Assembly (NCBI GenBank): GCA_021324435.1
Contig: JAJPIZ010000012.1
Location: 1 to 49,418 of the forward strand
Direction of reading: 5' to 3'
From: Anaerolineae bacterium
GTDB lineage: Bacteria; Chloroflexota; Anaerolineae; Anaerolineales; Villigracilaceae
DNA length: 49,418 nt
Both the position numbers and the translations under genes were made by a program. Below the pieces are notes generated by a model. It saw nothing but the letters and a program-made list of their open reading frames with translations. It did no database searches and was not told the origin of the DNA. This document shows positions 1-49,418 of the stretch, piece by piece (position 1 is the first letter of the stretch; every line of letters begins with the position of its first letter).

Positions 1-46
1 CAAACTAAAGATGTTGTCGGATTTTATAGTTCAAAGCAGGCTGAAT

Positions 47-817
47 CTATCCCCCGTTCTTCTCTTTCTCCGGCAGCCTGCAATTTTGAATCAGCCCGCT
101 GTCTATATCCGATAAGCGGCGTGTCTCGGCAATGACCTTGCCTTGTGGATCATAGATTTTCAACGTCCATGTGACTTTGTAATATTCCACTGCGTCAATA
201 TCACTCACTTCAAAAACATCCCCTGCATCTACATATTTTTGAAAAGCATCTCTAAGTGCCTGCTTCTCCGTGAGCGGACTATCAGAAATCAAAAGGCAGG
301 CGGGGTCGTCTACAAATAAACGCAACGCCCGATCTGTTTTGTTTTCATTCAACGCGTTGAAGGCAAATCGGATTAACGATGCAGGATCAACTCCCACGCC
401 CGTAATTTTTCCACCGATCACTGCGAAGGTTTCTTCTTCTGACGAGATCGCTTCCGCATTTTGGATTCGCCTGTGAAGCATGGCGATCAGATTGGTGCTT
501 GTCTCGAAATCGCTGATCTCGGAAATGATCTTGTTACGTATATCGGGTTCTAGCAGGGTTCGTATCTCATTCCTGCCGATGTACAACCCCTTGCCTGGTC
601 CCTGTCGAACGATATAAATTGCATCGTTGGCATAGAAACTCAGGGCGCGATCCATATCTCCCGCATTCAAAGCCGAATACATTGCTTTGACAACAATATA
701 GGGTGGTGGAGAATTTGGTGAGTATGTCGCAACAGGAGGAGGCAGCGTTTGCTTGGAAGGAGTAGGCGTGCAGGAAACCAATACGATACAGACCACGATA
801 AACGCTATCTTTCTCAT
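47..817 (-). CDS. lipoprotein with two NTF2/SnoaL-like domains
   Basis: This is a 256-residue protein with a short hydrophobic signal ending in a lipobox (LVSC, Cys16), followed by a Thr/Pro/Ser-rich linker, so it is probably a lipid-anchored exported protein. Two segments, about 40-125 and 143-240, each resemble the start of an NTF2/SnoaL fold: a helix of the type 'MYSALNAGDMDRALSFYANDA', then a beta-rich part. The second copy has 'AFNALNENKTDRALRLFVDD'. NTF2-like domains bind small ligands or act as enzymes, and nothing here indicates which. The gene faces away from the PLP enzyme on the plus strand. The lipobox is clear; the domain assignment is by pattern only. Confidence 0.75.
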   Translation of the reverse strand: MRKIAFIVVCIVLVSCTPTPSKQTLPPPVATYSPNSPPPYIVVKAMYSALNAGDMDRALSFYANDAIYIVRQGPGKGLYIGRNEIRTLLEPDIRNKIISEISDFETSTNLIAMLHRRIQNAEAISSEEETFAVIGGKITGVGVDPASLIRFAFNALNENKTDRALRLFVDDPACLLISDSPLTEKQALRDAFQKYVDAGDVFEVSDIDAVEYYKVTWTLKIYDPQGKVIAETRRLSDIDSGLIQNCRLPEKEKNGG

Positions 818-893
818 CGCTTTCTCCTTGGCTGGCTTCTACTATAAAGCAATTCAGTTTTTGATTCAATCCCTTCATGTAAAGGTTGTGAGA

Positions 894-899
894 TATAAT
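894..899 (+). promoter_or_regulatory. -10 box for the PLP-enzyme gene
   Basis: A perfect TATAAT lies 54 bases before the ATG at 954. Transcription would start near 906 and give a leader of about 48 bases. No convincing -35 element is visible at 16-18 bases upstream. Confidence 0.5.
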
Positions 900-953
900 G
901 CAAGTTGTCAGACAAATTTTCACTTGCTTCGCAAGTACAGGCAGGAGATTCCA

Positions 954-2420
954 ATGACCACGATTGATCTAACTGTCGAAAAGTCTCGCCGCAAAAATGC
1001 TGTCAAGCAGGCGCGCGAGCGCAACATCATCATCCCGACATACGCGCAGATGAAAGACCCATCCAGGATTCCCGCGAAGATAAAGGATGAATTGAAGAAG
1101 ATCGGACTCTGGGACGTTCATCCGCGCAACTTGTTTCGCATCACCTGGCACAACGAACCCACCGCTTCAGGCGGGACCTTTGGCGGGGTCAACTATCTGG
1201 AGCTTCCCTCTTCGCTGACGGGTGTCCCCGCGCGCATTATCGTGCTGATCGGCAAATGGTTCCCGACCGGCGCGCACAAAGTGGGGGCCGCGTTCAGTTG
1301 CCTCGTGCCGCGACTCGTTACCGGCCAGTTCGACCCGACGACTCAAAAAGCGGTCTGGCCTTCGACGGGAAATTACTGCCGCGGCGGCGCGTACGATTCG
1401 GCCCTGCTTGGATGCGAGTCCATCGCGATCTTGCCCGAAGGCATGTCGAAGGAACGATTCGAATGGCTGTCGAAGATCGCGGGTGAAACGATCAAAACGC
1501 CCGGGTCCGAATCGAACGTGAAGGAAATCTTCGATAAATGCAAAGAGCTGCGCGCTTCCGGTCAGGATTTGATGATCTTCAATCAGTTCGAAGAGTTTGG
1601 AAATTATCTCTGGCATTACGAAGTGACCGGTCACGCGATGGAGGAAGTGCTCAAGAAAGTGATGGGTAAAAACGATCATTATCGCGGCATGGCCTCGGCC
1701 ACCGGCTCGGCAGGCACGATTGCCAGCGGTGATTACATGAAGCAGATTTTCCCCGATAGCAAGATTGTCGCCAGTGAAGCCTTGCAGTGCCCGACGCTTT
1801 TGGAAAATGGATTTGGCTCGCATCGCATCGAGGGCATCGGCGATAAACATGTGCCGTGGATTCACAACGTAAAAAATACTGATGTTGTCGTGGCGATCGA
1901 CGACAATGCAGTGATCAATATCGCTCGTTTGTTCAACGAAGAATCTGGGCGCGAATATCTTTCGCAAAAAGGCGTCCCCGAATCTCTAATATCGAATCTC
2001 GATCTGCTCGGCTTTTCTGGCATCTCAAATGTGCTGTCCTGCATCAAAGTTGCCAAGTATTACGAGATGACTGAGAACGACATCCTGCTCACCGTGCTGA
2101 CCGACTCGATGGAACTCTACCGCTCGCGTCTGCATGAGATGCGCCAGGAATTTGGCGAATACACCGAGTTAAACGCCGCTGTGGATTTTGCCCGCTATCT
2201 GCACGGCCAGTCCACGGACAATATGCTCGAACTGCGCTACACCGACCGCCGCCGTGTGCATAATTTGAAATACTATACCTGGGTCGAACAGCAGGGACGC
2301 ACGTATGAAGAGATACAGCAACAGTGGTATCAGCCGAATTACTGGACCGATGTCCAGAAACAGACCGACCAAATTGACGAATTGATTGTGGAATTCAACA
2401 AAGAAGTTGGATTGATCTAA
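954..2420 (+). CDS. PLP-dependent enzyme of the cysteine synthase/tryptophan synthase beta fold
   Basis: This 488-residue protein belongs to fold-type II PLP enzymes. The segment 'GKWFPTGAHKVGAAFSCL' carries the likely Schiff-base lysine, and 'STGNYCRGGAYDSALLG' and 'ATGSAGTIASGDYMK' look like the substrate- and phosphate-binding loops. It is longer than ordinary cysteine synthases (about 300-320 residues), with an extra C-terminal part from about residue 330. The exact substrate is not evident. The start at 954 is chosen because AGGAG sits 6-10 bases upstream and the protein begins with a typical N terminus; the frame is open further upstream to 753 but that overlaps the divergent lipoprotein gene. 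A terminator hairpin follows at 2430. Confidence 0.85.
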   Translation: MTTIDLTVEKSRRKNAVKQARERNIIIPTYAQMKDPSRIPAKIKDELKKIGLWDVHPRNLFRITWHNEPTASGGTFGGVNYLELPSSLTGVPARIIVLIGKWFPTGAHKVGAAFSCLVPRLVTGQFDPTTQKAVWPSTGNYCRGGAYDSALLGCESIAILPEGMSKERFEWLSKIAGETIKTPGSESNVKEIFDKCKELRASGQDLMIFNQFEEFGNYLWHYEVTGHAMEEVLKKVMGKNDHYRGMASATGSAGTIASGDYMKQIFPDSKIVASEALQCPTLLENGFGSHRIEGIGDKHVPWIHNVKNTDVVVAIDDNAVINIARLFNEESGREYLSQKGVPESLISNLDLLGFSGISNVLSCIKVAKYYEMTENDILLTVLTDSMELYRSRLHEMRQEFGEYTELNAAVDFARYLHGQSTDNMLELRYTDRRRVHNLKYYTWVEQQGRTYEEIQQQWYQPNYWTDVQKQTDQIDELIVEFNKEVGLI

Positions 2421-2429
2421 TAACAGATT

Positions 2430-2458
2430 GCTCTGGACGGGCTAAACCCGTCCAGAGC
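2430..2458 (+). terminator. intrinsic terminator after the PLP-enzyme gene
   Basis: A perfect 12-bp stem (GCTCTGGACGGG with CCCGTCCAGAGC) encloses the loop CTAAA. It is followed within two bases by TTTATAATT, which also contains the -10 box of the next gene, so termination and re-initiation are packed together. Confidence 0.85.
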
Positions 2459-2462
2459 GCTT

Positions 2463-2468
2463 TATAAT
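2463..2468 (+). promoter_or_regulatory. -10 box of a predicted leaderless gene
   Basis: A perfect TATAAT ends exactly six bases before the GTG start at 2475, so transcription would begin at the start codon. No Shine-Dalgarno sequence is present. The upstream area is the terminator hairpin at 2430-2458. Confidence 0.6.
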
Positions 2469-2474
2469 TGGACT

Positions 2475-3047
2475 GTGCCCATACAATCAACAGATTTGAT
2501 TCTCGTTTGTCTTCTCCCGTCCTCGCGCGATATGGAGATCGCGCGGCTTTTGGGCTGGTATCGCATCCCGCTTCGCACCGCCCCGAAAGTGGTTGCCGTA
2601 GACTATCTGGCTTTTTATCAGCCCTTGTCCTTCGGTGAGCGCGGCGGACAGATCGAATACGTTACGCCGGTCCGCGGCCACGAATTGACCACACGCGGCG
2701 AATTATTGAAAGATGAAGCCGATCATCCGCACGCGAACGAAGAATATTTCAAAATCCAAATTGGCGGGCTGGAAAAGTTATCGCGCCCGATCATCGCCGA
2801 TAAATGGAAACGCTTGACTTTTCTTTATACGACAGGGGAATACCTTCTCAAAGCAGCAACACTCAATGATTTGGTCGTTAAGACGGATGAGCGAGCCATT
2901 TTGTGGCGGTCCTTGCGCGAGCGCGCGGAAAACGCGCAGTTATATAAAACCGACCTGCCAGAAGCGGATATTCCTGCAGATGTATTGATTGCGTTGTTGG
3001 GGATAAAAGAAGGTACCGCACGCTATACTTTGTCGGACTGGGATTAA
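2475..3047 (+). CDS. conserved hypothetical protein
   Basis: A 190-residue soluble protein that I do not recognise. The N-terminal half is beta-rich with 'VAVDYLAFYQP' and 'GGQIEYVTPVRGHE', and a later 'YFKIQIGGLEKLSRPI' gives a faint PUA/EVE-like impression, which I would not rely on. The C-terminal part is helical and charged ('LWRSLRERAENAQLYK'). The GTG start is chosen because TATAAT stands six bases upstream. An in-frame ATG at 2532 is the alternative, but it has no Shine-Dalgarno either. There is no signal peptide or membrane segment. Codon use matches its neighbours. Confidence 0.7.
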   Translation: MPIQSTDLILVCLLPSSRDMEIARLLGWYRIPLRTAPKVVAVDYLAFYQPLSFGERGGQIEYVTPVRGHELTTRGELLKDEADHPHANEEYFKIQIGGLEKLSRPIIADKWKRLTFLYTTGEYLLKAATLNDLVVKTDERAILWRSLRERAENAQLYKTDLPEADIPADVLIALLGIKEGTARYTLSDWD

Positions 3048-3100
3048 GCTGTAGTTCTTGAGAATGGTGAAACAAATATAAAACCTTATCGGAGTTTTTC

Positions 3101-4933
3101 ATGACTTTTCCGCAGATCCTGGTTCTGCTAATTCTGACGATACCTCTTGCTCTGGTCTTCATGAACCGATTACGGGAGGATGTAGCCGCTCTGATGATGG
3201 CCGCTTTGTTGGGTGTGGCCCAGTATTTGGGTCTCGCGGTGCTGGGCCCGGCTCATACACCCGACGCGGCAAGCAAAGCCCTGACTGGTTTTGGGACGCC
3301 CGAAGTGATTGCTCTGCTTGCGTTGTTTATCCTGACGGCTTGTTTGGATAAATACGGTGTCACGCGCTGGATCGCGAAAAAACTGCTCTCACTCGGCGGA
3401 CGCTCGGAGCAGAGACTCATTGGTCTCTTTGCTTTCACCGCCGCGTTGCTTTCCTTGTTCATGAATACATTGGCGGCTGGCGCGTTGCTTCTGCCCAGCG
3501 CATTGAGCGCTTCTCGCCGTACAGGTATTAAGCCCAGTAAACTTCTTATTCCGATTGCGTACGGTACGATGTTGGGAGGCGCCGCCACCTATCTCACAAC
3601 CGCAAACATCATCGTCAGCGGGTTGTTGCGTCTGGCGAATCCTCCACAGCAACCGCTGAACATCCTGGATTTCATTCCAACGGGAGGCTTCGTCGCCATC
3701 GCAGGGCTTCTGTTCCTGGCGCTTTTGGGCAGGCGCTTCTTGCCGGACCGCGAACCTCCCATGGTCCGAATGGACCCGAGTAGCGATGAACTGACCAAGA
3801 CATTTCAACTTGTGGAACGCATGTGGGAAGCGGAGGTCACTCCGGAATCCGCCATCGTCAATAAACCTTTGAGCCAAACGCGCATTGGCGAGAATCTGGG
3901 CATGGCGGTCCTGGGGATTCGCCGCGGGAGCCGCATCATTCCCGCAGGCGACACGGCGTCCAAAATTCAGGCGGGCGATGTACTGCTTATCGTCGGGCGG
4001 GAAGAACGCGCATTGCAATTACAGCAGGCCGGGTTGCGTGTGGTTCGTCCCACACAGCGCATTTCCATTCCGCCGCGGGATACCATCTTCGTGGAAGTGA
4101 TCCTGCCGCCGCATTCCGCGGTGGAAGGCAAAACACTGCGCTCCATAGATTTTCGTACTCGTTATGGCTTTACCGCGATCGCTCTGTGGCGCGAACGGCG
4201 GAGTTATCGAACTGATGTGGCAACCATCGAATTACATTCCGGAGATGCACTCCTGTTGATCGGCCCGCCCGATAAACTCACGGATCTCAAGAACCAACAC
4301 GATTTCGTCGTTGTAGAATCAGTATCCAATGGGCAGGAATTGGACGTTCCCAAAGTAACGCTGACGCTGGGCATTGCCATTGGCGCATTGATTGCTTTAT
4401 TTGCAGGCATGCCTGTGGAGATAGCCATGCTTGCCGCGGCAGTTCTGATTCTCCTCACCGGGTTGATGAAATCTGATGAAGCGTATCAAGCGATTAAGTG
4501 GCGGGCAATTTTCCTGATTGCGGGTACGATCTCTATAAGTTACGCAATGGTACAAACCAATTTGGCGCAACTTTTCGGAAATGCTGTCGTTCGTTTGATT
4601 GAACCGCTGGGCGCAATGGGGCTTGTAGCCGGCGCATATTTGTTGAGCGCCGCGCTGACTCAGGTGATGGGCGGGCAGATTTCACCTTTGGTCATCGCGC
4701 CGATCACCATCAGCGCTGCCATCCAGCTGGGAGTTAATCCTCAGGCCATTGCGCTCGTCACCGCGATTGCCGGTTCCATTTCATTCATCACTCCGCTTTC
4801 GCATCCGGTCAATATCATCATGATCGCGCCCGCCAATTACACATTTCGAGACTTCATGAAAAGCGGCTGGGCGTTGACGATTGTGTGTTTCATCGCTTTG
4901 ATGATTGCAGTACCCTTGTTTTGGAAGCTTTAG
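3101..4933 (+). CDS. SLC13/DASS-type permease with two TrkA-C (RCK_C) domains
   Basis: A 610-residue membrane protein of the ion transporter/DASS superfamily. Hydrophobic segments at about 1-220 and 420-610 form the two halves of the transporter. Between them, at about 240-410, lie two RCK_C-type domains, each recognisable by 'P.S..V.GKTL....' and 'GD.LL..G'. These cytosolic domains usually bind ligands and gate the transporter. Family members carry dicarboxylates, sulfate or other anions with sodium. The partner gene 7 bases downstream is a dihydropyrimidinase-type amidohydrolase, so a cyclic amide or its ring-opened product is a possible substrate; that is inference. GGAG lies 8-11 bases before the ATG. 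Confidence 0.85.
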   Translation: MTFPQILVLLILTIPLALVFMNRLREDVAALMMAALLGVAQYLGLAVLGPAHTPDAASKALTGFGTPEVIALLALFILTACLDKYGVTRWIAKKLLSLGGRSEQRLIGLFAFTAALLSLFMNTLAAGALLLPSALSASRRTGIKPSKLLIPIAYGTMLGGAATYLTTANIIVSGLLRLANPPQQPLNILDFIPTGGFVAIAGLLFLALLGRRFLPDREPPMVRMDPSSDELTKTFQLVERMWEAEVTPESAIVNKPLSQTRIGENLGMAVLGIRRGSRIIPAGDTASKIQAGDVLLIVGREERALQLQQAGLRVVRPTQRISIPPRDTIFVEVILPPHSAVEGKTLRSIDFRTRYGFTAIALWRERRSYRTDVATIELHSGDALLLIGPPDKLTDLKNQHDFVVVESVSNGQELDVPKVTLTLGIAIGALIALFAGMPVEIAMLAAAVLILLTGLMKSDEAYQAIKWRAIFLIAGTISISYAMVQTNLAQLFGNAVVRLIEPLGAMGLVAGAYLLSAALTQVMGGQISPLVIAPITISAAIQLGVNPQAIALVTAIAGSISFITPLSHPVNIIMIAPANYTFRDFMKSGWALTIVCFIALMIAVPLFWKL

Positions 4934-4940
4934 GAGAAAT

Positions 4941-6410
4941 ATGGCGACTCTCATCAAGAACGGAACTCTCATTACCGCCTCTGAAACGTTTCAATCTGAC
5001 ATTTTGATCGAAGGCGAGACAATTTCCCGCATCGGCGCGGACCTGAAAGCGGATTCCGTACAAGTGATTGACGCCGGCGGAAAACTGATTCTCCCCGGCG
5101 GCGTGGATCCGCATACTCACTTTGACCTGCCGATGTTCAACACAGTCTCTTCCGACGACCACTACACCGGTCACAAAGCTGCGGCCTTCGGCGGCACGAC
5201 CACGGTCATGGATTTTGTCCCATTAGAATCCCCTCTGCCCTCACCCCTGCGCCCCTCTCCCAAAATTGGGAGAGGGGATGGGGGTGAGGAAAATTTCAAA
5301 TACTCCGTTGACCTTTGGCTCCAAAAAGCCGAAAAAGCCGCGATAGATTATTCCTTCCACATGAATTTAACAAAATTCAATGACAAGATTGCGAAAGAGA
5401 TACCCTCTTTGCGCGAGATGGGCATCACCACGCTCAAAGTCTTCACCGCCTACAATGGCCGCCTGCGCCTCGACGATGGGAGCATCTTCAAAGCTTTGCG
5501 GATTGCCAAAGAAAACGGAATGCTGGTCATGGTTCATTGCGAGAACGGCGATGTCATTGATGTGTTGGTTGCTGACGCACTGGCTTCTGGACACTTGACT
5601 CCCGAATGGCACGCGTTGACGCGTCCCGCGTGGGGAGCGGTCGAAGCAACGCTTCACATGGCCGCCATGGCCGAACAAGCCGACGCGTCGGTGTACATCG
5701 TCCACATGAACGCAGGCGGCGAAGTGGACATGCTCAAGTATGCGCGCGAACGCGGCGTCAAAGTGATGGGCGAGACGTGTCCGCAATATCTGTTCTTCAC
5801 GATTGACGATTTGCGCAAACCCGACGGCGCGAAGTGGATCTGTTCGCCGCCGATGCGCTCGAAGGAAGATAACGCCCGAATTTGGGAAGGGTTGTTGCAG
5901 GGGATTTTGCAGACAATAGGCACGGATCATTGTCCGTTCTATTTTGATGGAACCCGCCCCATCGTCTATGAAGGACGCGAGGTCGCCATCCCGGGCAAAG
6001 AATTGGGCAAAGATGATTTCACCAAAATTCCAAACGGCCTGCCGGGAGTCGGTGATCGTCTGCCAATCATGTGGACGCATGGCGTGCGCGCGGGGAGAAT
6101 CACCGCCAATCAATTCGTCGCGTATAACAGCACGAACCCCGCAAAGATTTTTGGTTTGTATCCGCGCAAGGGCGCGCTGTTGCCCGGCTCCGACGCGGAC
6201 ATCGCGATCTGGGATCCGGAGAAGCGCGTGAAGTATGGTGTGGCGCACGCGCATCATCGCACAGACTATAACTTGTATGAAGGCTGGGAATTGGTCGGTT
6301 ATCCCGAGAAAGTTTTCCTGCGCGGCACGTTGATTGTGGATGGCGAGAAGTGGTTGGGGAAATCGGGAGGTGGAAAGTTTTTGAAGCGAGGAGAGGGGCA
6401 AATCTTATGA
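4941..6410 (+). CDS. dihydropyrimidinase / D-hydantoinase
   Basis: A 489-residue cyclic amidohydrolase that hydrolyses dihydropyrimidines or 5-substituted hydantoins. The metal site is complete by eye: HxH in 'GGVDPHTHFDLP', the lysine that becomes carboxylated in 'TTLKVFTAYNG', His in 'VHCENGD' and 'VHMNAGGE', and Asp in 'GTDHCPF'. The start at 4941 has TAGGAGA just upstream. It follows the SLC13-type permease by 7 bases, so the two are probably co-transcribed. A loop at about residues 94-118 is not normal for the family and is encoded by a palindromic repeat at 5238-5289 that keeps the frame open. The C terminus is intact and overlaps the end of a convergent broken gene. Confidence 0.9.
   Translation: MATLIKNGTLITASETFQSDILIEGETISRIGADLKADSVQVIDAGGKLILPGGVDPHTHFDLPMFNTVSSDDHYTGHKAAAFGGTTTVMDFVPLESPLPSPLRPSPKIGRGDGGEENFKYSVDLWLQKAEKAAIDYSFHMNLTKFNDKIAKEIPSLREMGITTLKVFTAYNGRLRLDDGSIFKALRIAKENGMLVMVHCENGDVIDVLVADALASGHLTPEWHALTRPAWGAVEATLHMAAMAEQADASVYIVHMNAGGEVDMLKYARERGVKVMGETCPQYLFFTIDDLRKPDGAKWICSPPMRSKEDNARIWEGLLQGILQTIGTDHCPFYFDGTRPIVYEGREVAIPGKELGKDDFTKIPNGLPGVGDRLPIMWTHGVRAGRITANQFVAYNSTNPAKIFGLYPRKGALLPGSDADIAIWDPEKRVKYGVAHAHHRTDYNLYEGWELVGYPEKVFLRGTLIVDGEKWLGKSGGGKFLKRGEGQIL
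5238..5289. repeat. palindromic repeat inserted in frame in the hydantoinase gene
   Basis: A 52-base two-part palindrome. The inner arms, CCCCTCTCCCAA and TTGGGAGAGGGG, are separated by AA; the outer arms are CCTCACCCC and GGGGTGAGG. It is translated as a Pro/Ser- then Gly-rich loop. A diverged relative lies in the intergenic region at 16302-16355. Confidence 0.85.
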
Positions 6411-7464
6411 GTACACCTGCCACCAGGGACCGGGATTTAAAACTATTACTGAAGCTGTGGAAGAACAGGCTGAATTTACCCCACCGGTAAGGTAAACACT
6501 GCCTGTTAAAGTTACGGGAGATGCGGTTTGATTAAGAGCGGTTGCAGTTGTCTGGAATGGATAGGAAGAGTCAGATCCTGGGTTGATTGAAATATTCCCT
6601 GACGAGGCGTTGAAATTTACTTTTTGTATTTCACTCGAGGAATTTACACTTGTGGTAAATACCTGTGTAGATCCAACTGTCAGGGTGGCACTGGCGGGAG
6701 ATAGAAGACAGGAAGAAACGGCGCGGACAGTTGTCGAAGCACTTGAGCACCCGGAATCTTTATAAGTGACCACTCTCCAGTAGTAGACGGTTCCCGGAGA
6801 TAGAACATCTCCGGATGTATATGAAGTTTGTGTGGCGCTAAGCCCCGTGTCGGCGACCGCACAGCTCAAGCCCGGACCTGCTCCGGCAGGACAGTTCTTT
6901 TCGACTTCGGTCTTATCTGTTCCCGCATAAATGCTTTGGGAGACGCCGTTTGACCCGGGGGTCCAGCTGGCGGTTGCCTTTGTCGGCGAGACGGCAGTTA
7001 CGTTCAGATTGGAAGGAGCTGTGGTGTTGCAGGTTGGACATTTGTTACAGAAAGATGTTGTGCACCAATATTTTGGCACGCCTTTAGCAGTGTAGCCACA
7101 AAGCCCGCCTTCAGTGCTATTGCAACTTTTGGTGCACTCTGTTGTAGTGGTTTTCCCGCACTTGCATCCCCCCCGCCCCCGCCCCCGCCCCGCCGGTTCC
7201 CGAGCAGGGATCAGTGCCGACGCATTGCCCGAGGCCATGACACCTGTCAGTACTCATTTTGCATTGCCCACCGGCAGAATAGCAGGTTGTGTGATACGCG
7301 CCGGAAGGGTTACAGACTTCGCCTTTAATAGGATCCTTTTCGATTATGCCGCATTCAGCCAGCCCCCCACTTGGGCAGGATTGAGCAGAAATAACCTTAG
7401 GAGTTAGAAAATAGACAATGGAAATTAGGAAGAAAGCAAGGCCAACAAAGAATAGTTTTTTCAT
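6405..7464 (-). pseudogene. frameshifted and truncated secreted Cys-rich protein with FnIII-like domain
   Basis: Two overlapping frames make up one broken gene. The 5' part (7464 to about 7170) encodes a signal peptide (MKKLFFVGLAFFLISIVYF...) and a Cys-rich region. The 3' part continues in another frame with 'CKCGKTTTTECTKSC', an FnIII-like segment ('APSNLNVTAVSPTKATASWT', 'GTVYYWRVV') and an Ig-like segment. The break is a glycine-coding G-rich tract; loss of one G from the run of seven at 7168-7174 would restore the frame. The protein stops abruptly after 'GPWWQV'. From memory, this motif continues for a long way in surface proteins of Patescibacteria (Microgenomates), so the 3' end is probably missing. 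The stop overlaps the hydantoinase stop by 6 bases. Its start overlaps the upstream gene's stop (ATGA). Confidence 0.75.
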
Positions 7465-8012
7465 TGCTTAATTGTTATTAACGGATAAAAAAGAAAATTT
7501 GATTTTTGCAGTTTTTCCCAGATTGGGTCATGAGTTTGACCAAACTGATTAATATCCGGAATATCGTGTGTCATTTGAAAAAATGTGAGTTCCAAACTTG
7601 TATTTAGATATCTTTCAGCATCAGGAATATCTTTTAGTTTTGGTGAAACGTTCATGTTTATTATTAGATTATTGTTACTATCAAATTCTCCTGAAGATGA
7701 GGTTAACAAATTACCATTATTATCTCTTACTCTGCCTAAGTTATATACCACATCGGAAGATTGTGTTATTAGAATTATTTTTGACGGAATCTTGAAAGAA
7801 AGCAGTGAACCATTTTGATAAAGAAACCCTTTTGTTAAACCTTCGTATTTTGAGAGGAGCAGAAGTACTGGCGCTTTTCTCAATGATATTTTTTGATCAA
7901 GGAGCTTGTTATTAAAACTTAAATAGTAACTGACCCAAATAAAGACCCAGACAAAGACAAAAGCAAAAAGGCTGATGATACCGAGCGTAAAAACGGTTAG
8001 TAGCCTCCGCAT
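7461..8012 (-). CDS. small AT-rich membrane-anchored protein, unknown
   Basis: A 183-residue protein with one long N-terminal hydrophobic helix (about 7-32) and a polar extracytoplasmic part rich in Asn, Ser and Leu. No domain is recognised. GAGGT lies directly before the ATG. The gene is clearly richer in A/T than the genes on either side of the island. Its stop overlaps the start of the broken FnIII-like gene (ATGA), so the two were probably one transcription unit. It may assist or anchor that secreted protein, but nothing in the sequence proves it. Confidence 0.6.
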   Translation of the reverse strand: MRRLLTVFTLGIISLFAFVFVWVFIWVSYYLSFNNKLLDQKISLRKAPVLLLLSKYEGLTKGFLYQNGSLLSFKIPSKIILITQSSDVVYNLGRVRDNNGNLLTSSSGEFDSNNNLIINMNVSPKLKDIPDAERYLNTSLELTFFQMTHDIPDINQFGQTHDPIWEKLQKSNFLFYPLITIKQ

Positions 8013-8074
8013 ACCTCATACTACAATAAAGAAAAGGTTTTATCTAGACTTTTGGGGTTATAGTAAAACGTTAT

Positions 8075-9013
8075 TTAGTTAATTGGTACGAGTTTGACTT
8101 TTATATTTTGGAAGAAAACGATATCGAGGTTATCACTAAATTTGTTATCACTTTCGAATACCTTCGAAGAACTACCCTTGAGCAGATTATTGTTGTTTGT
8201 AGATGCAAATGTTAAAGCCGTTCCTATATAGATGCCTTTTGGTCCAGGACCCAATGGTGTATCGGTGAATGTACTGTTTAATAGTTGTTTTGATATAAAA
8301 CTCATTGCAACCATACTTGCCTTATCTTTAGGAAACCACGCAGAAATAAGAGAGGATCCTCTACCTGTTGTTCTGTAAAGTTTTGTATTGCCGCCATCCA
8401 GATATACAGATCCTGTTCCGGCACCCGGGAAGGGGTTGTCGTCCATGCTGGCAACAACAACGATAACGTCTCCATTATTTTTTATAACATTGTCATAGCG
8501 GGTATCTCCCGTTAGGGCTTTGGAGCGGGCAAGATAATCGGCAACAAAAGCATTTGCCTGAGCTTCCGTAACCTTGCTTGTATCAATATAGCCGTTAATT
8601 TGCGGAGACATTAAAATCTCAAGTCTGCCCATTTTATAGTGCTGGAGCCAAACGCCTTCTTTTTTAAGTTCCGGTATGCCCCATTTGACGGCAAGGACTA
8701 CTTCTTTTCCTTTTGCATCCGTACCTGTAATTGAGTCAAAAGTATTGCCGTAAAGAAATGTAGTTGAGGCGTGAATATTTGTAAATTTGTCCAGGTAGTC
8801 TTTGGAATAATTGAGTTGCAAGAGTTGTTCATAGGGGGCAATTTTGGGAGCTTCCTGCGTCGCCGTCGCTTCGGGGGTGGGGGTGGCTGTAGGCCCCGGC
8901 GTGGCAGATGGAAGTGAAGACGCAGTGACCGTCGCGATTGGCGAAGGAGAAACGTTCGCGCAGGCGGTCAGCAGAATGCAGAATATCAATATAAAGTGGT
9001 CAATATTTTTCAT
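8075..9013 (-). CDS. lipoprotein of unknown function
   Basis: A 312-residue lipoprotein. The signal ends in a lipobox (LLTAC, about Cys16), followed by a Thr/Pro/Ala-rich linker (about 18-55), then a globular domain with no recognised family ('YLDKFTNIHASTTFLYGNTF', 'YLARSKALTGDTRYDNVIKN'). The ATG at 9013 is chosen because it starts the signal peptide and overlaps the stop of the frameshifted toxin upstream (ATGA). The frame is open further upstream to 9127, inside the toxin. Its coupling to a toxin-antitoxin pair is unusual and may be accidental. Confidence 0.75.
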   Translation of the reverse strand: MKNIDHFILIFCILLTACANVSPSPIATVTASSLPSATPGPTATPTPEATATQEAPKIAPYEQLLQLNYSKDYLDKFTNIHASTTFLYGNTFDSITGTDAKGKEVVLAVKWGIPELKKEGVWLQHYKMGRLEILMSPQINGYIDTSKVTEAQANAFVADYLARSKALTGDTRYDNVIKNNGDVIVVVASMDDNPFPGAGTGSVYLDGGNTKLYRTTGRGSSLISAWFPKDKASMVAMSFISKQLLNSTFTDTPLGPGPKGIYIGTALTFASTNNNNLLKGSSSKVFESDNKFSDNLDIVFFQNIKVKLVPIN

Positions 9014-9275
9014 CGGTATACTTCCCGCCGATGACCCACTTTCAAAATAATCAATTTTGTCGCAGATTGCTCTATTCGATAGACGATTCGATAATCGCCA
9101 ACACGGTACTTGAAGCATCCCTTCCATTCGTCACCCTGTAAGGCCTGATGCTGGATCAGTTCTGCGTTTTCCCAATCCATTCCAATTTGTCGAGCAAGCG
9201 TGTTCGTATGGATGATGCAATTCCCCGCAAATCAGACTGCGCTTCGGGAGTCAGGATGACTTGGTAGGGCTTCAT
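9010..9275 (-). pseudogene. RelE/ParE-type toxin with a one-base frameshift
   Basis: The first frame reads MKPYQVILTPEAQSDLRGI... and stops after 39 codons. The -1 frame then gives 'NAELIQHQALQGDEWKGCFK' and 'YRVGDYRIVYRIEQS...LKVGHRREVYR', the usual C-terminal half of a RelE-fold mRNA interferase. Adding one A to the AAAA run at 9167-9170 (gene strand GGGAAAAC) restores one frame of 88 residues, the normal family length. The ATG overlaps the antitoxin stop (ATGA) and the final TGA overlaps the lipoprotein ATG. It could be a real inactivating deletion, a sequencing error, or a case of transcript slippage. Confidence 0.8.
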
Positions 9276-9508
9276 CCCTGAGTCTCATCACGGAAGGATT
9301 TCAGATCCACACCTTCACCTGCTTTGGATTGTTTGATTGCCTTTCGCAGAGACTCGGCAAAATCGGCTCGAAATTCACTGACAGGCTCGTCAATGCTGGT
9401 GAGCGCGTCCATTAATTGTGTCATCCACACTTCGAGCCGTTTATCCACAGCGCGCTCGACAAGAGTCTCAAGCTCATTCGCAGACAATTGGTTTAAGGTT
9501 TTGTTCAT
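9272..9508 (-). CDS. antitoxin partner of the RelE-type toxin
   Basis: A 78-residue helical, charged protein (MNKTLNQLSANELETLVERA...) placed directly upstream of, and overlapping by 4 bases, the toxin reading frame. Size, order and overlap are typical of antitoxins, but I cannot name the DNA-binding family. 'LSANELETLVERAVDKRLEVW' resembles the start of several RelB/ribbon-type or coiled-coil antitoxins. GAGGAC precedes the ATG at 9508; the frame is open upstream to 9646 but that runs into the PlsC gene. If the toxin is truly dead, this gene may still repress the locus or neutralise related toxins. Confidence 0.7.
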   Translation of the reverse strand: MNKTLNQLSANELETLVERAVDKRLEVWMTQLMDALTSIDEPVSEFRADFAESLRKAIKQSKAGEGVDLKSFRDETQG

Positions 9509-9548
9509 GGCGTCCTCTATATCTTGAGTTATTATAACAGCAGAGAAG

Positions 9549-10214
9549 TCACTGCATTGCGAGTAATTCCTTAAGCCTCGGATGTTCCGCGTACACTCCG
9601 CGATACTTCTCAGGGACCAACGCCGCGATGCGGCACATGATTTCATCTGTGAATTGCTTGAGCGCCGCGTCGCGATCTTTGGTTGGGAGGGGCGGAAGTG
9701 TGAATGCCTTTCCGGCAGTGACTACAATGTGCGAACGGCGAAAGTGTTTTAGATTGTCAATGACGACTTTGTCTTCTGTTCCTGCTAATCCAACGGGCAG
9801 GATGGGGCGGTTGAGTTTCGCGGCCAGGTAACTGACTCCGGGTTTGCCCTCCGCCATCGTTGCCGTGCGACTGCGCGTCCCTTCGGGCGCGATGACGAGG
9901 ATATTTCCAGCCTCCATCAGGCCGATGATCTTGCGCAAGGCTTTCAGGTCCGGGTTGAAGCGGTCAATGAAGATGAAGTTGGCATACTTGCCGGCCCATC
10001 GCAGAAAAGCGATCTGCTCCCATTTTTCTGCAACCGGTATGAAAACATCCCAGCGGCTGAGCGCGTAAAACAACATGGCCGCGTCCAGCATGCCGAGATG
10101 ATTGGTGGCGATGACGAATGCCCCGGTGGGCGGGACATTTTCATAGCCGTGAATTTCAACTTTTGCGATCAGGTTGATCATACTGCGGAGGAGCCAGCGG
10201 AGGAAGTTGCGCAT
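9549..10214 (-). CDS. plsC: 1-acyl-sn-glycerol-3-phosphate acyltransferase-like protein
   Basis: A 221-residue acyltransferase of the PlsC/LPLAT family that makes phosphatidic acid or modifies lysolipids at the membrane. The motifs are in order: NHxxxxD in 'ATNHLGMLDAAM' (about 37-48), 'FIDR' (about 77), and 'PEGTRSR' (about 104). There is one weak hydrophobic N-terminal helix. No Shine-Dalgarno is seen; TAAAAT lies exactly six bases before the ATG, suggesting a leaderless message. Its promoter sits directly after the terminator of the upstream PilZ gene. Substrate specificity within the family cannot be told. Confidence 0.88.
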   Translation of the reverse strand: MRNFLRWLLRSMINLIAKVEIHGYENVPPTGAFVIATNHLGMLDAAMLFYALSRWDVFIPVAEKWEQIAFLRWAGKYANFIFIDRFNPDLKALRKIIGLMEAGNILVIAPEGTRSRTATMAEGKPGVSYLAAKLNRPILPVGLAGTEDKVVIDNLKHFRRSHIVVTAGKAFTLPPLPTKDRDAALKQFTDEIMCRIAALVPEKYRGVYAEHPRLKELLAMQ

Positions 10215-10220
10215 GATTCA

Positions 10221-10226
10221 ATTTTA
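10221..10226 (-). promoter_or_regulatory. -10 box of the leaderless plsC-like gene
   Basis: TAAAAT on the minus strand, separated from the ATG at 10214 by exactly six bases (TGAATC). It lies just beyond the PilZ terminator hairpin. Confidence 0.55.
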
Positions 10227-10233
10227 CAATAAA

Positions 10234-10264
10234 AATCCTCATCACATGGAAGGTGATGAGGATT
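10234..10264 (-). terminator. intrinsic terminator of the PilZ gene
   Basis: Perfect 12-bp stem (AATCCTCATCAC and GTGATGAGGATT) with a 7-base loop. On the minus strand it runs into TTTTATTG. Confidence 0.85.
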
Positions 10265-10286
10265 CCTTTTCACTGCTCATTGCATT

Positions 10287-10667
10287 TTATTTCCACAAAT
10301 AATCGAGATTTGAATTTTTATTGTTGGAACCGTATTTTTCAAACATGCGGGTGAAAATCTCCAGATCGCCCGGCGTCATGTTGATGATTTGAAAGCCGAC
10401 GTTGTAGGTGCTGGGATCATAATGGTCCGGCTGACACCACTTACTGCGCGCTACGAAAATCATAAAGGTTTTGTTGGCTACTTCACTGGTCAAATCCACG
10501 CGCAGGGTAAAGTCCCTGTTCAACGGGATCGCCTGGCGGCTGTCCAGTTTGAAACCGCCGGTGCTGATATCTGAGAGGTGGCCAACCAGTTCCCCGGTGG
10601 CCTCATTCATCACCCGCATATAGTATGAGAAGTTGCGTCTGTTTAACTTTCGGCGTTCCAGTGACAT
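10287..10667 (-). CDS. PilZ domain protein (c-di-GMP receptor)
   Basis: A 126-residue single-domain PilZ protein. The c-di-GMP signature is present: an arginine cluster 'RRKLNRR' (about 5-11, the RxxxR motif) and 'DISTGG' (about 33-38, the D/NxSxxG motif). Such proteins change conformation on binding c-di-GMP and pass the signal to partners controlling motility, secretion or polysaccharide synthesis. It stands alone, so the partner is unknown. GGAAGGAT precedes the ATG and a TATACT -10 box lies about 30 bases further upstream. A strong terminator follows. Confidence 0.88.
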   Translation of the reverse strand: MSLERRKLNRRNFSYYMRVMNEATGELVGHLSDISTGGFKLDSRQAIPLNRDFTLRVDLTSEVANKTFMIFVARSKWCQPDHYDPSTYNVGFQIINMTPGDLEIFTRMFEKYGSNNKNSNLDYLWK

Positions 10668-10750
10668 GGCAATCCTTCCTCTTCGCTACACCCAAAGTAT
10701 ATAGCAAGGTTGGCAGAGAATCAAGCGTAAGATGGTGCCGAGAAACACAA

Positions 10751-11908
10751 TCATTCGGCTTTCAGAATGTGAGTCAGGATGGACGCGCCGCTCCCGCCGA
10801 TGTTTTGCGCCATGCCGATCTTTGCGCCGTCCACTTGCGTCTCGCCGCATTCACCGCGCAATTGCTGGACCACCTCCACGATCTGATACATGCCCGTCGC
10901 GCCGACCGGATGACCGCGCGCTTTCAACCCGCCACGCGTGCAGATCGGCACCGGACCTTTGAGCGTGATGCAATTTTCGAGGCCGAGTCTTGGCCCCTGG
11001 CCGCGTTCCGCGAAACCGCACGCTTCCAGCGAAAGTGCAGACATAATTGAGAACGCGTCATGCAATTCGAACACATCAATGTCTTTTGATTCGACGCCCG
11101 CCATCTCATAACAATGTTTGGCAGATTCATACGCGGCTTGTAAAAAGAGCGGGTCTTTGCGCGAATGGACGGCAATCGTATCGGTCGCGGACGCCGAGGC
11201 GGCCACAACCACCCGCGGCCGTCCGTTCAGCGACGCGACTTTATCCGCGGAGACAATGATCGCCGCCGCCGCGCCGTCGCCGATGGGGGAGGCATCCAGC
11301 AAATTGATCGGCGTGGCGACCATTGCAGATTTTTCAAATTTTTCCACAGTGATCTTTTCGTGCAAACGCGCAAATGGATTGTGCATGGCATTTGCGTGAG
11401 CGTTGATGGAGAACGGCGCGAAGTCCGCATGTTTCCAACCGTACTCGTGCATGTATCTCTGCATGACCAGGGCGTTCAACCCAACAAACGAGACGCCCTG
11501 CTCGACTTCATAATCCGCGTCCGCGGCGGTGGCTAACGCGGCAGTGACATCGTGACCGGCTTTATCGGTCATCTTTTCGACGCCGACCACCAGCGCAGAT
11601 TCGACTTCGCCGGACGCGACCGCCATCAGTCCCGCGCGAAACGCCGCCGCACCGGACCCGCAAGCGGCCTCCACTTTGACGGCTTCCTTTTGCCACAATC
11701 CGGCCCAATCCGCGATGAAGGTTCCCAATTGATTTTGTCCATCAATCAGCGGGGAAAGCATGTTGCCCACAAACAAGGCATCCACTCTGTCCACGCCCGC
11801 ATCCTGCATGGCCGCAAAGGCCGCTTCGCCCGTGATCTCGCGCAGTGACTTGTCCCAATGCTCGCCGATGGCAGTTTGTCCGATTCCAAGAATGGCTGTT
11901 TTTTGCAT
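10751..11908 (-). CDS. thiolase family protein (acetyl-CoA acetyltransferase-like)
   Basis: A 385-residue thiolase of the SCP-x/archaeal-type group. The nucleophilic cysteine is in 'EAACGSGAAAFRAG' (about Cys83), the histidine of the second motif in 'HDAFSI', and the C-terminal 'GGLKARGHPVGATGMYQ' carries the HPxGATG motif. It could perform acetoacetyl-CoA formation or beta-ketoacyl cleavage. Members in archaea usually neighbour a DUF35 zinc-ribbon/OB-fold gene; none is seen here. TAAAAT lies exactly six bases before the ATG and there is no Shine-Dalgarno. Confidence 0.87.
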   Translation of the reverse strand: MQKTAILGIGQTAIGEHWDKSLREITGEAAFAAMQDAGVDRVDALFVGNMLSPLIDGQNQLGTFIADWAGLWQKEAVKVEAACGSGAAAFRAGLMAVASGEVESALVVGVEKMTDKAGHDVTAALATAADADYEVEQGVSFVGLNALVMQRYMHEYGWKHADFAPFSINAHANAMHNPFARLHEKITVEKFEKSAMVATPINLLDASPIGDGAAAAIIVSADKVASLNGRPRVVVAASASATDTIAVHSRKDPLFLQAAYESAKHCYEMAGVESKDIDVFELHDAFSIMSALSLEACGFAERGQGPRLGLENCITLKGPVPICTRGGLKARGHPVGATGMYQIVEVVQQLRGECGETQVDGAKIGMAQNIGGSGASILTHILKAE

Positions 11909-11914
11909 GACTAA

Positions 11915-11920
11915 ATTTTA
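11915..11920 (-). promoter_or_regulatory. -10 box of the leaderless thiolase gene
   Basis: TAAAAT on the minus strand followed by six bases (TTAGTC) and the ATG at 11908. A four-of-six -35 candidate, TAGACG, lies 17 bases upstream of it. Confidence 0.6.
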
Positions 11921-12015
11921 CCAGCCGTAACTATCAGCGTCTATCAGGTTGAAGACGCGGGAACAGTGGATGTGAAATTTGTCTGGCGTGTGTATACTAT
12001 TGAAAAGGAGAGTGT

Positions 12016-12507
12016 ATGACCAAGCCCAAACTGCTTCCGTGCCTTTTGATGTTTATGATCCTGCTATCCGCTTGTGGGCCCGCGCGGATTATCCCAATGC
12101 CTTTACCGACTCAAGCCGCGCCTCAGCCAATACCGACTCTTTCTGAGAGGTGGTCTTTGAAATTGACTCAATCCGGCGGCATCGCGGGCATCATGCTGAC
12201 AGTGGAAGTTTCCAGCGATGGAAAGATCATGGCTGAAGACCCACGCTCCGGAAAAAGTGAAACGCGCAACCTCGCCACAGATGAGTTGACTGAATTAAAG
12301 AGACTCATTTCCTCTGCAAAGATTTCTCCAAACGCGGCGCCGTATCCGGGCTGTGCGGATTGTTTCATCTACACCCTTGAGGTCAATTCCAACGGCAATC
12401 TCTCCAGAATTCAAGTGGATGACATCACACTCAAAGATTCCGGCGCACTGGAATTGGTAACGTATCTACGCAAACTTCGCAATGGACTGTTGGGTGTGAG
12501 TTATTAA
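12016..12507 (+). CDS. lipoprotein of unknown function
   Basis: A 163-residue lipoprotein with a lipobox LLSAC (about Cys20), a Pro-rich linker ('PTQAAPQPIPT') and one small domain ('WSLKLTQSGGIAGIMLTVEVSSDGK...DDITL'). The pattern of a two-line beta sheet with a Cys pair 'GCADCF' is seen in other lipoproteins of the phylum, but I know no function. AAAGGAG precedes the ATG and TATACT (11993-11998) is a plausible -10 box. Confidence 0.75.
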   Translation: MTKPKLLPCLLMFMILLSACGPARIIPMPLPTQAAPQPIPTLSERWSLKLTQSGGIAGIMLTVEVSSDGKIMAEDPRSGKSETRNLATDELTELKRLISSAKISPNAAPYPGCADCFIYTLEVNSNGNLSRIQVDDITLKDSGALELVTYLRKLRNGLLGVSY

Positions 12508-12522
12508 GTACGATATACGTTT

Positions 12523-12715
12523 AGCCACAGAGACACAGAGTCGCCGAGAAGAAAAATTCTCTACCGTACACATATCATTTTTCACCGCGAAGGGCGCCAA
12601 GAACGCAAAGATTTAAAGGTTTTCTTGGCGCTCTTCGCGTGTTTCGCGGTTCCGATATACGATAGCATTAAGAAAAGAATCTTTTCATGTTCTCTGTGGC
12701 TCAGCGGCAGAAAAG
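12523..12715. repeat. long nested inverted repeat filling the intergenic space
   Basis: The inner arms are TTCACCGCGAAGGGCGCCAAGA and its near complement ending CGCGTGTTTCGCGG, centred near 12620. The outer arms are GCCACAGAGACACAGAG and CTCTGTGGC. This type of element is common between genes in environmental bacteria. No gene is visible in this 223-base gap. Confidence 0.75.
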
Positions 12716-12730
12716 CTTGTGCCCTTTTCT

Positions 12731-13516
12731 TTACCACTTTGTATCAGCAGTCGTGCTGACACCCGCAAATTTCCCCACGCGTTTGTACATGGTCACGTTT
12801 GTGAACGGTTCGCCGAGAAGACCGTCGTGAATCGCCCATGAGCGCAGACGGATGCTGTCTTTGGCCTCGACGCGCCTGAATGTTGAGTTGTCCAGTTTTT
12901 TGAGCAGATCACCTCCCTCGGCGAATCCGCTGTGGATGCGCTCCATCAACTTGCGTCCCTGCTGGTAGGCAAAACCATAACGTTCAAAGATAATTGCGTT
13001 GTGATAATACAGCGGCTCGACAAAGTAAAGATCATGTCCCAAACTTTCAACGAAGTTCTCGAACGCGATCACGGCCGGATTCAATAACCGCAAGCCGTGT
13101 CGCACCTGACCCGGTGCCAGCCCCGCTTCGAGGGCGGCTTTCTCCGCTTCGAGGTTGCGGAGGAGGGTCCCAAACTTTGTCGGCCGTCCATCCGGCATTT
13201 TGTCCACATCGAAGCGAGGCGAGGATGGGTCGTTCAAAATGTAAAGCAGGACGTGAATCTGTCCGTTCATTGTGTCGGTCAGGTGGCCGTACAAAATCGG
13301 ATCGGGAAAGTCTGCCTGATGAAACAGCGCCAGTTCCGCCGAAGGGCTTCCCGGCGCCCACTTGGCTTTGATGAGTGAACGTCCCTGCGCATCGGTGAAT
13401 GAACGGGGAATGTTGAAACGTTCGAGCAATTCTCTGGGGATGAGGCCGCAATAGATTTCCCGCTTTTTTTCTTCGGGGAGCAGGTTGATGCCGCCGATGG
13501 TGGAGGGTTGGGTCAC
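12731..13516 (-). CDS. conserved hypothetical protein
   Basis: A 261-residue soluble protein with no signal peptide. I do not recognise the family. Visible features are 'LLPEEKKREIYCGLIPRELL' near the N terminus, an acidic-hydrophobic middle ('HVLLYILNDPSSPRFDVDKMPDG'), and aromatic-rich 'GHDLYFVEPLYYHNAIIFERYGFAYQQGR', which has a GNAT-like flavour. The C terminus repeats short beta strands. The start is GTG (MTQPSTIGG) without an obvious Shine-Dalgarno. It stands alone between two repeat elements. Confidence 0.7.
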   Translation of the reverse strand: MTQPSTIGGINLLPEEKKREIYCGLIPRELLERFNIPRSFTDAQGRSLIKAKWAPGSPSAELALFHQADFPDPILYGHLTDTMNGQIHVLLYILNDPSSPRFDVDKMPDGRPTKFGTLLRNLEAEKAALEAGLAPGQVRHGLRLLNPAVIAFENFVESLGHDLYFVEPLYYHNAIIFERYGFAYQQGRKLMERIHSGFAEGGDLLKKLDNSTFRRVEAKDSIRLRSWAIHDGLLGEPFTNVTMYKRVGKFAGVSTTADTKW

Positions 13517-13536
13517 GTTGAATGTCTCGATTATTC

Positions 13537-13626
13537 TGTCATTGCGAGCGTCTTGTGCGAAGCAATCTCCGTATCTATCGCATATGAGATTGCTTTGTCG
13601 AGAATTGCGCTCCTCGCAACGAAAAA
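13537..13626. repeat. interspersed palindromic repeat (TCATTGCGAG...CTCGCAACGA type)
   Basis: Outer arms TCATTGCGAGCG and GCTCCTCGCAACGA, inner arms GAAGCAATCTC and GAGATTGCTT. A degraded relative is at 39372-39452. It lies between two minus-strand genes. Confidence 0.8.
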
Positions 13627-13629
13627 CGG

Positions 13630-14088
13630 TTATCTTATTCTCGACTCATGTTCCTGTTCGCGCGCCTGATCGCGCTTGGCAATTGTAGCGCGTTTGTCAT
13701 AAGCCTTCTTGCCGCGCGCCAGGGCGATCTCGATCTTGGCGCGGCCATCTTTGAGATATACGCGCGTCGGCACGATGGTCATGCCTTTCTGGCGGACAGA
13801 TTCCCATAACTCGCGCAATTCCTTTTTATGCAACAGCAAACGGCGCTTGCGCTTCGGATCGTGATTGAAGCGGTTGGCCTGTTCGTACGGCGCGATGTGC
13901 GCTTCGATCAGCCACGCGTTTTTTCCGTTCTCGATATCCACATACGACTCGACAATGCTCATCTGACCCGCGCGAATGGATTTGATTTCGCTTCCCTGCA
14001 ACGCGAGACCCGCTTCGAACTTCTCAAGAAGGTAATATTCAAAACCAGCCTTGCGGTTGGTCGCAATTACTTTTATATTTTCGGCCAT
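13630..14088 (-). CDS. smpB: SsrA-binding protein SmpB
   Basis: A 152-residue RNA-binding protein that brings tmRNA to stalled ribosomes for trans-translation. Family signatures are clear: 'ATNRKAGFEYYLLEKFEAGL', 'LQGSEIKSIRAG', 'LIEAHIAPYEQ', 'RKRRLLLHKKEL', and the basic C-terminal tail 'KKAYDKRATIAKRDQ' that enters the ribosome. The length matches the family. No tmRNA gene is visible next to it. TAGAAT lies 8 bases before the ATG and no Shine-Dalgarno is seen, so the message may have an almost absent leader. Confidence 0.97.
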   Translation of the reverse strand: MAENIKVIATNRKAGFEYYLLEKFEAGLALQGSEIKSIRAGQMSIVESYVDIENGKNAWLIEAHIAPYEQANRFNHDPKRKRRLLLHKKELRELWESVRQKGMTIVPTRVYLKDGRAKIEIALARGKKAYDKRATIAKRDQAREQEHESRIR

Positions 14089-14131
14089 CTGAATTCATTC
14101 TAACACAATCAAAAAATCGTCAATCAAATCG

Positions 14132-15385
14132 TCAGCCCCATTTCCAAATGGCCATGCCGGCCAGTGTGCGCGCCGCGGCGAAGGCGAACAACGCGGGAAT
14201 CAGCCCGATTTGATTCGCGATCAGCGGGCCAGCCAGCGAGCCGATCAGAATCGACGCGTTGAGCACCACGTTGTACCAGGCCAGATACGCGGGCCGGTCG
14301 TGCGCGGGGATGTGTTCCAGCATGTAGTTTGCGTACGCGCCCCCGGCCAGCGACCAACTCAATCCGCCGAGCGCGGAAATTCCGTAAAAATCCAAAGGCG
14401 TTCGCGAGAGCGCCAATAGAAACGGGTACAATCCCATGCCGACCACGCCCAGCGCGGTCACCCTTTGATGACCGATGTGATATACAATGCGTCGTAGTTG
14501 AGTCGAGCCGACCAACACCACTACATAGAATAAAGCCGAGCCGATGCCAAGTTGATCGTCGGTGAGACGCAGTTGATTGACCTGATAAAGTGGAAAGAGC
14601 GGCAGAGCCAGAAATTGCGCGAGATGAAATCCCATCATCACCAGCAGGACGTTGCGAAAGCGCGTGGACCACACGTCTGCGCGGATGGCGGAGAAAAGAT
14701 TCGGACGTTGATCCGCTCGTTCGGGATCCTCAACCGGACTCGGTTCCGAAAGAAGCGGGTTCGCATCCGACGCGAGCGGGCGCACAAAATAAAGATGCAG
14801 ACTGCTCATCGCCGCGCCGATAAATCCGATCAGAAAGACGACCTGGTATCCTGTGGGGAAAGAGATGTGGTCGAGCAAATATCCGCTGGCGAGCGAAGAC
14901 AGCACGAAAGTCACCGACAGTACCACGTTGCGAACACCCGCGACGTGAGCGCGATATTCAATCGGGACAGCCGCGGCGAACAACGCGTTGAAACCCACGG
15001 CCAGCGGCGTGAGCGGAATTGCCATCAGGAGCGCGATTATGATCAATGCCCAGATTTGGCCTTCATTTCCGAAGAGCCATGGAAGCGGGACCCACAACAA
15101 AAAGCCGATGCGATAGATGACCGATGCCCAGAAGACGGCTTTGCCGATGTGACGTTTGCTGATCCAGTGGCCGGACGGAATGGCGAGCACAAGGCTGACC
15201 GCCGCGGCCATCGCGCCGAGCAAGCCAATTTGGAAACCGGTCGCGCCGAGGCGCGCTGCATAGATGTTCAAAAAGTTAACGGATGAACCGCTCAGAACAC
15301 CGAACCAGCCAATGTCGAAATAAAGATGGATGAAATTGGAGCGATACTCTTTTGGGATTTCAGTTTCAAAGATCGGAGAAGTCAC
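14132..15385 (-). CDS. MFS transporter
   Basis: A 417-residue major facilitator superfamily permease with about twelve hydrophobic helices and a central cytosolic loop at about 210-225 rich in Glu, Pro and Asp. The cargo is unknown. The GTG start at 15385 is chosen because TATAAT stands exactly six bases upstream; a longer frame with a TTG start at 15427 would run across that promoter and into the divergent gene. It is read away from the CPBP protease gene with overlapping promoters. Confidence 0.82.
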   Translation of the reverse strand: MTSPIFETEIPKEYRSNFIHLYFDIGWFGVLSGSSVNFLNIYAARLGATGFQIGLLGAMAAAVSLVLAIPSGHWISKRHIGKAVFWASVIYRIGFLLWVPLPWLFGNEGQIWALIIIALLMAIPLTPLAVGFNALFAAAVPIEYRAHVAGVRNVVLSVTFVLSSLASGYLLDHISFPTGYQVVFLIGFIGAAMSSLHLYFVRPLASDANPLLSEPSPVEDPERADQRPNLFSAIRADVWSTRFRNVLLVMMGFHLAQFLALPLFPLYQVNQLRLTDDQLGIGSALFYVVVLVGSTQLRRIVYHIGHQRVTALGVVGMGLYPFLLALSRTPLDFYGISALGGLSWSLAGGAYANYMLEHIPAHDRPAYLAWYNVVLNASILIGSLAGPLIANQIGLIPALFAFAAARTLAGMAIWKWG

Positions 15386-15391
15386 GGGACG

Positions 15392-15399
15392 ATTATAAT
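15392..15399. promoter_or_regulatory. overlapping divergent -10 boxes
   Basis: The eight bases contain TATAAT on the minus strand (15392-15397), six bases before the MFS start, and TATAAT on the plus strand (15394-15399), 19 bases before the ATG at 15419. Both promoters cannot be fully occupied at once, so the two genes may compete for polymerase. Confidence 0.6.
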
Positions 15400-15418
15400 A
15401 TTTCAGCCTTGAAGTGCT

Positions 15419-16297
15419 ATGTATCAAGTGTCACCTATCTGGGCAGAAGAATTTATGGATGATATTAGAGGCGCTTTTCATCGGAAGACTGCATGGGCGG
15501 CGATTGCGCTTCTTTTGATTCTCCGTATTCCATTTTCCGTGTTTATCACATACGCTTATCCAAACGGCGAACAGTGGGGGCCTACGATTTTTCAAGTTGG
15601 CACCTATTTGCTGATTGTTTTTTTGATTTGGTGGGAACGCGAGATTCTCGCGGATTTCCATGTGGATATGCTGGCATTGATCATGATTTTGATTTTCAAA
15701 CCCGCGCAGACGCTGATCCTGCGTTATTTGGGAATTGATATTCCGCTGGCATTTCCGCGTCCCGCCGGACTTTTGATCTGGGCCATCGCCATTGGGCTGA
15801 TCATCGCTCTGTGGCGGAGCGGCTACAAGCCCGCGCGCATCGGCCTGTCATCTTTAGGTTGGCTCGCCGCAGGATTGATGTTTGGATTTGTGATTTCCGC
15901 TCTGCCGGACTTAGATGTGTTTCAATCTAACGCGAATCTCGGGGGCCGCGATTACTCCAGTCTCTCCGCGGTCACTCGGTCAACAGGCCTGGCATTCATG
16001 TATCAACTTGGATTTGCGGCGATTTCCGAAGAGCCGCTTTTTCGCGGGTTTCTATGGGGATACCTGCGAAGGCTTGGCTGGCGCGAAATCTATGTTTGGC
16101 TTGCTCAGGCCGCGCTGTTCATGAGCGCTCATTTGTATTTCAAAGATGCCGTGCCATTCAATTTTTGGATCGCGGTCCCAGCAGGTGGATTGCTCTTTGG
16201 TCTTCTGGCTTGGCGCTCGCGTTCCATTGTCCCGGGAATGATGGCGCACGCGGCGTACAATGCCGGAGTCTATGTGATTTTGATGAAGTTGATTTGA
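15419..16297 (+). CDS. CPBP (CAAX/Abi) intramembrane metalloprotease
   Basis: A polytopic membrane protein of 292 residues, or 280 if ATG 15455 is used. The catalytic motifs of the CPBP family are present: EExxxR in 'SEEPLFRGFLWGYLRR', a His in 'FMSAHLYF', and a His/Asn pair in 'MMAHAAYNAG'. Members cleave membrane substrates or protect against self-produced bacteriocins; the substrate here is unknown. Neither start has a good Shine-Dalgarno. The first ATG fits a plus-strand TATAAT at 15394. Confidence 0.87.
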   Translation: MYQVSPIWAEEFMDDIRGAFHRKTAWAAIALLLILRIPFSVFITYAYPNGEQWGPTIFQVGTYLLIVFLIWWEREILADFHVDMLALIMILIFKPAQTLILRYLGIDIPLAFPRPAGLLIWAIAIGLIIALWRSGYKPARIGLSSLGWLAAGLMFGFVISALPDLDVFQSNANLGGRDYSSLSAVTRSTGLAFMYQLGFAAISEEPLFRGFLWGYLRRLGWREIYVWLAQAALFMSAHLYFKDAVPFNFWIAVPAGGLLFGLLAWRSRSIVPGMMAHAAYNAGVYVILMKLI

Positions 16298-16301
16298 TAT
16301 T

Positions 16302-16355
16302 CCCTCATCCCCGACCCTCTCCCTCGCGGGGGATGGATGGGGGGAGGGGTGTGAG
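16302..16355. repeat. diverged copy of the palindromic repeat in the hydantoinase gene
   Basis: CCCTCATCCCCGACCCTCTCCC is followed by imperfect GGGGGATGGATGGGGGGAGGGG and GTGAG. It has the same order of outer and inner arms as 5238-5289, here between convergent genes. Confidence 0.7.
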
Positions 16356-16365
16356 AAAAAATTTT

Positions 16366-16404
16366 GGACGCTGGCTCACGTTGATTTTTCATGAGCCAGC
16401 GTCC
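16366..16404 (-). terminator. intrinsic terminator of the ATPase/TPR operon
   Basis: A 13-bp perfect stem (GGACGCTGGCTCA and TGAGCCAGCGTCC) with a 13-base loop. On the minus strand it runs into AAAATTTTTTC. It may also stop the convergent CPBP gene. Confidence 0.8.
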
Positions 16405-16438
16405 CGATTCCTATCTTGACTGGAGGCAGTCTGCTTTG

Positions 16439-18001
16439 TTACTTGTTGTATTCGGCGATGAGTTGCTGAAACTTGGGATCGTTGCGGATGAAGTCAAGAT
16501 CGGGATCGTGCAAAACCCAATCCACGCGGGTCTGCTGATTCTCAAGGGCAACGCGAAGCAATTCAATGGCTCGATCTGCGTTGCCGCGGATGGCTTCCAG
16601 GCACGCGCGGTTGTACTCGTTTTCGCTGTCGTAGATGTTTTTCATGGCTTTGTTGATGTGATTTTGGGCGAGTTCTTCCAATCCTAATTTTTTGAAATAA
16701 CCTGCCAGAGTGGCATGCGCCAGGCTGTGATCGGGGTTCAGCTCAATTACGCGTTGGAATGCAAATATCGCGTCTTCGTCACGGCCTTCAGCCGCGTAAG
16801 CCAGACCGAGATGGTGATGATAGAACGCCTTGGAGGGGTCCACGGAAATGGCCTGTTGGTAGGCCAGGATCGCGTCCTTGTACATACCGGCAGATTTATA
16901 GAGCGTTCCCAGCGTGTCCCACGCGAATCCGTTTTTGGGGTTGACCTGAACAACGCGCTTGATTTTTTCGATGTCCAGTTGGAGGCGGATCATCTCCGGA
17001 GATTCGACTTCCGGTGACTCGGTGGCAGGCTGAACATCCAATTCGATTTTTTGCATCGTGCCCGGCTTATCTTCCTGGAGCGCGACAATGAAAGGCAGTG
17101 TCGGAGACGGCTCTTCAACATCCACATCAACGGGTTGTAACGCCCTTTCCGTTCGCTCTTCGGTCTTGACGTCACTGGCCTTTGCTGTGAGCAGGGGAGT
17201 GTATGTAGGCGGCTTGGATTCCGGAAACGAGGGTACGCTCGCCACTGGCGATGACTGACTCGACTCGCTCAGCGGTTCCTGTTTTTCGACCCCTTCAAGC
17301 GGTTCCGGGATGGGCAACCAGACTGCCAGATCATCGCCCTCTACTTTGGGAAACAAGATGTCATTGTCTTCGTCCGGTTCCGCAGCTGAGTCGGAATTCT
17401 CGTCGAAATCTACCTCCGTCCAGGTCGGCGTATTGGCGTCGTCGGGGACTTCCGACGTGGCTTGCTCGTACCAGGCCGGGTCAGCCTGGACCCAGGAGGC
17501 GGACTCTTCATCAGAAAGCGGAGTCGGCACCTCGTCCAGATTGGAGGCGGGTGTTGAATCAACTTCGTCGTCCGGCTGATCCTCCGCGTCTGTTTTTGAG
17601 TCTTCATGAGTTGGCGCGCTTTCCGCAGAATCAACGGAACTGTAGAGCAATTGACCGGGGTCTTCGCGCTCTCCCGCTCGTTCGGGATTCAATTCGTCCG
17701 CGCGTTGATACGCCACCACCGCGCGTTGATAATCTTTCAAGTGGCGGTACACATTGCCAAGCCTGTTCCAGGATATGGCCTTTTCATCGTCGTCCATCAG
17801 GAGTTCGATGCTTCGCTTGTAAAGGTCAATCGCTTCCGAATATTTTCCCTGTTGAACATAGGCGAGAGCCAGATTGCTGTACGGCCTTCCGTAACTGTTG
17901 TCCAATTGAATGGATCGGTTGTAGGCGTAGATGGCCTGGTTGTACGCGCCGGACATAAAATACAAATTGCCTAACTCATTCCAAAGTTCATGCTCACTCA
18001 T
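16439..18001 (-). CDS. TPR protein, last gene of the ATPase/TPR operon
   Basis: A 520-residue protein. Residues about 1-108 hold one copy of the TPR supermodule shared by the operon ('LWNELGNLYF...SWNRLGNVYRH...ADELNPE'). Residues about 110-335 are an acidic, Pro/Ser/Glu-rich disordered linker. Residues about 337-520 hold further TPRs and a tail ('DLDFIRNDPKFQQLIAEYNK') resembling the C terminus of the TPR protein at 28513. There is no signal or membrane helix, so it is probably a cytosolic scaffold. GGAGGATCCT precedes the ATG at 18001, which lies 13 bases after the previous stop. Confidence 0.85.
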   Translation of the reverse strand: MSEHELWNELGNLYFMSGAYNQAIYAYNRSIQLDNSYGRPYSNLALAYVQQGKYSEAIDLYKRSIELLMDDDEKAISWNRLGNVYRHLKDYQRAVVAYQRADELNPERAGEREDPGQLLYSSVDSAESAPTHEDSKTDAEDQPDDEVDSTPASNLDEVPTPLSDEESASWVQADPAWYEQATSEVPDDANTPTWTEVDFDENSDSAAEPDEDNDILFPKVEGDDLAVWLPIPEPLEGVEKQEPLSESSQSSPVASVPSFPESKPPTYTPLLTAKASDVKTEERTERALQPVDVDVEEPSPTLPFIVALQEDKPGTMQKIELDVQPATESPEVESPEMIRLQLDIEKIKRVVQVNPKNGFAWDTLGTLYKSAGMYKDAILAYQQAISVDPSKAFYHHHLGLAYAAEGRDEDAIFAFQRVIELNPDHSLAHATLAGYFKKLGLEELAQNHINKAMKNIYDSENEYNRACLEAIRGNADRAIELLRVALENQQTRVDWVLHDPDLDFIRNDPKFQQLIAEYNK

Positions 18002-18014
18002 AGGATCCTCCGTG

Positions 18015-20042
18015 CTACGAGGCGTAGCTGGGTTTGGGTTCCATGGCATAACTGCCCAGCAGGCTGAAGCGTGATTGCAAAGAGAGTGTAGTGTTGTCCG
18101 GGTCGAGTTCGTCCGCCCGCTGATACGAAGCGATCGCGTTGTCGTAATCGTTCAAGCGGCGATAAACATTGCCCAGGCGATTCCAGGAGATGGCCTTATC
18201 TTTTTCGCTGGCGAACAATTCGATACTGCGCTGGTAGAGCAGGATCGCTTCGACGAAACGTCCCTTTTGAACGTAAGCCAGCGCCAGATTGCTGTACGGC
18301 CAGGCGAACCAGCGATCCAGTTCGATTGCTTTGCTGTACGCCACGATCGCGTCATCAAACTCGCCGGTGTTGAAGTAGACATTGCCCAGTTCGTTCCACA
18401 CGTGAGCGTTCTTGGCGTCCACTTCGATTCGCAATTCGCCGGATGAGTCCATTTGCGCGGCGGGTTCCGGCGGAAGTGCGGGGCCGTGCTCCTCGGTTTG
18501 TTCATCCACCGATACAGCCACGTTGAGGGCCGCGGCGTTGTCTTTGAGATACTCTTCGTACGCAGCGTGGTCCGCGATGGAAAGATCATCCTGTGTTTGG
18601 TTGGCCGCCTCGGCAACTGTTTCCTCAGCCGCTTCGGCGTCTTCTTTGATGACGATCGTTTCCTCTTCGATGTGAATAACTTTGACTTCGCTCACAGGCG
18701 CTTGCGCCTCCACCTGGACCTCAGACCGGCTCTTTTCAACTTCAGTCGTCTCTGCGCTGACGGCTTCTGCACTGCTTGTCTCCTCCGCAATTGCCGGGGC
18801 AGATGACTCAACAGCCTCGGGAGTTGTTTCCCGTTCCGGCTCTGAGGCGGGAGTCTCTTCGGCCTGAGGTTCAGGCTCCTCGATAATGTCAGTCGTCTCT
18901 GTTGAAGTATTGATCGTCGAGACAGAGTCAGTGAACGTTTCAACTGTGGTTTGAACCGCGACTGTCACAGTCTCTTTTCGTGTGGCAACCGGAACTGTAA
19001 TGGATTCTTCGGAGGCGTTCTGCGCGGCTCTGTCGGTCGCTTCGCTGACGGCTTCAACCGGTTGTCCCGCGACCGCTGCATCGGCGGTTACTTCGACGAT
19101 TTGCTCTGAATTTTCCGCTACAGCGATCTTTGTCGCGGGTTGATCGGTTGCTTGTACAGCCTCCGCTTGCGCCTCAGCGACGACCTCCGTTGGGGCAGGT
19201 GACTCAATTTCCGCGACAACTTCGGCCACATTCTCCGCTTGAGCATCCGGCTGTGCTTCTGTAGAAACAGAACTTTCTGGTTGTGAATCAACTGCCGCGG
19301 GTTCTTCAGCCACAACTTCAGTGACTTCGGGCGATGTAGCGGGAGTCTCCACAACCGATTCGGTTGCTTCGGCTTGCGCCATTGTGGCCGCTTCTTCTGC
19401 GTGGCTTTCCTCGACGATTAATTGAATCGGGCTGAGTTCAACTTCCGCGGGCTGGCTCACCTTGGCCTCATTGTTGCCTTCTACAAGTGTGGGGCCCTCT
19501 TCGGCTTCGTCTAATTCATCGCGGAAGCCGGCATTCTCGGCATCCAGCTCATCCGCTTTTTGGAACGCTTGTACCGCCAGGTCGTACTGATTCAGTTTGC
19601 GGTACACGTTGCCCAAACGATTCCAGATGACGGCCTTGTCTTTGTCTTCTTCCACCAGGTCAACGCCGATCTGGTAGAGGGGAATTGCTTCCTCATGTTT
19701 GCCCTGCATTGTCAGGGCCAGCGCGAGGTTGCTGTACGCCCAGCCGAATTGTGGATTCAGTTCGATGGCTTGATGGAACGCGTCGGCCGCCTGATCATAG
19801 GCCTCGGACTGGAAATACGCGTTACCCAGTTCGAACCAGTTCTCCGCGTTGGCGGGGTCCAGTTCGATGGCCTTTTTGTAGGCTTCAATCGCTTCTTTGT
19901 GGCGGTCCTGTTTTTCAAAGACGTTGCCCAACCGAATCCACGGATTGATGAACCGCTTGTTGAATTCGATGGACTTTTCCTGATAAGCCACAACCGCGTT
20001 GAATATCTTTCCTAACTCATCCCAGAATTCATAGTTGCTCAT
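18015..20042 (-). CDS. TPR protein with a 360-residue disordered linker
   Basis: A 675-residue protein. Residues 1-180 are TPRs, including one operon-type supermodule (about 69-170). Residues about 180-540 are a low-complexity linker almost entirely Glu, Ala, Val, Thr, Ser, Pro and Gln. Residues about 545-650 carry a second supermodule ('VWNELGNVYF...SWNRLGNVYRR...ADELDPD'), followed by a short tail with 'RFSLLG' that matches 'RFSLLS' at the end of the 903-residue neighbour. The domain order suggests two binding heads on a flexible tether. The ATG at 20042 has GGAGGCAG upstream and comes 37 bases after the preceding stop. Confidence 0.85.
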   Translation of the reverse strand: MSNYEFWDELGKIFNAVVAYQEKSIEFNKRFINPWIRLGNVFEKQDRHKEAIEAYKKAIELDPANAENWFELGNAYFQSEAYDQAADAFHQAIELNPQFGWAYSNLALALTMQGKHEEAIPLYQIGVDLVEEDKDKAVIWNRLGNVYRKLNQYDLAVQAFQKADELDAENAGFRDELDEAEEGPTLVEGNNEAKVSQPAEVELSPIQLIVEESHAEEAATMAQAEATESVVETPATSPEVTEVVAEEPAAVDSQPESSVSTEAQPDAQAENVAEVVAEIESPAPTEVVAEAQAEAVQATDQPATKIAVAENSEQIVEVTADAAVAGQPVEAVSEATDRAAQNASEESITVPVATRKETVTVAVQTTVETFTDSVSTINTSTETTDIIEEPEPQAEETPASEPERETTPEAVESSAPAIAEETSSAEAVSAETTEVEKSRSEVQVEAQAPVSEVKVIHIEEETIVIKEDAEAAEETVAEAANQTQDDLSIADHAAYEEYLKDNAAALNVAVSVDEQTEEHGPALPPEPAAQMDSSGELRIEVDAKNAHVWNELGNVYFNTGEFDDAIVAYSKAIELDRWFAWPYSNLALAYVQKGRFVEAILLYQRSIELFASEKDKAISWNRLGNVYRRLNDYDNAIASYQRADELDPDNTTLSLQSRFSLLGSYAMEPKPSYAS

Positions 20043-20079
20043 TTCTGCCTCCGATCCGTTAATTAAGAGGGTGACTGGC

Positions 20080-22791
20080 TTAGCCACCAGGAACGTTGCT
20101 TAGCAAACTAAATCGAGTGCGTGTCGCAAGAGTAACGCCCTCATCTGCCAGCATGACCGCTTTTTGATACGCCTTGATGGCTTCGTCGTAGTTGTTGAGC
20201 CGGCGATAGGCGTTCCCAAGCCGATTCCACACAACGGCTTTGTCTTTGTTGTCATTGAGCAATTCGATGCTCTTCTGATGCAGAGGGATCGCCTCTGCCC
20301 ATTTGCCTTGCGAAGCGAGGACGCGCGCCAGATTGGTGTAGGGCCAGCCCGTTTCCGGGTCCAGTTTGATCGCCTGATTGAAGGCGTTGATCGCATCGTC
20401 GTATGATCCGGTCTTGAAGAAGAGTTCTCCCAGGTCATTCCATTCCTGCGCGTTCTTCGGTTGCTGATCGCCCTGGAAGGTATCGGCGCCATCGCGCATC
20501 CCGGCGGTTTCAGGGTCCAACTCGGCGGCTTTCTGATAGGCCGCGATCGCGTTGGGATAATCATTGATGCAACGATAAATATTTCCCAGGCCGTTCCACG
20601 AGATGGCTTTGTCTTTGTCCGAGGTCAACAGATCGAGACTCTTTTGATAAAGCAGAATCGCCTCAGCGTATTGGCTCTGTGTGAGATAAGTGAGTGCCAG
20701 GTTGGCGTACGGCCAGCCGAACGCAGGATCGAGTTGAATGGCTTTGTTGTAAGCGCGGATGGCATCTTCAAATTCGCCGCGCTTGAAGTGGACATTGCCT
20801 TTCTCGTTCCACACGTGCGAGTTTGTGCTGTCCGCCTTTGCCTCTTCCAGTTCATGGATTTCAAACTTCTTTGTTGAATTCATGTCAGGGATCGGCAACG
20901 GGTTTGGAGATGTGGGCTTGACCATAGGAACTCCTTCCACTTTGCTCGTAAACTGGACATTTGACTCTGTTTGTTTTGCAATCTCTTTGACCGATAAAAC
21001 CGGTTCAGCCTCGACCTTGTTGCGGAGCGCGGGATCGAGAATCCAGTATGGCATATCCGTTTGCTCGTTTGGCTCTATGGTCAACGCATCAGAATGGCCG
21101 GGCTGTGAGTCCTCGCTGACGGTTTGCGGCAAGACCTCTTGTGTGTCCACTTCGTGATTGGTATCTGCCTCCGGCGCGGACTCTTTCTGCGACTCCTGTT
21201 CGCTCGGTTGTGATGTCCGCAGTTCGAGCATGTCTGCGGTCTGATACGCCGCGATGGCATTGTCGTAATCGTTGATCTGCCGATACACATTTCCGAGTCG
21301 ATTCCAGGAGACTGCTTTGTCCTTGTTTTCTTTCAACAACTCAATGCTTCGCAGATACAGCGAAATGCTTTCCTGATATCGTCCCAGTTGGGTGTATGCC
21401 AGGGCCAGGTTGCTGTAGGCCCAGCCATAACTGCGGTCCAGTTCAATGGCTTTGGAAAACGCTTCCACCGCTTCCTCGAACGCCTCGCACTTCATGTGGA
21501 TCAACCCAAGTTCATTCCAAATCGTGCAGTTCTTGGAATCGAGCGATAGCGCTCGCTCATACGCCTTGATCGCCTCGCGGTATTTCTCCTGCTTTTCGTA
21601 CAAAGCGGCGAGTCTCAGCCACGGGGTGACATACTGCTTGTTCAACTCAATCGCTTTGTGATAAGCCTTCACGGCCTCATCCACGCGGCTGACGCTGGCA
21701 TAAACATCGCCTAATCCGCTCCATGGATGAGCGAAGGTCGGCATGAATTGGATGGACTTGCGATACGCCGCGATGGCGTCATCCACGTATCCGATTTTGT
21801 AGTAGACGTTGCCCAGTCCGTTCCAGCCAATCGGGTCCTGCGAATTGCATTCAATCGCCTTGAGGAAGGCGATGATCGCCTCGTCGTTTCGACCGATCTT
21901 CGCGCACAAATTCCCAAGATTGTTCCACGCGAAGATTTGATCGGGCGCCAGGCGGATGGCTTGTTTGTAGGCGTCAATTGCATCGTCAATTCGTTCCATG
22001 CTGGTCTTCACGAGGGCGATGGCGTTGAAACATTCGGCCTCAAACCAGTTGTCTTGCATCTTTCTAGCGATCTTCAGCGCGTCACGGAGTTGTTCGTCGG
22101 CTTTTTCGTAATCGCCTTTGCGCCAGTTCAGAACGCCCAACGTCAATAATAGATTGGCGCGGGTGGAACTGGCTTCCTCGCCCTTGGGAAGTTCGGTCAA
22201 TAGCGCCTCGCGCAGGGAGATTTTCGCGTCCGTATCCTCGAACTGATCGGTGTATTCGCCCGTTCCCTGCCAGGCAGAATCGAGGGCCTGTTGCAATACC
22301 TGCTCGGCCTTCGGAGATTCGACGAATTCAACCACACGATGGCGATATGCCCAAAAGTCCGGGGCGAAGCGTGCCAAATCCATGATTTCCTTTTGCGTAA
22401 GCCAGAAGATCACGCGGACTCGCTTTTCGATAAAGAATTCACGCTGGAGGTTCAACGCGGTGTAGATGTTGGATTGCTGACTGTGACCCCAGCGCAAACC
22501 ATCCACAAAGAAAGTCGTTGTGGCTGTCTCCTTGAATTCCTTCAGGAAACTGATGACGCCATCGGTCTCGGGATCCTTGATTCTCAAGCTCGAGACTCTC
22601 TGACCAAGGTCAATCAAATGATTGCCGAGGACGTTTCTCGCATCCGCGCGTACATAATCCGAACTGTACACCACCAACAGGATGCACGGTCTCTGCCACT
22701 TGATTGCGAGTTCCAGTTCCTTGACGAGAATTTCGATGCGCTCGTCAAAGGGCCTGAGTTCCTGCAAGGTTTTTGTACTGTGTTTAGTCAT
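20080..22791 (-). CDS. 903-residue TPR protein with STAND-like N-terminal domain
   Basis: Residues about 12-160 form an alpha/beta domain ending in 'ALNLQREFFIEKRVRVIFWL' and 'APDFWAYRHRVVEF'. Sequences of this kind occur in the NTPase part of STAND-type TPR proteins, but no Walker A motif is present; 'TTFFVDGLRWG' occupies the place of a Walker B strand. From about 210 come some fifteen TPRs, including three full copies of the operon supermodule (about 424-522, 660-765, 782-882), with a Ser/Glu/Gln-rich linker at 525-650. The ATG overlaps the ATPase gene's end by 8 bases. It may act as an adaptor that reads a signal and recruits partners. Confidence 0.87.
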   Translation of the reverse strand: MTKHSTKTLQELRPFDERIEILVKELELAIKWQRPCILLVVYSSDYVRADARNVLGNHLIDLGQRVSSLRIKDPETDGVISFLKEFKETATTTFFVDGLRWGHSQQSNIYTALNLQREFFIEKRVRVIFWLTQKEIMDLARFAPDFWAYRHRVVEFVESPKAEQVLQQALDSAWQGTGEYTDQFEDTDAKISLREALLTELPKGEEASSTRANLLLTLGVLNWRKGDYEKADEQLRDALKIARKMQDNWFEAECFNAIALVKTSMERIDDAIDAYKQAIRLAPDQIFAWNNLGNLCAKIGRNDEAIIAFLKAIECNSQDPIGWNGLGNVYYKIGYVDDAIAAYRKSIQFMPTFAHPWSGLGDVYASVSRVDEAVKAYHKAIELNKQYVTPWLRLAALYEKQEKYREAIKAYERALSLDSKNCTIWNELGLIHMKCEAFEEAVEAFSKAIELDRSYGWAYSNLALAYTQLGRYQESISLYLRSIELLKENKDKAVSWNRLGNVYRQINDYDNAIAAYQTADMLELRTSQPSEQESQKESAPEADTNHEVDTQEVLPQTVSEDSQPGHSDALTIEPNEQTDMPYWILDPALRNKVEAEPVLSVKEIAKQTESNVQFTSKVEGVPMVKPTSPNPLPIPDMNSTKKFEIHELEEAKADSTNSHVWNEKGNVHFKRGEFEDAIRAYNKAIQLDPAFGWPYANLALTYLTQSQYAEAILLYQKSLDLLTSDKDKAISWNGLGNIYRCINDYPNAIAAYQKAAELDPETAGMRDGADTFQGDQQPKNAQEWNDLGELFFKTGSYDDAINAFNQAIKLDPETGWPYTNLARVLASQGKWAEAIPLHQKSIELLNDNKDKAVVWNRLGNAYRRLNNYDEAIKAYQKAVMLADEGVTLATRTRFSLLSNVPGG

Positions 22792-24046
22792 CTAATAACT
22801 TCCTCAGTACAGGATGAACATCGCACCAATTTTCTCCATCGCGGTATTCCAGAAGAGCCAGCAATTGTAAAAGAGGCCTCAGGCGATCACTGTATTCGAG
22901 GCGGTTATTCTCGGCGACCTTTTTCAGTAGTTTGATGTCTTCCTTGTCCAGGATGCGCCTGTATTCATTCCTGATTTCCGTTGCGGCCCATTCGATGTCG
23001 GTGCTATCCAGCTTGCCGGCGTTCCGTCTTCGGGCGCGGCCGATCGCGGTCCGCATGATGCGAGCCATTTCGCGGAAGACTCCGCCGCTGTAACCGATCG
23101 CATCATCCAGCGCCCTGTCTTCGATCAGGTTGGGATGCATTCTGAGATGGACGAAGCGCTGAAGAGTCTTGTATCCCTCCGCGTGATGATCATTTGGATT
23201 GGTAGGCGTATGCAGATTGATGTTGGGCAGAAAGAGCGCCTGATCGCGGATGGAATCGAATTCCTTGCTGTAGAACAAAGCGCTGGAAACCGTGTAGACG
23301 ATGGCGCAATTGGGTTGCATCATGATCTCGCGCCGATCATGGAATATGTCGCGCGCTTTTTCCAAATCCGGCTTATCCATATCATCAATCAAGATGAGGG
23401 GGATAAGCCGCTCCTTGGTGTAAATGGCGGTGGCGATGTGGTTGATGATGGCGATCAGGCCCGTGATGTCTGTTTCGACCACTTGTCTCAGTTCGACGCG
23501 GGTGGCCGGCTCCAGTTTCATCTTCAGGCCGGCGTTCGCGAAGAACATATCTATGGAAGCGCCTAGCTCGATATTCGAGACACGGCCTTCGAGAATTGTA
23601 GAGATTTCCTTTTCGACCTTGCCCTTCCAACTGTTCAGTTCTTTGAGCAGTTGATCGGGCAACTCGCCGCCTCGTCTTCGGTACTCGCGGAATAACCGTC
23701 CGCCAATGGCAAGCAGGACATCCCTGAAGTCAATGTCAATGATGTCGGCTTCCTCGCGGATGCTGAAATTGATGGGCCAGTATTTCTTCTGAATCTGTGG
23801 GTTGCCCAGCAAGTGCAACAACTCGGTTGATTTTCCGCAACCTCTATGCCCGGAAAAGAAGAACTTGGGCGGACGATAGAATGGCGCCAACAGGGCGTCG
23901 GTGAGTTCGACGATCGGGTTGCCGGGCCTGTCAATGTAAAAAGGATTGGGTTTCCCGTTTTTCTCAGGCTTGAGTGGTAAATCCAATTCAAAGTTCAGCC
24001 AGGCCCTGTCAAAGTCTGTTGCGGTTATGTAATCGAAATTATTCAT
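22784..24046 (-). CDS. P-loop ATPase (AAA/STAND-like), first gene of the TPR operon
   Basis: A 420-residue ATPase. Walker A is 'GHRGCGKST' at about 66-74 and Walker B 'LILIDDMDK' at about 217-225, followed by a sensor-like strand 'IVYTVSSALFYS' near 249. The C-terminal 100 residues are helical and may be a winged helix ('GENWCDVHPVLRKLL'). The N terminus 'TATDFDRAWLNFEL' is family-like but unnamed. The order of elements fits ORC/STAND-clade AAA proteins used as molecular switches. It heads an operon with three TPR proteins. A palindrome 131 bases upstream of its ATG is shared with the mraZ-like gene. Confidence 0.88.
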   Translation of the reverse strand: MNNFDYITATDFDRAWLNFELDLPLKPEKNGKPNPFYIDRPGNPIVELTDALLAPFYRPPKFFFSGHRGCGKSTELLHLLGNPQIQKKYWPINFSIREEADIIDIDFRDVLLAIGGRLFREYRRRGGELPDQLLKELNSWKGKVEKEISTILEGRVSNIELGASIDMFFANAGLKMKLEPATRVELRQVVETDITGLIAIINHIATAIYTKERLIPLILIDDMDKPDLEKARDIFHDRREIMMQPNCAIVYTVSSALFYSKEFDSIRDQALFLPNINLHTPTNPNDHHAEGYKTLQRFVHLRMHPNLIEDRALDDAIGYSGGVFREMARIMRTAIGRARRRNAGKLDSTDIEWAATEIRNEYRRILDKEDIKLLKKVAENNRLEYSDRLRPLLQLLALLEYRDGENWCDVHPVLRKLLDD

Positions 24047-24176
24047 TGGTTTCCTTTACCGATTCTCGAAGACAAATGCGATGTGTGATTAATTCTTATC
24101 CAGATAACAGTTTTTCAAAATCCTATAAAGGTGATTGTTCGTCTTGCGAATATTGACCGCTTCGCTTAATCCTTGC

Positions 24177-24190
24177 GGTCATTTATGACC
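24177..24190. promoter_or_regulatory. palindromic operator upstream of the ATPase/TPR operon
   Basis: GGTCATTTATGACC, a perfect inverted repeat apart from the central two bases. It lies 131 bases before the ATPase ATG, just after the stop of the response regulator gene. A sister site is at 25472-25485; flanking similarity extends to ATGGTCATWWATGACCG on the minus strand. Confidence 0.7.
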
Positions 24191-24203
24191 ATGCACTATT
24201 TTT

Positions 24204-24857
24204 TCAGTTAAAAGCCGGGGCCGTCAGGCCTTCACGGATGGCATACAATGCCGCCTGCGTGCGATTGGTGACATGCAGTTTGTTCAAAATACTGCTGACG
24301 TACTTGGCTATTGTCCGTTCGTGGACGACAAGCGCGGCGGCGATCTCCTGGTTGCTCAACCCCCGGGCGATCAATCTCAAGGTCTCGAGTTCGCGGCGTG
24401 TCAGGCTTTCCTCTGTCGAACCGGAATTGGCGGAGTGATCGAATTCATTGATGACTTTCATGGCAATGGATGGATTGATGGATGCCTGATCCCGCGCCAC
24501 ATCGCGAATCGCCTGCAGGAGTTGCACGCGGGTTATGTCTTTCAGCATGTAACCCAGCGCGCCGGCTTTTATAGCCTGATACACGCGGTCGCTTTCTGCA
24601 AAACTTGTCAGGACCAAAATGCGGGGGAGCGGATGCAGGTCTCGCAATTTGGTAATGGTCGTCAACCCGTCCTGACGCGGCATGACCATGTCAAGCAGGA
24701 TGACATCCGGCTTGGTTTTGCGGGCCAGTTCCGTGGCCTCGATTCCATCGGTGGCTTCGCCAACTACTTCCATGTCGGATTGAAATGAAAGAATGGCGAT
24801 GATGCCTTCTCGAACGACGTTCTGATCTTCTACAACCAAGATGCGAATTTTTTTCAT
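24204..24857 (-). CDS. NarL/FixJ-type response regulator (first paralogue)
   Basis: A 217-residue two-domain regulator: receiver (about 3-120) with acidic pocket 'VVEDQ', phospho-Asp in 'DVILLDMVMPRQDG' (about Asp55), 'LTSF' and 'MLKD'; then a LuxR-type HTH (about 150-210) with recognition segment 'VHERTIAKYVSSIL'. It is very close to the regulator at 25592, including the recognition helix, so both should bind the same DNA. No kinase is next to it. It follows the mraZ-like gene by 49 bases with GAGGATC before the ATG, so both are probably driven by the promoter at 25386. Confidence 0.93.
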   Translation of the reverse strand: MKKIRILVVEDQNVVREGIIAILSFQSDMEVVGEATDGIEATELARKTKPDVILLDMVMPRQDGLTTITKLRDLHPLPRILVLTSFAESDRVYQAIKAGALGYMLKDITRVQLLQAIRDVARDQASINPSIAMKVINEFDHSANSGSTEESLTRRELETLRLIARGLSNQEIAAALVVHERTIAKYVSSILNKLHVTNRTQAALYAIREGLTAPAFN

Positions 24858-24906
24858 ATTGATCCTCGGTAGAGAAATGATATGGTCTTTATTTTAGAGA
24901 ATTCGC

Positions 24907-25341
24907 TTAACGTGTAGACACTGTTAGCGCTGAAAACCGGCTGGAGTTGCTTTCTGTGTCTCCTAATTCAAGTTCCTGTTTGCTCCATAAATGCGGCGCC
25001 CATATTTCAAAATAATCGCCCTGGCCGATCAGGAGGATTTTGTCATCGAGATGAGCGAAATCCTTCAACTCGCCGGGTATGCTCAGATAATTGCTATCCA
25101 TCCTAAGTTCATATGTTGCGCTTAATATCAGACGAAGCAGTGAGCGCGCCACCGGGTCTGCAATATTCAGCGATACAACCCGATGATAGATTTCCTGAAA
25201 GGCTCTGGTCGTGAAGACCAGTAAGTTGCGGTCGAATCCGCGGGTGATATAAAAGCCGCCCGAAAATTGCTCCCGAAATGCCGAGGGCGCCAGAAAGCGG
25301 TTTTTTCGATCCAACGTGCAGGAGTGTTTACCCAAGAACAA
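24907..25341 (-). CDS. mraZ: orphan MraZ-like DNA-binding protein
   Basis: A 144-residue protein with the two SpoVT-AbrB-like repeats of MraZ: 'FLGKHSCTLDRKNRFLAPSAFRE' (about 2-24) and 'MDSNYLSIPGELKDFAHLD' (about 80-98). MraZ normally heads the division and cell wall cluster and represses it. Here no mraW, ftsL or mur genes are near; it sits between two response regulators. The start is TTG, with GGGAG seven bases upstream; no ATG is available early in the frame. It carries about 20 extra C-terminal residues. It may have been recruited as a regulator of this locus. The gene symbol marks homology, not proven function. Confidence 0.85.
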   Translation of the reverse strand: MFLGKHSCTLDRKNRFLAPSAFREQFSGGFYITRGFDRNLLVFTTRAFQEIYHRVVSLNIADPVARSLLRLILSATYELRMDSNYLSIPGELKDFAHLDDKILLIGQGDYFEIWAPHLWSKQELELGDTESNSSRFSALTVSTR

Positions 25342-25385
25342 TTTTGAGCTCCCGGAAGCAGTGTGGCCGTCTCAAATCTGTTTTC

Positions 25386-25391
25386 ATTATA
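25386..25391 (-). promoter_or_regulatory. -10 box for the mraZ-like gene
   Basis: TATAAT on the minus strand, 44 bases before the TTG start, with a predicted leader of about 38 bases. The -35 region is poor, which would fit an activated promoter using the palindrome about 80 bases further upstream. Confidence 0.5.
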
Positions 25392-25471
25392 TGAAGTCAA
25401 CCGCTCAGGAGAAACCCACGAAAGTGGTTGTTTACCCTTGTTTTATTTTGACCAGAAGAAAAACCGCTAAC

Positions 25472-25485
25472 GGTCATAAATGACC
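25472..25485. promoter_or_regulatory. palindromic operator upstream of the mraZ-like gene
   Basis: GGTCATAAATGACC, sister of the site at 24177 and again 131 bases before the start codon. A looser palindrome, GTCATG-N7-CATGAC, stands 31 bases further upstream at 25517-25535. Confidence 0.7.
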
Positions 25486-25551
25486 ATATACAACATGCCC
25501 CTGTATTTGCGCGCATGTCATGGGTCGCTCATGACGGAATGCGACATCAAA

Positions 25552-25588
25552 AAAGAACCGCCTCCGATTAGAAAGGAGGCGGTTCTTT
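25552..25588 (-). terminator. intrinsic terminator after the kinase/regulator operon
   Basis: A perfect 14-bp stem (AAAGAACCGCCTCC and GGAGGCGGTTCTTT) with a 9-base loop. It continues into TTTTTTG on the minus strand when the A-rich flank is counted. Confidence 0.88.
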
Positions 25589-25591
25589 GGA

Positions 25592-26272
25592 TCATAATTT
25601 TTCCTTTGTTCTCTTATTGACTTTGTCCCTCGGCTCGGTCAAGCCTTCACGGATGGCGTACAATGCGGCCTGTGTCCGATTGGCCAATTGCAATTTTTCA
25701 AGAATACTGCTGACGTATTTCGCCACGGTTCGTTCGTGGACGAATAGCGTGTCCGCGATCTCCTGATTGCTCAACCCCCGAGCGATTAATCGCAGAGTCT
25801 CCAGTTCGCGCGGGGTGAGGGGATCGGCTGTATATAATAACTGTTGGGGATGATCTATCTCATGGATAACTTTCATCGCAATCGAAGGCGGAATGGAGGC
25901 CCGTCCGTCTGCGACATCGCGTATGGCTTGCATCAGCTGTGCGCGCGTAGCATCTTTGAGCAGATAACCGAGCGCTCCAGATTTGATGGCTTGATACACA
26001 CGGTCACTTTCGGCGAAACTGGTCAAGACCAAGATCTGGGCATTTGGCAAGGCTTCCTTGATTTTTGGGATCGTGGCCAGACCGTCCTGTTTGGGCATGA
26101 CCATATCGAGAAGAATCACATCCGGTTTGTGTTTGCGAGCCAATTCCACAGCCCGGATTCCATCCTGGGCCTCGCCAACCACATCCAGGTCTGGTTGGAG
26201 CGAGAGGATCGCGACAACGCCTTCTCGCACAACACTTTCATCATCCACTACGAGCACACGCAATTTTTTCAT
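25592..26272 (-). CDS. NarL/FixJ-type response regulator (second paralogue)
   Basis: A 226-residue receiver plus LuxR-HTH protein. The receiver has 'VVDDES', phospho-Asp in 'DVILLDMVMPKQDG', 'LTSF' and 'LLKD'; the HTH recognition segment is 'VHERTVAKYVSSIL'. The ATG overlaps the stop of the histidine kinase gene (ATGA), so this is its cognate partner. A strong terminator follows. Compared with the paralogue at 24204 it has a canonical DD acidic pocket, where the other has ED. Confidence 0.95.
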   Translation of the reverse strand: MKKLRVLVVDDESVVREGVVAILSLQPDLDVVGEAQDGIRAVELARKHKPDVILLDMVMPKQDGLATIPKIKEALPNAQILVLTSFAESDRVYQAIKSGALGYLLKDATRAQLMQAIRDVADGRASIPPSIAMKVIHEIDHPQQLLYTADPLTPRELETLRLIARGLSNQEIADTLFVHERTVAKYVSSILEKLQLANRTQAALYAIREGLTEPRDKVNKRTKEKL

Positions 26273-28473
26273 TCCATCGTCCTCCGCCTGGATGGTTTGG
26301 GCCGCGCAGATGATTGTTCTTTACGAACGGTCATGATAAGTTTTGTCCCCTCGTTGGGCTTCGAGACGATCTTCAGTTTAGCGCCGATCTGTGAAGCGCG
26401 CTCTCGCATGTTTTGCAAACCAAGACCTCCGCGGTCCACTTTTTTCATATCAAAACCTCGTCCATCATCCATGACCTTGAGTATAACATTTTCACGTCCC
26501 TGTTTTAGAATGACGGATACCGATTTGGCGTGAGCATGACGAAGCACATTGTTGAGCGCTTCCTGCGCAATGAAGTAGAGCGCGACTTCCTTGTCCTTTG
26601 AAAGAGAAATTTTTTCATCTGCCAGGAGCCTGGCTTTGATATCGGCCCGGCCCTCCACCGCGGCCAGACGATGATGCAAGACGGAAATGAGGCCGTCTTT
26701 TTCCACATCCACCGGTTGCATTTGATACAGGAACAATCGCATCTCTTTGACGGCCTGTCTTGCATTCTCGCCGATACGCGTCAGCACATGAGACGGATTG
26801 ACCGTGGAACCCGCTTCCAGGGCGGCCTGAGCCGCTTCGGTCAATGTGACGAGACCATACAGTTTCTGACTCACGGAGTCATGGAGGTCGCGCAGAAGCC
26901 TTTGTCGTTCCGACAGGGCAATGGCTAATTTGCGTCGGCGGTCGCTGTCTATGAGCGTTGCGATTTGATCCGAGATGGCAGTGAGGCGAATGATTTCGTC
27001 CTGGCTGAATATGGGCCGCTCTTTTCTCGCCAGACACAAAAGGCCTATGGTTTTGTTGTCTTCTCCGGCGCGCACGATGAGCGGAACAGCCAGAAAACAT
27101 ACAAGGTCGGTCTCGCGCATGGAGGGCGGAAAGGCCAAATTATCATCCGTGTTTTCCACCAGGAGGGGCCGCCGGTTTTCAAATACCCAACGAATGAAGG
27201 GAGTGGACATGGGCAAAAACGTCATGCCGGTGATCGCATCAGGTGGAAGCCCAAAATGGGACGCTAAAAATAATCGCTCTTCCTGATCTTTGCTGTTTGT
27301 TTCATCTATCAGGAAGATCGAGACAGCCTGACTTCTAAACGGGTAGATGATCTGATAGATGGACTCGGATAGAAAATCGTCCAGGTTAATCGTATTGCTT
27401 GCGGCGCTGGAAATCGCGTTCAGGATGACAAACATTTCATCCCGCGCCCGCTGGCGCGCGTCCTCCGCCATCTTTCGGTCGGTGATGTCCGTCCATAATA
27501 CGAGGCGGCCCACATTGTTCTTCTGTGCATCTGTTAGCGATAAGGTGCGGATGCTGAGATAGCTCCACCTGTTCTGCGAGCGGACGCTTCGTTTCATTTC
27601 GAGTTCGCGCGCGCCATCGGTGGAGGTTGGCCCGAGATTGGGAAAATCAGGCAGGACGGTGTTGATCGTTTTGCCGAACAACTTTTCGCGCGGCAGGCCA
27701 ATGATTCGTTCGACGGCGGGGTTGATATCAACGATCTTGTTCTGGTTGTCCAACAGGAGCCATCCATCGCCCATCTTTTCAATGACTTCTTCGCGCGTGA
27801 GCGTGGTGGTCCCCAGTGATTGAGGTTTGAACAGGGAATAGGAAAACCCTAGAATTGCCAATGTATAAGCAAAAAGGGAAATGTCAATTGACGAAAAGGC
27901 AAGCGCGCCAATCATGTTGTTTCCCTGGAACGCTAGTGGGAACATGGCCCCCAGCAGAACAGTTACTGTGGCTGTGCGCAGGAGTTTTGGTTTTTGAAGG
28001 AAGGTGTTGGCTAGGAGGAGAACACTGACGCCTAAGAGGCTATAGATATATAAAGTATTGAATTTTCCCCAAAAGCCGGTAAATAGCAAATACGTTATTT
28101 GCGCGTTCGAGTCTGTGATGTTGAATTTTGGCACAAGCCAGAAAATGATTTGGGTCAGCGCGGGAACGATTCCGAGCAGGATTACCGTCCGGCTGGTTGT
28201 CGAGGGTGGGTGATTTGAAAAGGACAGACAGAAGGTCAACTGCGCGGAGGCCAGGGTGGTGAAAATCAAATAAGCCGTCGCCATCCAAAACAAACCGGAT
28301 AAGCGCGATAAAGGTCCTTCGTGGAGGAGATTAAGCAAAGACCAGGTTGTGATACATAGAGACAAAACAAAGAGACTGCCGGCGCCCGGCGTCTTGAGTC
28401 TCCGAGCCGCGATGACTCCGATGATAGAAGCAATAACGATGTTTACAACAAGAGCAAAATCCATTAGTTTCAT
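26269..28473 (-). CDS. membrane sensor histidine kinase (7TM-PAS-GAF-HisKA_3-HATPase)
   Basis: About 734 residues. Seven hydrophobic helices form the first 220 residues, then a PAS domain ('MGDGWLLLDNQNKIVDINPA'), a GAF domain (about 345-500), a HisKA_3 domain with the phospho-His in 'RDLHDSVSQKLYGL', and a HATPase with the N-box 'EALNNVLRHAHA', 'DDGRGFD' and 'GGLGLQNMRERA'. This is a NarX/LiaS-like kinase. It is placed between a TPR protein upstream and its response regulator. The start is uncertain: ATG 28473 and ATG 28464 lack a Shine-Dalgarno, and a TTG at 28509 directly after the previous stop is also possible. The signal is unknown. Confidence 0.88.
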   Translation of the reverse strand: MKLMDFALVVNIVIASIIGVIAARRLKTPGAGSLFVLSLCITTWSLLNLLHEGPLSRLSGLFWMATAYLIFTTLASAQLTFCLSFSNHPPSTTSRTVILLGIVPALTQIIFWLVPKFNITDSNAQITYLLFTGFWGKFNTLYIYSLLGVSVLLLANTFLQKPKLLRTATVTVLLGAMFPLAFQGNNMIGALAFSSIDISLFAYTLAILGFSYSLFKPQSLGTTTLTREEVIEKMGDGWLLLDNQNKIVDINPAVERIIGLPREKLFGKTINTVLPDFPNLGPTSTDGARELEMKRSVRSQNRWSYLSIRTLSLTDAQKNNVGRLVLWTDITDRKMAEDARQRARDEMFVILNAISSAASNTINLDDFLSESIYQIIYPFRSQAVSIFLIDETNSKDQEERLFLASHFGLPPDAITGMTFLPMSTPFIRWVFENRRPLLVENTDDNLAFPPSMRETDLVCFLAVPLIVRAGEDNKTIGLLCLARKERPIFSQDEIIRLTAISDQIATLIDSDRRRKLAIALSERQRLLRDLHDSVSQKLYGLVTLTEAAQAALEAGSTVNPSHVLTRIGENARQAVKEMRLFLYQMQPVDVEKDGLISVLHHRLAAVEGRADIKARLLADEKISLSKDKEVALYFIAQEALNNVLRHAHAKSVSVILKQGRENVILKVMDDGRGFDMKKVDRGGLGLQNMRERASQIGAKLKIVSKPNEGTKLIMTVRKEQSSARPKPSRRRTME

Positions 28474-28512
28474 AAGAATCGAAATGTCTTTGCGATACTT
28501 TCCCTTCAAAAC

Positions 28513-29823
28513 TTACGCTAACAGGCTTTTCATTTCAGCAGAATCGAGCAGGAGATGAAGATTTGGATCGCGTTCGATTTCCGTCTTTTGGATTTGATTT
28601 GCGCGGAGCGCGGCGCGCAAGATTTCCATCCCGCCCGCCTTATTGCCCGAAAGGATTCTTTCGCAGGCTTCCAGCCAGCGAGGGCGGGTGCTCTGGGCGA
28701 CCTTCAATTGGCGGAGCGCTTCCTGCACATCATTTGTCAATTTGTAACCCACTGCCAGCGACAATGCAAAGTTCGAATTGGTGGGCGAGAGTTCTACTGC
28801 TTTCTTGAAACACGGAATGGCCTCGTCAAGTTTCCCAAGCGCTACATGGATATGCCCGAAACTGTTCCAAATCCGCGCCGAGGAGGGGTGGGCCTTGACT
28901 GCCTTGTGACCCATTTCAATTGCTCGGAGATTTTGTCCGAGCGCGCAGGCAGTCGCGCTGAAATTCAACCATAAGAAGCTGTCCTTTGAGTCTAATTCGA
29001 GAGCTTCCTGATAAATTTCGGATGCCTCCTTGTATTTTTCGTCTTCATAGGAAATAATGGCCAGTCCGTTCAAGAACCACGTCCGATGGGGCAGGTCATA
29101 CTTCTGAGCGAGTTTAAGTCCGGAGGTCAAGGTTTTTGACGCGTTGGATGTGTCCCCCAGCATCCAGTAAAGATGTCCAAGAGAGTACAGCAATTCGCTC
29201 CGCGCGGATAACGCTTCCGGATCTGTAGAGAGTTGGCTTAGAAGTTTTTCCCGGCTCGCGATTTTCTCCTTGATCGCGGCGTGCAGTTCTGTTGAATTCT
29301 GTTGGGCGTGCCAAATCAAAACTCCGCTTGGCAAGACGTTCTTGGGGGCGGCATGGGAGCCGAGAAATTCGATCACTCGATGGCGGAAGGCCCAAAAATC
29401 TGGTGCGTAAATCGGCAAATTCGAGGCTTCGTCTGGGGAAAGCAGGAACACGGCCCTTATTTTATTTTCCACCAGAAATTCCCGGTTGATATTCAATGCC
29501 CGATAGGCGTCTTTGTCGTTGTCGCCTCCGCCGCGATCTATATTCGAGATGAAGAAGACAGTTTTTTCCTTTTTCGTTGTCTGCAGTAGAGCAGGGAAGA
29601 TGTTCGGGCGCTCTTTCCCTATTTTGATAACTACAGTCTGTTGTCCCATTTCTTCCAACCCATTCTTGAGAGCCTGTTCGATTTTTTCTTTTACCGATTC
29701 TGACTTGTAAATTGCCAGAAGAATGCTGGGTCTATCCCACTGTATTCCCAGTTTAAGTTCATCGAGGAGGGCGCTTATGTTCTCCTCAAAGGCTCTTGTG
29801 TATTGGACGGTTTGATTGGACAT
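28513..29823 (-). CDS. TPR protein with STAND-like N-terminal domain
   Basis: A 436-residue protein. The N-terminal 160 residues match the same part of the 903-residue protein at 20080: 'TVFFISNIDRGG', 'ALNINREFLVENKIRAVFLL' and 'APDFWAFRHRVIEF'. As there, no Walker A motif is present. The rest is about six TPRs and an unusual tail ('IERDPNLHLLLDSAEMKSLL') like that of the protein at 16439. It sits directly upstream of the sensor kinase gene (3 to 39 bases, depending on the start), so it probably works with the kinase, for example as a cytosolic sensor or as the link to the ATPase/TPR operon. Confidence 0.85.
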   Translation of the reverse strand: MSNQTVQYTRAFEENISALLDELKLGIQWDRPSILLAIYKSESVKEKIEQALKNGLEEMGQQTVVIKIGKERPNIFPALLQTTKKEKTVFFISNIDRGGGDNDKDAYRALNINREFLVENKIRAVFLLSPDEASNLPIYAPDFWAFRHRVIEFLGSHAAPKNVLPSGVLIWHAQQNSTELHAAIKEKIASREKLLSQLSTDPEALSARSELLYSLGHLYWMLGDTSNASKTLTSGLKLAQKYDLPHRTWFLNGLAIISYEDEKYKEASEIYQEALELDSKDSFLWLNFSATACALGQNLRAIEMGHKAVKAHPSSARIWNSFGHIHVALGKLDEAIPCFKKAVELSPTNSNFALSLAVGYKLTNDVQEALRQLKVAQSTRPRWLEACERILSGNKAGGMEILRAALRANQIQKTEIERDPNLHLLLDSAEMKSLLA

Positions 29824-29869
29824 AACGTTCGAATCTGATCTCTAGCGGAATCGAGGATTTATCGCTGGA

Positions 29870-30730
29870 TCAGTCCTGATATTTCCCGAGGGAGAGAAAA
29901 TGGATTGCCTTCAAGGGTAAAAGGTTACGCGCCTCCTGACTTAGATCATCATAGTGTTTTACCCATAGATCAAAGAAGTTTTCCAAGTCCAATGTCGAAA
30001 TTCTTTGAAATGTGTTTTTCATGATTTCTGCTTTCACTTCGTTTGTAAAACCCCCGGTTGATACGAGCAATCCAAAGTCGCTTTCTCCCAGCACGAGGGA
30101 AAACGATTTTAGCCCCTCCATTGTCAGGGGTTGACCTTTATGCTTTACCTGGACAAAGATGCGCGGTCCTTTGATTCCGATCGGATCCACACGCGCCAAA
30201 ATGTCAATTTGGCCCCGGTCCTTTTCCGGCGGGGCGATCCACGCCACGTAGTATCCCATCGCTCGTAGCAGACCCGCCACCAGCCCCTGAAATTCGAAAG
30301 GTCTCATATCCTGTATATATTTTTGGGTTAATTCCCACGCTTTTTCCTCCGCCTCCTCGACGGTCGCGATAATGATGGGAACATTTTGTCTGCTCTCATC
30401 GAATAAGCGCAGGGCTTCCTTGTAAAGCTCCTGCGCATTGACGTATCTTCTGCAGGCCTGACGCCCCTCTTCGGTAATATACCAGCGTGCCTTGTCATTC
30501 TTTACCAGCCAGCCGGCTTTGACCAGCGGAATGGTTGCTAATCGGATGATTCTCTCGTAACGGGGAGCATTTGCAGAAGGGGAATAGGCCCGTTCATATT
30601 CGGTCAGGGGCGTGATTTCGGGCAGGAGCGCCAACAAGTCTCTGGCGGGTAGTCCCTCCGGCTTATTCCAAAGCAACTCGAGGGTACTGCGCAACAACTC
30701 ACCAATCCTGCCAAGGGTGACCTCAGTCAT
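29870..30730 (-). CDS. Mrr-type restriction endonuclease-like protein
   Basis: A 286-residue protein. An N-terminal winged-helix region (about 10-95) is followed by a PD-(D/E)XK domain (about 135-270). The catalytic pattern is readable: 'MRPFEFQGLVAGLLRAMGYY', Asp in 'GQIDILARVD', and 'IFVQVKHKG' (the QxK of Mrr). Mrr proteins cut modified DNA and are used as effectors in several defence systems. No methylase or other restriction subunit is nearby. It is read in the same direction as the TPR/kinase unit, with 46 bases between, so it may belong to that locus. An AAGG about ten bases before the ATG is a weak ribosome site. Confidence 0.85.
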   Translation of the reverse strand: MTEVTLGRIGELLRSTLELLWNKPEGLPARDLLALLPEITPLTEYERAYSPSANAPRYERIIRLATIPLVKAGWLVKNDKARWYITEEGRQACRRYVNAQELYKEALRLFDESRQNVPIIIATVEEAEEKAWELTQKYIQDMRPFEFQGLVAGLLRAMGYYVAWIAPPEKDRGQIDILARVDPIGIKGPRIFVQVKHKGQPLTMEGLKSFSLVLGESDFGLLVSTGGFTNEVKAEIMKNTFQRISTLDLENFFDLWVKHYDDLSQEARNLLPLKAIHFLSLGKYQD

Positions 30731-30821
30731 TTAATAAATGCCTTATCTCAGTATATTATCAGTGAATGTCAGTGCAAGGATAACCGCGCCATGTGGTGAG
30801 GAGCGGTTTTGGGAAAATGTT

Positions 30822-31346
30822 CTAGGGGTTGCGTGGACCGAGCGAGTATCCTTGCTGTTGACGCGTCAACCTGACGTACTCATTGATCATCTCATCAGGA
30901 TGAGGGCGCGCTCCTATGATGACCAAATACCCCGGCGCCCAGAAATCTTTTGACAGGTTATCGCGTTTAATCCGAGGAAAATTCTCGAATATTAATTTCG
31001 AAGTGTGCTGGCGAAAGATTCGCATAAAATGTGCAGGTGGCGTGGTGGGATGAACATATAGTATCCATTGCAGATATTCCGGGTTGACAGACAGGAAATC
31101 CAGCCGCCATCCGAAGGATATGCAAATCTGCGGCATCCATTGATGAAGTTGATCCGCCAAATCCCCAATCAAATAATGAACGCCAAACCTCGGAATCAGC
31201 AGGCAGGCGTAGGAAATTTCGTAAAGGTTGGTGGATACTTGCTCGAAAACAACGTGAGAATCAGATTCAGAGACGGAACTAGGACCACGAGTTTCGCGGC
31301 TACTACGTGGATTGATCAATGTCGTCTCTTGAGTGCTTCTATCCAC
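30822..31346 (-). CDS. catalytically dead Y1 (IS200-like) transposase homologue
   Basis: A 174-residue protein with a TnpA/Y1 fold outline from about residue 41: 'YEISYACLLIPRFGVHYLIG', 'NPEYLQWILYVHPTTPPAHF', 'FRQHTSKLIFENFP', 'FWAPGYLVI' and 'INEYVRLTRQQQ'. In active enzymes the second segment reads PDHVHLL; here both metal-binding histidines are replaced (EYLQ), though the late Tyr remains. It cannot be a working HUH enzyme. The first 40 residues are a Ser/Thr/Glu-rich extension. Start GTG at 31346; there is no ATG before the fold. No terminal palindromes of an IS200 element are seen, so it is likely domesticated, perhaps for DNA or RNA binding. Confidence 0.72.
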   Translation of the reverse strand: MDRSTQETTLINPRSSRETRGPSSVSESDSHVVFEQVSTNLYEISYACLLIPRFGVHYLIGDLADQLHQWMPQICISFGWRLDFLSVNPEYLQWILYVHPTTPPAHFMRIFRQHTSKLIFENFPRIKRDNLSKDFWAPGYLVIIGARPHPDEMINEYVRLTRQQQGYSLGPRNP

Positions 31347-31555
31347 CGTGTCCTCGAAAAAAAGACTAGGTCAGATCCATAAGCATGATCTGAACGCAGA
31401 TAAATTATTGCCGGTCAAAAACACCATACAAAATAGGGTAATTAATCTGGCGCTAAGATTATACCTTAATCATGCCTGATTGTCTTCCTCTCCCAAATAT
31501 GGTGGTAAATTCCTTGCGGTCTCCGAAATCTGGTATTTGCCGGGAAGTCCTACCG

Positions 31556-31561
31556 TATAAT
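31556..31561 (+). promoter_or_regulatory. -10 box of a leaderless aminotransferase-like gene
   Basis: A perfect TATAAT with six bases (AGGCAA) before ATG 31568. No Shine-Dalgarno in the usual window. Confidence 0.6.
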
Positions 31562-31567
31562 AGGCAA

Positions 31568-32734
31568 ATGCCTTCGCTAAAGAAATTCTTTCTTCTGAAT
31601 CCACGAATTGTTTTTCTAAACCACGGCTCTTTTGGCGCAACGCCAAAGCCGGTCTTCCGAGAATACCAGCGCTGGCAAAGCGACCTGGAGCGGCAACCCG
31701 TTGAATTCCTGGGTCGCCGTCACAATGACCTGATGCGTGGCTCGCGAACTGCTCTCGCAAAGTATCTGGGTGCGGGCGCTGAGGATGTTGTCTATACCCA
31801 AAATGTGACCATTGCCCTGAATATCGCGGCGCGCTCGCTAGATTTGGGGGTCGGCGACGAGGTCCTTTCTACGGACCACGAATACGGTGCGCTGGACAGA
31901 ACCTGGCGTTTTCTTTCGAAAGAACGTGGATTCCGATACGTCAACCAGAAAATCTCTGTGCCGTTGACTACACGGGACAATTTTGTGGAGGAGTTGTGGC
32001 GCGGCGTCACGCCCCGGACGCGGGTGATTTTTCTGAGTCAAATTACCAGCCCAACGGCGATTATTTTTCCCGTTGAGCAGGTTATCCAAAAGGCTCGCGA
32101 GGCAGGGATTCTGACAATCATAGACGGTGCTCATGTCCCCGGCCAACTCCCGTTGGATCTAAAATCGCTCGGCGCGGACTTTTATGGCGGGAACCTCCAT
32201 AAATGGCTGTGCGCGCCGAAAGGGGCTGGTTTTCTCTATGCGCGGCCTGAGATTCAACATTTACTCAAGCCGTTGGTGGTGTCATGGGGCTATGAGTCCG
32301 AGATGCCCAGCGGATCAACGTTCATTGATTATAACGAGTGGTGGGGCACGCGCGACATCGCCGCCTTCTTGTCTGTGCCCGCTGCGATTGAATTTCAGAA
32401 AAAGAATCGCTGGGATGAAGTGCGGCGCGCCTGTCACGAACTGGCCTGCGAGGCCCTGCAAAAGATCGAAAGTCTGACCGGCATGAAATCCTTTTATCCA
32501 AATGACAATTGGTTTGCTCAGATGTTCACCGCGCCACTGCCTGCCTCGATTGACATTCCATTGCTGAAGACGCGCTTGTACGATGAGTATCGAGTTGAAG
32601 TTCCGCTAATCGAGTGGAATGGGCATAAACTGATCCGAGTATCCGTACAAGGCTACAATACTAAAAAGGACATAGACTGTCTGCTTGGTGCGTTATCGCA
32701 TCTCCTTGACGGCCGGAATACTTCATCCGATTGA
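31568..32734 (+). CDS. class V aminotransferase family PLP enzyme (isopenicillin-N epimerase-like)
   Basis: A 388-residue fold-type I PLP enzyme. 'FLNHGSFGATP' at about 16-26 is the typical entry of the isopenicillin-N epimerase/class V group. The PLP-binding Asp and His are in 'IIDGAHVPGQ', and the Schiff-base lysine in 'GGNLHKWLCAPKG'. Relatives act as epimerases, desulfurases or hercynylcysteine sulfoxide lyases; the reaction here cannot be told. The frame is open to 31472, but the ATG at 31568 fits both the family N terminus and a TATAAT six bases upstream. Confidence 0.87.
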   Translation: MPSLKKFFLLNPRIVFLNHGSFGATPKPVFREYQRWQSDLERQPVEFLGRRHNDLMRGSRTALAKYLGAGAEDVVYTQNVTIALNIAARSLDLGVGDEVLSTDHEYGALDRTWRFLSKERGFRYVNQKISVPLTTRDNFVEELWRGVTPRTRVIFLSQITSPTAIIFPVEQVIQKAREAGILTIIDGAHVPGQLPLDLKSLGADFYGGNLHKWLCAPKGAGFLYARPEIQHLLKPLVVSWGYESEMPSGSTFIDYNEWWGTRDIAAFLSVPAAIEFQKKNRWDEVRRACHELACEALQKIESLTGMKSFYPNDNWFAQMFTAPLPASIDIPLLKTRLYDEYRVEVPLIEWNGHKLIRVSVQGYNTKKDIDCLLGALSHLLDGRNTSSD

Positions 32735-32762
32735 ATAAATAACCAATATTTTATTTGGGGGA

Positions 32763-32790
32763 TTGAAAATTAGAAAAATATAACTATAAT
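32763..32790 (+). promoter_or_regulatory. promoter of the XRE-cupin regulator
   Basis: TTGAAA and TATAAT separated by 16 bases in a very AT-rich stretch, 36 bases before the ATG. The regulator may bind here itself. Confidence 0.65.
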
Positions 32791-32826
32791 ATTAGTTGAA
32801 ACACTGAATAAATAAGGAGAGATTGT

Positions 32827-33510
32827 ATGGCGCAAGCCTCTCGCGGCTTCCTAAGCCGAAAAAAGACATCTCGTGCTTCCCAGAGATTGACGGGTGAGGT
32901 CACTCTGATTCCCGACCTGTCAACAGCTGCTGACATTGATGTAGGGCAACGCTTACGGGCTGTGCGCACTCGGATGAATCTTTCGATCCGTGCGTTGGCA
33001 GAAAAAAGCGAGTTGAATGTCAATACACTGAGTCTCATCGAAAATGGGAAGACTTCGCCCAGTGTTAGTACTCTCCAGCAGTTAGCGCAGGCTTTGCAAG
33101 TTCCGATCACCACCTTTTTTGAGAGCGATGGCGGCATGAAAAAGGTTGTTTATCAAAAATCCGGAGAGCGTACGCGCGCTGCCTTTGCACACGGCAAGAT
33201 GGAATATTTAGGGGCAGGGATGCCTCGCTTTGGCGCAGAGCCGCTGATCGTTACGCTTGAGCCGAATGCTGGTAGCGGTAAGACGCCCATCGTTCATACT
33301 GGAAGAGAATTTGTATATTGTTTAGAGGGCCGTATTCTTTACAAAGTGGATGACAAGACGTATTTACTAGAGGCAGGTGATAGTCTGATTTTTGAAGCAT
33401 ATTTACCGCATCATTGGATAAACGCTAATTCGACGCCATCGCGTGCATTATTGGTACTTTGCCCGATGGACGAGCGAGATCAGCCGACGGAACGACATTT
33501 TTCGGGCTGA
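32827..33510 (+). CDS. XRE-family regulator with cupin sensor domain
   Basis: A 227-residue repressor or activator. A basic N-terminal extension of about 38 residues is followed by a helix-turn-helix ('LRAVRTRMNLSIRALAEKSE...LSLIENGKTSPSVSTLQQL', about 40-95) and a C-terminal cupin (about 150-215, 'EFVYCLEGRILYKVDDKTY', 'AGDSLIFEAYLPHHW') that should bind a small ligand. Such proteins control amino acid, polyamine or redox genes. AAGGAG is placed well before the ATG. The downstream neighbour is a multihaem cytochrome, a possible target. Confidence 0.92.
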   Translation: MAQASRGFLSRKKTSRASQRLTGEVTLIPDLSTAADIDVGQRLRAVRTRMNLSIRALAEKSELNVNTLSLIENGKTSPSVSTLQQLAQALQVPITTFFESDGGMKKVVYQKSGERTRAAFAHGKMEYLGAGMPRFGAEPLIVTLEPNAGSGKTPIVHTGREFVYCLEGRILYKVDDKTYLLEAGDSLIFEAYLPHHWINANSTPSRALLVLCPMDERDQPTERHFSG

Positions 33511-33546
33511 GTCAATTTTGCGGTTCACTCTGAAAGGAGGCGTGAA

Positions 33547-34104
33547 ATGTCCGCAAAAAGATTTGTCCAGGTTCTACTGCCCATCGCATTAGCGGGTGTC
33601 ATCGCTGCAAGTCTTATTCTGATAATTTCCCCGGTCGGGGCACAAGAGGAGGCCGCACCGGCATTGTCCTCCTCTTGCATTGTTTGCCATGAAGACTTGT
33701 ACTATCTGTACGACACGGGCAAATGGTATTGCGTTGCTGAGGCGCGGGATCGCTGTGCGGACTGCCATGCGGGGAACCCCAATTCCATTCAGATAGATGT
33801 TGCTCATACAGGGTTAATAGCCTATCCGGTGGTCAACGGCGATGTCACCAAATGCAAGGAATGTCACCCACAAGACTATTCTGCGCACGTTCAGAAATTT
33901 GCAGAAACCGCCGGTTTTCCTGTGGTTTACGTAGCAGAACCAGTGACGATCTCTTCCCAGTCCGGCAACGTCTTGCCTGCCGCGCCGATAACCCCAAAAA
34001 GATACTCGCCATACGAGGTCGAAGTTGCAGTTGCTTTAGGACTTGTGATCCTGGTTCTACTGGCGGTGACCGCCCTCAAAACACGGAAGCGGAAAACTAC
34101 CTGA
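33547..34104 (+). CDS. membrane-anchored c-type cytochrome with three haem motifs
   Basis: A 185-residue exported protein with a signal peptide (about 1-32), three CXXCH motifs (CIVCH, CADCH and CKECH) and a C-terminal transmembrane helix (about 157-177) with a basic tail. Three covalent haems facing outside the membrane suggest an electron carrier of the NapC/NrfH or cytochrome c3 type, or a sensor. GAAAGGAGG precedes the ATG. The ArsR-type gene begins one base after the stop. The CcdA gene at 37626 would serve its maturation. Confidence 0.85.
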   Translation: MSAKRFVQVLLPIALAGVIAASLILIISPVGAQEEAAPALSSSCIVCHEDLYYLYDTGKWYCVAEARDRCADCHAGNPNSIQIDVAHTGLIAYPVVNGDVTKCKECHPQDYSAHVQKFAETAGFPVVYVAEPVTISSQSGNVLPAAPITPKRYSPYEVEVAVALGLVILVLLAVTALKTRKRKTT

Positions 34105-34105
34105 T

Positions 34106-34423
34106 ATGGATGTGTCCATCTTTGATATTCAAGCGGAATTTTGCCGGGCGATGGGAAGTTCCGCCCGACTGCGGATTCTGCACCTTTTGCGCGACCAGCC
34201 TCAGACTGTGACAGAGATTGCCAGAGGGACAGGGTTGATGCAGGCAACTGTGTCGAGGCATATGGCTTCTCTGAAATTGGTGGGCGTTGTTCTGGCACAG
34301 AGACGCGGACACGAAATTATCTACCGGATCGCCGATCCAAAGATTGGGGAGGTGTGCGATCTCGTTCGTGAAGTCCTTAGTGAACGCTTACAACAGCATT
34401 CACGGTTGTTGATTCGCAGATAA
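34106..34423 (+). CDS. ArsR-family transcriptional regulator
   Basis: A 105-residue winged-helix protein: 'RLRILHLLRDQPQTVTEIA' and the recognition helix 'MQATVSRHMASLKLVGVVLA', then a beta wing ('RRGHEIIYRI'). It has two cysteines (near the start and in 'VCDLV'), which is not enough to assign a metal site. It is directly behind the cytochrome gene, so it probably controls that unit in response to metal or redox state. Confidence 0.9.
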   Translation: MDVSIFDIQAEFCRAMGSSARLRILHLLRDQPQTVTEIARGTGLMQATVSRHMASLKLVGVVLAQRRGHEIIYRIADPKIGEVCDLVREVLSERLQQHSRLLIRR

Positions 34424-34633
34424 AGCTTTATTTGGCAATTTTGGAGATGGCGAAAAGTGAAACAAGGGTGGGCGTGAAGATTCTCGCCTCAAGACAGGCG
34501 GATTAATTTCTATTCTATCAACCAACAACCAAAAGTTGTAAACCCGTGCTTTCTATTCATTTTAGAAAGTTGCTATAATTCTTTTGTAAGATTTCACCAA
34601 ATAAATTACTCTGAGCTTTGTTGAAAGGCTGGT

Positions 34634-35509
34634 ATGAATATTTCTGTTGCATTGGGCGGGGGTGGATCCAAAGGAAATTCACACATCGGCGTGCTTCGCG
34701 TGTTGGAACAAGAAGGCTTCCGCATCCGCGCGATAGCCGGGACCAGTTTCGGGGGCCTCGTGGCTTGTTTCTACGCGGCCGGCTTTAGTCCCGACCAGAT
34801 CGAAGAGACGTTCGCCTCGGCGGATCAATCGCGATTGTATGATCGCGTTGGCGACGAGAGTCCATCCTTCCTGGGTTTGGGCGGAGTCTACAAGTGGCTC
34901 GATCATCATCTCGGTGATCGCACGTTTGAGGGATTGAAGATTCCCTGCGCGCTGACCGCGGTGGATTTGCGAACCTCGAGCGAAATCATTCTACGGACAG
35001 GCCGCCTGCGCGATGCCATTCTTGCGACCATTGCCCTGCCCGGAATTTTCCCCGCATATCATCTCGATGAATATGAACTGGTGGATGGCGGCGTCCTCGA
35101 TCCTGTCCCAGTTGCGTTGGCGCGTTCGATGGCTCCGTCTTTGCCGGTGGTGGCCGTCACACTCACGACCCCGCTGGGCCAACCGGCGCGTTCGCCTTCC
35201 ATGCCTTTTGCAAGCACTTTGCCATCGCCATTGTTATCGCGTCTCAGCAGTCTGCGAATTACCAGAGCGTTCGATATTTTCATGCGCGGCATTGACATAG
35301 GCAACCGCCAGATTACCGAACTTCGCTTTCAATTGGAAAAACCTGATGTGGTCATTCGTCCGCGAGTGGACGACATCGGCCTGCTCGATCGCGTGGACGT
35401 GCACCAGGTGGCGAAAAGCGGAGAGGAGGCCGCACGCGCCATGCTTCCCGAACTCAAGCGAGCGGTGTCCTGGCCGAATCGTCTGCGCCGATTCTTTGGA
35501 GATAACTGA
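34634..35509 (+). CDS. patatin-like phospholipase
   Basis: A 291-residue serine lipase. The oxyanion loop 'GGGGSKGNSHIGVL' (about 8-21), the GXSXG nucleophile in 'AGTSFGGLVACFYAAG' and the catalytic Asp in 'DGGVLDPVPV' (about 152) are all there. Bacterial relatives cleave phospholipids. The middle of the usual oxyanion motif reads GGSKGNSHIG, where GGxRGxxHIG is common. GAAAGG stands before the ATG and TATAAT at 34574-34579 is a plausible -10 box. Its stop shares a base with the next start. Confidence 0.9.
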   Translation: MNISVALGGGGSKGNSHIGVLRVLEQEGFRIRAIAGTSFGGLVACFYAAGFSPDQIEETFASADQSRLYDRVGDESPSFLGLGGVYKWLDHHLGDRTFEGLKIPCALTAVDLRTSSEIILRTGRLRDAILATIALPGIFPAYHLDEYELVDGGVLDPVPVALARSMAPSLPVVAVTLTTPLGQPARSPSMPFASTLPSPLLSRLSSLRITRAFDIFMRGIDIGNRQITELRFQLEKPDVVIRPRVDDIGLLDRVDVHQVAKSGEEAARAMLPELKRAVSWPNRLRRFFGDN

Positions 35510-35736
35510 TGAAGCGCGACTTGCGGAAATACGCCAAACAAACCAATGTTCAACTTGCATTGGGCGCGTTCGCTCTGCTCTTTATTGTTGGCATTGCGCT
35601 GATTTATTTTATCTACGGCCCGCGCGCCGCGGCGCTTGGCTTTTTGTGTCTGCTCGCGAGTCTCGTGCCGATAGGCTTGATTTTCTTTGCGCTTTATGGG
35701 ATTGATTGGATACTCAAACATGCGCGTTCAAAGTGA
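35509..35736 (+). CDS. small membrane protein
   Basis: A 75-residue protein with two hydrophobic helices (about 16-35 and 42-62) and basic ends. It overlaps the patatin stop (TGATG) and the next gene's start (17 bases), so it is certainly translated in the same unit. I know no function; it may hold the lipase or esterase at the membrane. Confidence 0.75.
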   Translation: MKRDLRKYAKQTNVQLALGAFALLFIVGIALIYFIYGPRAAALGFLCLLASLVPIGLIFFALYGIDWILKHARSK

Positions 35737-36391
35737 CACCGATCTCGTCACGTTTCAAAACTGGACCTTGCGCGTTCGTCCGTCTGAAAATCCATCGCCG
35801 CGCCTGCTTTTGTTGATTCACGGCTGGACGGGCGATGAAAATTCGATGTGGGTCTTCGTGCGGAACTTTTCATCGGATTACTGGATGATTGCGCCGCGCG
35901 CGCCGCACGTCACGGAACCGACGGGTTTTTCATGGCGTCCGCATCATTCCGGACCTCGCGGCGGACCCAGTCTCGAAGACCTTCGTCCTGCGGCGGTGGC
36001 TTTGATCTCCCTCGTGGACGCGTACGCCGCTCAAAACAAAATTGATGCTCATCAATTCGACGTGATGGGATTTAGCCAGGGCGCGGCGTTGACCAATACT
36101 CTTGCTCTGCTTTATCCCGAACGGATTCGCCGCGCGGGTGTGCTGGCGGGTTTTGTTCCCGCAGGATCGGAATCGGTGTTGGAAAAACGCCCGTTAAACG
36201 GCACGCCGTTTTTCGTCACGCATGGAACGCTGGATGAAATGGTCAGGGTGGAGTATGCGCGGCAGTCCATCCAACTGCTGGAGCGCGCCGGCGCGAAAGT
36301 CACGTATTGCGAAGATGAAGTCGGGCATAAGGTCAGCGCAAATTGTCTGCGCGCGCTGGAGTCCTTTTTCAACGAAAGTCTTGAAGATTAA
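35720..36391 (+). CDS. alpha/beta hydrolase (carboxylesterase/phospholipase family)
   Basis: A 223-residue serine hydrolase. 'LLLIHGWTGDE' provides the oxyanion hole, 'VMGFSQGAALTNTLALLYPE' the GXSXG nucleophile, 'GTLDEMV' the Asp and 'VGHKVS' the His. This is the YpfH/carboxylesterase type acting on short acyl esters or lysophospholipids. Located behind a patatin and a small membrane protein, it may form a lipid-turnover unit. The ATG at 35720 is preferred over an earlier one inside the overlapping gene because it starts at the family's N terminus. Confidence 0.87.
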   Translation: MRVQSDTDLVTFQNWTLRVRPSENPSPRLLLLIHGWTGDENSMWVFVRNFSSDYWMIAPRAPHVTEPTGFSWRPHHSGPRGGPSLEDLRPAAVALISLVDAYAAQNKIDAHQFDVMGFSQGAALTNTLALLYPERIRRAGVLAGFVPAGSESVLEKRPLNGTPFFVTHGTLDEMVRVEYARQSIQLLERAGAKVTYCEDEVGHKVSANCLRALESFFNESLED

Positions 36392-36409
36392 CTTTTGCTT
36401 ACCTTGCTG

Positions 36410-36438
36410 TTGACGCACCTCTCTTTTGCGATTATCCT
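36410..36438 (+). promoter_or_regulatory. promoter of the L,D-transpeptidase unit
   Basis: TTGACG and TATCCT with exactly 17 bases between them, 32 bases before the ATG at 36471. Confidence 0.6.
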
Positions 36439-36470
36439 TGCTTAATCATTTGCCAGGACACAGGTATGGT

Positions 36471-37616
36471 ATGAAGAATTCTGATTTTCCATCTCGTCGT
36501 GATTTTCTGAAACTGGCCGGGCTTGGCGTTGGCGCGCTGGCCTTGAATCCGTTTAAGAATGCTCGCACTCTGCCGACCAAACTACCTCAGTTTCCGGCGG
36601 GTGACCGCCTGGGAAGAGTAGCAGTGGCGCCAAATTTTTATTCAACGCCATTGATGTCTCGACCCAACGAAAACTCTTCCAAAATTCGGGATGTGGCTCA
36701 GGATGAAGTCGTGGTGTGGCAGAGGGAAGTGGTTGGAGGCAATGTTTCGGGAAGAACAAACATGCGCTGGGTCGAGACGCCGAATGGGTATATTTATACT
36801 GCCGACCTTCAGCCTGTGCGTAATTTGCCCAACACTCCAATTGCCAACGTGCCCGCGGGGAAATCCGGCTTTTGGGCCGAGGTGACGGTTCCTTATGTTG
36901 ACCTGCAATTGCAAAATGCGCCCATCTCGCCGGCGATTCAATTTTTAGTTCAATACAGCCAGCCGATTCGATTGTATTATGGACAGGTGGTCTGGATTGA
37001 TCAAGTCGCCGCGGATTCAAGCGGAAGCGTGTTCTATCGCGTCAATGAAGCGCCCGGACACGGCTACGGCTATGGCGATATCTTCTTCGCGGACGGCGCG
37101 GCTTTTAAAGTGTTGACCGATGATGACGTTTCGCCGATTCATCCGGACGTTGATCCGGCCACGAAAAAAATCGTGGTGGATGCCACCCCGACACGTCAGT
37201 ACCTGTCGTGTTTTGAAGGCCAGACGGAAGTTTACTACTGCCGCATCTCCAGCGGTTACGGTGAGAGGTATTCCACACCCACTGGCGATCAGGCTGTTGC
37301 CCGAAAGATCTTTTCCATTCACATGGCCGCCAACACCGGCTCCGATAGCGGTTACGATACGATGGGCGTGCCCTGGCCGGTGTTCTTCAATCTCAATGTC
37401 GGCGCGGCTGTTCACGGGGTCTTCTGGCACAACGACTTTGGCGTTCGTCGTTCGCACGGATGTGTCAACGTCCTGCCGGAGGATGCCAAGTGGATTTTCC
37501 GCTGGACGACGCCGTTCGTCTCGCTCGATCAAAGCGAGGTGCAGTTGCAATGGCCAAATGTTGGCGGCAGTTTCAGCACTTCAGTCGCTGTGAATGAGAC
37601 CACTGTCCCAACATAG
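36471..37616 (+). CDS. Tat-exported L,D-transpeptidase (YkuD domain)
   Basis: A 381-residue protein. The N terminus 'SRRDFLKLAGLGVGALAL' is a twin-arginine signal. The C-terminal YkuD domain (about 235-365) has the catalytic 'HNDFGVRRSHGCVNVLPEDA', with the SHGC cysteine nucleophile. The middle has two SH3-like halves. It would make 3-3 cross-links in peptidoglycan or anchor proteins outside the membrane. The gene begins a unit with CcdA and a glutaredoxin fusion, which suggests that the active-site cysteine needs redox care. The first in-frame ATG (at 36426) lies upstream of the promoter's -10 box. Confidence 0.9.
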   Translation: MKNSDFPSRRDFLKLAGLGVGALALNPFKNARTLPTKLPQFPAGDRLGRVAVAPNFYSTPLMSRPNENSSKIRDVAQDEVVVWQREVVGGNVSGRTNMRWVETPNGYIYTADLQPVRNLPNTPIANVPAGKSGFWAEVTVPYVDLQLQNAPISPAIQFLVQYSQPIRLYYGQVVWIDQVAADSSGSVFYRVNEAPGHGYGYGDIFFADGAAFKVLTDDDVSPIHPDVDPATKKIVVDATPTRQYLSCFEGQTEVYYCRISSGYGERYSTPTGDQAVARKIFSIHMAANTGSDSGYDTMGVPWPVFFNLNVGAAVHGVFWHNDFGVRRSHGCVNVLPEDAKWIFRWTTPFVSLDQSEVQLQWPNVGGSFSTSVAVNETTVPT

Positions 37617-37625
37617 AAAGTAAAC

Positions 37626-38345
37626 ATGAACATTTCAGAGATTACTATCGGTTTGGCATTTCTCGCAGGACTGGCCTCGTTCCTCTCGCCCTGTGTGTTT
37701 TCACTTGTCCCGGCGTACGTCGGCTACCTCGGCGGACGCGCCGCGGGTGGCGAGAGCAACGCTTCCAATCGTTTCATTACCTTCACACACGGCCTGGCCT
37801 TCGTGCTTGGCTTCAGTGTGGTGTTCGTTCTGCTCGGCGTGGCGGCTTCCGCCGCGGGCGGATTCTTGTTCGATGCGCGTACCTGGCTGGCGAAGATCGG
37901 CGGGATCGTGGTCATCATCTTCGGCCTGCACATGATCGGCGTGTTTCGCATCCCGTTTTTGGAATATGATACGCGCGTCAACACCGCGCCGGATCAGAAG
38001 TGGGGCTATCTCTCATCGGCTTTGCTGGGCGTTTTCTTTTCGGCGGGATGGTCGCCTTGCGTTGGTCCTGTGCTGGGGGCCATTCTGACGCTGGCGATCA
38101 ACGGCGGCTCGATTGCCCTCGGCGCAAAATTACTGACTGCCTATTCCGCCGGACTCGCTGTGCCGTTTCTGGTCGCGGCGCTGGGCATTGGCTGGGTCAC
38201 GACCATTCTCCACAAATACAACAAAGTCATGCGCTATGTTGAGATCGCCATGGGCGTGATTTTGGTGATCGTCGGTGTTTTGCTTTTCGCCGGTGTTTTC
38301 GAATTGATCGCGCGCTACGGTTATTACGTCAACTTTGGACTGTAG
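37626..38345 (+). CDS. ccdA: CcdA-type thiol-disulfide transmembrane protein
   Basis: A 239-residue protein with six membrane helices and the two conserved Cys motifs, 'LASFLSPCVFSLVPAYVGYL' and 'SAGWSPCVGPVLGAIL'. It carries electrons from thioredoxin across the membrane to keep exported thiols reduced, including apocytochromes c before haem attachment. A DUF2085 glutaredoxin fusion follows after 3 bases. The three-haem cytochrome at 33547 and the L,D-transpeptidase upstream are reasonable clients. Confidence 0.92.
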   Translation: MNISEITIGLAFLAGLASFLSPCVFSLVPAYVGYLGGRAAGGESNASNRFITFTHGLAFVLGFSVVFVLLGVAASAAGGFLFDARTWLAKIGGIVVIIFGLHMIGVFRIPFLEYDTRVNTAPDQKWGYLSSALLGVFFSAGWSPCVGPVLGAILTLAINGGSIALGAKLLTAYSAGLAVPFLVAALGIGWVTTILHKYNKVMRYVEIAMGVILVIVGVLLFAGVFELIARYGYYVNFGL

Positions 38346-38348
38346 GCT

Positions 38349-39365
38349 ATGCCTGAAAATACGCTTATCGTTACTCTCTATGCTCGTGAAGATTGCAAAC
38401 TCTGTGACGAAGTAAAAGATCATCTTGCCAGCTTACAAAACAAATTTCCTCACCGATTGGTCGAAGTCAACATTGACTCGGACCCGGTTCTGCAGAAAAA
38501 ATATCTGGTGGAAATTCCGGTTGTCGAGGTGGGCCCATACAAACTCAAAGCGCCGATCTCGAAACAGGCGCTTGAAATGACCCTCGGCGCGGCGACAAAC
38601 CGCCGCGAACAGCTTCAGCAGGTGGGCGGTTCGGCTTACGAGGAACGCGTCCGTAAAGGGCAGACCATCTCCGGAAGTGACCGCGCCTATGCCTGGATTT
38701 CGCGCCACTACCTCGCGTTGCTCAACCTTTTCATGTTCATTTATGTCGGTTTGCCATTCGCCGCGCCGACGCTGATGAAACTCAACGCCACCGTGCCCGC
38801 ACGCATCATCTACACCATGTACAGTCCGCTGTGTCATCAGTTCGGTTTCCGCTCGTTCTTTTTGTACGGCGAACAGCCTTACTATCCGCTGAAAGAAGCG
38901 GGATTGACCGGCATCAAAACCTTTGATCAGATCACCGGCTTCCAGAATCTAAGCGACCCATATAGCGTCTCGCGCTTGCAGGCGCGGCAATTCCTCGGTG
39001 ACTCGACTGTCGGATTCAAAGTTGCAATTTGCGAACGTGACATTGCCATTTATGCCGCCATCCTTTTGTTTGGCCTCATCTACGAGCTGACCAAACGCCG
39101 CCTGCCGGCCCTGCATTGGATGTTGTGGATTCTGATTGGCCTCGGACCCATCGGCCTCGACGGCTTTTCGCAATTATTCAGCCAGCTCCATTGGACCTGG
39201 CTCGCCGCCTATTTGCCCTACCGCGAAAGCACGCCGTTCCTGCGCGTCTTCACCGGCGGCCTCTTCGGCTTCATGACGGCCTGGTTTGCATATCCCAACA
39301 TCGAAGAGTCCATGAACGAGACGCGCCAGTTTTTTGTCAAGAAGTTCGCGATGGCAAAGTCGTAA
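38349..39365 (+). CDS. glutaredoxin-like domain fused to a DUF2085 membrane domain
   Basis: A 338-residue fusion. Residues 1-80 are a glutaredoxin/DUF836 domain with the redox motif CKLC ('REDCKLCDEVKDHL') and the cis-proline in 'VEIPVVEVG'. Residues about 120-320 are DUF2085: helices with 'CHQFGFRSFFLYGEQ' and 'CERDIAIYAAILLFGL'. DUF2085 proteins have conserved CHQ and CxRD motifs but no known reaction. Being fused to a thiol domain and placed after CcdA, this one probably passes electrons in the same pathway. Confidence 0.88.
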   Translation: MPENTLIVTLYAREDCKLCDEVKDHLASLQNKFPHRLVEVNIDSDPVLQKKYLVEIPVVEVGPYKLKAPISKQALEMTLGAATNRREQLQQVGGSAYEERVRKGQTISGSDRAYAWISRHYLALLNLFMFIYVGLPFAAPTLMKLNATVPARIIYTMYSPLCHQFGFRSFFLYGEQPYYPLKEAGLTGIKTFDQITGFQNLSDPYSVSRLQARQFLGDSTVGFKVAICERDIAIYAAILLFGLIYELTKRRLPALHWMLWILIGLGPIGLDGFSQLFSQLHWTWLAAYLPYRESTPFLRVFTGGLFGFMTAWFAYPNIEESMNETRQFFVKKFAMAKS

Positions 39366-39371
39366 CTGTCA

Positions 39372-39452
39372 TGTCGTTGCGAGGCGGCGGTTGAGTAGCG
39401 AACAAAGTGAGCCTATCGAAATCCCGACGAAGCAATCTCCTCCCAATGACGT
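39372..39452. repeat. degraded TCATTGCGAG-type repeat
   Basis: The sequence begins TCGTTGCGAGGCG and ends GACGAAGCAATCTCC plus CAATGACG, matching arms of the element at 13537-13626. It fills the gap before pgeF; I see no terminator in it. Confidence 0.65.
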
Positions 39453-39461
39453 GTTGATATC

Positions 39462-40241
39462 ATGCCCTTCATTCACAACAACGGAATTCGTTACTATTCT
39501 TTCGACATCTTCCCGCGCACAGTGACGCAGGCGGTCTTCACGCGGCAGGGAGGCGTCAGCCCCGCGCCGTGGGATTCGCTCAACGTCGGCGGGACGGTCG
39601 GCGATGACGTTGAACGCGTCCGCGAGAATCGGGCGCGCTCTTTTTCGGCTCTGGGCCGGACCCTCGACTCGCTCTTCGACGTCTGGCAGGTTCACTCTGC
39701 TGACGCGGTCCACGCCGACGCGCCGCGGCCTGTTCACGAGGATCATCATAAGGCCGACATCATCCTCACCGACAAACCGGACGTCACCCTCTACATGCGC
39801 TTCGCGGACTGTGTTCCGATTCTGTTGCACGACCCAAAGAAAAATGTAGTCGCCATCGCCCACGCGGGCTGGCTGGGAACCGTGCGCGGCGCATCCTCCG
39901 CGGCGGTGCGCGCTATGCGCGAAAAATACGGTTCAAAGCCAAAAGATATTTTGGCCGCCATCGGCCCCTCGATTGGCGTGGATCATTACGAGGTGGGGCC
40001 GGATGTCATCTCGCAAGTGGAGCAGGCTTTCGGTCCGGACGCGAAGCGATTGGTTGAATCCCGCGATGGAAAAACCTATCTCGATTTGTGGGCCGCGAAT
40101 CGAATCCAATTGGAAAAATCCGGCGTGGAGCAGATCGAAATCGCAGACATCTGCACCGCCTGCCACCTCGACGATTGGTTCTCGCACCGCGCCGAAAAAG
40201 GCAAGACCGGCCGCTTCGGCGCATTGATTGCGCTGGCATAA
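39462..40241 (+). CDS. pgeF: PgeF/YfiH-type multicopper polyphenol oxidase-fold protein
   Basis: A 259-residue protein of the DUF152/YfiH family. Metal ligands are in the expected places: 'VHSADAVHAD', 'MRFADCVPILLHD' and 'AIAHAGWLGTVRG', and the end reads 'CTACHLDDWFSHRAEKGKTG'. Relatives act on purine nucleosides (adenosine phosphorolysis/deamination) or remove misincorporated L-Ser from peptidoglycan precursors. The start has only a weak ribosome site. It is followed by yggS, yggT and yggU; these genes are often found next to ftsZ. Confidence 0.93.
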   Translation: MPFIHNNGIRYYSFDIFPRTVTQAVFTRQGGVSPAPWDSLNVGGTVGDDVERVRENRARSFSALGRTLDSLFDVWQVHSADAVHADAPRPVHEDHHKADIILTDKPDVTLYMRFADCVPILLHDPKKNVVAIAHAGWLGTVRGASSAAVRAMREKYGSKPKDILAAIGPSIGVDHYEVGPDVISQVEQAFGPDAKRLVESRDGKTYLDLWAANRIQLEKSGVEQIEIADICTACHLDDWFSHRAEKGKTGRFGALIALA

Positions 40242-40248
40242 TTGGTAG

Positions 40249-40269
40249 TCCGCCGACATCCTCGGCGGA
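40249..40269 (+). terminator. intrinsic terminator of pgeF
   Basis: An 8-bp perfect stem (TCCGCCGA and TCGGCGGA) with a 5-base loop, followed by TTGTTGTT. The -10 box of yggS begins 8 bases later. Confidence 0.75.
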
Positions 40270-40276
40270 TTGTTGT

Positions 40277-40282
40277 TAGAAT
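40277..40282 (+). promoter_or_regulatory. -10 box of leaderless yggS
   Basis: TAGAAT and then six bases (CACTTC) before ATG 40289. No Shine-Dalgarno. CCGACA, 18 bases upstream, is a possible -35 element inside the terminator stem. Confidence 0.6.
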
Positions 40283-40288
40283 CACTTC

Positions 40289-41032
40289 ATGCTTGATCTC
40301 GTTCTTTCCATCCGCGAACGCTATCAGAAAACCCTGGACGCCATTGCCTCCTCTGCGCGCAAAGTCGGACGAACGCCCGAGTCTGTGCGGCTCGTGGTCG
40401 TCACCAAGACTCACCCGGTCGAGGTCGTTCAAGCCGCGGTCGAAGCGGGCGCGAAAATTTTGGGAGAAAATTACGCCGAGGAAGCCGTTGAAAAAATTCT
40501 CGCTTTGAAATCGCAATCTGCGGTAGAATGGCACATGATCGGTCACGTCCAAAGCCGCAAAGCCCAGCTCGTGGCCGAGCATTTTGCTCTTTTCCATTCG
40601 CTCGATAGTTTGAAACTGGCCCAGCGCGTTGACCGCTTCGCGGCGCAATTTGGCCGTCGCCTGCCTGTTCTTTTGGAATTCAACGCGGGCGGCGAGGAAA
40701 GCAAGCATGGCTGGCCCGCCTCGAATGAATCGCGCTGGTCGAGTCTGCTGACAGACCTCGCGGCGATTGTCTCTCTGCCGAATCTTGAAGTGCGCGGCTT
40801 GATGACGATGCCGCCTCTTTCCACGGACCCGGAAACGGCGCGGCCTTACTTTCGGCGTTTGCGCCGCCTGCGCGATTTTCTCGCGGAACGTCTGCCGCAA
40901 GCGGAGTGGAGCGAACTTTCGATGGGCACCAGCGCAGATTACAAGGTGGCGGTGGAAGAGGGCGCAACTTTAGTTCGGGTCGGGCAGGCCATCCTGGGTC
41001 CGAGGCATGAAACGGAGAGTAAACGAGCGTGA
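40289..41032 (+). CDS. yggS: PLP homeostasis protein YggS/PLPBP
   Basis: A 247-residue PLP-binding TIM-barrel protein without enzyme activity that buffers pyridoxal phosphate. The PLP lysine is in 'VRLVVVTKTHPVEVV' (about 36). Also typical are 'GENYAEEAVEKI', 'WHMIGHVQSRK', 'LEFNAGGEESKHGWP', 'VRGLMTMPPLS' and 'LSMGTSADYKVAVEEGATLVRVG'. The stop overlaps the yggT start (GTGA). Confidence 0.96.
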   Translation: MLDLVLSIRERYQKTLDAIASSARKVGRTPESVRLVVVTKTHPVEVVQAAVEAGAKILGENYAEEAVEKILALKSQSAVEWHMIGHVQSRKAQLVAEHFALFHSLDSLKLAQRVDRFAAQFGRRLPVLLEFNAGGEESKHGWPASNESRWSSLLTDLAAIVSLPNLEVRGLMTMPPLSTDPETARPYFRRLRRLRDFLAERLPQAEWSELSMGTSADYKVAVEEGATLVRVGQAILGPRHETESKRA

Positions 41033-41286
41033 ACGTACTTGCCAACATCATTGATATGCTTGCCAGTCTGTTGTCCATTTTGGTTTTGATCACCGTCCTG
41101 CTCTCATGGTTTCTTCCGCCGTATAATGCCGTGCGCGAGGCGCTCGACCGATTGGTTGATCCTCTCCTGGCTCCCATCCGCCGCTTCATCCCTCCGGTGG
41201 GAATGTTCGATTTCAGTCCGTTGATTCTAATGCTCTTGATTCAATTCATTGCCATGATTCTCAAAAGTTTTGTTCTTTCGCTGTAA
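41029..41286 (+). CDS. yggT: YggT family membrane protein
   Basis: An 85-residue protein with two membrane helices separated by 'DRLVDPLLAPIRRFIPPVGMFDFSPLI', the family signature. The role is not settled; it is linked with cell division and osmotic protection. GTG start, overlapping the yggS stop. Confidence 0.92.
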   Translation: MNVLANIIDMLASLLSILVLITVLLSWFLPPYNAVREALDRLVDPLLAPIRRFIPPVGMFDFSPLILMLLIQFIAMILKSFVLSL

Positions 41287-41296
41287 TGAGGTGGCC

Positions 41297-41608
41297 ATGC
41301 CGAAAAGAAATTTTCATCTTCACGATGGCAAGAAAGGCTCGGCGATCGCGGTGCGCGTCACGCCGCGCGCCAGCGTTGACAAAATTACCGAGGTGATGGA
41401 GGACGGCACGATCAAAATCCATCTCGCCGCGCCTCCGGTGGATGGGGAAGCCAACGCAAAACTGATCACGTTCCTCGCCGATATTTTGAATGTGTCGAAA
41501 TCACGCATCGAGATCGTGGCCGGAGCGACCGGGCGCGACAAACTGGTCTCCGTGTTGGATATGGACGCGGAGACGGTCCACAAACGTATTCTCGGACACA
41601 TGGATTGA
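41297..41608 (+). CDS. yggU: DUF167 family protein
   Basis: A 103-residue protein with the DUF167 pattern: 'VRVTPRASVDKI', 'KIHLAAPPVDGEANAKLI' and 'IEIVAGATGRDKLVSV'. The function is unknown. GAGGTGG precedes the ATG at 41297, which lies 10 bases after yggT. Confidence 0.93.
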   Translation: MPKRNFHLHDGKKGSAIAVRVTPRASVDKITEVMEDGTIKIHLAAPPVDGEANAKLITFLADILNVSKSRIEIVAGATGRDKLVSVLDMDAETVHKRILGHMD

Positions 41609-41759
41609 TAAATAATCTACTGAAGAGTGACGCAATGCTTTTTTAATCTCAGCGGCTTGTTCTTTGATGAGCAAGCCGCTTTTATTTTCTCTTGCATTTG
41701 CCGAACTCGTGTGGGATAATCCCGCAAATTTTTTAAGGCCGCACGCGAAAGGAGTACTC

Positions 41760-42947
41760 ATGTCTCATATTGTGGATCAGGTTTCGTTGGGGGCCATCGT
41801 TCAAGTGCGCGACCGATTGCTGGAGGCGCAAGCCCGCGGCCAGAAGATGTTGCGCCTGGAGTCCGGCGACCCATCGTTCGACATTCCCGCGCTGGCGCGT
41901 GAGGCGATGGAGAAGGCGCTCCGCGATGGGCTGACTCATTACACCGCCTCCACCGGCATCCCGCCTTTGCGCGAGGCCATCTTCAAAAAAGTGACAACCG
42001 AGAACGGGTTGAAAGTGCCAAGCGCCGATCATGTGGTCGTGACCAACGGCGGGATGCACGGACTCTACATTCTCTTCCGCGCTTTACTCGACGCGGGCGA
42101 TGAAGTCATTTTGCCCGACCCAATGTGGACCGAGATCGCAGAAAACATCCGACTCGGAGGCGGCAAACCGGTTCCGGTTCAACTCCGACCTGAAAACGGA
42201 TACCAGTATGATCCAGCGGAAATCGAGGCCGTCATCACACCCAGCACGCGCGCCATCTTCGTCAACACGCCGCAGAATCCCATCGGCGTGGTGGCCGCAC
42301 GCGAAACGCTGGAAGCGATTGCCGCGCTGGCTGAAAAGCATAATTTGTTCCTCGTTAGCGACGAGGCCTATGAGCATGTCATCTTCGATGGGCAGAAGCA
42401 TGTCAGCCTCGGTTCTTTGCCTGCCGCGCAAGACCGAACGATCAGCGTGTATTCGCTTTCCAAAACCTACGCCATGAGCGGACTGCGCCTCGGTTATCTC
42501 GTGGTCAATCAACCGCAATATCTTGAACGCGTCAAGAAACTGGTGCGATGCACGATCAATGGCGTGAACTCGGTGGCACAATATGGCGCGGCCGCGGCCA
42601 TCAACGGGCCGCAGGATTTCACGCGTTCCATGGCGCAGGAATATCAGAAGCGCCGCGATATTTTGTTCGACGCGTTGGAAGAATCGCCATATGTGAAAGC
42701 GTTCAAGCCGGGCGGAGCGTTTTATCTATGGGCGCGCATCCAACCCGATTGGCCGGGCTACAATGGCAAGACCGATGACTGGTCCATGACCAACTATTTG
42801 ATTGACAAAGCCGGCATCGGCTCCGCACCGGGGTCAGCATTTGGCCCGGCAGGCGCGGGACACATCCGCTTTGCGTTTTCGTGCTCGACGAATCAGGTGG
42901 AGGAGGCCGCGCGTTTGCTCCCCGAGGTCTTGCGTGCCGCGAAGTAA
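41760..42947 (+). CDS. class I/II aminotransferase
   Basis: A 395-residue PLP aminotransferase. 'ESGDPSFDIP', 'YTASTGIPPLREAI', 'NTPQNPIGVVAARE', 'SDEAYEHVIFDG' and 'YSLSKTYAMSGLRLGY' (the PLP lysine about 237) define an aspartate/aromatic aminotransferase-type enzyme. The amino donor and acceptor are not clear. AAGGAG is 7-8 bases before ATG 41760. A frame open from 41664 includes that ribosome site. Confidence 0.9.
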   Translation: MSHIVDQVSLGAIVQVRDRLLEAQARGQKMLRLESGDPSFDIPALAREAMEKALRDGLTHYTASTGIPPLREAIFKKVTTENGLKVPSADHVVVTNGGMHGLYILFRALLDAGDEVILPDPMWTEIAENIRLGGGKPVPVQLRPENGYQYDPAEIEAVITPSTRAIFVNTPQNPIGVVAARETLEAIAALAEKHNLFLVSDEAYEHVIFDGQKHVSLGSLPAAQDRTISVYSLSKTYAMSGLRLGYLVVNQPQYLERVKKLVRCTINGVNSVAQYGAAAAINGPQDFTRSMAQEYQKRRDILFDALEESPYVKAFKPGGAFYLWARIQPDWPGYNGKTDDWSMTNYLIDKAGIGSAPGSAFGPAGAGHIRFAFSCSTNQVEEAARLLPEVLRAAK

Positions 42948-42955
42948 CTCACGAG

Positions 42956-43008
42956 GGTGCGTCGCACCTTACTCAATAGGACTCACCCGCCCGTTTGGTG
43001 CGACGCAC
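42956..43008. repeat. inverted repeat between convergent genes
   Basis: GTGCGTCGCACC and GGTGCGACGCAC are exact complements separated by 28 bases; the first is itself nearly palindromic. It lies between the aminotransferase and the lytic transglycosylase stops and may terminate both, but no clear U tract is present. Confidence 0.75.
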
Positions 43009-43042
43009 TCCGTAAAGTCAATTATCAAACGGCATCACGCGT

Positions 43043-45460
43043 TCATTGCGCTTGCGGGCCATACAACCTGCGATAGATGATGTAAATTTCGTAAATGTTG
43101 CGGATGTACTGCCGCGTCTCTTCAAAACGGATCGACTCGAGGAACAGATCGGAGTCGCCGCCTCCGAGTTGATACCAATCCAGCGCGTTGCCGGGACCGC
43201 CGTTGTACGCGGCCAGCGCGCCATATAAGTCGCCATTCAAGATGCGGCGATTTGCCGCCAGATAATATGAGCCGAGAATGACGCTCACATTCGGACGATA
43301 GAGTTGATCGGGATCATAATTGATCGGCCAGCCGAGAGCATTGGCGATGTTTCCGCCCGTGCTGGGAATGATTTGCATCAGGCCGCGTGCGCCAGCCGTG
43401 GAACGCACGAATCCCTCAAATAAACTTTCCTGCCGCACAACGCTGAAAAGAAATAGCGGATCGAATCCATTGTTCTGCGCGGCGGGGATGATCAGGTCAT
43501 TGAAATACAACCCGTAACGCAAATGGCTGAAATAAGGCGGAGCCATCATCGAGGACGTGTGGTCGTTGAGTCCGGCCAATGTCAAGACCTGACGCGCCGC
43601 AAAAATTCCCGAACGATAGAGTCCCAAATCAATCAGATAATTGGCGAGGCGGTAGGTCAGAACTGCGTCAAGGCTGACGGCATTGCGCAAATCTTCGAAC
43701 TCGAGCCGCGCGTCGTCATATTCGCCGAGATTCCACAACTCGGTACCGCGAATCGTTCGCGGGTCCGAAGCAAGCGGGCCGAGGCCGGAGAGATCGGTTT
43801 CCGCGGGCAAATTGAACGTCAAGCGAACCCACGAGTCTGCGGCTTTGCGTTCCGCGGCAAAATCAATATTGAAGTTTTCATTGACGGGTGGAGCAAAGGG
43901 AGGTTGTCCACTTAATAAATCGCGGGCGCGCTCGCTGTAGTAACCATCCGGGTCGGCGTTTTGCGCCTGTTGCCATGCGAGTTGCGTTTCGTTTGCATTG
44001 CCAAGTTTTTGCTGAGTCTTGCCGATCCACAAATAGGCGCGCGCCTTATCTGCAGGCGTGATGGCTTGCAAGAGACTCTGCTCGAAGAGGGGAAGCGCGT
44101 TGTTGTAATCGGCCTGGCGGTATTGCATGATGCCCGCAAAGAAAACCGCGGTGGACGACTGATCAAAGGTTGGATATTCACTGCCGACGCGTTGCCAAAC
44201 CTGCGCGGCTTCATCGAAGCGGCCATCGCGTTCAAGGATGCGCGCCGCGCTCATCAACGCATCCGGCGCGTTGCTGGCCGTGGGTGCAGCCTTCACGTAA
44301 TCAAGCAATGTCTGTGCGGCCTGCGGGTACAGATTGAGATTGACCCATTGAATGTTGGCCTTCTCCGTCCATGCATCCGCCCATTTTGGGTGCGCCGGAT
44401 AATTTTGAATGAAATAGGTCAACTCATCCACCGCGCCGGAATAATTTTGCATGGCTTCCATGCTGAGCGCGCGGTAGTAACGCGGCGTGCCGTCGTTGCC
44501 TGGGTTGGCGGCGATGTAACGGTTCAATGATTCCAGGGCTTTGTCGTACACGCCTGCAAAATAATCCGTGATGCCGCGGTCGAGATCGCTGACTTGCTGA
44601 TCGGCGCCGACCAATTCCACAAGTGAAAGATACGAATAATACGAAAGCGGATAATTTTCCACCGCGTGGCGGAAGCGCCCGTAGGCGTTGTCCTTTTGAT
44701 CGAGCGCGAGATATGCCTGCCCGGCCAGATAGTCCATTTGCGCGTGGATGTAGTCATTAGTCGTGTTCGTCATGATCGTGTCATACATGGATAGCGCGGT
44801 GGCGTAATCACCGATTTGGGCGCGGGATTTTGCGATCTTGATGTCGAGCGCCTGTTCATCATCGAGGTGCGGCGCTTCTTTCGCGGACGTGTAAGCGGCC
44901 AGCGCATCCGAATAATTTCCCGCCGCTGAAAGCGCGTCGCCGCGCCGCTCCTGAACATATGAATCCAACACGCCGGGCCGCGCGCCGAGATAGGCCTGAT
45001 ACGCATCCGCGGCTTCGCTGTAGCGTTGCATGTCAGAATATGTCTCACCTTCAAGGAAGTACGCAGGCGCAAAATACGGCGGACTTGGATAATCACTGAT
45101 TAATTGACGCAACGTTGCGAGCGCATCGGCGTTGCGACCATCCAAATGTTGCGCGCGGGCCAGTCCCCACAACGCCGCGGCCTTGAGATTCGGATCGGTC
45201 GAGTCGCCGAACGCAGCGCGGTATTGAATCATGGCGGCCTCCACGTCGCCGTTGAAGAGAGCGCGGTCGCCGGTTGCGACGCGCACCACGGGAACCGGCG
45301 TGGGGGTCGCGGAGGGAATCGGAGACGGTGTCCATGTGGCCGTGACGCCGGGTGTGGATGTCGTGCCGGGAGAGATGGAAGGAACAAAGCTTGGCAGACC
45401 GCAACTCAGCACCATAATTGCCGTCAAGAGTCCGAAAAGCGCACGTATTGTCCGTTTCAT
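43043..45460 (-). CDS. lipoprotein lytic murein transglycosylase with TPR superhelix
   Basis: An 805-residue exported protein. A lipobox (VLSC, about Cys19) and a Thr/Pro-rich linker precede a long array of TPRs (about 55-620) and a C-terminal SLT domain (about 655-790). The catalytic Glu is in 'SVVRQESLFEGF'; 'GLMQIIPSTGGNIA' and 'ALAAYNGGPGN' complete the family motifs. It resembles Slt70 but is lipid anchored. It cleaves peptidoglycan glycan strands. A good promoter stands 7 bases before the ATG, so this long gene also appears to have no leader. Confidence 0.92.
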   Translation of the reverse strand: MKRTIRALFGLLTAIMVLSCGLPSFVPSISPGTTSTPGVTATWTPSPIPSATPTPVPVVRVATGDRALFNGDVEAAMIQYRAAFGDSTDPNLKAAALWGLARAQHLDGRNADALATLRQLISDYPSPPYFAPAYFLEGETYSDMQRYSEAADAYQAYLGARPGVLDSYVQERRGDALSAAGNYSDALAAYTSAKEAPHLDDEQALDIKIAKSRAQIGDYATALSMYDTIMTNTTNDYIHAQMDYLAGQAYLALDQKDNAYGRFRHAVENYPLSYYSYLSLVELVGADQQVSDLDRGITDYFAGVYDKALESLNRYIAANPGNDGTPRYYRALSMEAMQNYSGAVDELTYFIQNYPAHPKWADAWTEKANIQWVNLNLYPQAAQTLLDYVKAAPTASNAPDALMSAARILERDGRFDEAAQVWQRVGSEYPTFDQSSTAVFFAGIMQYRQADYNNALPLFEQSLLQAITPADKARAYLWIGKTQQKLGNANETQLAWQQAQNADPDGYYSERARDLLSGQPPFAPPVNENFNIDFAAERKAADSWVRLTFNLPAETDLSGLGPLASDPRTIRGTELWNLGEYDDARLEFEDLRNAVSLDAVLTYRLANYLIDLGLYRSGIFAARQVLTLAGLNDHTSSMMAPPYFSHLRYGLYFNDLIIPAAQNNGFDPLFLFSVVRQESLFEGFVRSTAGARGLMQIIPSTGGNIANALGWPINYDPDQLYRPNVSVILGSYYLAANRRILNGDLYGALAAYNGGPGNALDWYQLGGGDSDLFLESIRFEETRQYIRNIYEIYIIYRRLYGPQAQ

Positions 45461-45467
45461 GCTAGTT

Positions 45468-45496
45468 CTTATACTGGCAAAGGATGGATGCGTCAA
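45468..45496 (-). promoter_or_regulatory. promoter of the leaderless lytic transglycosylase gene
   Basis: TTGACG and TATAAG separated by exactly 17 bases on the minus strand, with seven bases (AACTAGC) before the ATG at 45460. Confidence 0.7.
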
Positions 45497-45600
45497 GCAG
45501 ACATGGTTTGGAAAGCGCGCGGCCCTCCTCCGATGATTTTGTGCGCAGAAATTTCTAGACAATCCCGCCACTGCATGATAAACTACGTCACACACGAAAC

Positions 45601-45626
45601 AACGACGCCCCCGCGCGGGCGTCGTT
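45601..45626 (+). other. hairpin in the leader of the PfkB kinase gene
   Basis: A perfect 10-bp stem (AACGACGCCC and GGGCGTCGTT) with the loop CCGCGC, 31 bases before the start codon. It is not followed by a T tract, so it is more likely a leader structure than a terminator. It does not match any riboswitch I know. Confidence 0.5.
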
Positions 45627-45657
45627 TGATGTGTATCACTTCTTGTTCAGGGATTGC

Positions 45658-46611
45658 ATGGATACGCTTCTCACCGGTTCCGTTGCCTACGATTATCTGA
45701 TGACCTTTCCGGGTCTGTTCAAGGAACAGATTCTGCCGGAACGATTGGCTTCGATCAGCCTCTCGTTTTTAGTGGACGGCATGTCGCGTCAACGCGGCGG
45801 CATTGCGCCGAACATTGCGTACACGATGGCCCTGCTTGGCGAGAGACCGCGCGTAATGGCAACGGTAGGCGAAGACTTTGGCGACTACCGCGCCTGGCTC
45901 GAGTCAAAAGGTGTGGACACATCCCTGATGAAAGTCATCCCCGGCGAATTCACCGCGTCTTTCTTCGCGACTACGGACCGGGTCTCCGCGCAAATTGCCT
46001 CGTTCTATCCCGGAGCCATGGCGTATTCCGCGACCCAGTCGTTGAAGGATTTGTCGAAGAAACCGGATTTGGTCGTCGTCTCACCGTCCGCGCCGGACGC
46101 GATGATGAAATTCCCGGCGGAATGCCGCGAGTTGGGAATCAAATATCTTTACGACCCGAGTCAACAGGTGCTTCGCCTCGAAGGAAGCGAGTTGGCGCGC
46201 GACATGGAAGGCGCGTATTTCCTGTTCTGCAATGATTATGAATTTGGTTTGATCTCAAAGAAAACCGGATGGGATTTACAGCAAATTCTCAAACATGTCA
46301 AAGTGGTGGTGATCACGCGTGGAAAAGAAGGCGCGAGCCTTTACACGGATGGGCAGGAGCACACCATTCCAGCTGTGCCCGAGCGCGAGATCGTTGACCC
46401 GACCGGCGTGGGCGACGCGTTTCGCGGCGGCTTTTTGATGGGCTATTCGCACGGCTTCGATTGGACGTTGTGCGGCGAGATCGGCTCGCTGGCCGCAGTC
46501 TATTGCCTCGAACAGCGCGGCACGCAGAGTCATAGTTACACAAAGCAGGAATTCGTCGAACGTTTCCGACAGCATTTCGATGATAAAGGAAAGTTAAACG
46601 CAATAATATGA
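45658..46611 (+). CDS. PfkB-family sugar/nucleoside kinase, probably adenosine kinase
   Basis: A 317-residue kinase. 'GGIAPNIAYTMALLGERPRVMATVGEDF' is the first PfkB signature and 'DPTGVGDAFRGGFLMGY' the second, with the catalytic Asp. It heads a pair with adenosylhomocysteinase, so adenosine is the likely substrate, converting the SAH cleavage product into AMP. That is inference; ribokinase or fructokinase activity cannot be excluded. The frame is open from 45631; the ATG at 45658 starts the beta strand 'DTLLTGSVAYDYL' expected at the N terminus. Confidence 0.87.
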   Translation: MDTLLTGSVAYDYLMTFPGLFKEQILPERLASISLSFLVDGMSRQRGGIAPNIAYTMALLGERPRVMATVGEDFGDYRAWLESKGVDTSLMKVIPGEFTASFFATTDRVSAQIASFYPGAMAYSATQSLKDLSKKPDLVVVSPSAPDAMMKFPAECRELGIKYLYDPSQQVLRLEGSELARDMEGAYFLFCNDYEFGLISKKTGWDLQQILKHVKVVVITRGKEGASLYTDGQEHTIPAVPEREIVDPTGVGDAFRGGFLMGYSHGFDWTLCGEIGSLAAVYCLEQRGTQSHSYTKQEFVERFRQHFDDKGKLNAII

Positions 46612-46682
46612 GAAACGATATTCGATATCCGAGAAGTGATAACCAGGCCGAATATCGAATCCCGATTATCGAATAATGATGA

Positions 46683-47963
<1,281 letters not shown>

Positions 47964-47992
47964 TCGGTGTTCGGTAAGCAGTGAGCAGTGAG

Positions 47993-48020
47993 GCCTCGCG
48001 AAGGAATTCGCGAGGCTTTA
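47993..48020 (+). terminator. terminator after ahcY, with a GNRA-type loop
   Basis: A 10-bp stem (GCCTCGCGAA and TTCGCGAGGC) with the loop GGAA, followed by TTTATTG. The core is the same as in the hairpin at 48616-48647. Confidence 0.82.
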
Positions 48021-48083
48021 TTGTCGTCTTGCAGAAAAGATTTTAGATTGTCTTATGCGGGTATAATAGGGTCAGGAGTGATG

Positions 48084-48365
48084 ATGAAGCCCAATTTTGA
48101 ATGGGATACTGACAAAGCGGAAAAGAATCTTCGGAAACATAATGTATCCTTTGAAGAAGCGGCTTCCGTTTTTGATGACCCTCTCTTCATCGCTTTTCTC
48201 GACGAAGAGCATTCACGCGATGAAGAACGCTATATCACAATCGGCCTGTCTAATATGAATCGGCTTTTGCTTGTAGCACATACTGAGCGAAATGACCGAA
48301 TCCGAATTATCAGCGCAAGAAAGGCGACAAAAAATGAAGAAAAATTCTACCAAGAAGCAGGATGA
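48084..48365 (+). CDS. brnT: BrnT-type toxin
   Basis: A 93-residue RelE-fold ribonuclease toxin. Family landmarks are 'FEWDTDKAEKNLRKHNVSFEEAASVFDDP', 'EERYITIGLS', 'LLLVAHTERNDRIRIISAR' and 'ATKNEEKFYQ'. AGGAG five bases before ATG 48084 decides the start over the ATG at 48081. A TATAAT at 48062-48067 would start transcription at the Shine-Dalgarno. The antitoxin start lies 32 bases inside this gene. Toxin before antitoxin is the normal order for BrnT/BrnA. Confidence 0.9.
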   Translation: MKPNFEWDTDKAEKNLRKHNVSFEEAASVFDDPLFIAFLDEEHSRDEERYITIGLSNMNRLLLVAHTERNDRIRIISARKATKNEEKFYQEAG

Positions 48366-48573
48366 TTACGAACTGCGCGAGGAATACGACCTCTCGAAAA
48401 TGACCGTTTTGCCCAAGGGAAGATTTGACCCTAAGCGTAGGATCGGGACTAATGTTGTGGTTCTTGATCCTGAGCTTGCGAAGGCTTTCCCAAACGATGA
48501 GGCAGTTAATGAAGCCTTGCGATTAATATTGAAGGCTACAAAGATCCCACAACGGACCACAGCCTCGCGCTGA
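48334..48573 (+). CDS. BrnA-like antitoxin
   Basis: A 79-residue protein with a charged N terminus and a ribbon-helix-helix-like C-terminal part ('NVVVLDPELAKAFPNDEAVNEALRLIL') that should bind DNA as a dimer and repress the operon. It overlaps the toxin end by 32 bases. An ATG at 48292 in the same frame would add 14 residues; the ATG at 48334 is preferred because the family begins at about this point. Confidence 0.85.
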   Translation: MKKNSTKKQDDYELREEYDLSKMTVLPKGRFDPKRRIGTNVVVLDPELAKAFPNDEAVNEALRLILKATKIPQRTTASR

Positions 48574-48615
48574 AAGTAAGGGTAGTGCCATCCGCCTGCA
48601 ATAGGCGGTAGACAG

Positions 48616-48647
48616 AAGAGCCTCGCGAAGAAATTCGCGAGGCTCTT
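48616..48647 (+). terminator. terminator after the BrnT/BrnA pair, with a GNRA-type loop
   Basis: A 14-bp stem (AAGAGCCTCGCGAA and TTCGCGAGGCTCTT) with the loop GAAA, followed by GTTTTG. It is closely related to the hairpin before the toxin. Confidence 0.85.
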
Positions 48648-48695
48648 GTTTTGTGTGACTATTAAATCATGGCAACGGATTTGGGAACTCGAAAC

Positions 48696-48827
48696 TTACC
48701 CCAACAACCGTATCACTAAAAGGATGAGAATCAGAATCAACAGGATATGAATCAAATTCCCGCCGCGTCGGCCAAAATAACCTAACAGCCAAAGAATCAG
48801 AAGGATGATGATCAGCAGTTCAAGCAT
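48696..48827 (-). CDS. 43-residue hydrophobic membrane protein (lmo0937/DUF5670-like)
   Basis: MLELLIIILLILWLLGYFGR is the first of two hydrophobic stretches, broken by RRGGN; the second is a Leu/Ile-rich helix that ends in RLLG. The size and the 'W.LGYFGRRGG...IH.LL' outline fit the lmo0937/DUF5670 group of tiny envelope-stress proteins. AAGGAG sits eight bases before the ATG. It precedes no other gene on the strand. Confidence 0.75.
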   Translation of the reverse strand: MLELLIIILLILWLLGYFGRRGGNLIHILLILILILLVIRLLG

Positions 48828-48848
48828 CAGATTTCTCCTTGGTCGCTC

Positions 48849-49067
48849 TCATTTCCTGAGCAGAGCCACCAGCGCGATCAGCACGATAGCGGCTACCAAC
48901 ACATACAGCAAATTGTTCGATACTTGCGGCTGGCTGTTGCCTCCGTCATTGCCATTGAAACCACCCGAATCTCCAGGCGGTGAAATGCCAATGGAAATCG
49001 GCGCGCAGGCGCTGAATAAAAAGCTGAGCAACACTAGGAGGGTGGTGATGAAGAGCATCTTGTTCAT
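48849..49067 (-). CDS. small lipoprotein with C-terminal membrane helix
   Basis: A 72-residue protein. The lipobox FSAC (about Cys20) is followed by a short Gly/Asn-rich stretch and a hydrophobic segment ending in 'LLRK'. It would be held by both a lipid and a helix. Start at 49067 (MNKMLF) with AGAGG upstream; an ATG two codons earlier is possible. It is 21 bases upstream of the 43-residue membrane protein in the same direction, so the two are probably one unit. Confidence 0.7.
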   Translation of the reverse strand: MNKMLFITTLLVLLSFLFSACAPISIGISPPGDSGGFNGNDGGNSQPQVSNNLLYVLVAAIVLIALVALLRK

Positions 49068-49185
49068 GGTCATCCTCTCTACTTCTCTACTGATCTGGCT
49101 GACGCATAAAACCCAGGTTGCGATTCATAGGGTCTCTCATAGGTGAAAAATAATGTTACGCCTTCATTAACGATAAAATTTGTAT

Positions 49186-49312
49186 GGTGTTATCCTCTGA
49201 AAATAACCTGAGACACCCCTTCGCAAATGCAAACTTCTCTGATAAGATAACGTTCGCACGCCGAACGATTCGAAACATGATGAAACCCTCGGCCTCCCCG
49301 TCGGGGGTTTTT
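49186..49312 (+). ncRNA. candidate structured small RNA
   Basis: The last 350 bases hold no convincing gene. On the plus strand TAAAAT (49174-49179) is followed by a stretch able to form three stems: GGTGTTAT with ATAACC/ACACC (49186-49217), CGTTCG with CGAACG (49251-49266), and the terminator at 49286. This arrangement looks like a short RNA of about 127 bases. I do not recognise a family. A minus-strand frame of 71 codons here has no ribosome site and unnatural composition. Confidence 0.4.
49286..49312 (+). terminator. intrinsic terminator of the candidate small RNA
   Basis: An 8-bp stem (CCCTCGGC and GTCGGGGG, with two G-U pairs) and the loop CTCCCC, followed by TTTTT. Confidence 0.75.
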
Positions 49313-49380
49313 CTGTGCCGGCCTGCAGATCATGGACGATAGAGAATAAGACACAATCTGCGGTCAACCCGTCCACGGTC

Positions 49381-49418
49381 AACTACTAACTACTAACTAC
49401 TAACTACTAACTACTAAC
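49381..49418. repeat. 7-bp tandem repeat AACTACT
   Basis: Five full copies and one partial copy of AACTACT run to the very end of the window, so the true length of the array is not visible. Confidence 0.9.

Follow-up and report, generated by a model that had tools for sequence, protein, structure and literature searches.

How does a perfect double palindrome come to lie within the coding sequence of an enzyme while leaving its reading frame open, and what carried it there? The question is posed by a hydantoinase gene in the window analyzed here, by which we mean the whole stretch of 49,418 nucleotides from an Anaerolineae bacterium. A sequence-only reading of this DNA had proposed that a 52-base double palindrome is translated in frame inside the gene, and in this it was right: the arms lie where it placed them and the frame runs through. 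The features concerned are these.

4941-6410, plus strand: D-hydantoinase/dihydropyrimidinase gene, host of the insertion (489 aa; ATG at 4941; 507.7 bits against the NCBIfam D-hydantoinase model TIGR02033, cut-off 393.25; PDB relatives 3sfw, 1yny and 1k1d)
5238-5289: double palindrome, by its sequence of Box C/PIT/TM type, within the translated SPLPSPLRPSPKIGRGDGGEE (arm pairing, shuffles, motif fit)
5239-5247: left outer arm, CCTCACCCC, pairing with the right outer arm
5281-5289: right outer arm, GGGGTGAGG, pairing with the left outer arm
5252-5263: left inner arm, CCCCTCTCCCAA, pairing with the right inner arm
5266-5277: right inner arm, pairing with the left inner arm
5228-5239: third pyrimidine block, 92% complementary to 5268-5279

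The outer arms are 100% complementary to each other, as are the 12-nt inner arms. The inner-hairpin pattern occurs at one place in the window, both strands considered, and nowhere in 100 dinucleotide shuffles (mean 0, maximum 0); a 52-bp element with two perfect nested hairpins is far beyond chance. The reading frame of the hydantoinase gene is uninterrupted across it, and alignment to solved hydantoinases, by which the loop was placed, puts the extra residues between the MDF segment, which they directly follow, and the stretch aligned with ESLHSAIATWHEKA. The closest named relatives of the gene come from metagenome-assembled genomes of Anaerolineales and other Chloroflexi. Compared with one close relative (L076), the window gene has a net insert of 57 nt, and the third pyrimidine block probably belongs to the insertion.

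The insertion is not peculiar to this gene. Among 95 distinct orthologues (110 hydantoinase loci less 15 duplicates), 28 carry at least five extra amino acids at the same loop and 67 do not, the usual loop being short (for example, VVLEDKGFQYS); elsewhere in the same 95 rows, inserts are found internally in two and at the C-terminal end in one. The orthologues' alternatives at the loop include TPRPSPTGRGAGVR, SPSPSGRGQGEG and SPLPEGEGSGVR, and their translations show two reading frames, PSP/GRG and PLP/GEG. Not all of these inserts are of one kind: that of L114, a single relative, is the unrelated palindrome GCGCTGAGCGGAGCGCCAGCGC, those of L068 and L106 are other pyrimidine-rich hairpins, and in those of L065 and L071 no palindrome of the Box C/PIT/TM family was found. 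In 17 filled/empty pairs the net length difference is always a multiple of three, from 30 to 57 nt, and comparison of these pairs showed no consistent target-site duplication at the insert ends. None of the 110 loci holds an insert of the size of the DUF559 nuclease domain considered below, all being too short. On the orthologue tree, filled and empty rows are intermixed down to sister pairs, and the 24-25 changes between the two states compare with a mean of 24.4 (range 19-28) for shuffled labels, a soft count, since the tree was a quick build with the loop excluded, 27 of its 92 forks open and some branches long. The hydantoinase loop is an insertion hotspot.

One might suppose that a single old insertion in the hydantoinase ancestor was followed by many later losses; GDF does end many of the filled rows, and the neighboring filled rows L077/L081, L095/L105 and L088/L091 may each represent one event. 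However, the majority form is empty, the loop is short in the solved bacterial enzymes too, and the filled rows are unlike in frame, in sequence and even in repeat family, which leaves this account with only the faintest probability. Alternatively, lineages might acquire a Pro/Gly-rich loop as a tuner of substrate access, an idea we regard as highly improbable, even though the insert lies near a loop that shapes substrate entry in hydantoinases; the region of the insert presumably corresponds to the second "stereochemistry gate loop". Three such loops have been named in hydantoinases, and the first and third located, in the accessible text of PMC7175128. Against an adaptive origin stand the widely varying lengths and sequences of the inserts, the lack of the extended loop in most lineages, and the same pattern in MetH and ValS, whose functions are unrelated. 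That 5238-5289 is an in-frame, recurrently gained palindrome is, by comparison, nearly certain. The sequence-only reading thus stands in its core, an inserted in-frame repeat that shows how such a family adds protein segments, as the 67 orthologues lacking the insert attest; it had allowed that a loop conserved in distant orthologues would point instead to an old part of the enzyme, and both the solved bacterial enzymes and most orthologues are short there. Where it falls short is that the event is not confined to one gene or lineage, the same place having been filled repeatedly, and that, as described below, such landings in coding DNA are not rare in this genome.

What kind of repeat is this? 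Judged by its sequence, the window copy fits the Box C/PIT/TM family of intrastrand-triplex palindromes. The published search rule for the TM motif specifies a pyrimidine block followed by two purine blocks, with stems of 6-15 nt, at most one mismatch and loops of 1-6 nt (PMC4666352, accessible text); the window copy reads CCCTCTCCC-N6-GGGAGAGGG-N5-GGGTGAGGA, with a single mismatch in the final block. The E. coli subtype TMECO, which has exactly three nucleotides between the purine blocks, was considered and rejected; because the window spacer is 5, the copy is filed under the wider TM motif. Across the genome, allowing up to two substitutions and spacers of 2-7, the three-block pattern is present to the right in 37 of 54 copies and to the left in 32.

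These 54 copies were catalogued from stretches fetched around BLAST and hairpin matches, rather than by a whole-genome scan, with one mismatch allowed per arm. In the host genome (3.11 Mb in 51 contigs), BLAST with the element returned 70 matches, both strands counted, and a search for the exact inner hairpin hit 35 places, as against none for a reversed-pattern control. A second copy lies in the window itself:

16302-16353 (right end approximate): diverged intergenic copy between CAAX-protease-like and TPR genes

This diverged relative had been noted before, and it does lie between two ORFs (15419-16297 and 16439-18049); it fits the three-block pattern only when up to two substitutions and spacers of 2-7 are allowed. 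Adjoining it is a run of large genes on the minus strand (16439-24046), at least two of which (16439-18049 and 20080-22791) are full of TPR repeats.

Landings in coding sequence are anything but exceptional: 23 of the 54 catalogued copies lie in frame in 20 likely genes, their coding status being judged by a codon-usage score trained on the window genes, and 18 of the 20 ORFs match a known family. These 18 encode the hydantoinase, CODH/ACS, PurQ, an F420 oxidoreductase, MetH, dihydropteroate synthase (folP), mevalonate kinase, ValS, gamma-glutamyltransferase, MurE, Mfd, SecA, a CrtO-like protein, a UvrD-like helicase, a DNA methylase, a PyrD-like protein, a HAD phosphatase and an FAD-binding subunit. 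For three of them (methylase, PyrD-like protein and UvrD-like helicase) the palindrome is outside the matched domain, and in the helicase the alignment to a relative continues on both sides of it. In 61 genomes (this one and 60 relatives), perfect hairpins number from 0 to 126 per genome, with at least one in 48.

The methionine synthase gene of the same genome introduces a second component. Its MetH (L232, G000:C19:109500-115000) holds, in one open frame of 1407 aa, five translated palindromes and, lying among them in a linker, a whole DUF559 (PF04480) domain. At 8 of 30 metH loci, in this genome and seven relatives, metH and DUF559 share one open frame; at least one case each of a DUF559 domain in one frame with its host and with hairpins on both sides was found in metH, valS, uvrA, UvrD-like, MTHFR, PIG-L, APH-like and DUF1156 genes, some of these frames extending past a contig end. 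The uvrA-DUF559 frame occurs in two genomes, the domain is N-terminal in the MTHFR case, and two type ISP genes contain DUF559 in frame with a hairpin on one side only. PF04480 also gave six weak matches to large proteins (L225-L230, several helicase-like), outside the near/far hairpin test; no palindrome was seen in their translated flanks. In the nested domains the residues E16, D45, E56, D58, H62 and D71 (G000 numbering) are present in 18 of 18 copies, as in free-standing ones, and by analogy with the Vsr/EDxHD group these six are probably catalytic. The nearest solved structure to DUF559 is 3hrl, an "Endonuclease-Like Protein".

Solo palindromes and nuclease-bearing units occupy the same sites. 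The valS site holds a solo palindrome in this genome (G000) and a DUF559 unit in G043, the UvrD-like gene a solo palindrome here and a DUF559 unit in G027, and the metH DUF559 site solo palindromes in G003, G009, G010 and others. When inserts are counted above 20 aa in MetH and above 16 aa in ValS, the 30 metH loci comprise 8 with DUF559, 12 with other inserts and 10 empty, and the 31 valS loci 1, 20 and 10, respectively. The pyrimidine/purine motif is present in 5 of the 12 other MetH inserts, in 7 of the 20 ValS inserts and in one "empty" ValS locus, the remaining inserts being other repeats or unclear; because only part of the inserts carry the motif, these sites must accept more than one kind of DNA. 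The ValS linker of G005, G004 and G022 (L236, L241 and L249) holds in-frame palindromic or repeat families of GGAATCAGG, ACGGT and GGTAATCAGG type, so that the ValS hotspot is open to several repeat families.

Is the association of DUF559 with these palindromes general? Among 84 DUF559 loci (all matches with E up to 2.9e-26, weaker and broken matches excluded, and not all independent, G009 and G030 apparently sharing one contig), 59 have a pyrimidine/purine hairpin within 250 bp, 32 of them on both sides, and 25 have none; hairpin density is 3.50/kb within 250 bp versus 0.078/kb at 600-1400 bp, a 45-fold difference. A phylum-wide sample of 25 loci, with L365 left out as it lies at a contig edge, gave hairpins at 21 (16 on both sides) and densities of 4.61 versus 0.16 per kb. 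Outside the phylum, hairpins were found at 14 of 17 loci (8 on both sides; 3.88 versus 0.37 per kb), namely at 11 of 11 in Pseudomonadota, 2 of 2 in Deinococcota, 1 of 3 in Cyanobacteriota and 0 of 1 in Bacillota. This last sample took 16 of 43 plasmid-collection records, chosen before their flanks were viewed, with one record per genus except in Azospirillum and Deinococcus (two apiece); E. coli ycjD was added because a listed TM motif lay nearby. As controls, Y1_Tnp genes (22 of the matches found in the genome searches) had hairpins at 2 loci, both of other types (0.28/kb), and hydantoinase gene flanks at 1 of 25 (0.08/kb). The palindromes recur, and they are linked to DUF559 in several phyla.

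Individual cases add detail. In E. coli MG1655 the exact TM consensus lies at 1351205-1351239 (L353:1706-1740), about 168 bp past the stop of ycjD, a DUF559 gene; with 23 motifs in 4.64 Mb, we estimate arithmetically that a TM motif would fall this close by chance less than one time in 100. A second, degenerate hairpin overlaps the 3' end of ycjD in E. coli K-12. In Sphingomonas there are 18 copies of an arm variant of its own, four of them beside or at the DUF559 gene, versus 3 of the common type, and arm type tracks the DUF559 companion both there and in A. lipoferum. The hairpins beside DUF559 in Azospirillum brasilense (W01) are unlike the common repeat of that record, and in Photobacterium hairpins number 2 near and 6 far from DUF559 and so are unspecific to the gene. 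TM-type palindromes surround the DUF559 gene of L188 (G054:C367) at a spacing of mostly 95-99 bp.

At the level of whole genomes, the 12 of 61 without DUF559 have 0-3 perfect hairpins and the 49 with it 0-126 (one-sided p 1.4e-4, kinship ignored); the same comparison within the window's family gives p 0.0055, kinship again ignored. Palindrome counts correlate with DUF559 at 0.45 and, weakly, with Y1_Tnp at 0.30. Even so, the presence of DUF559 is not sufficient for palindrome abundance, since G012 combines 8 DUF559 with 5 palindromes and G006 4 with 1, and G029 is the opposite exception, with 105 palindromes and a single weak, helicase-embedded DUF559 match.

Overall, we favor the explanation, to which we assign a probability of roughly 0.57, that 5238-5289 represents the Box C/PIT/TM family as a solo copy and behaves as a non-autonomous mobile palindrome. 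The autonomous form is probably a palindrome-DUF559-palindrome unit, a small nuclease of PD-(D/E)XK type flanked by the same kind of hairpin. From linkage and nesting we infer that DUF559 may be the enzyme that mobilizes the palindromes, a claim that we put just short of even odds. Consider how such an element might move: DUF559 would nick or break DNA, possibly where hairpins form or where a target site lies, and the palindrome, sometimes together with the nuclease gene, would be copied into the break during repair. Copying by this break-repair route is the doubtful part of the scheme. With a pyrimidine run leading into a purine run, the unit often has two stop-free frames that give linkers, so that loops and linkers can retain inserts whose length is a multiple of three. 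A palindrome so placed would be translated as a Pro/Ser-Gly/Arg-rich linker, and selection would keep the in-frame copies in loops and linkers, creating hotspots such as the hydantoinase loop and the MetH and ValS linkers. Survival of stop-poor copies as in-frame linkers is what the genes described above display.

The principal challenge to this scheme is that DUF559 is not the mover, the palindromes spreading instead through accidents of replication or repair (template switching, microhomology) and DUF559 being a host repair nuclease or cargo. Unrelated repeat families at the same protein sites are compatible with site choice by selection alone, and G029 is rich in palindromes without a clear DUF559 gene; the 25 DUF559 loci without a nearby hairpin count against the favored scheme. 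In E. coli, moreover, TM motifs are tied to local instability (PMC4666352, accessible text). What is available of a study of Caulobacter VsrA, a DUF559 protein, proposes that it is a Vsr-like mismatch-repair nuclease acting on T-G mismatches at methylated cytosines, and describes a DNA damage response in some cells and a proposed ability to cause double-strand breaks (PMC12907096); a Deinococcus DUF559 gene appears among induced repair genes in the accessible part of another report (PMC6712171). The VsrA proposal slightly lowers the odds of DUF559 as mover and raises those of a repair or cargo role. Nonetheless, accidents do not readily account for linkage far above controls in Chloroflexota (59/84 and 21/25), Pseudomonadota (11/11) and Deinococcota (2/2), or for in-frame hairpin-DUF559-hairpin units in eight kinds of host gene, and on this evidence we consider them an unlikely explanation. 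The other candidate, a REP-type element moved by RAYT, an IS200-like Y1 transposase, is improbable. It can draw on the presence of Y1_Tnp in 57 of the 61 genomes searched and on the weak correlation already given, but hairpins accompany just two of the 22 control genes, both of other types, and no transposase flanked by the repeats was found there; the window's own Y1_Tnp gene has no such palindrome alongside. That gene, a RAYT-type IS200-like Y1_Tnp at 30822-31346 on the minus strand, is one of two in the genome. The tetranucleotide GTAG lies within 35 nt of 10 of the 54 palindrome copies versus 5 of 54 at 300 nt, and CGTC at 18 versus 24.

Regardless of the enzyme responsible, the palindromes and their DUF559 companion invite comparison with several known systems, among them Box C/PIT/TM itself. 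The window family shares its blocks, CCCTCNCCC..GGGNGAGGG..GGGNGAGGG (pyrimidine-purine-purine), its many copies per genome and its very wide taxonomic spread. The TM motif is reported from more than 260 genomes, with E. coli copies always intergenic, without mobility genes nearby and of unclear origin (Holder et al. 2015, PMC4666352, accessible text). Unlike those copies, many of ours lie in frame within genes, an extra left arm often makes the palindrome double, the second spacer exceeds theirs in length, and DUF559 genes are found alongside. The VsrA protein shares its domain with the nested DUF559, but its proposed role is repair and the available text does not mention palindromes (PMC12907096). 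A literature search that covered subscription journals thinly did not tie DUF559 to these palindromes, and the titles it returned on intrastrand triplexes from 2014 on included none on repeat mobility. In-frame palindromes are thus already known; the literature searched contained neither the wide recurrence at the same site, nor the TM family within coding DNA, nor a link to DUF559. In its broadest form our proposal is that DUF559 proteins are the missing mobility enzymes of Box C/PIT/TM across Bacteria, that palindrome-DUF559-palindrome units form a new, splicing-free homing-like class, and that solos are non-autonomous copies or scars; we advance this tentatively, at somewhat less than even odds.

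Rickettsia palindromic elements (RPE) offer a precedent for the coding copies, being in-frame palindromes in genes likely to encode functional proteins (PMC3733652). As there, the palindromes described here lie within ORFs whose frame and family match are kept (23 of 54 copies in 20 ORFs, 18 of them family-matched); the likeness is one of description, and the two differ in that the organisms are others and the accessible text names no companion nuclease for RPE. The same source describes REPs within ORFs, several of them in repair genes including uvrA, UvrD and recB, and a REP at about the same site in recB of two Xanthomonas species (Di Nocera et al. 2013, PMC3733652, available portion). The REP/RAYT "REPtrons" of that report resemble the present family in their short palindromes, some inside ORFs, and in a companion gene flanked by repeats. 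Here, by contrast, the companion is a DUF559 nuclease rather than a tyrosine transposase, and the GTAG/CGTC tag is not clear.

The origin and mobility of TM repeats, which Holder et al. left open, become directly testable through a linked nuclease gene. The recurrent in-frame inserts and their empty sister enzymes, moreover, form a natural series for asking in what way selfish DNA brings linkers and whole domains into enzymes that are conserved and often essential. The system also resembles the EDxHD/Vsr-like homing endonucleases, which are small nucleases in conserved genes and share the E, D, H and D residues. As in a homing element, the nuclease occupies a constant position in its host gene while alleles in other genomes have that position empty, as the metH and valS counts indicate, but the DUF559 flanks read as palindromes, and the nested domain seems to stay in the host protein.
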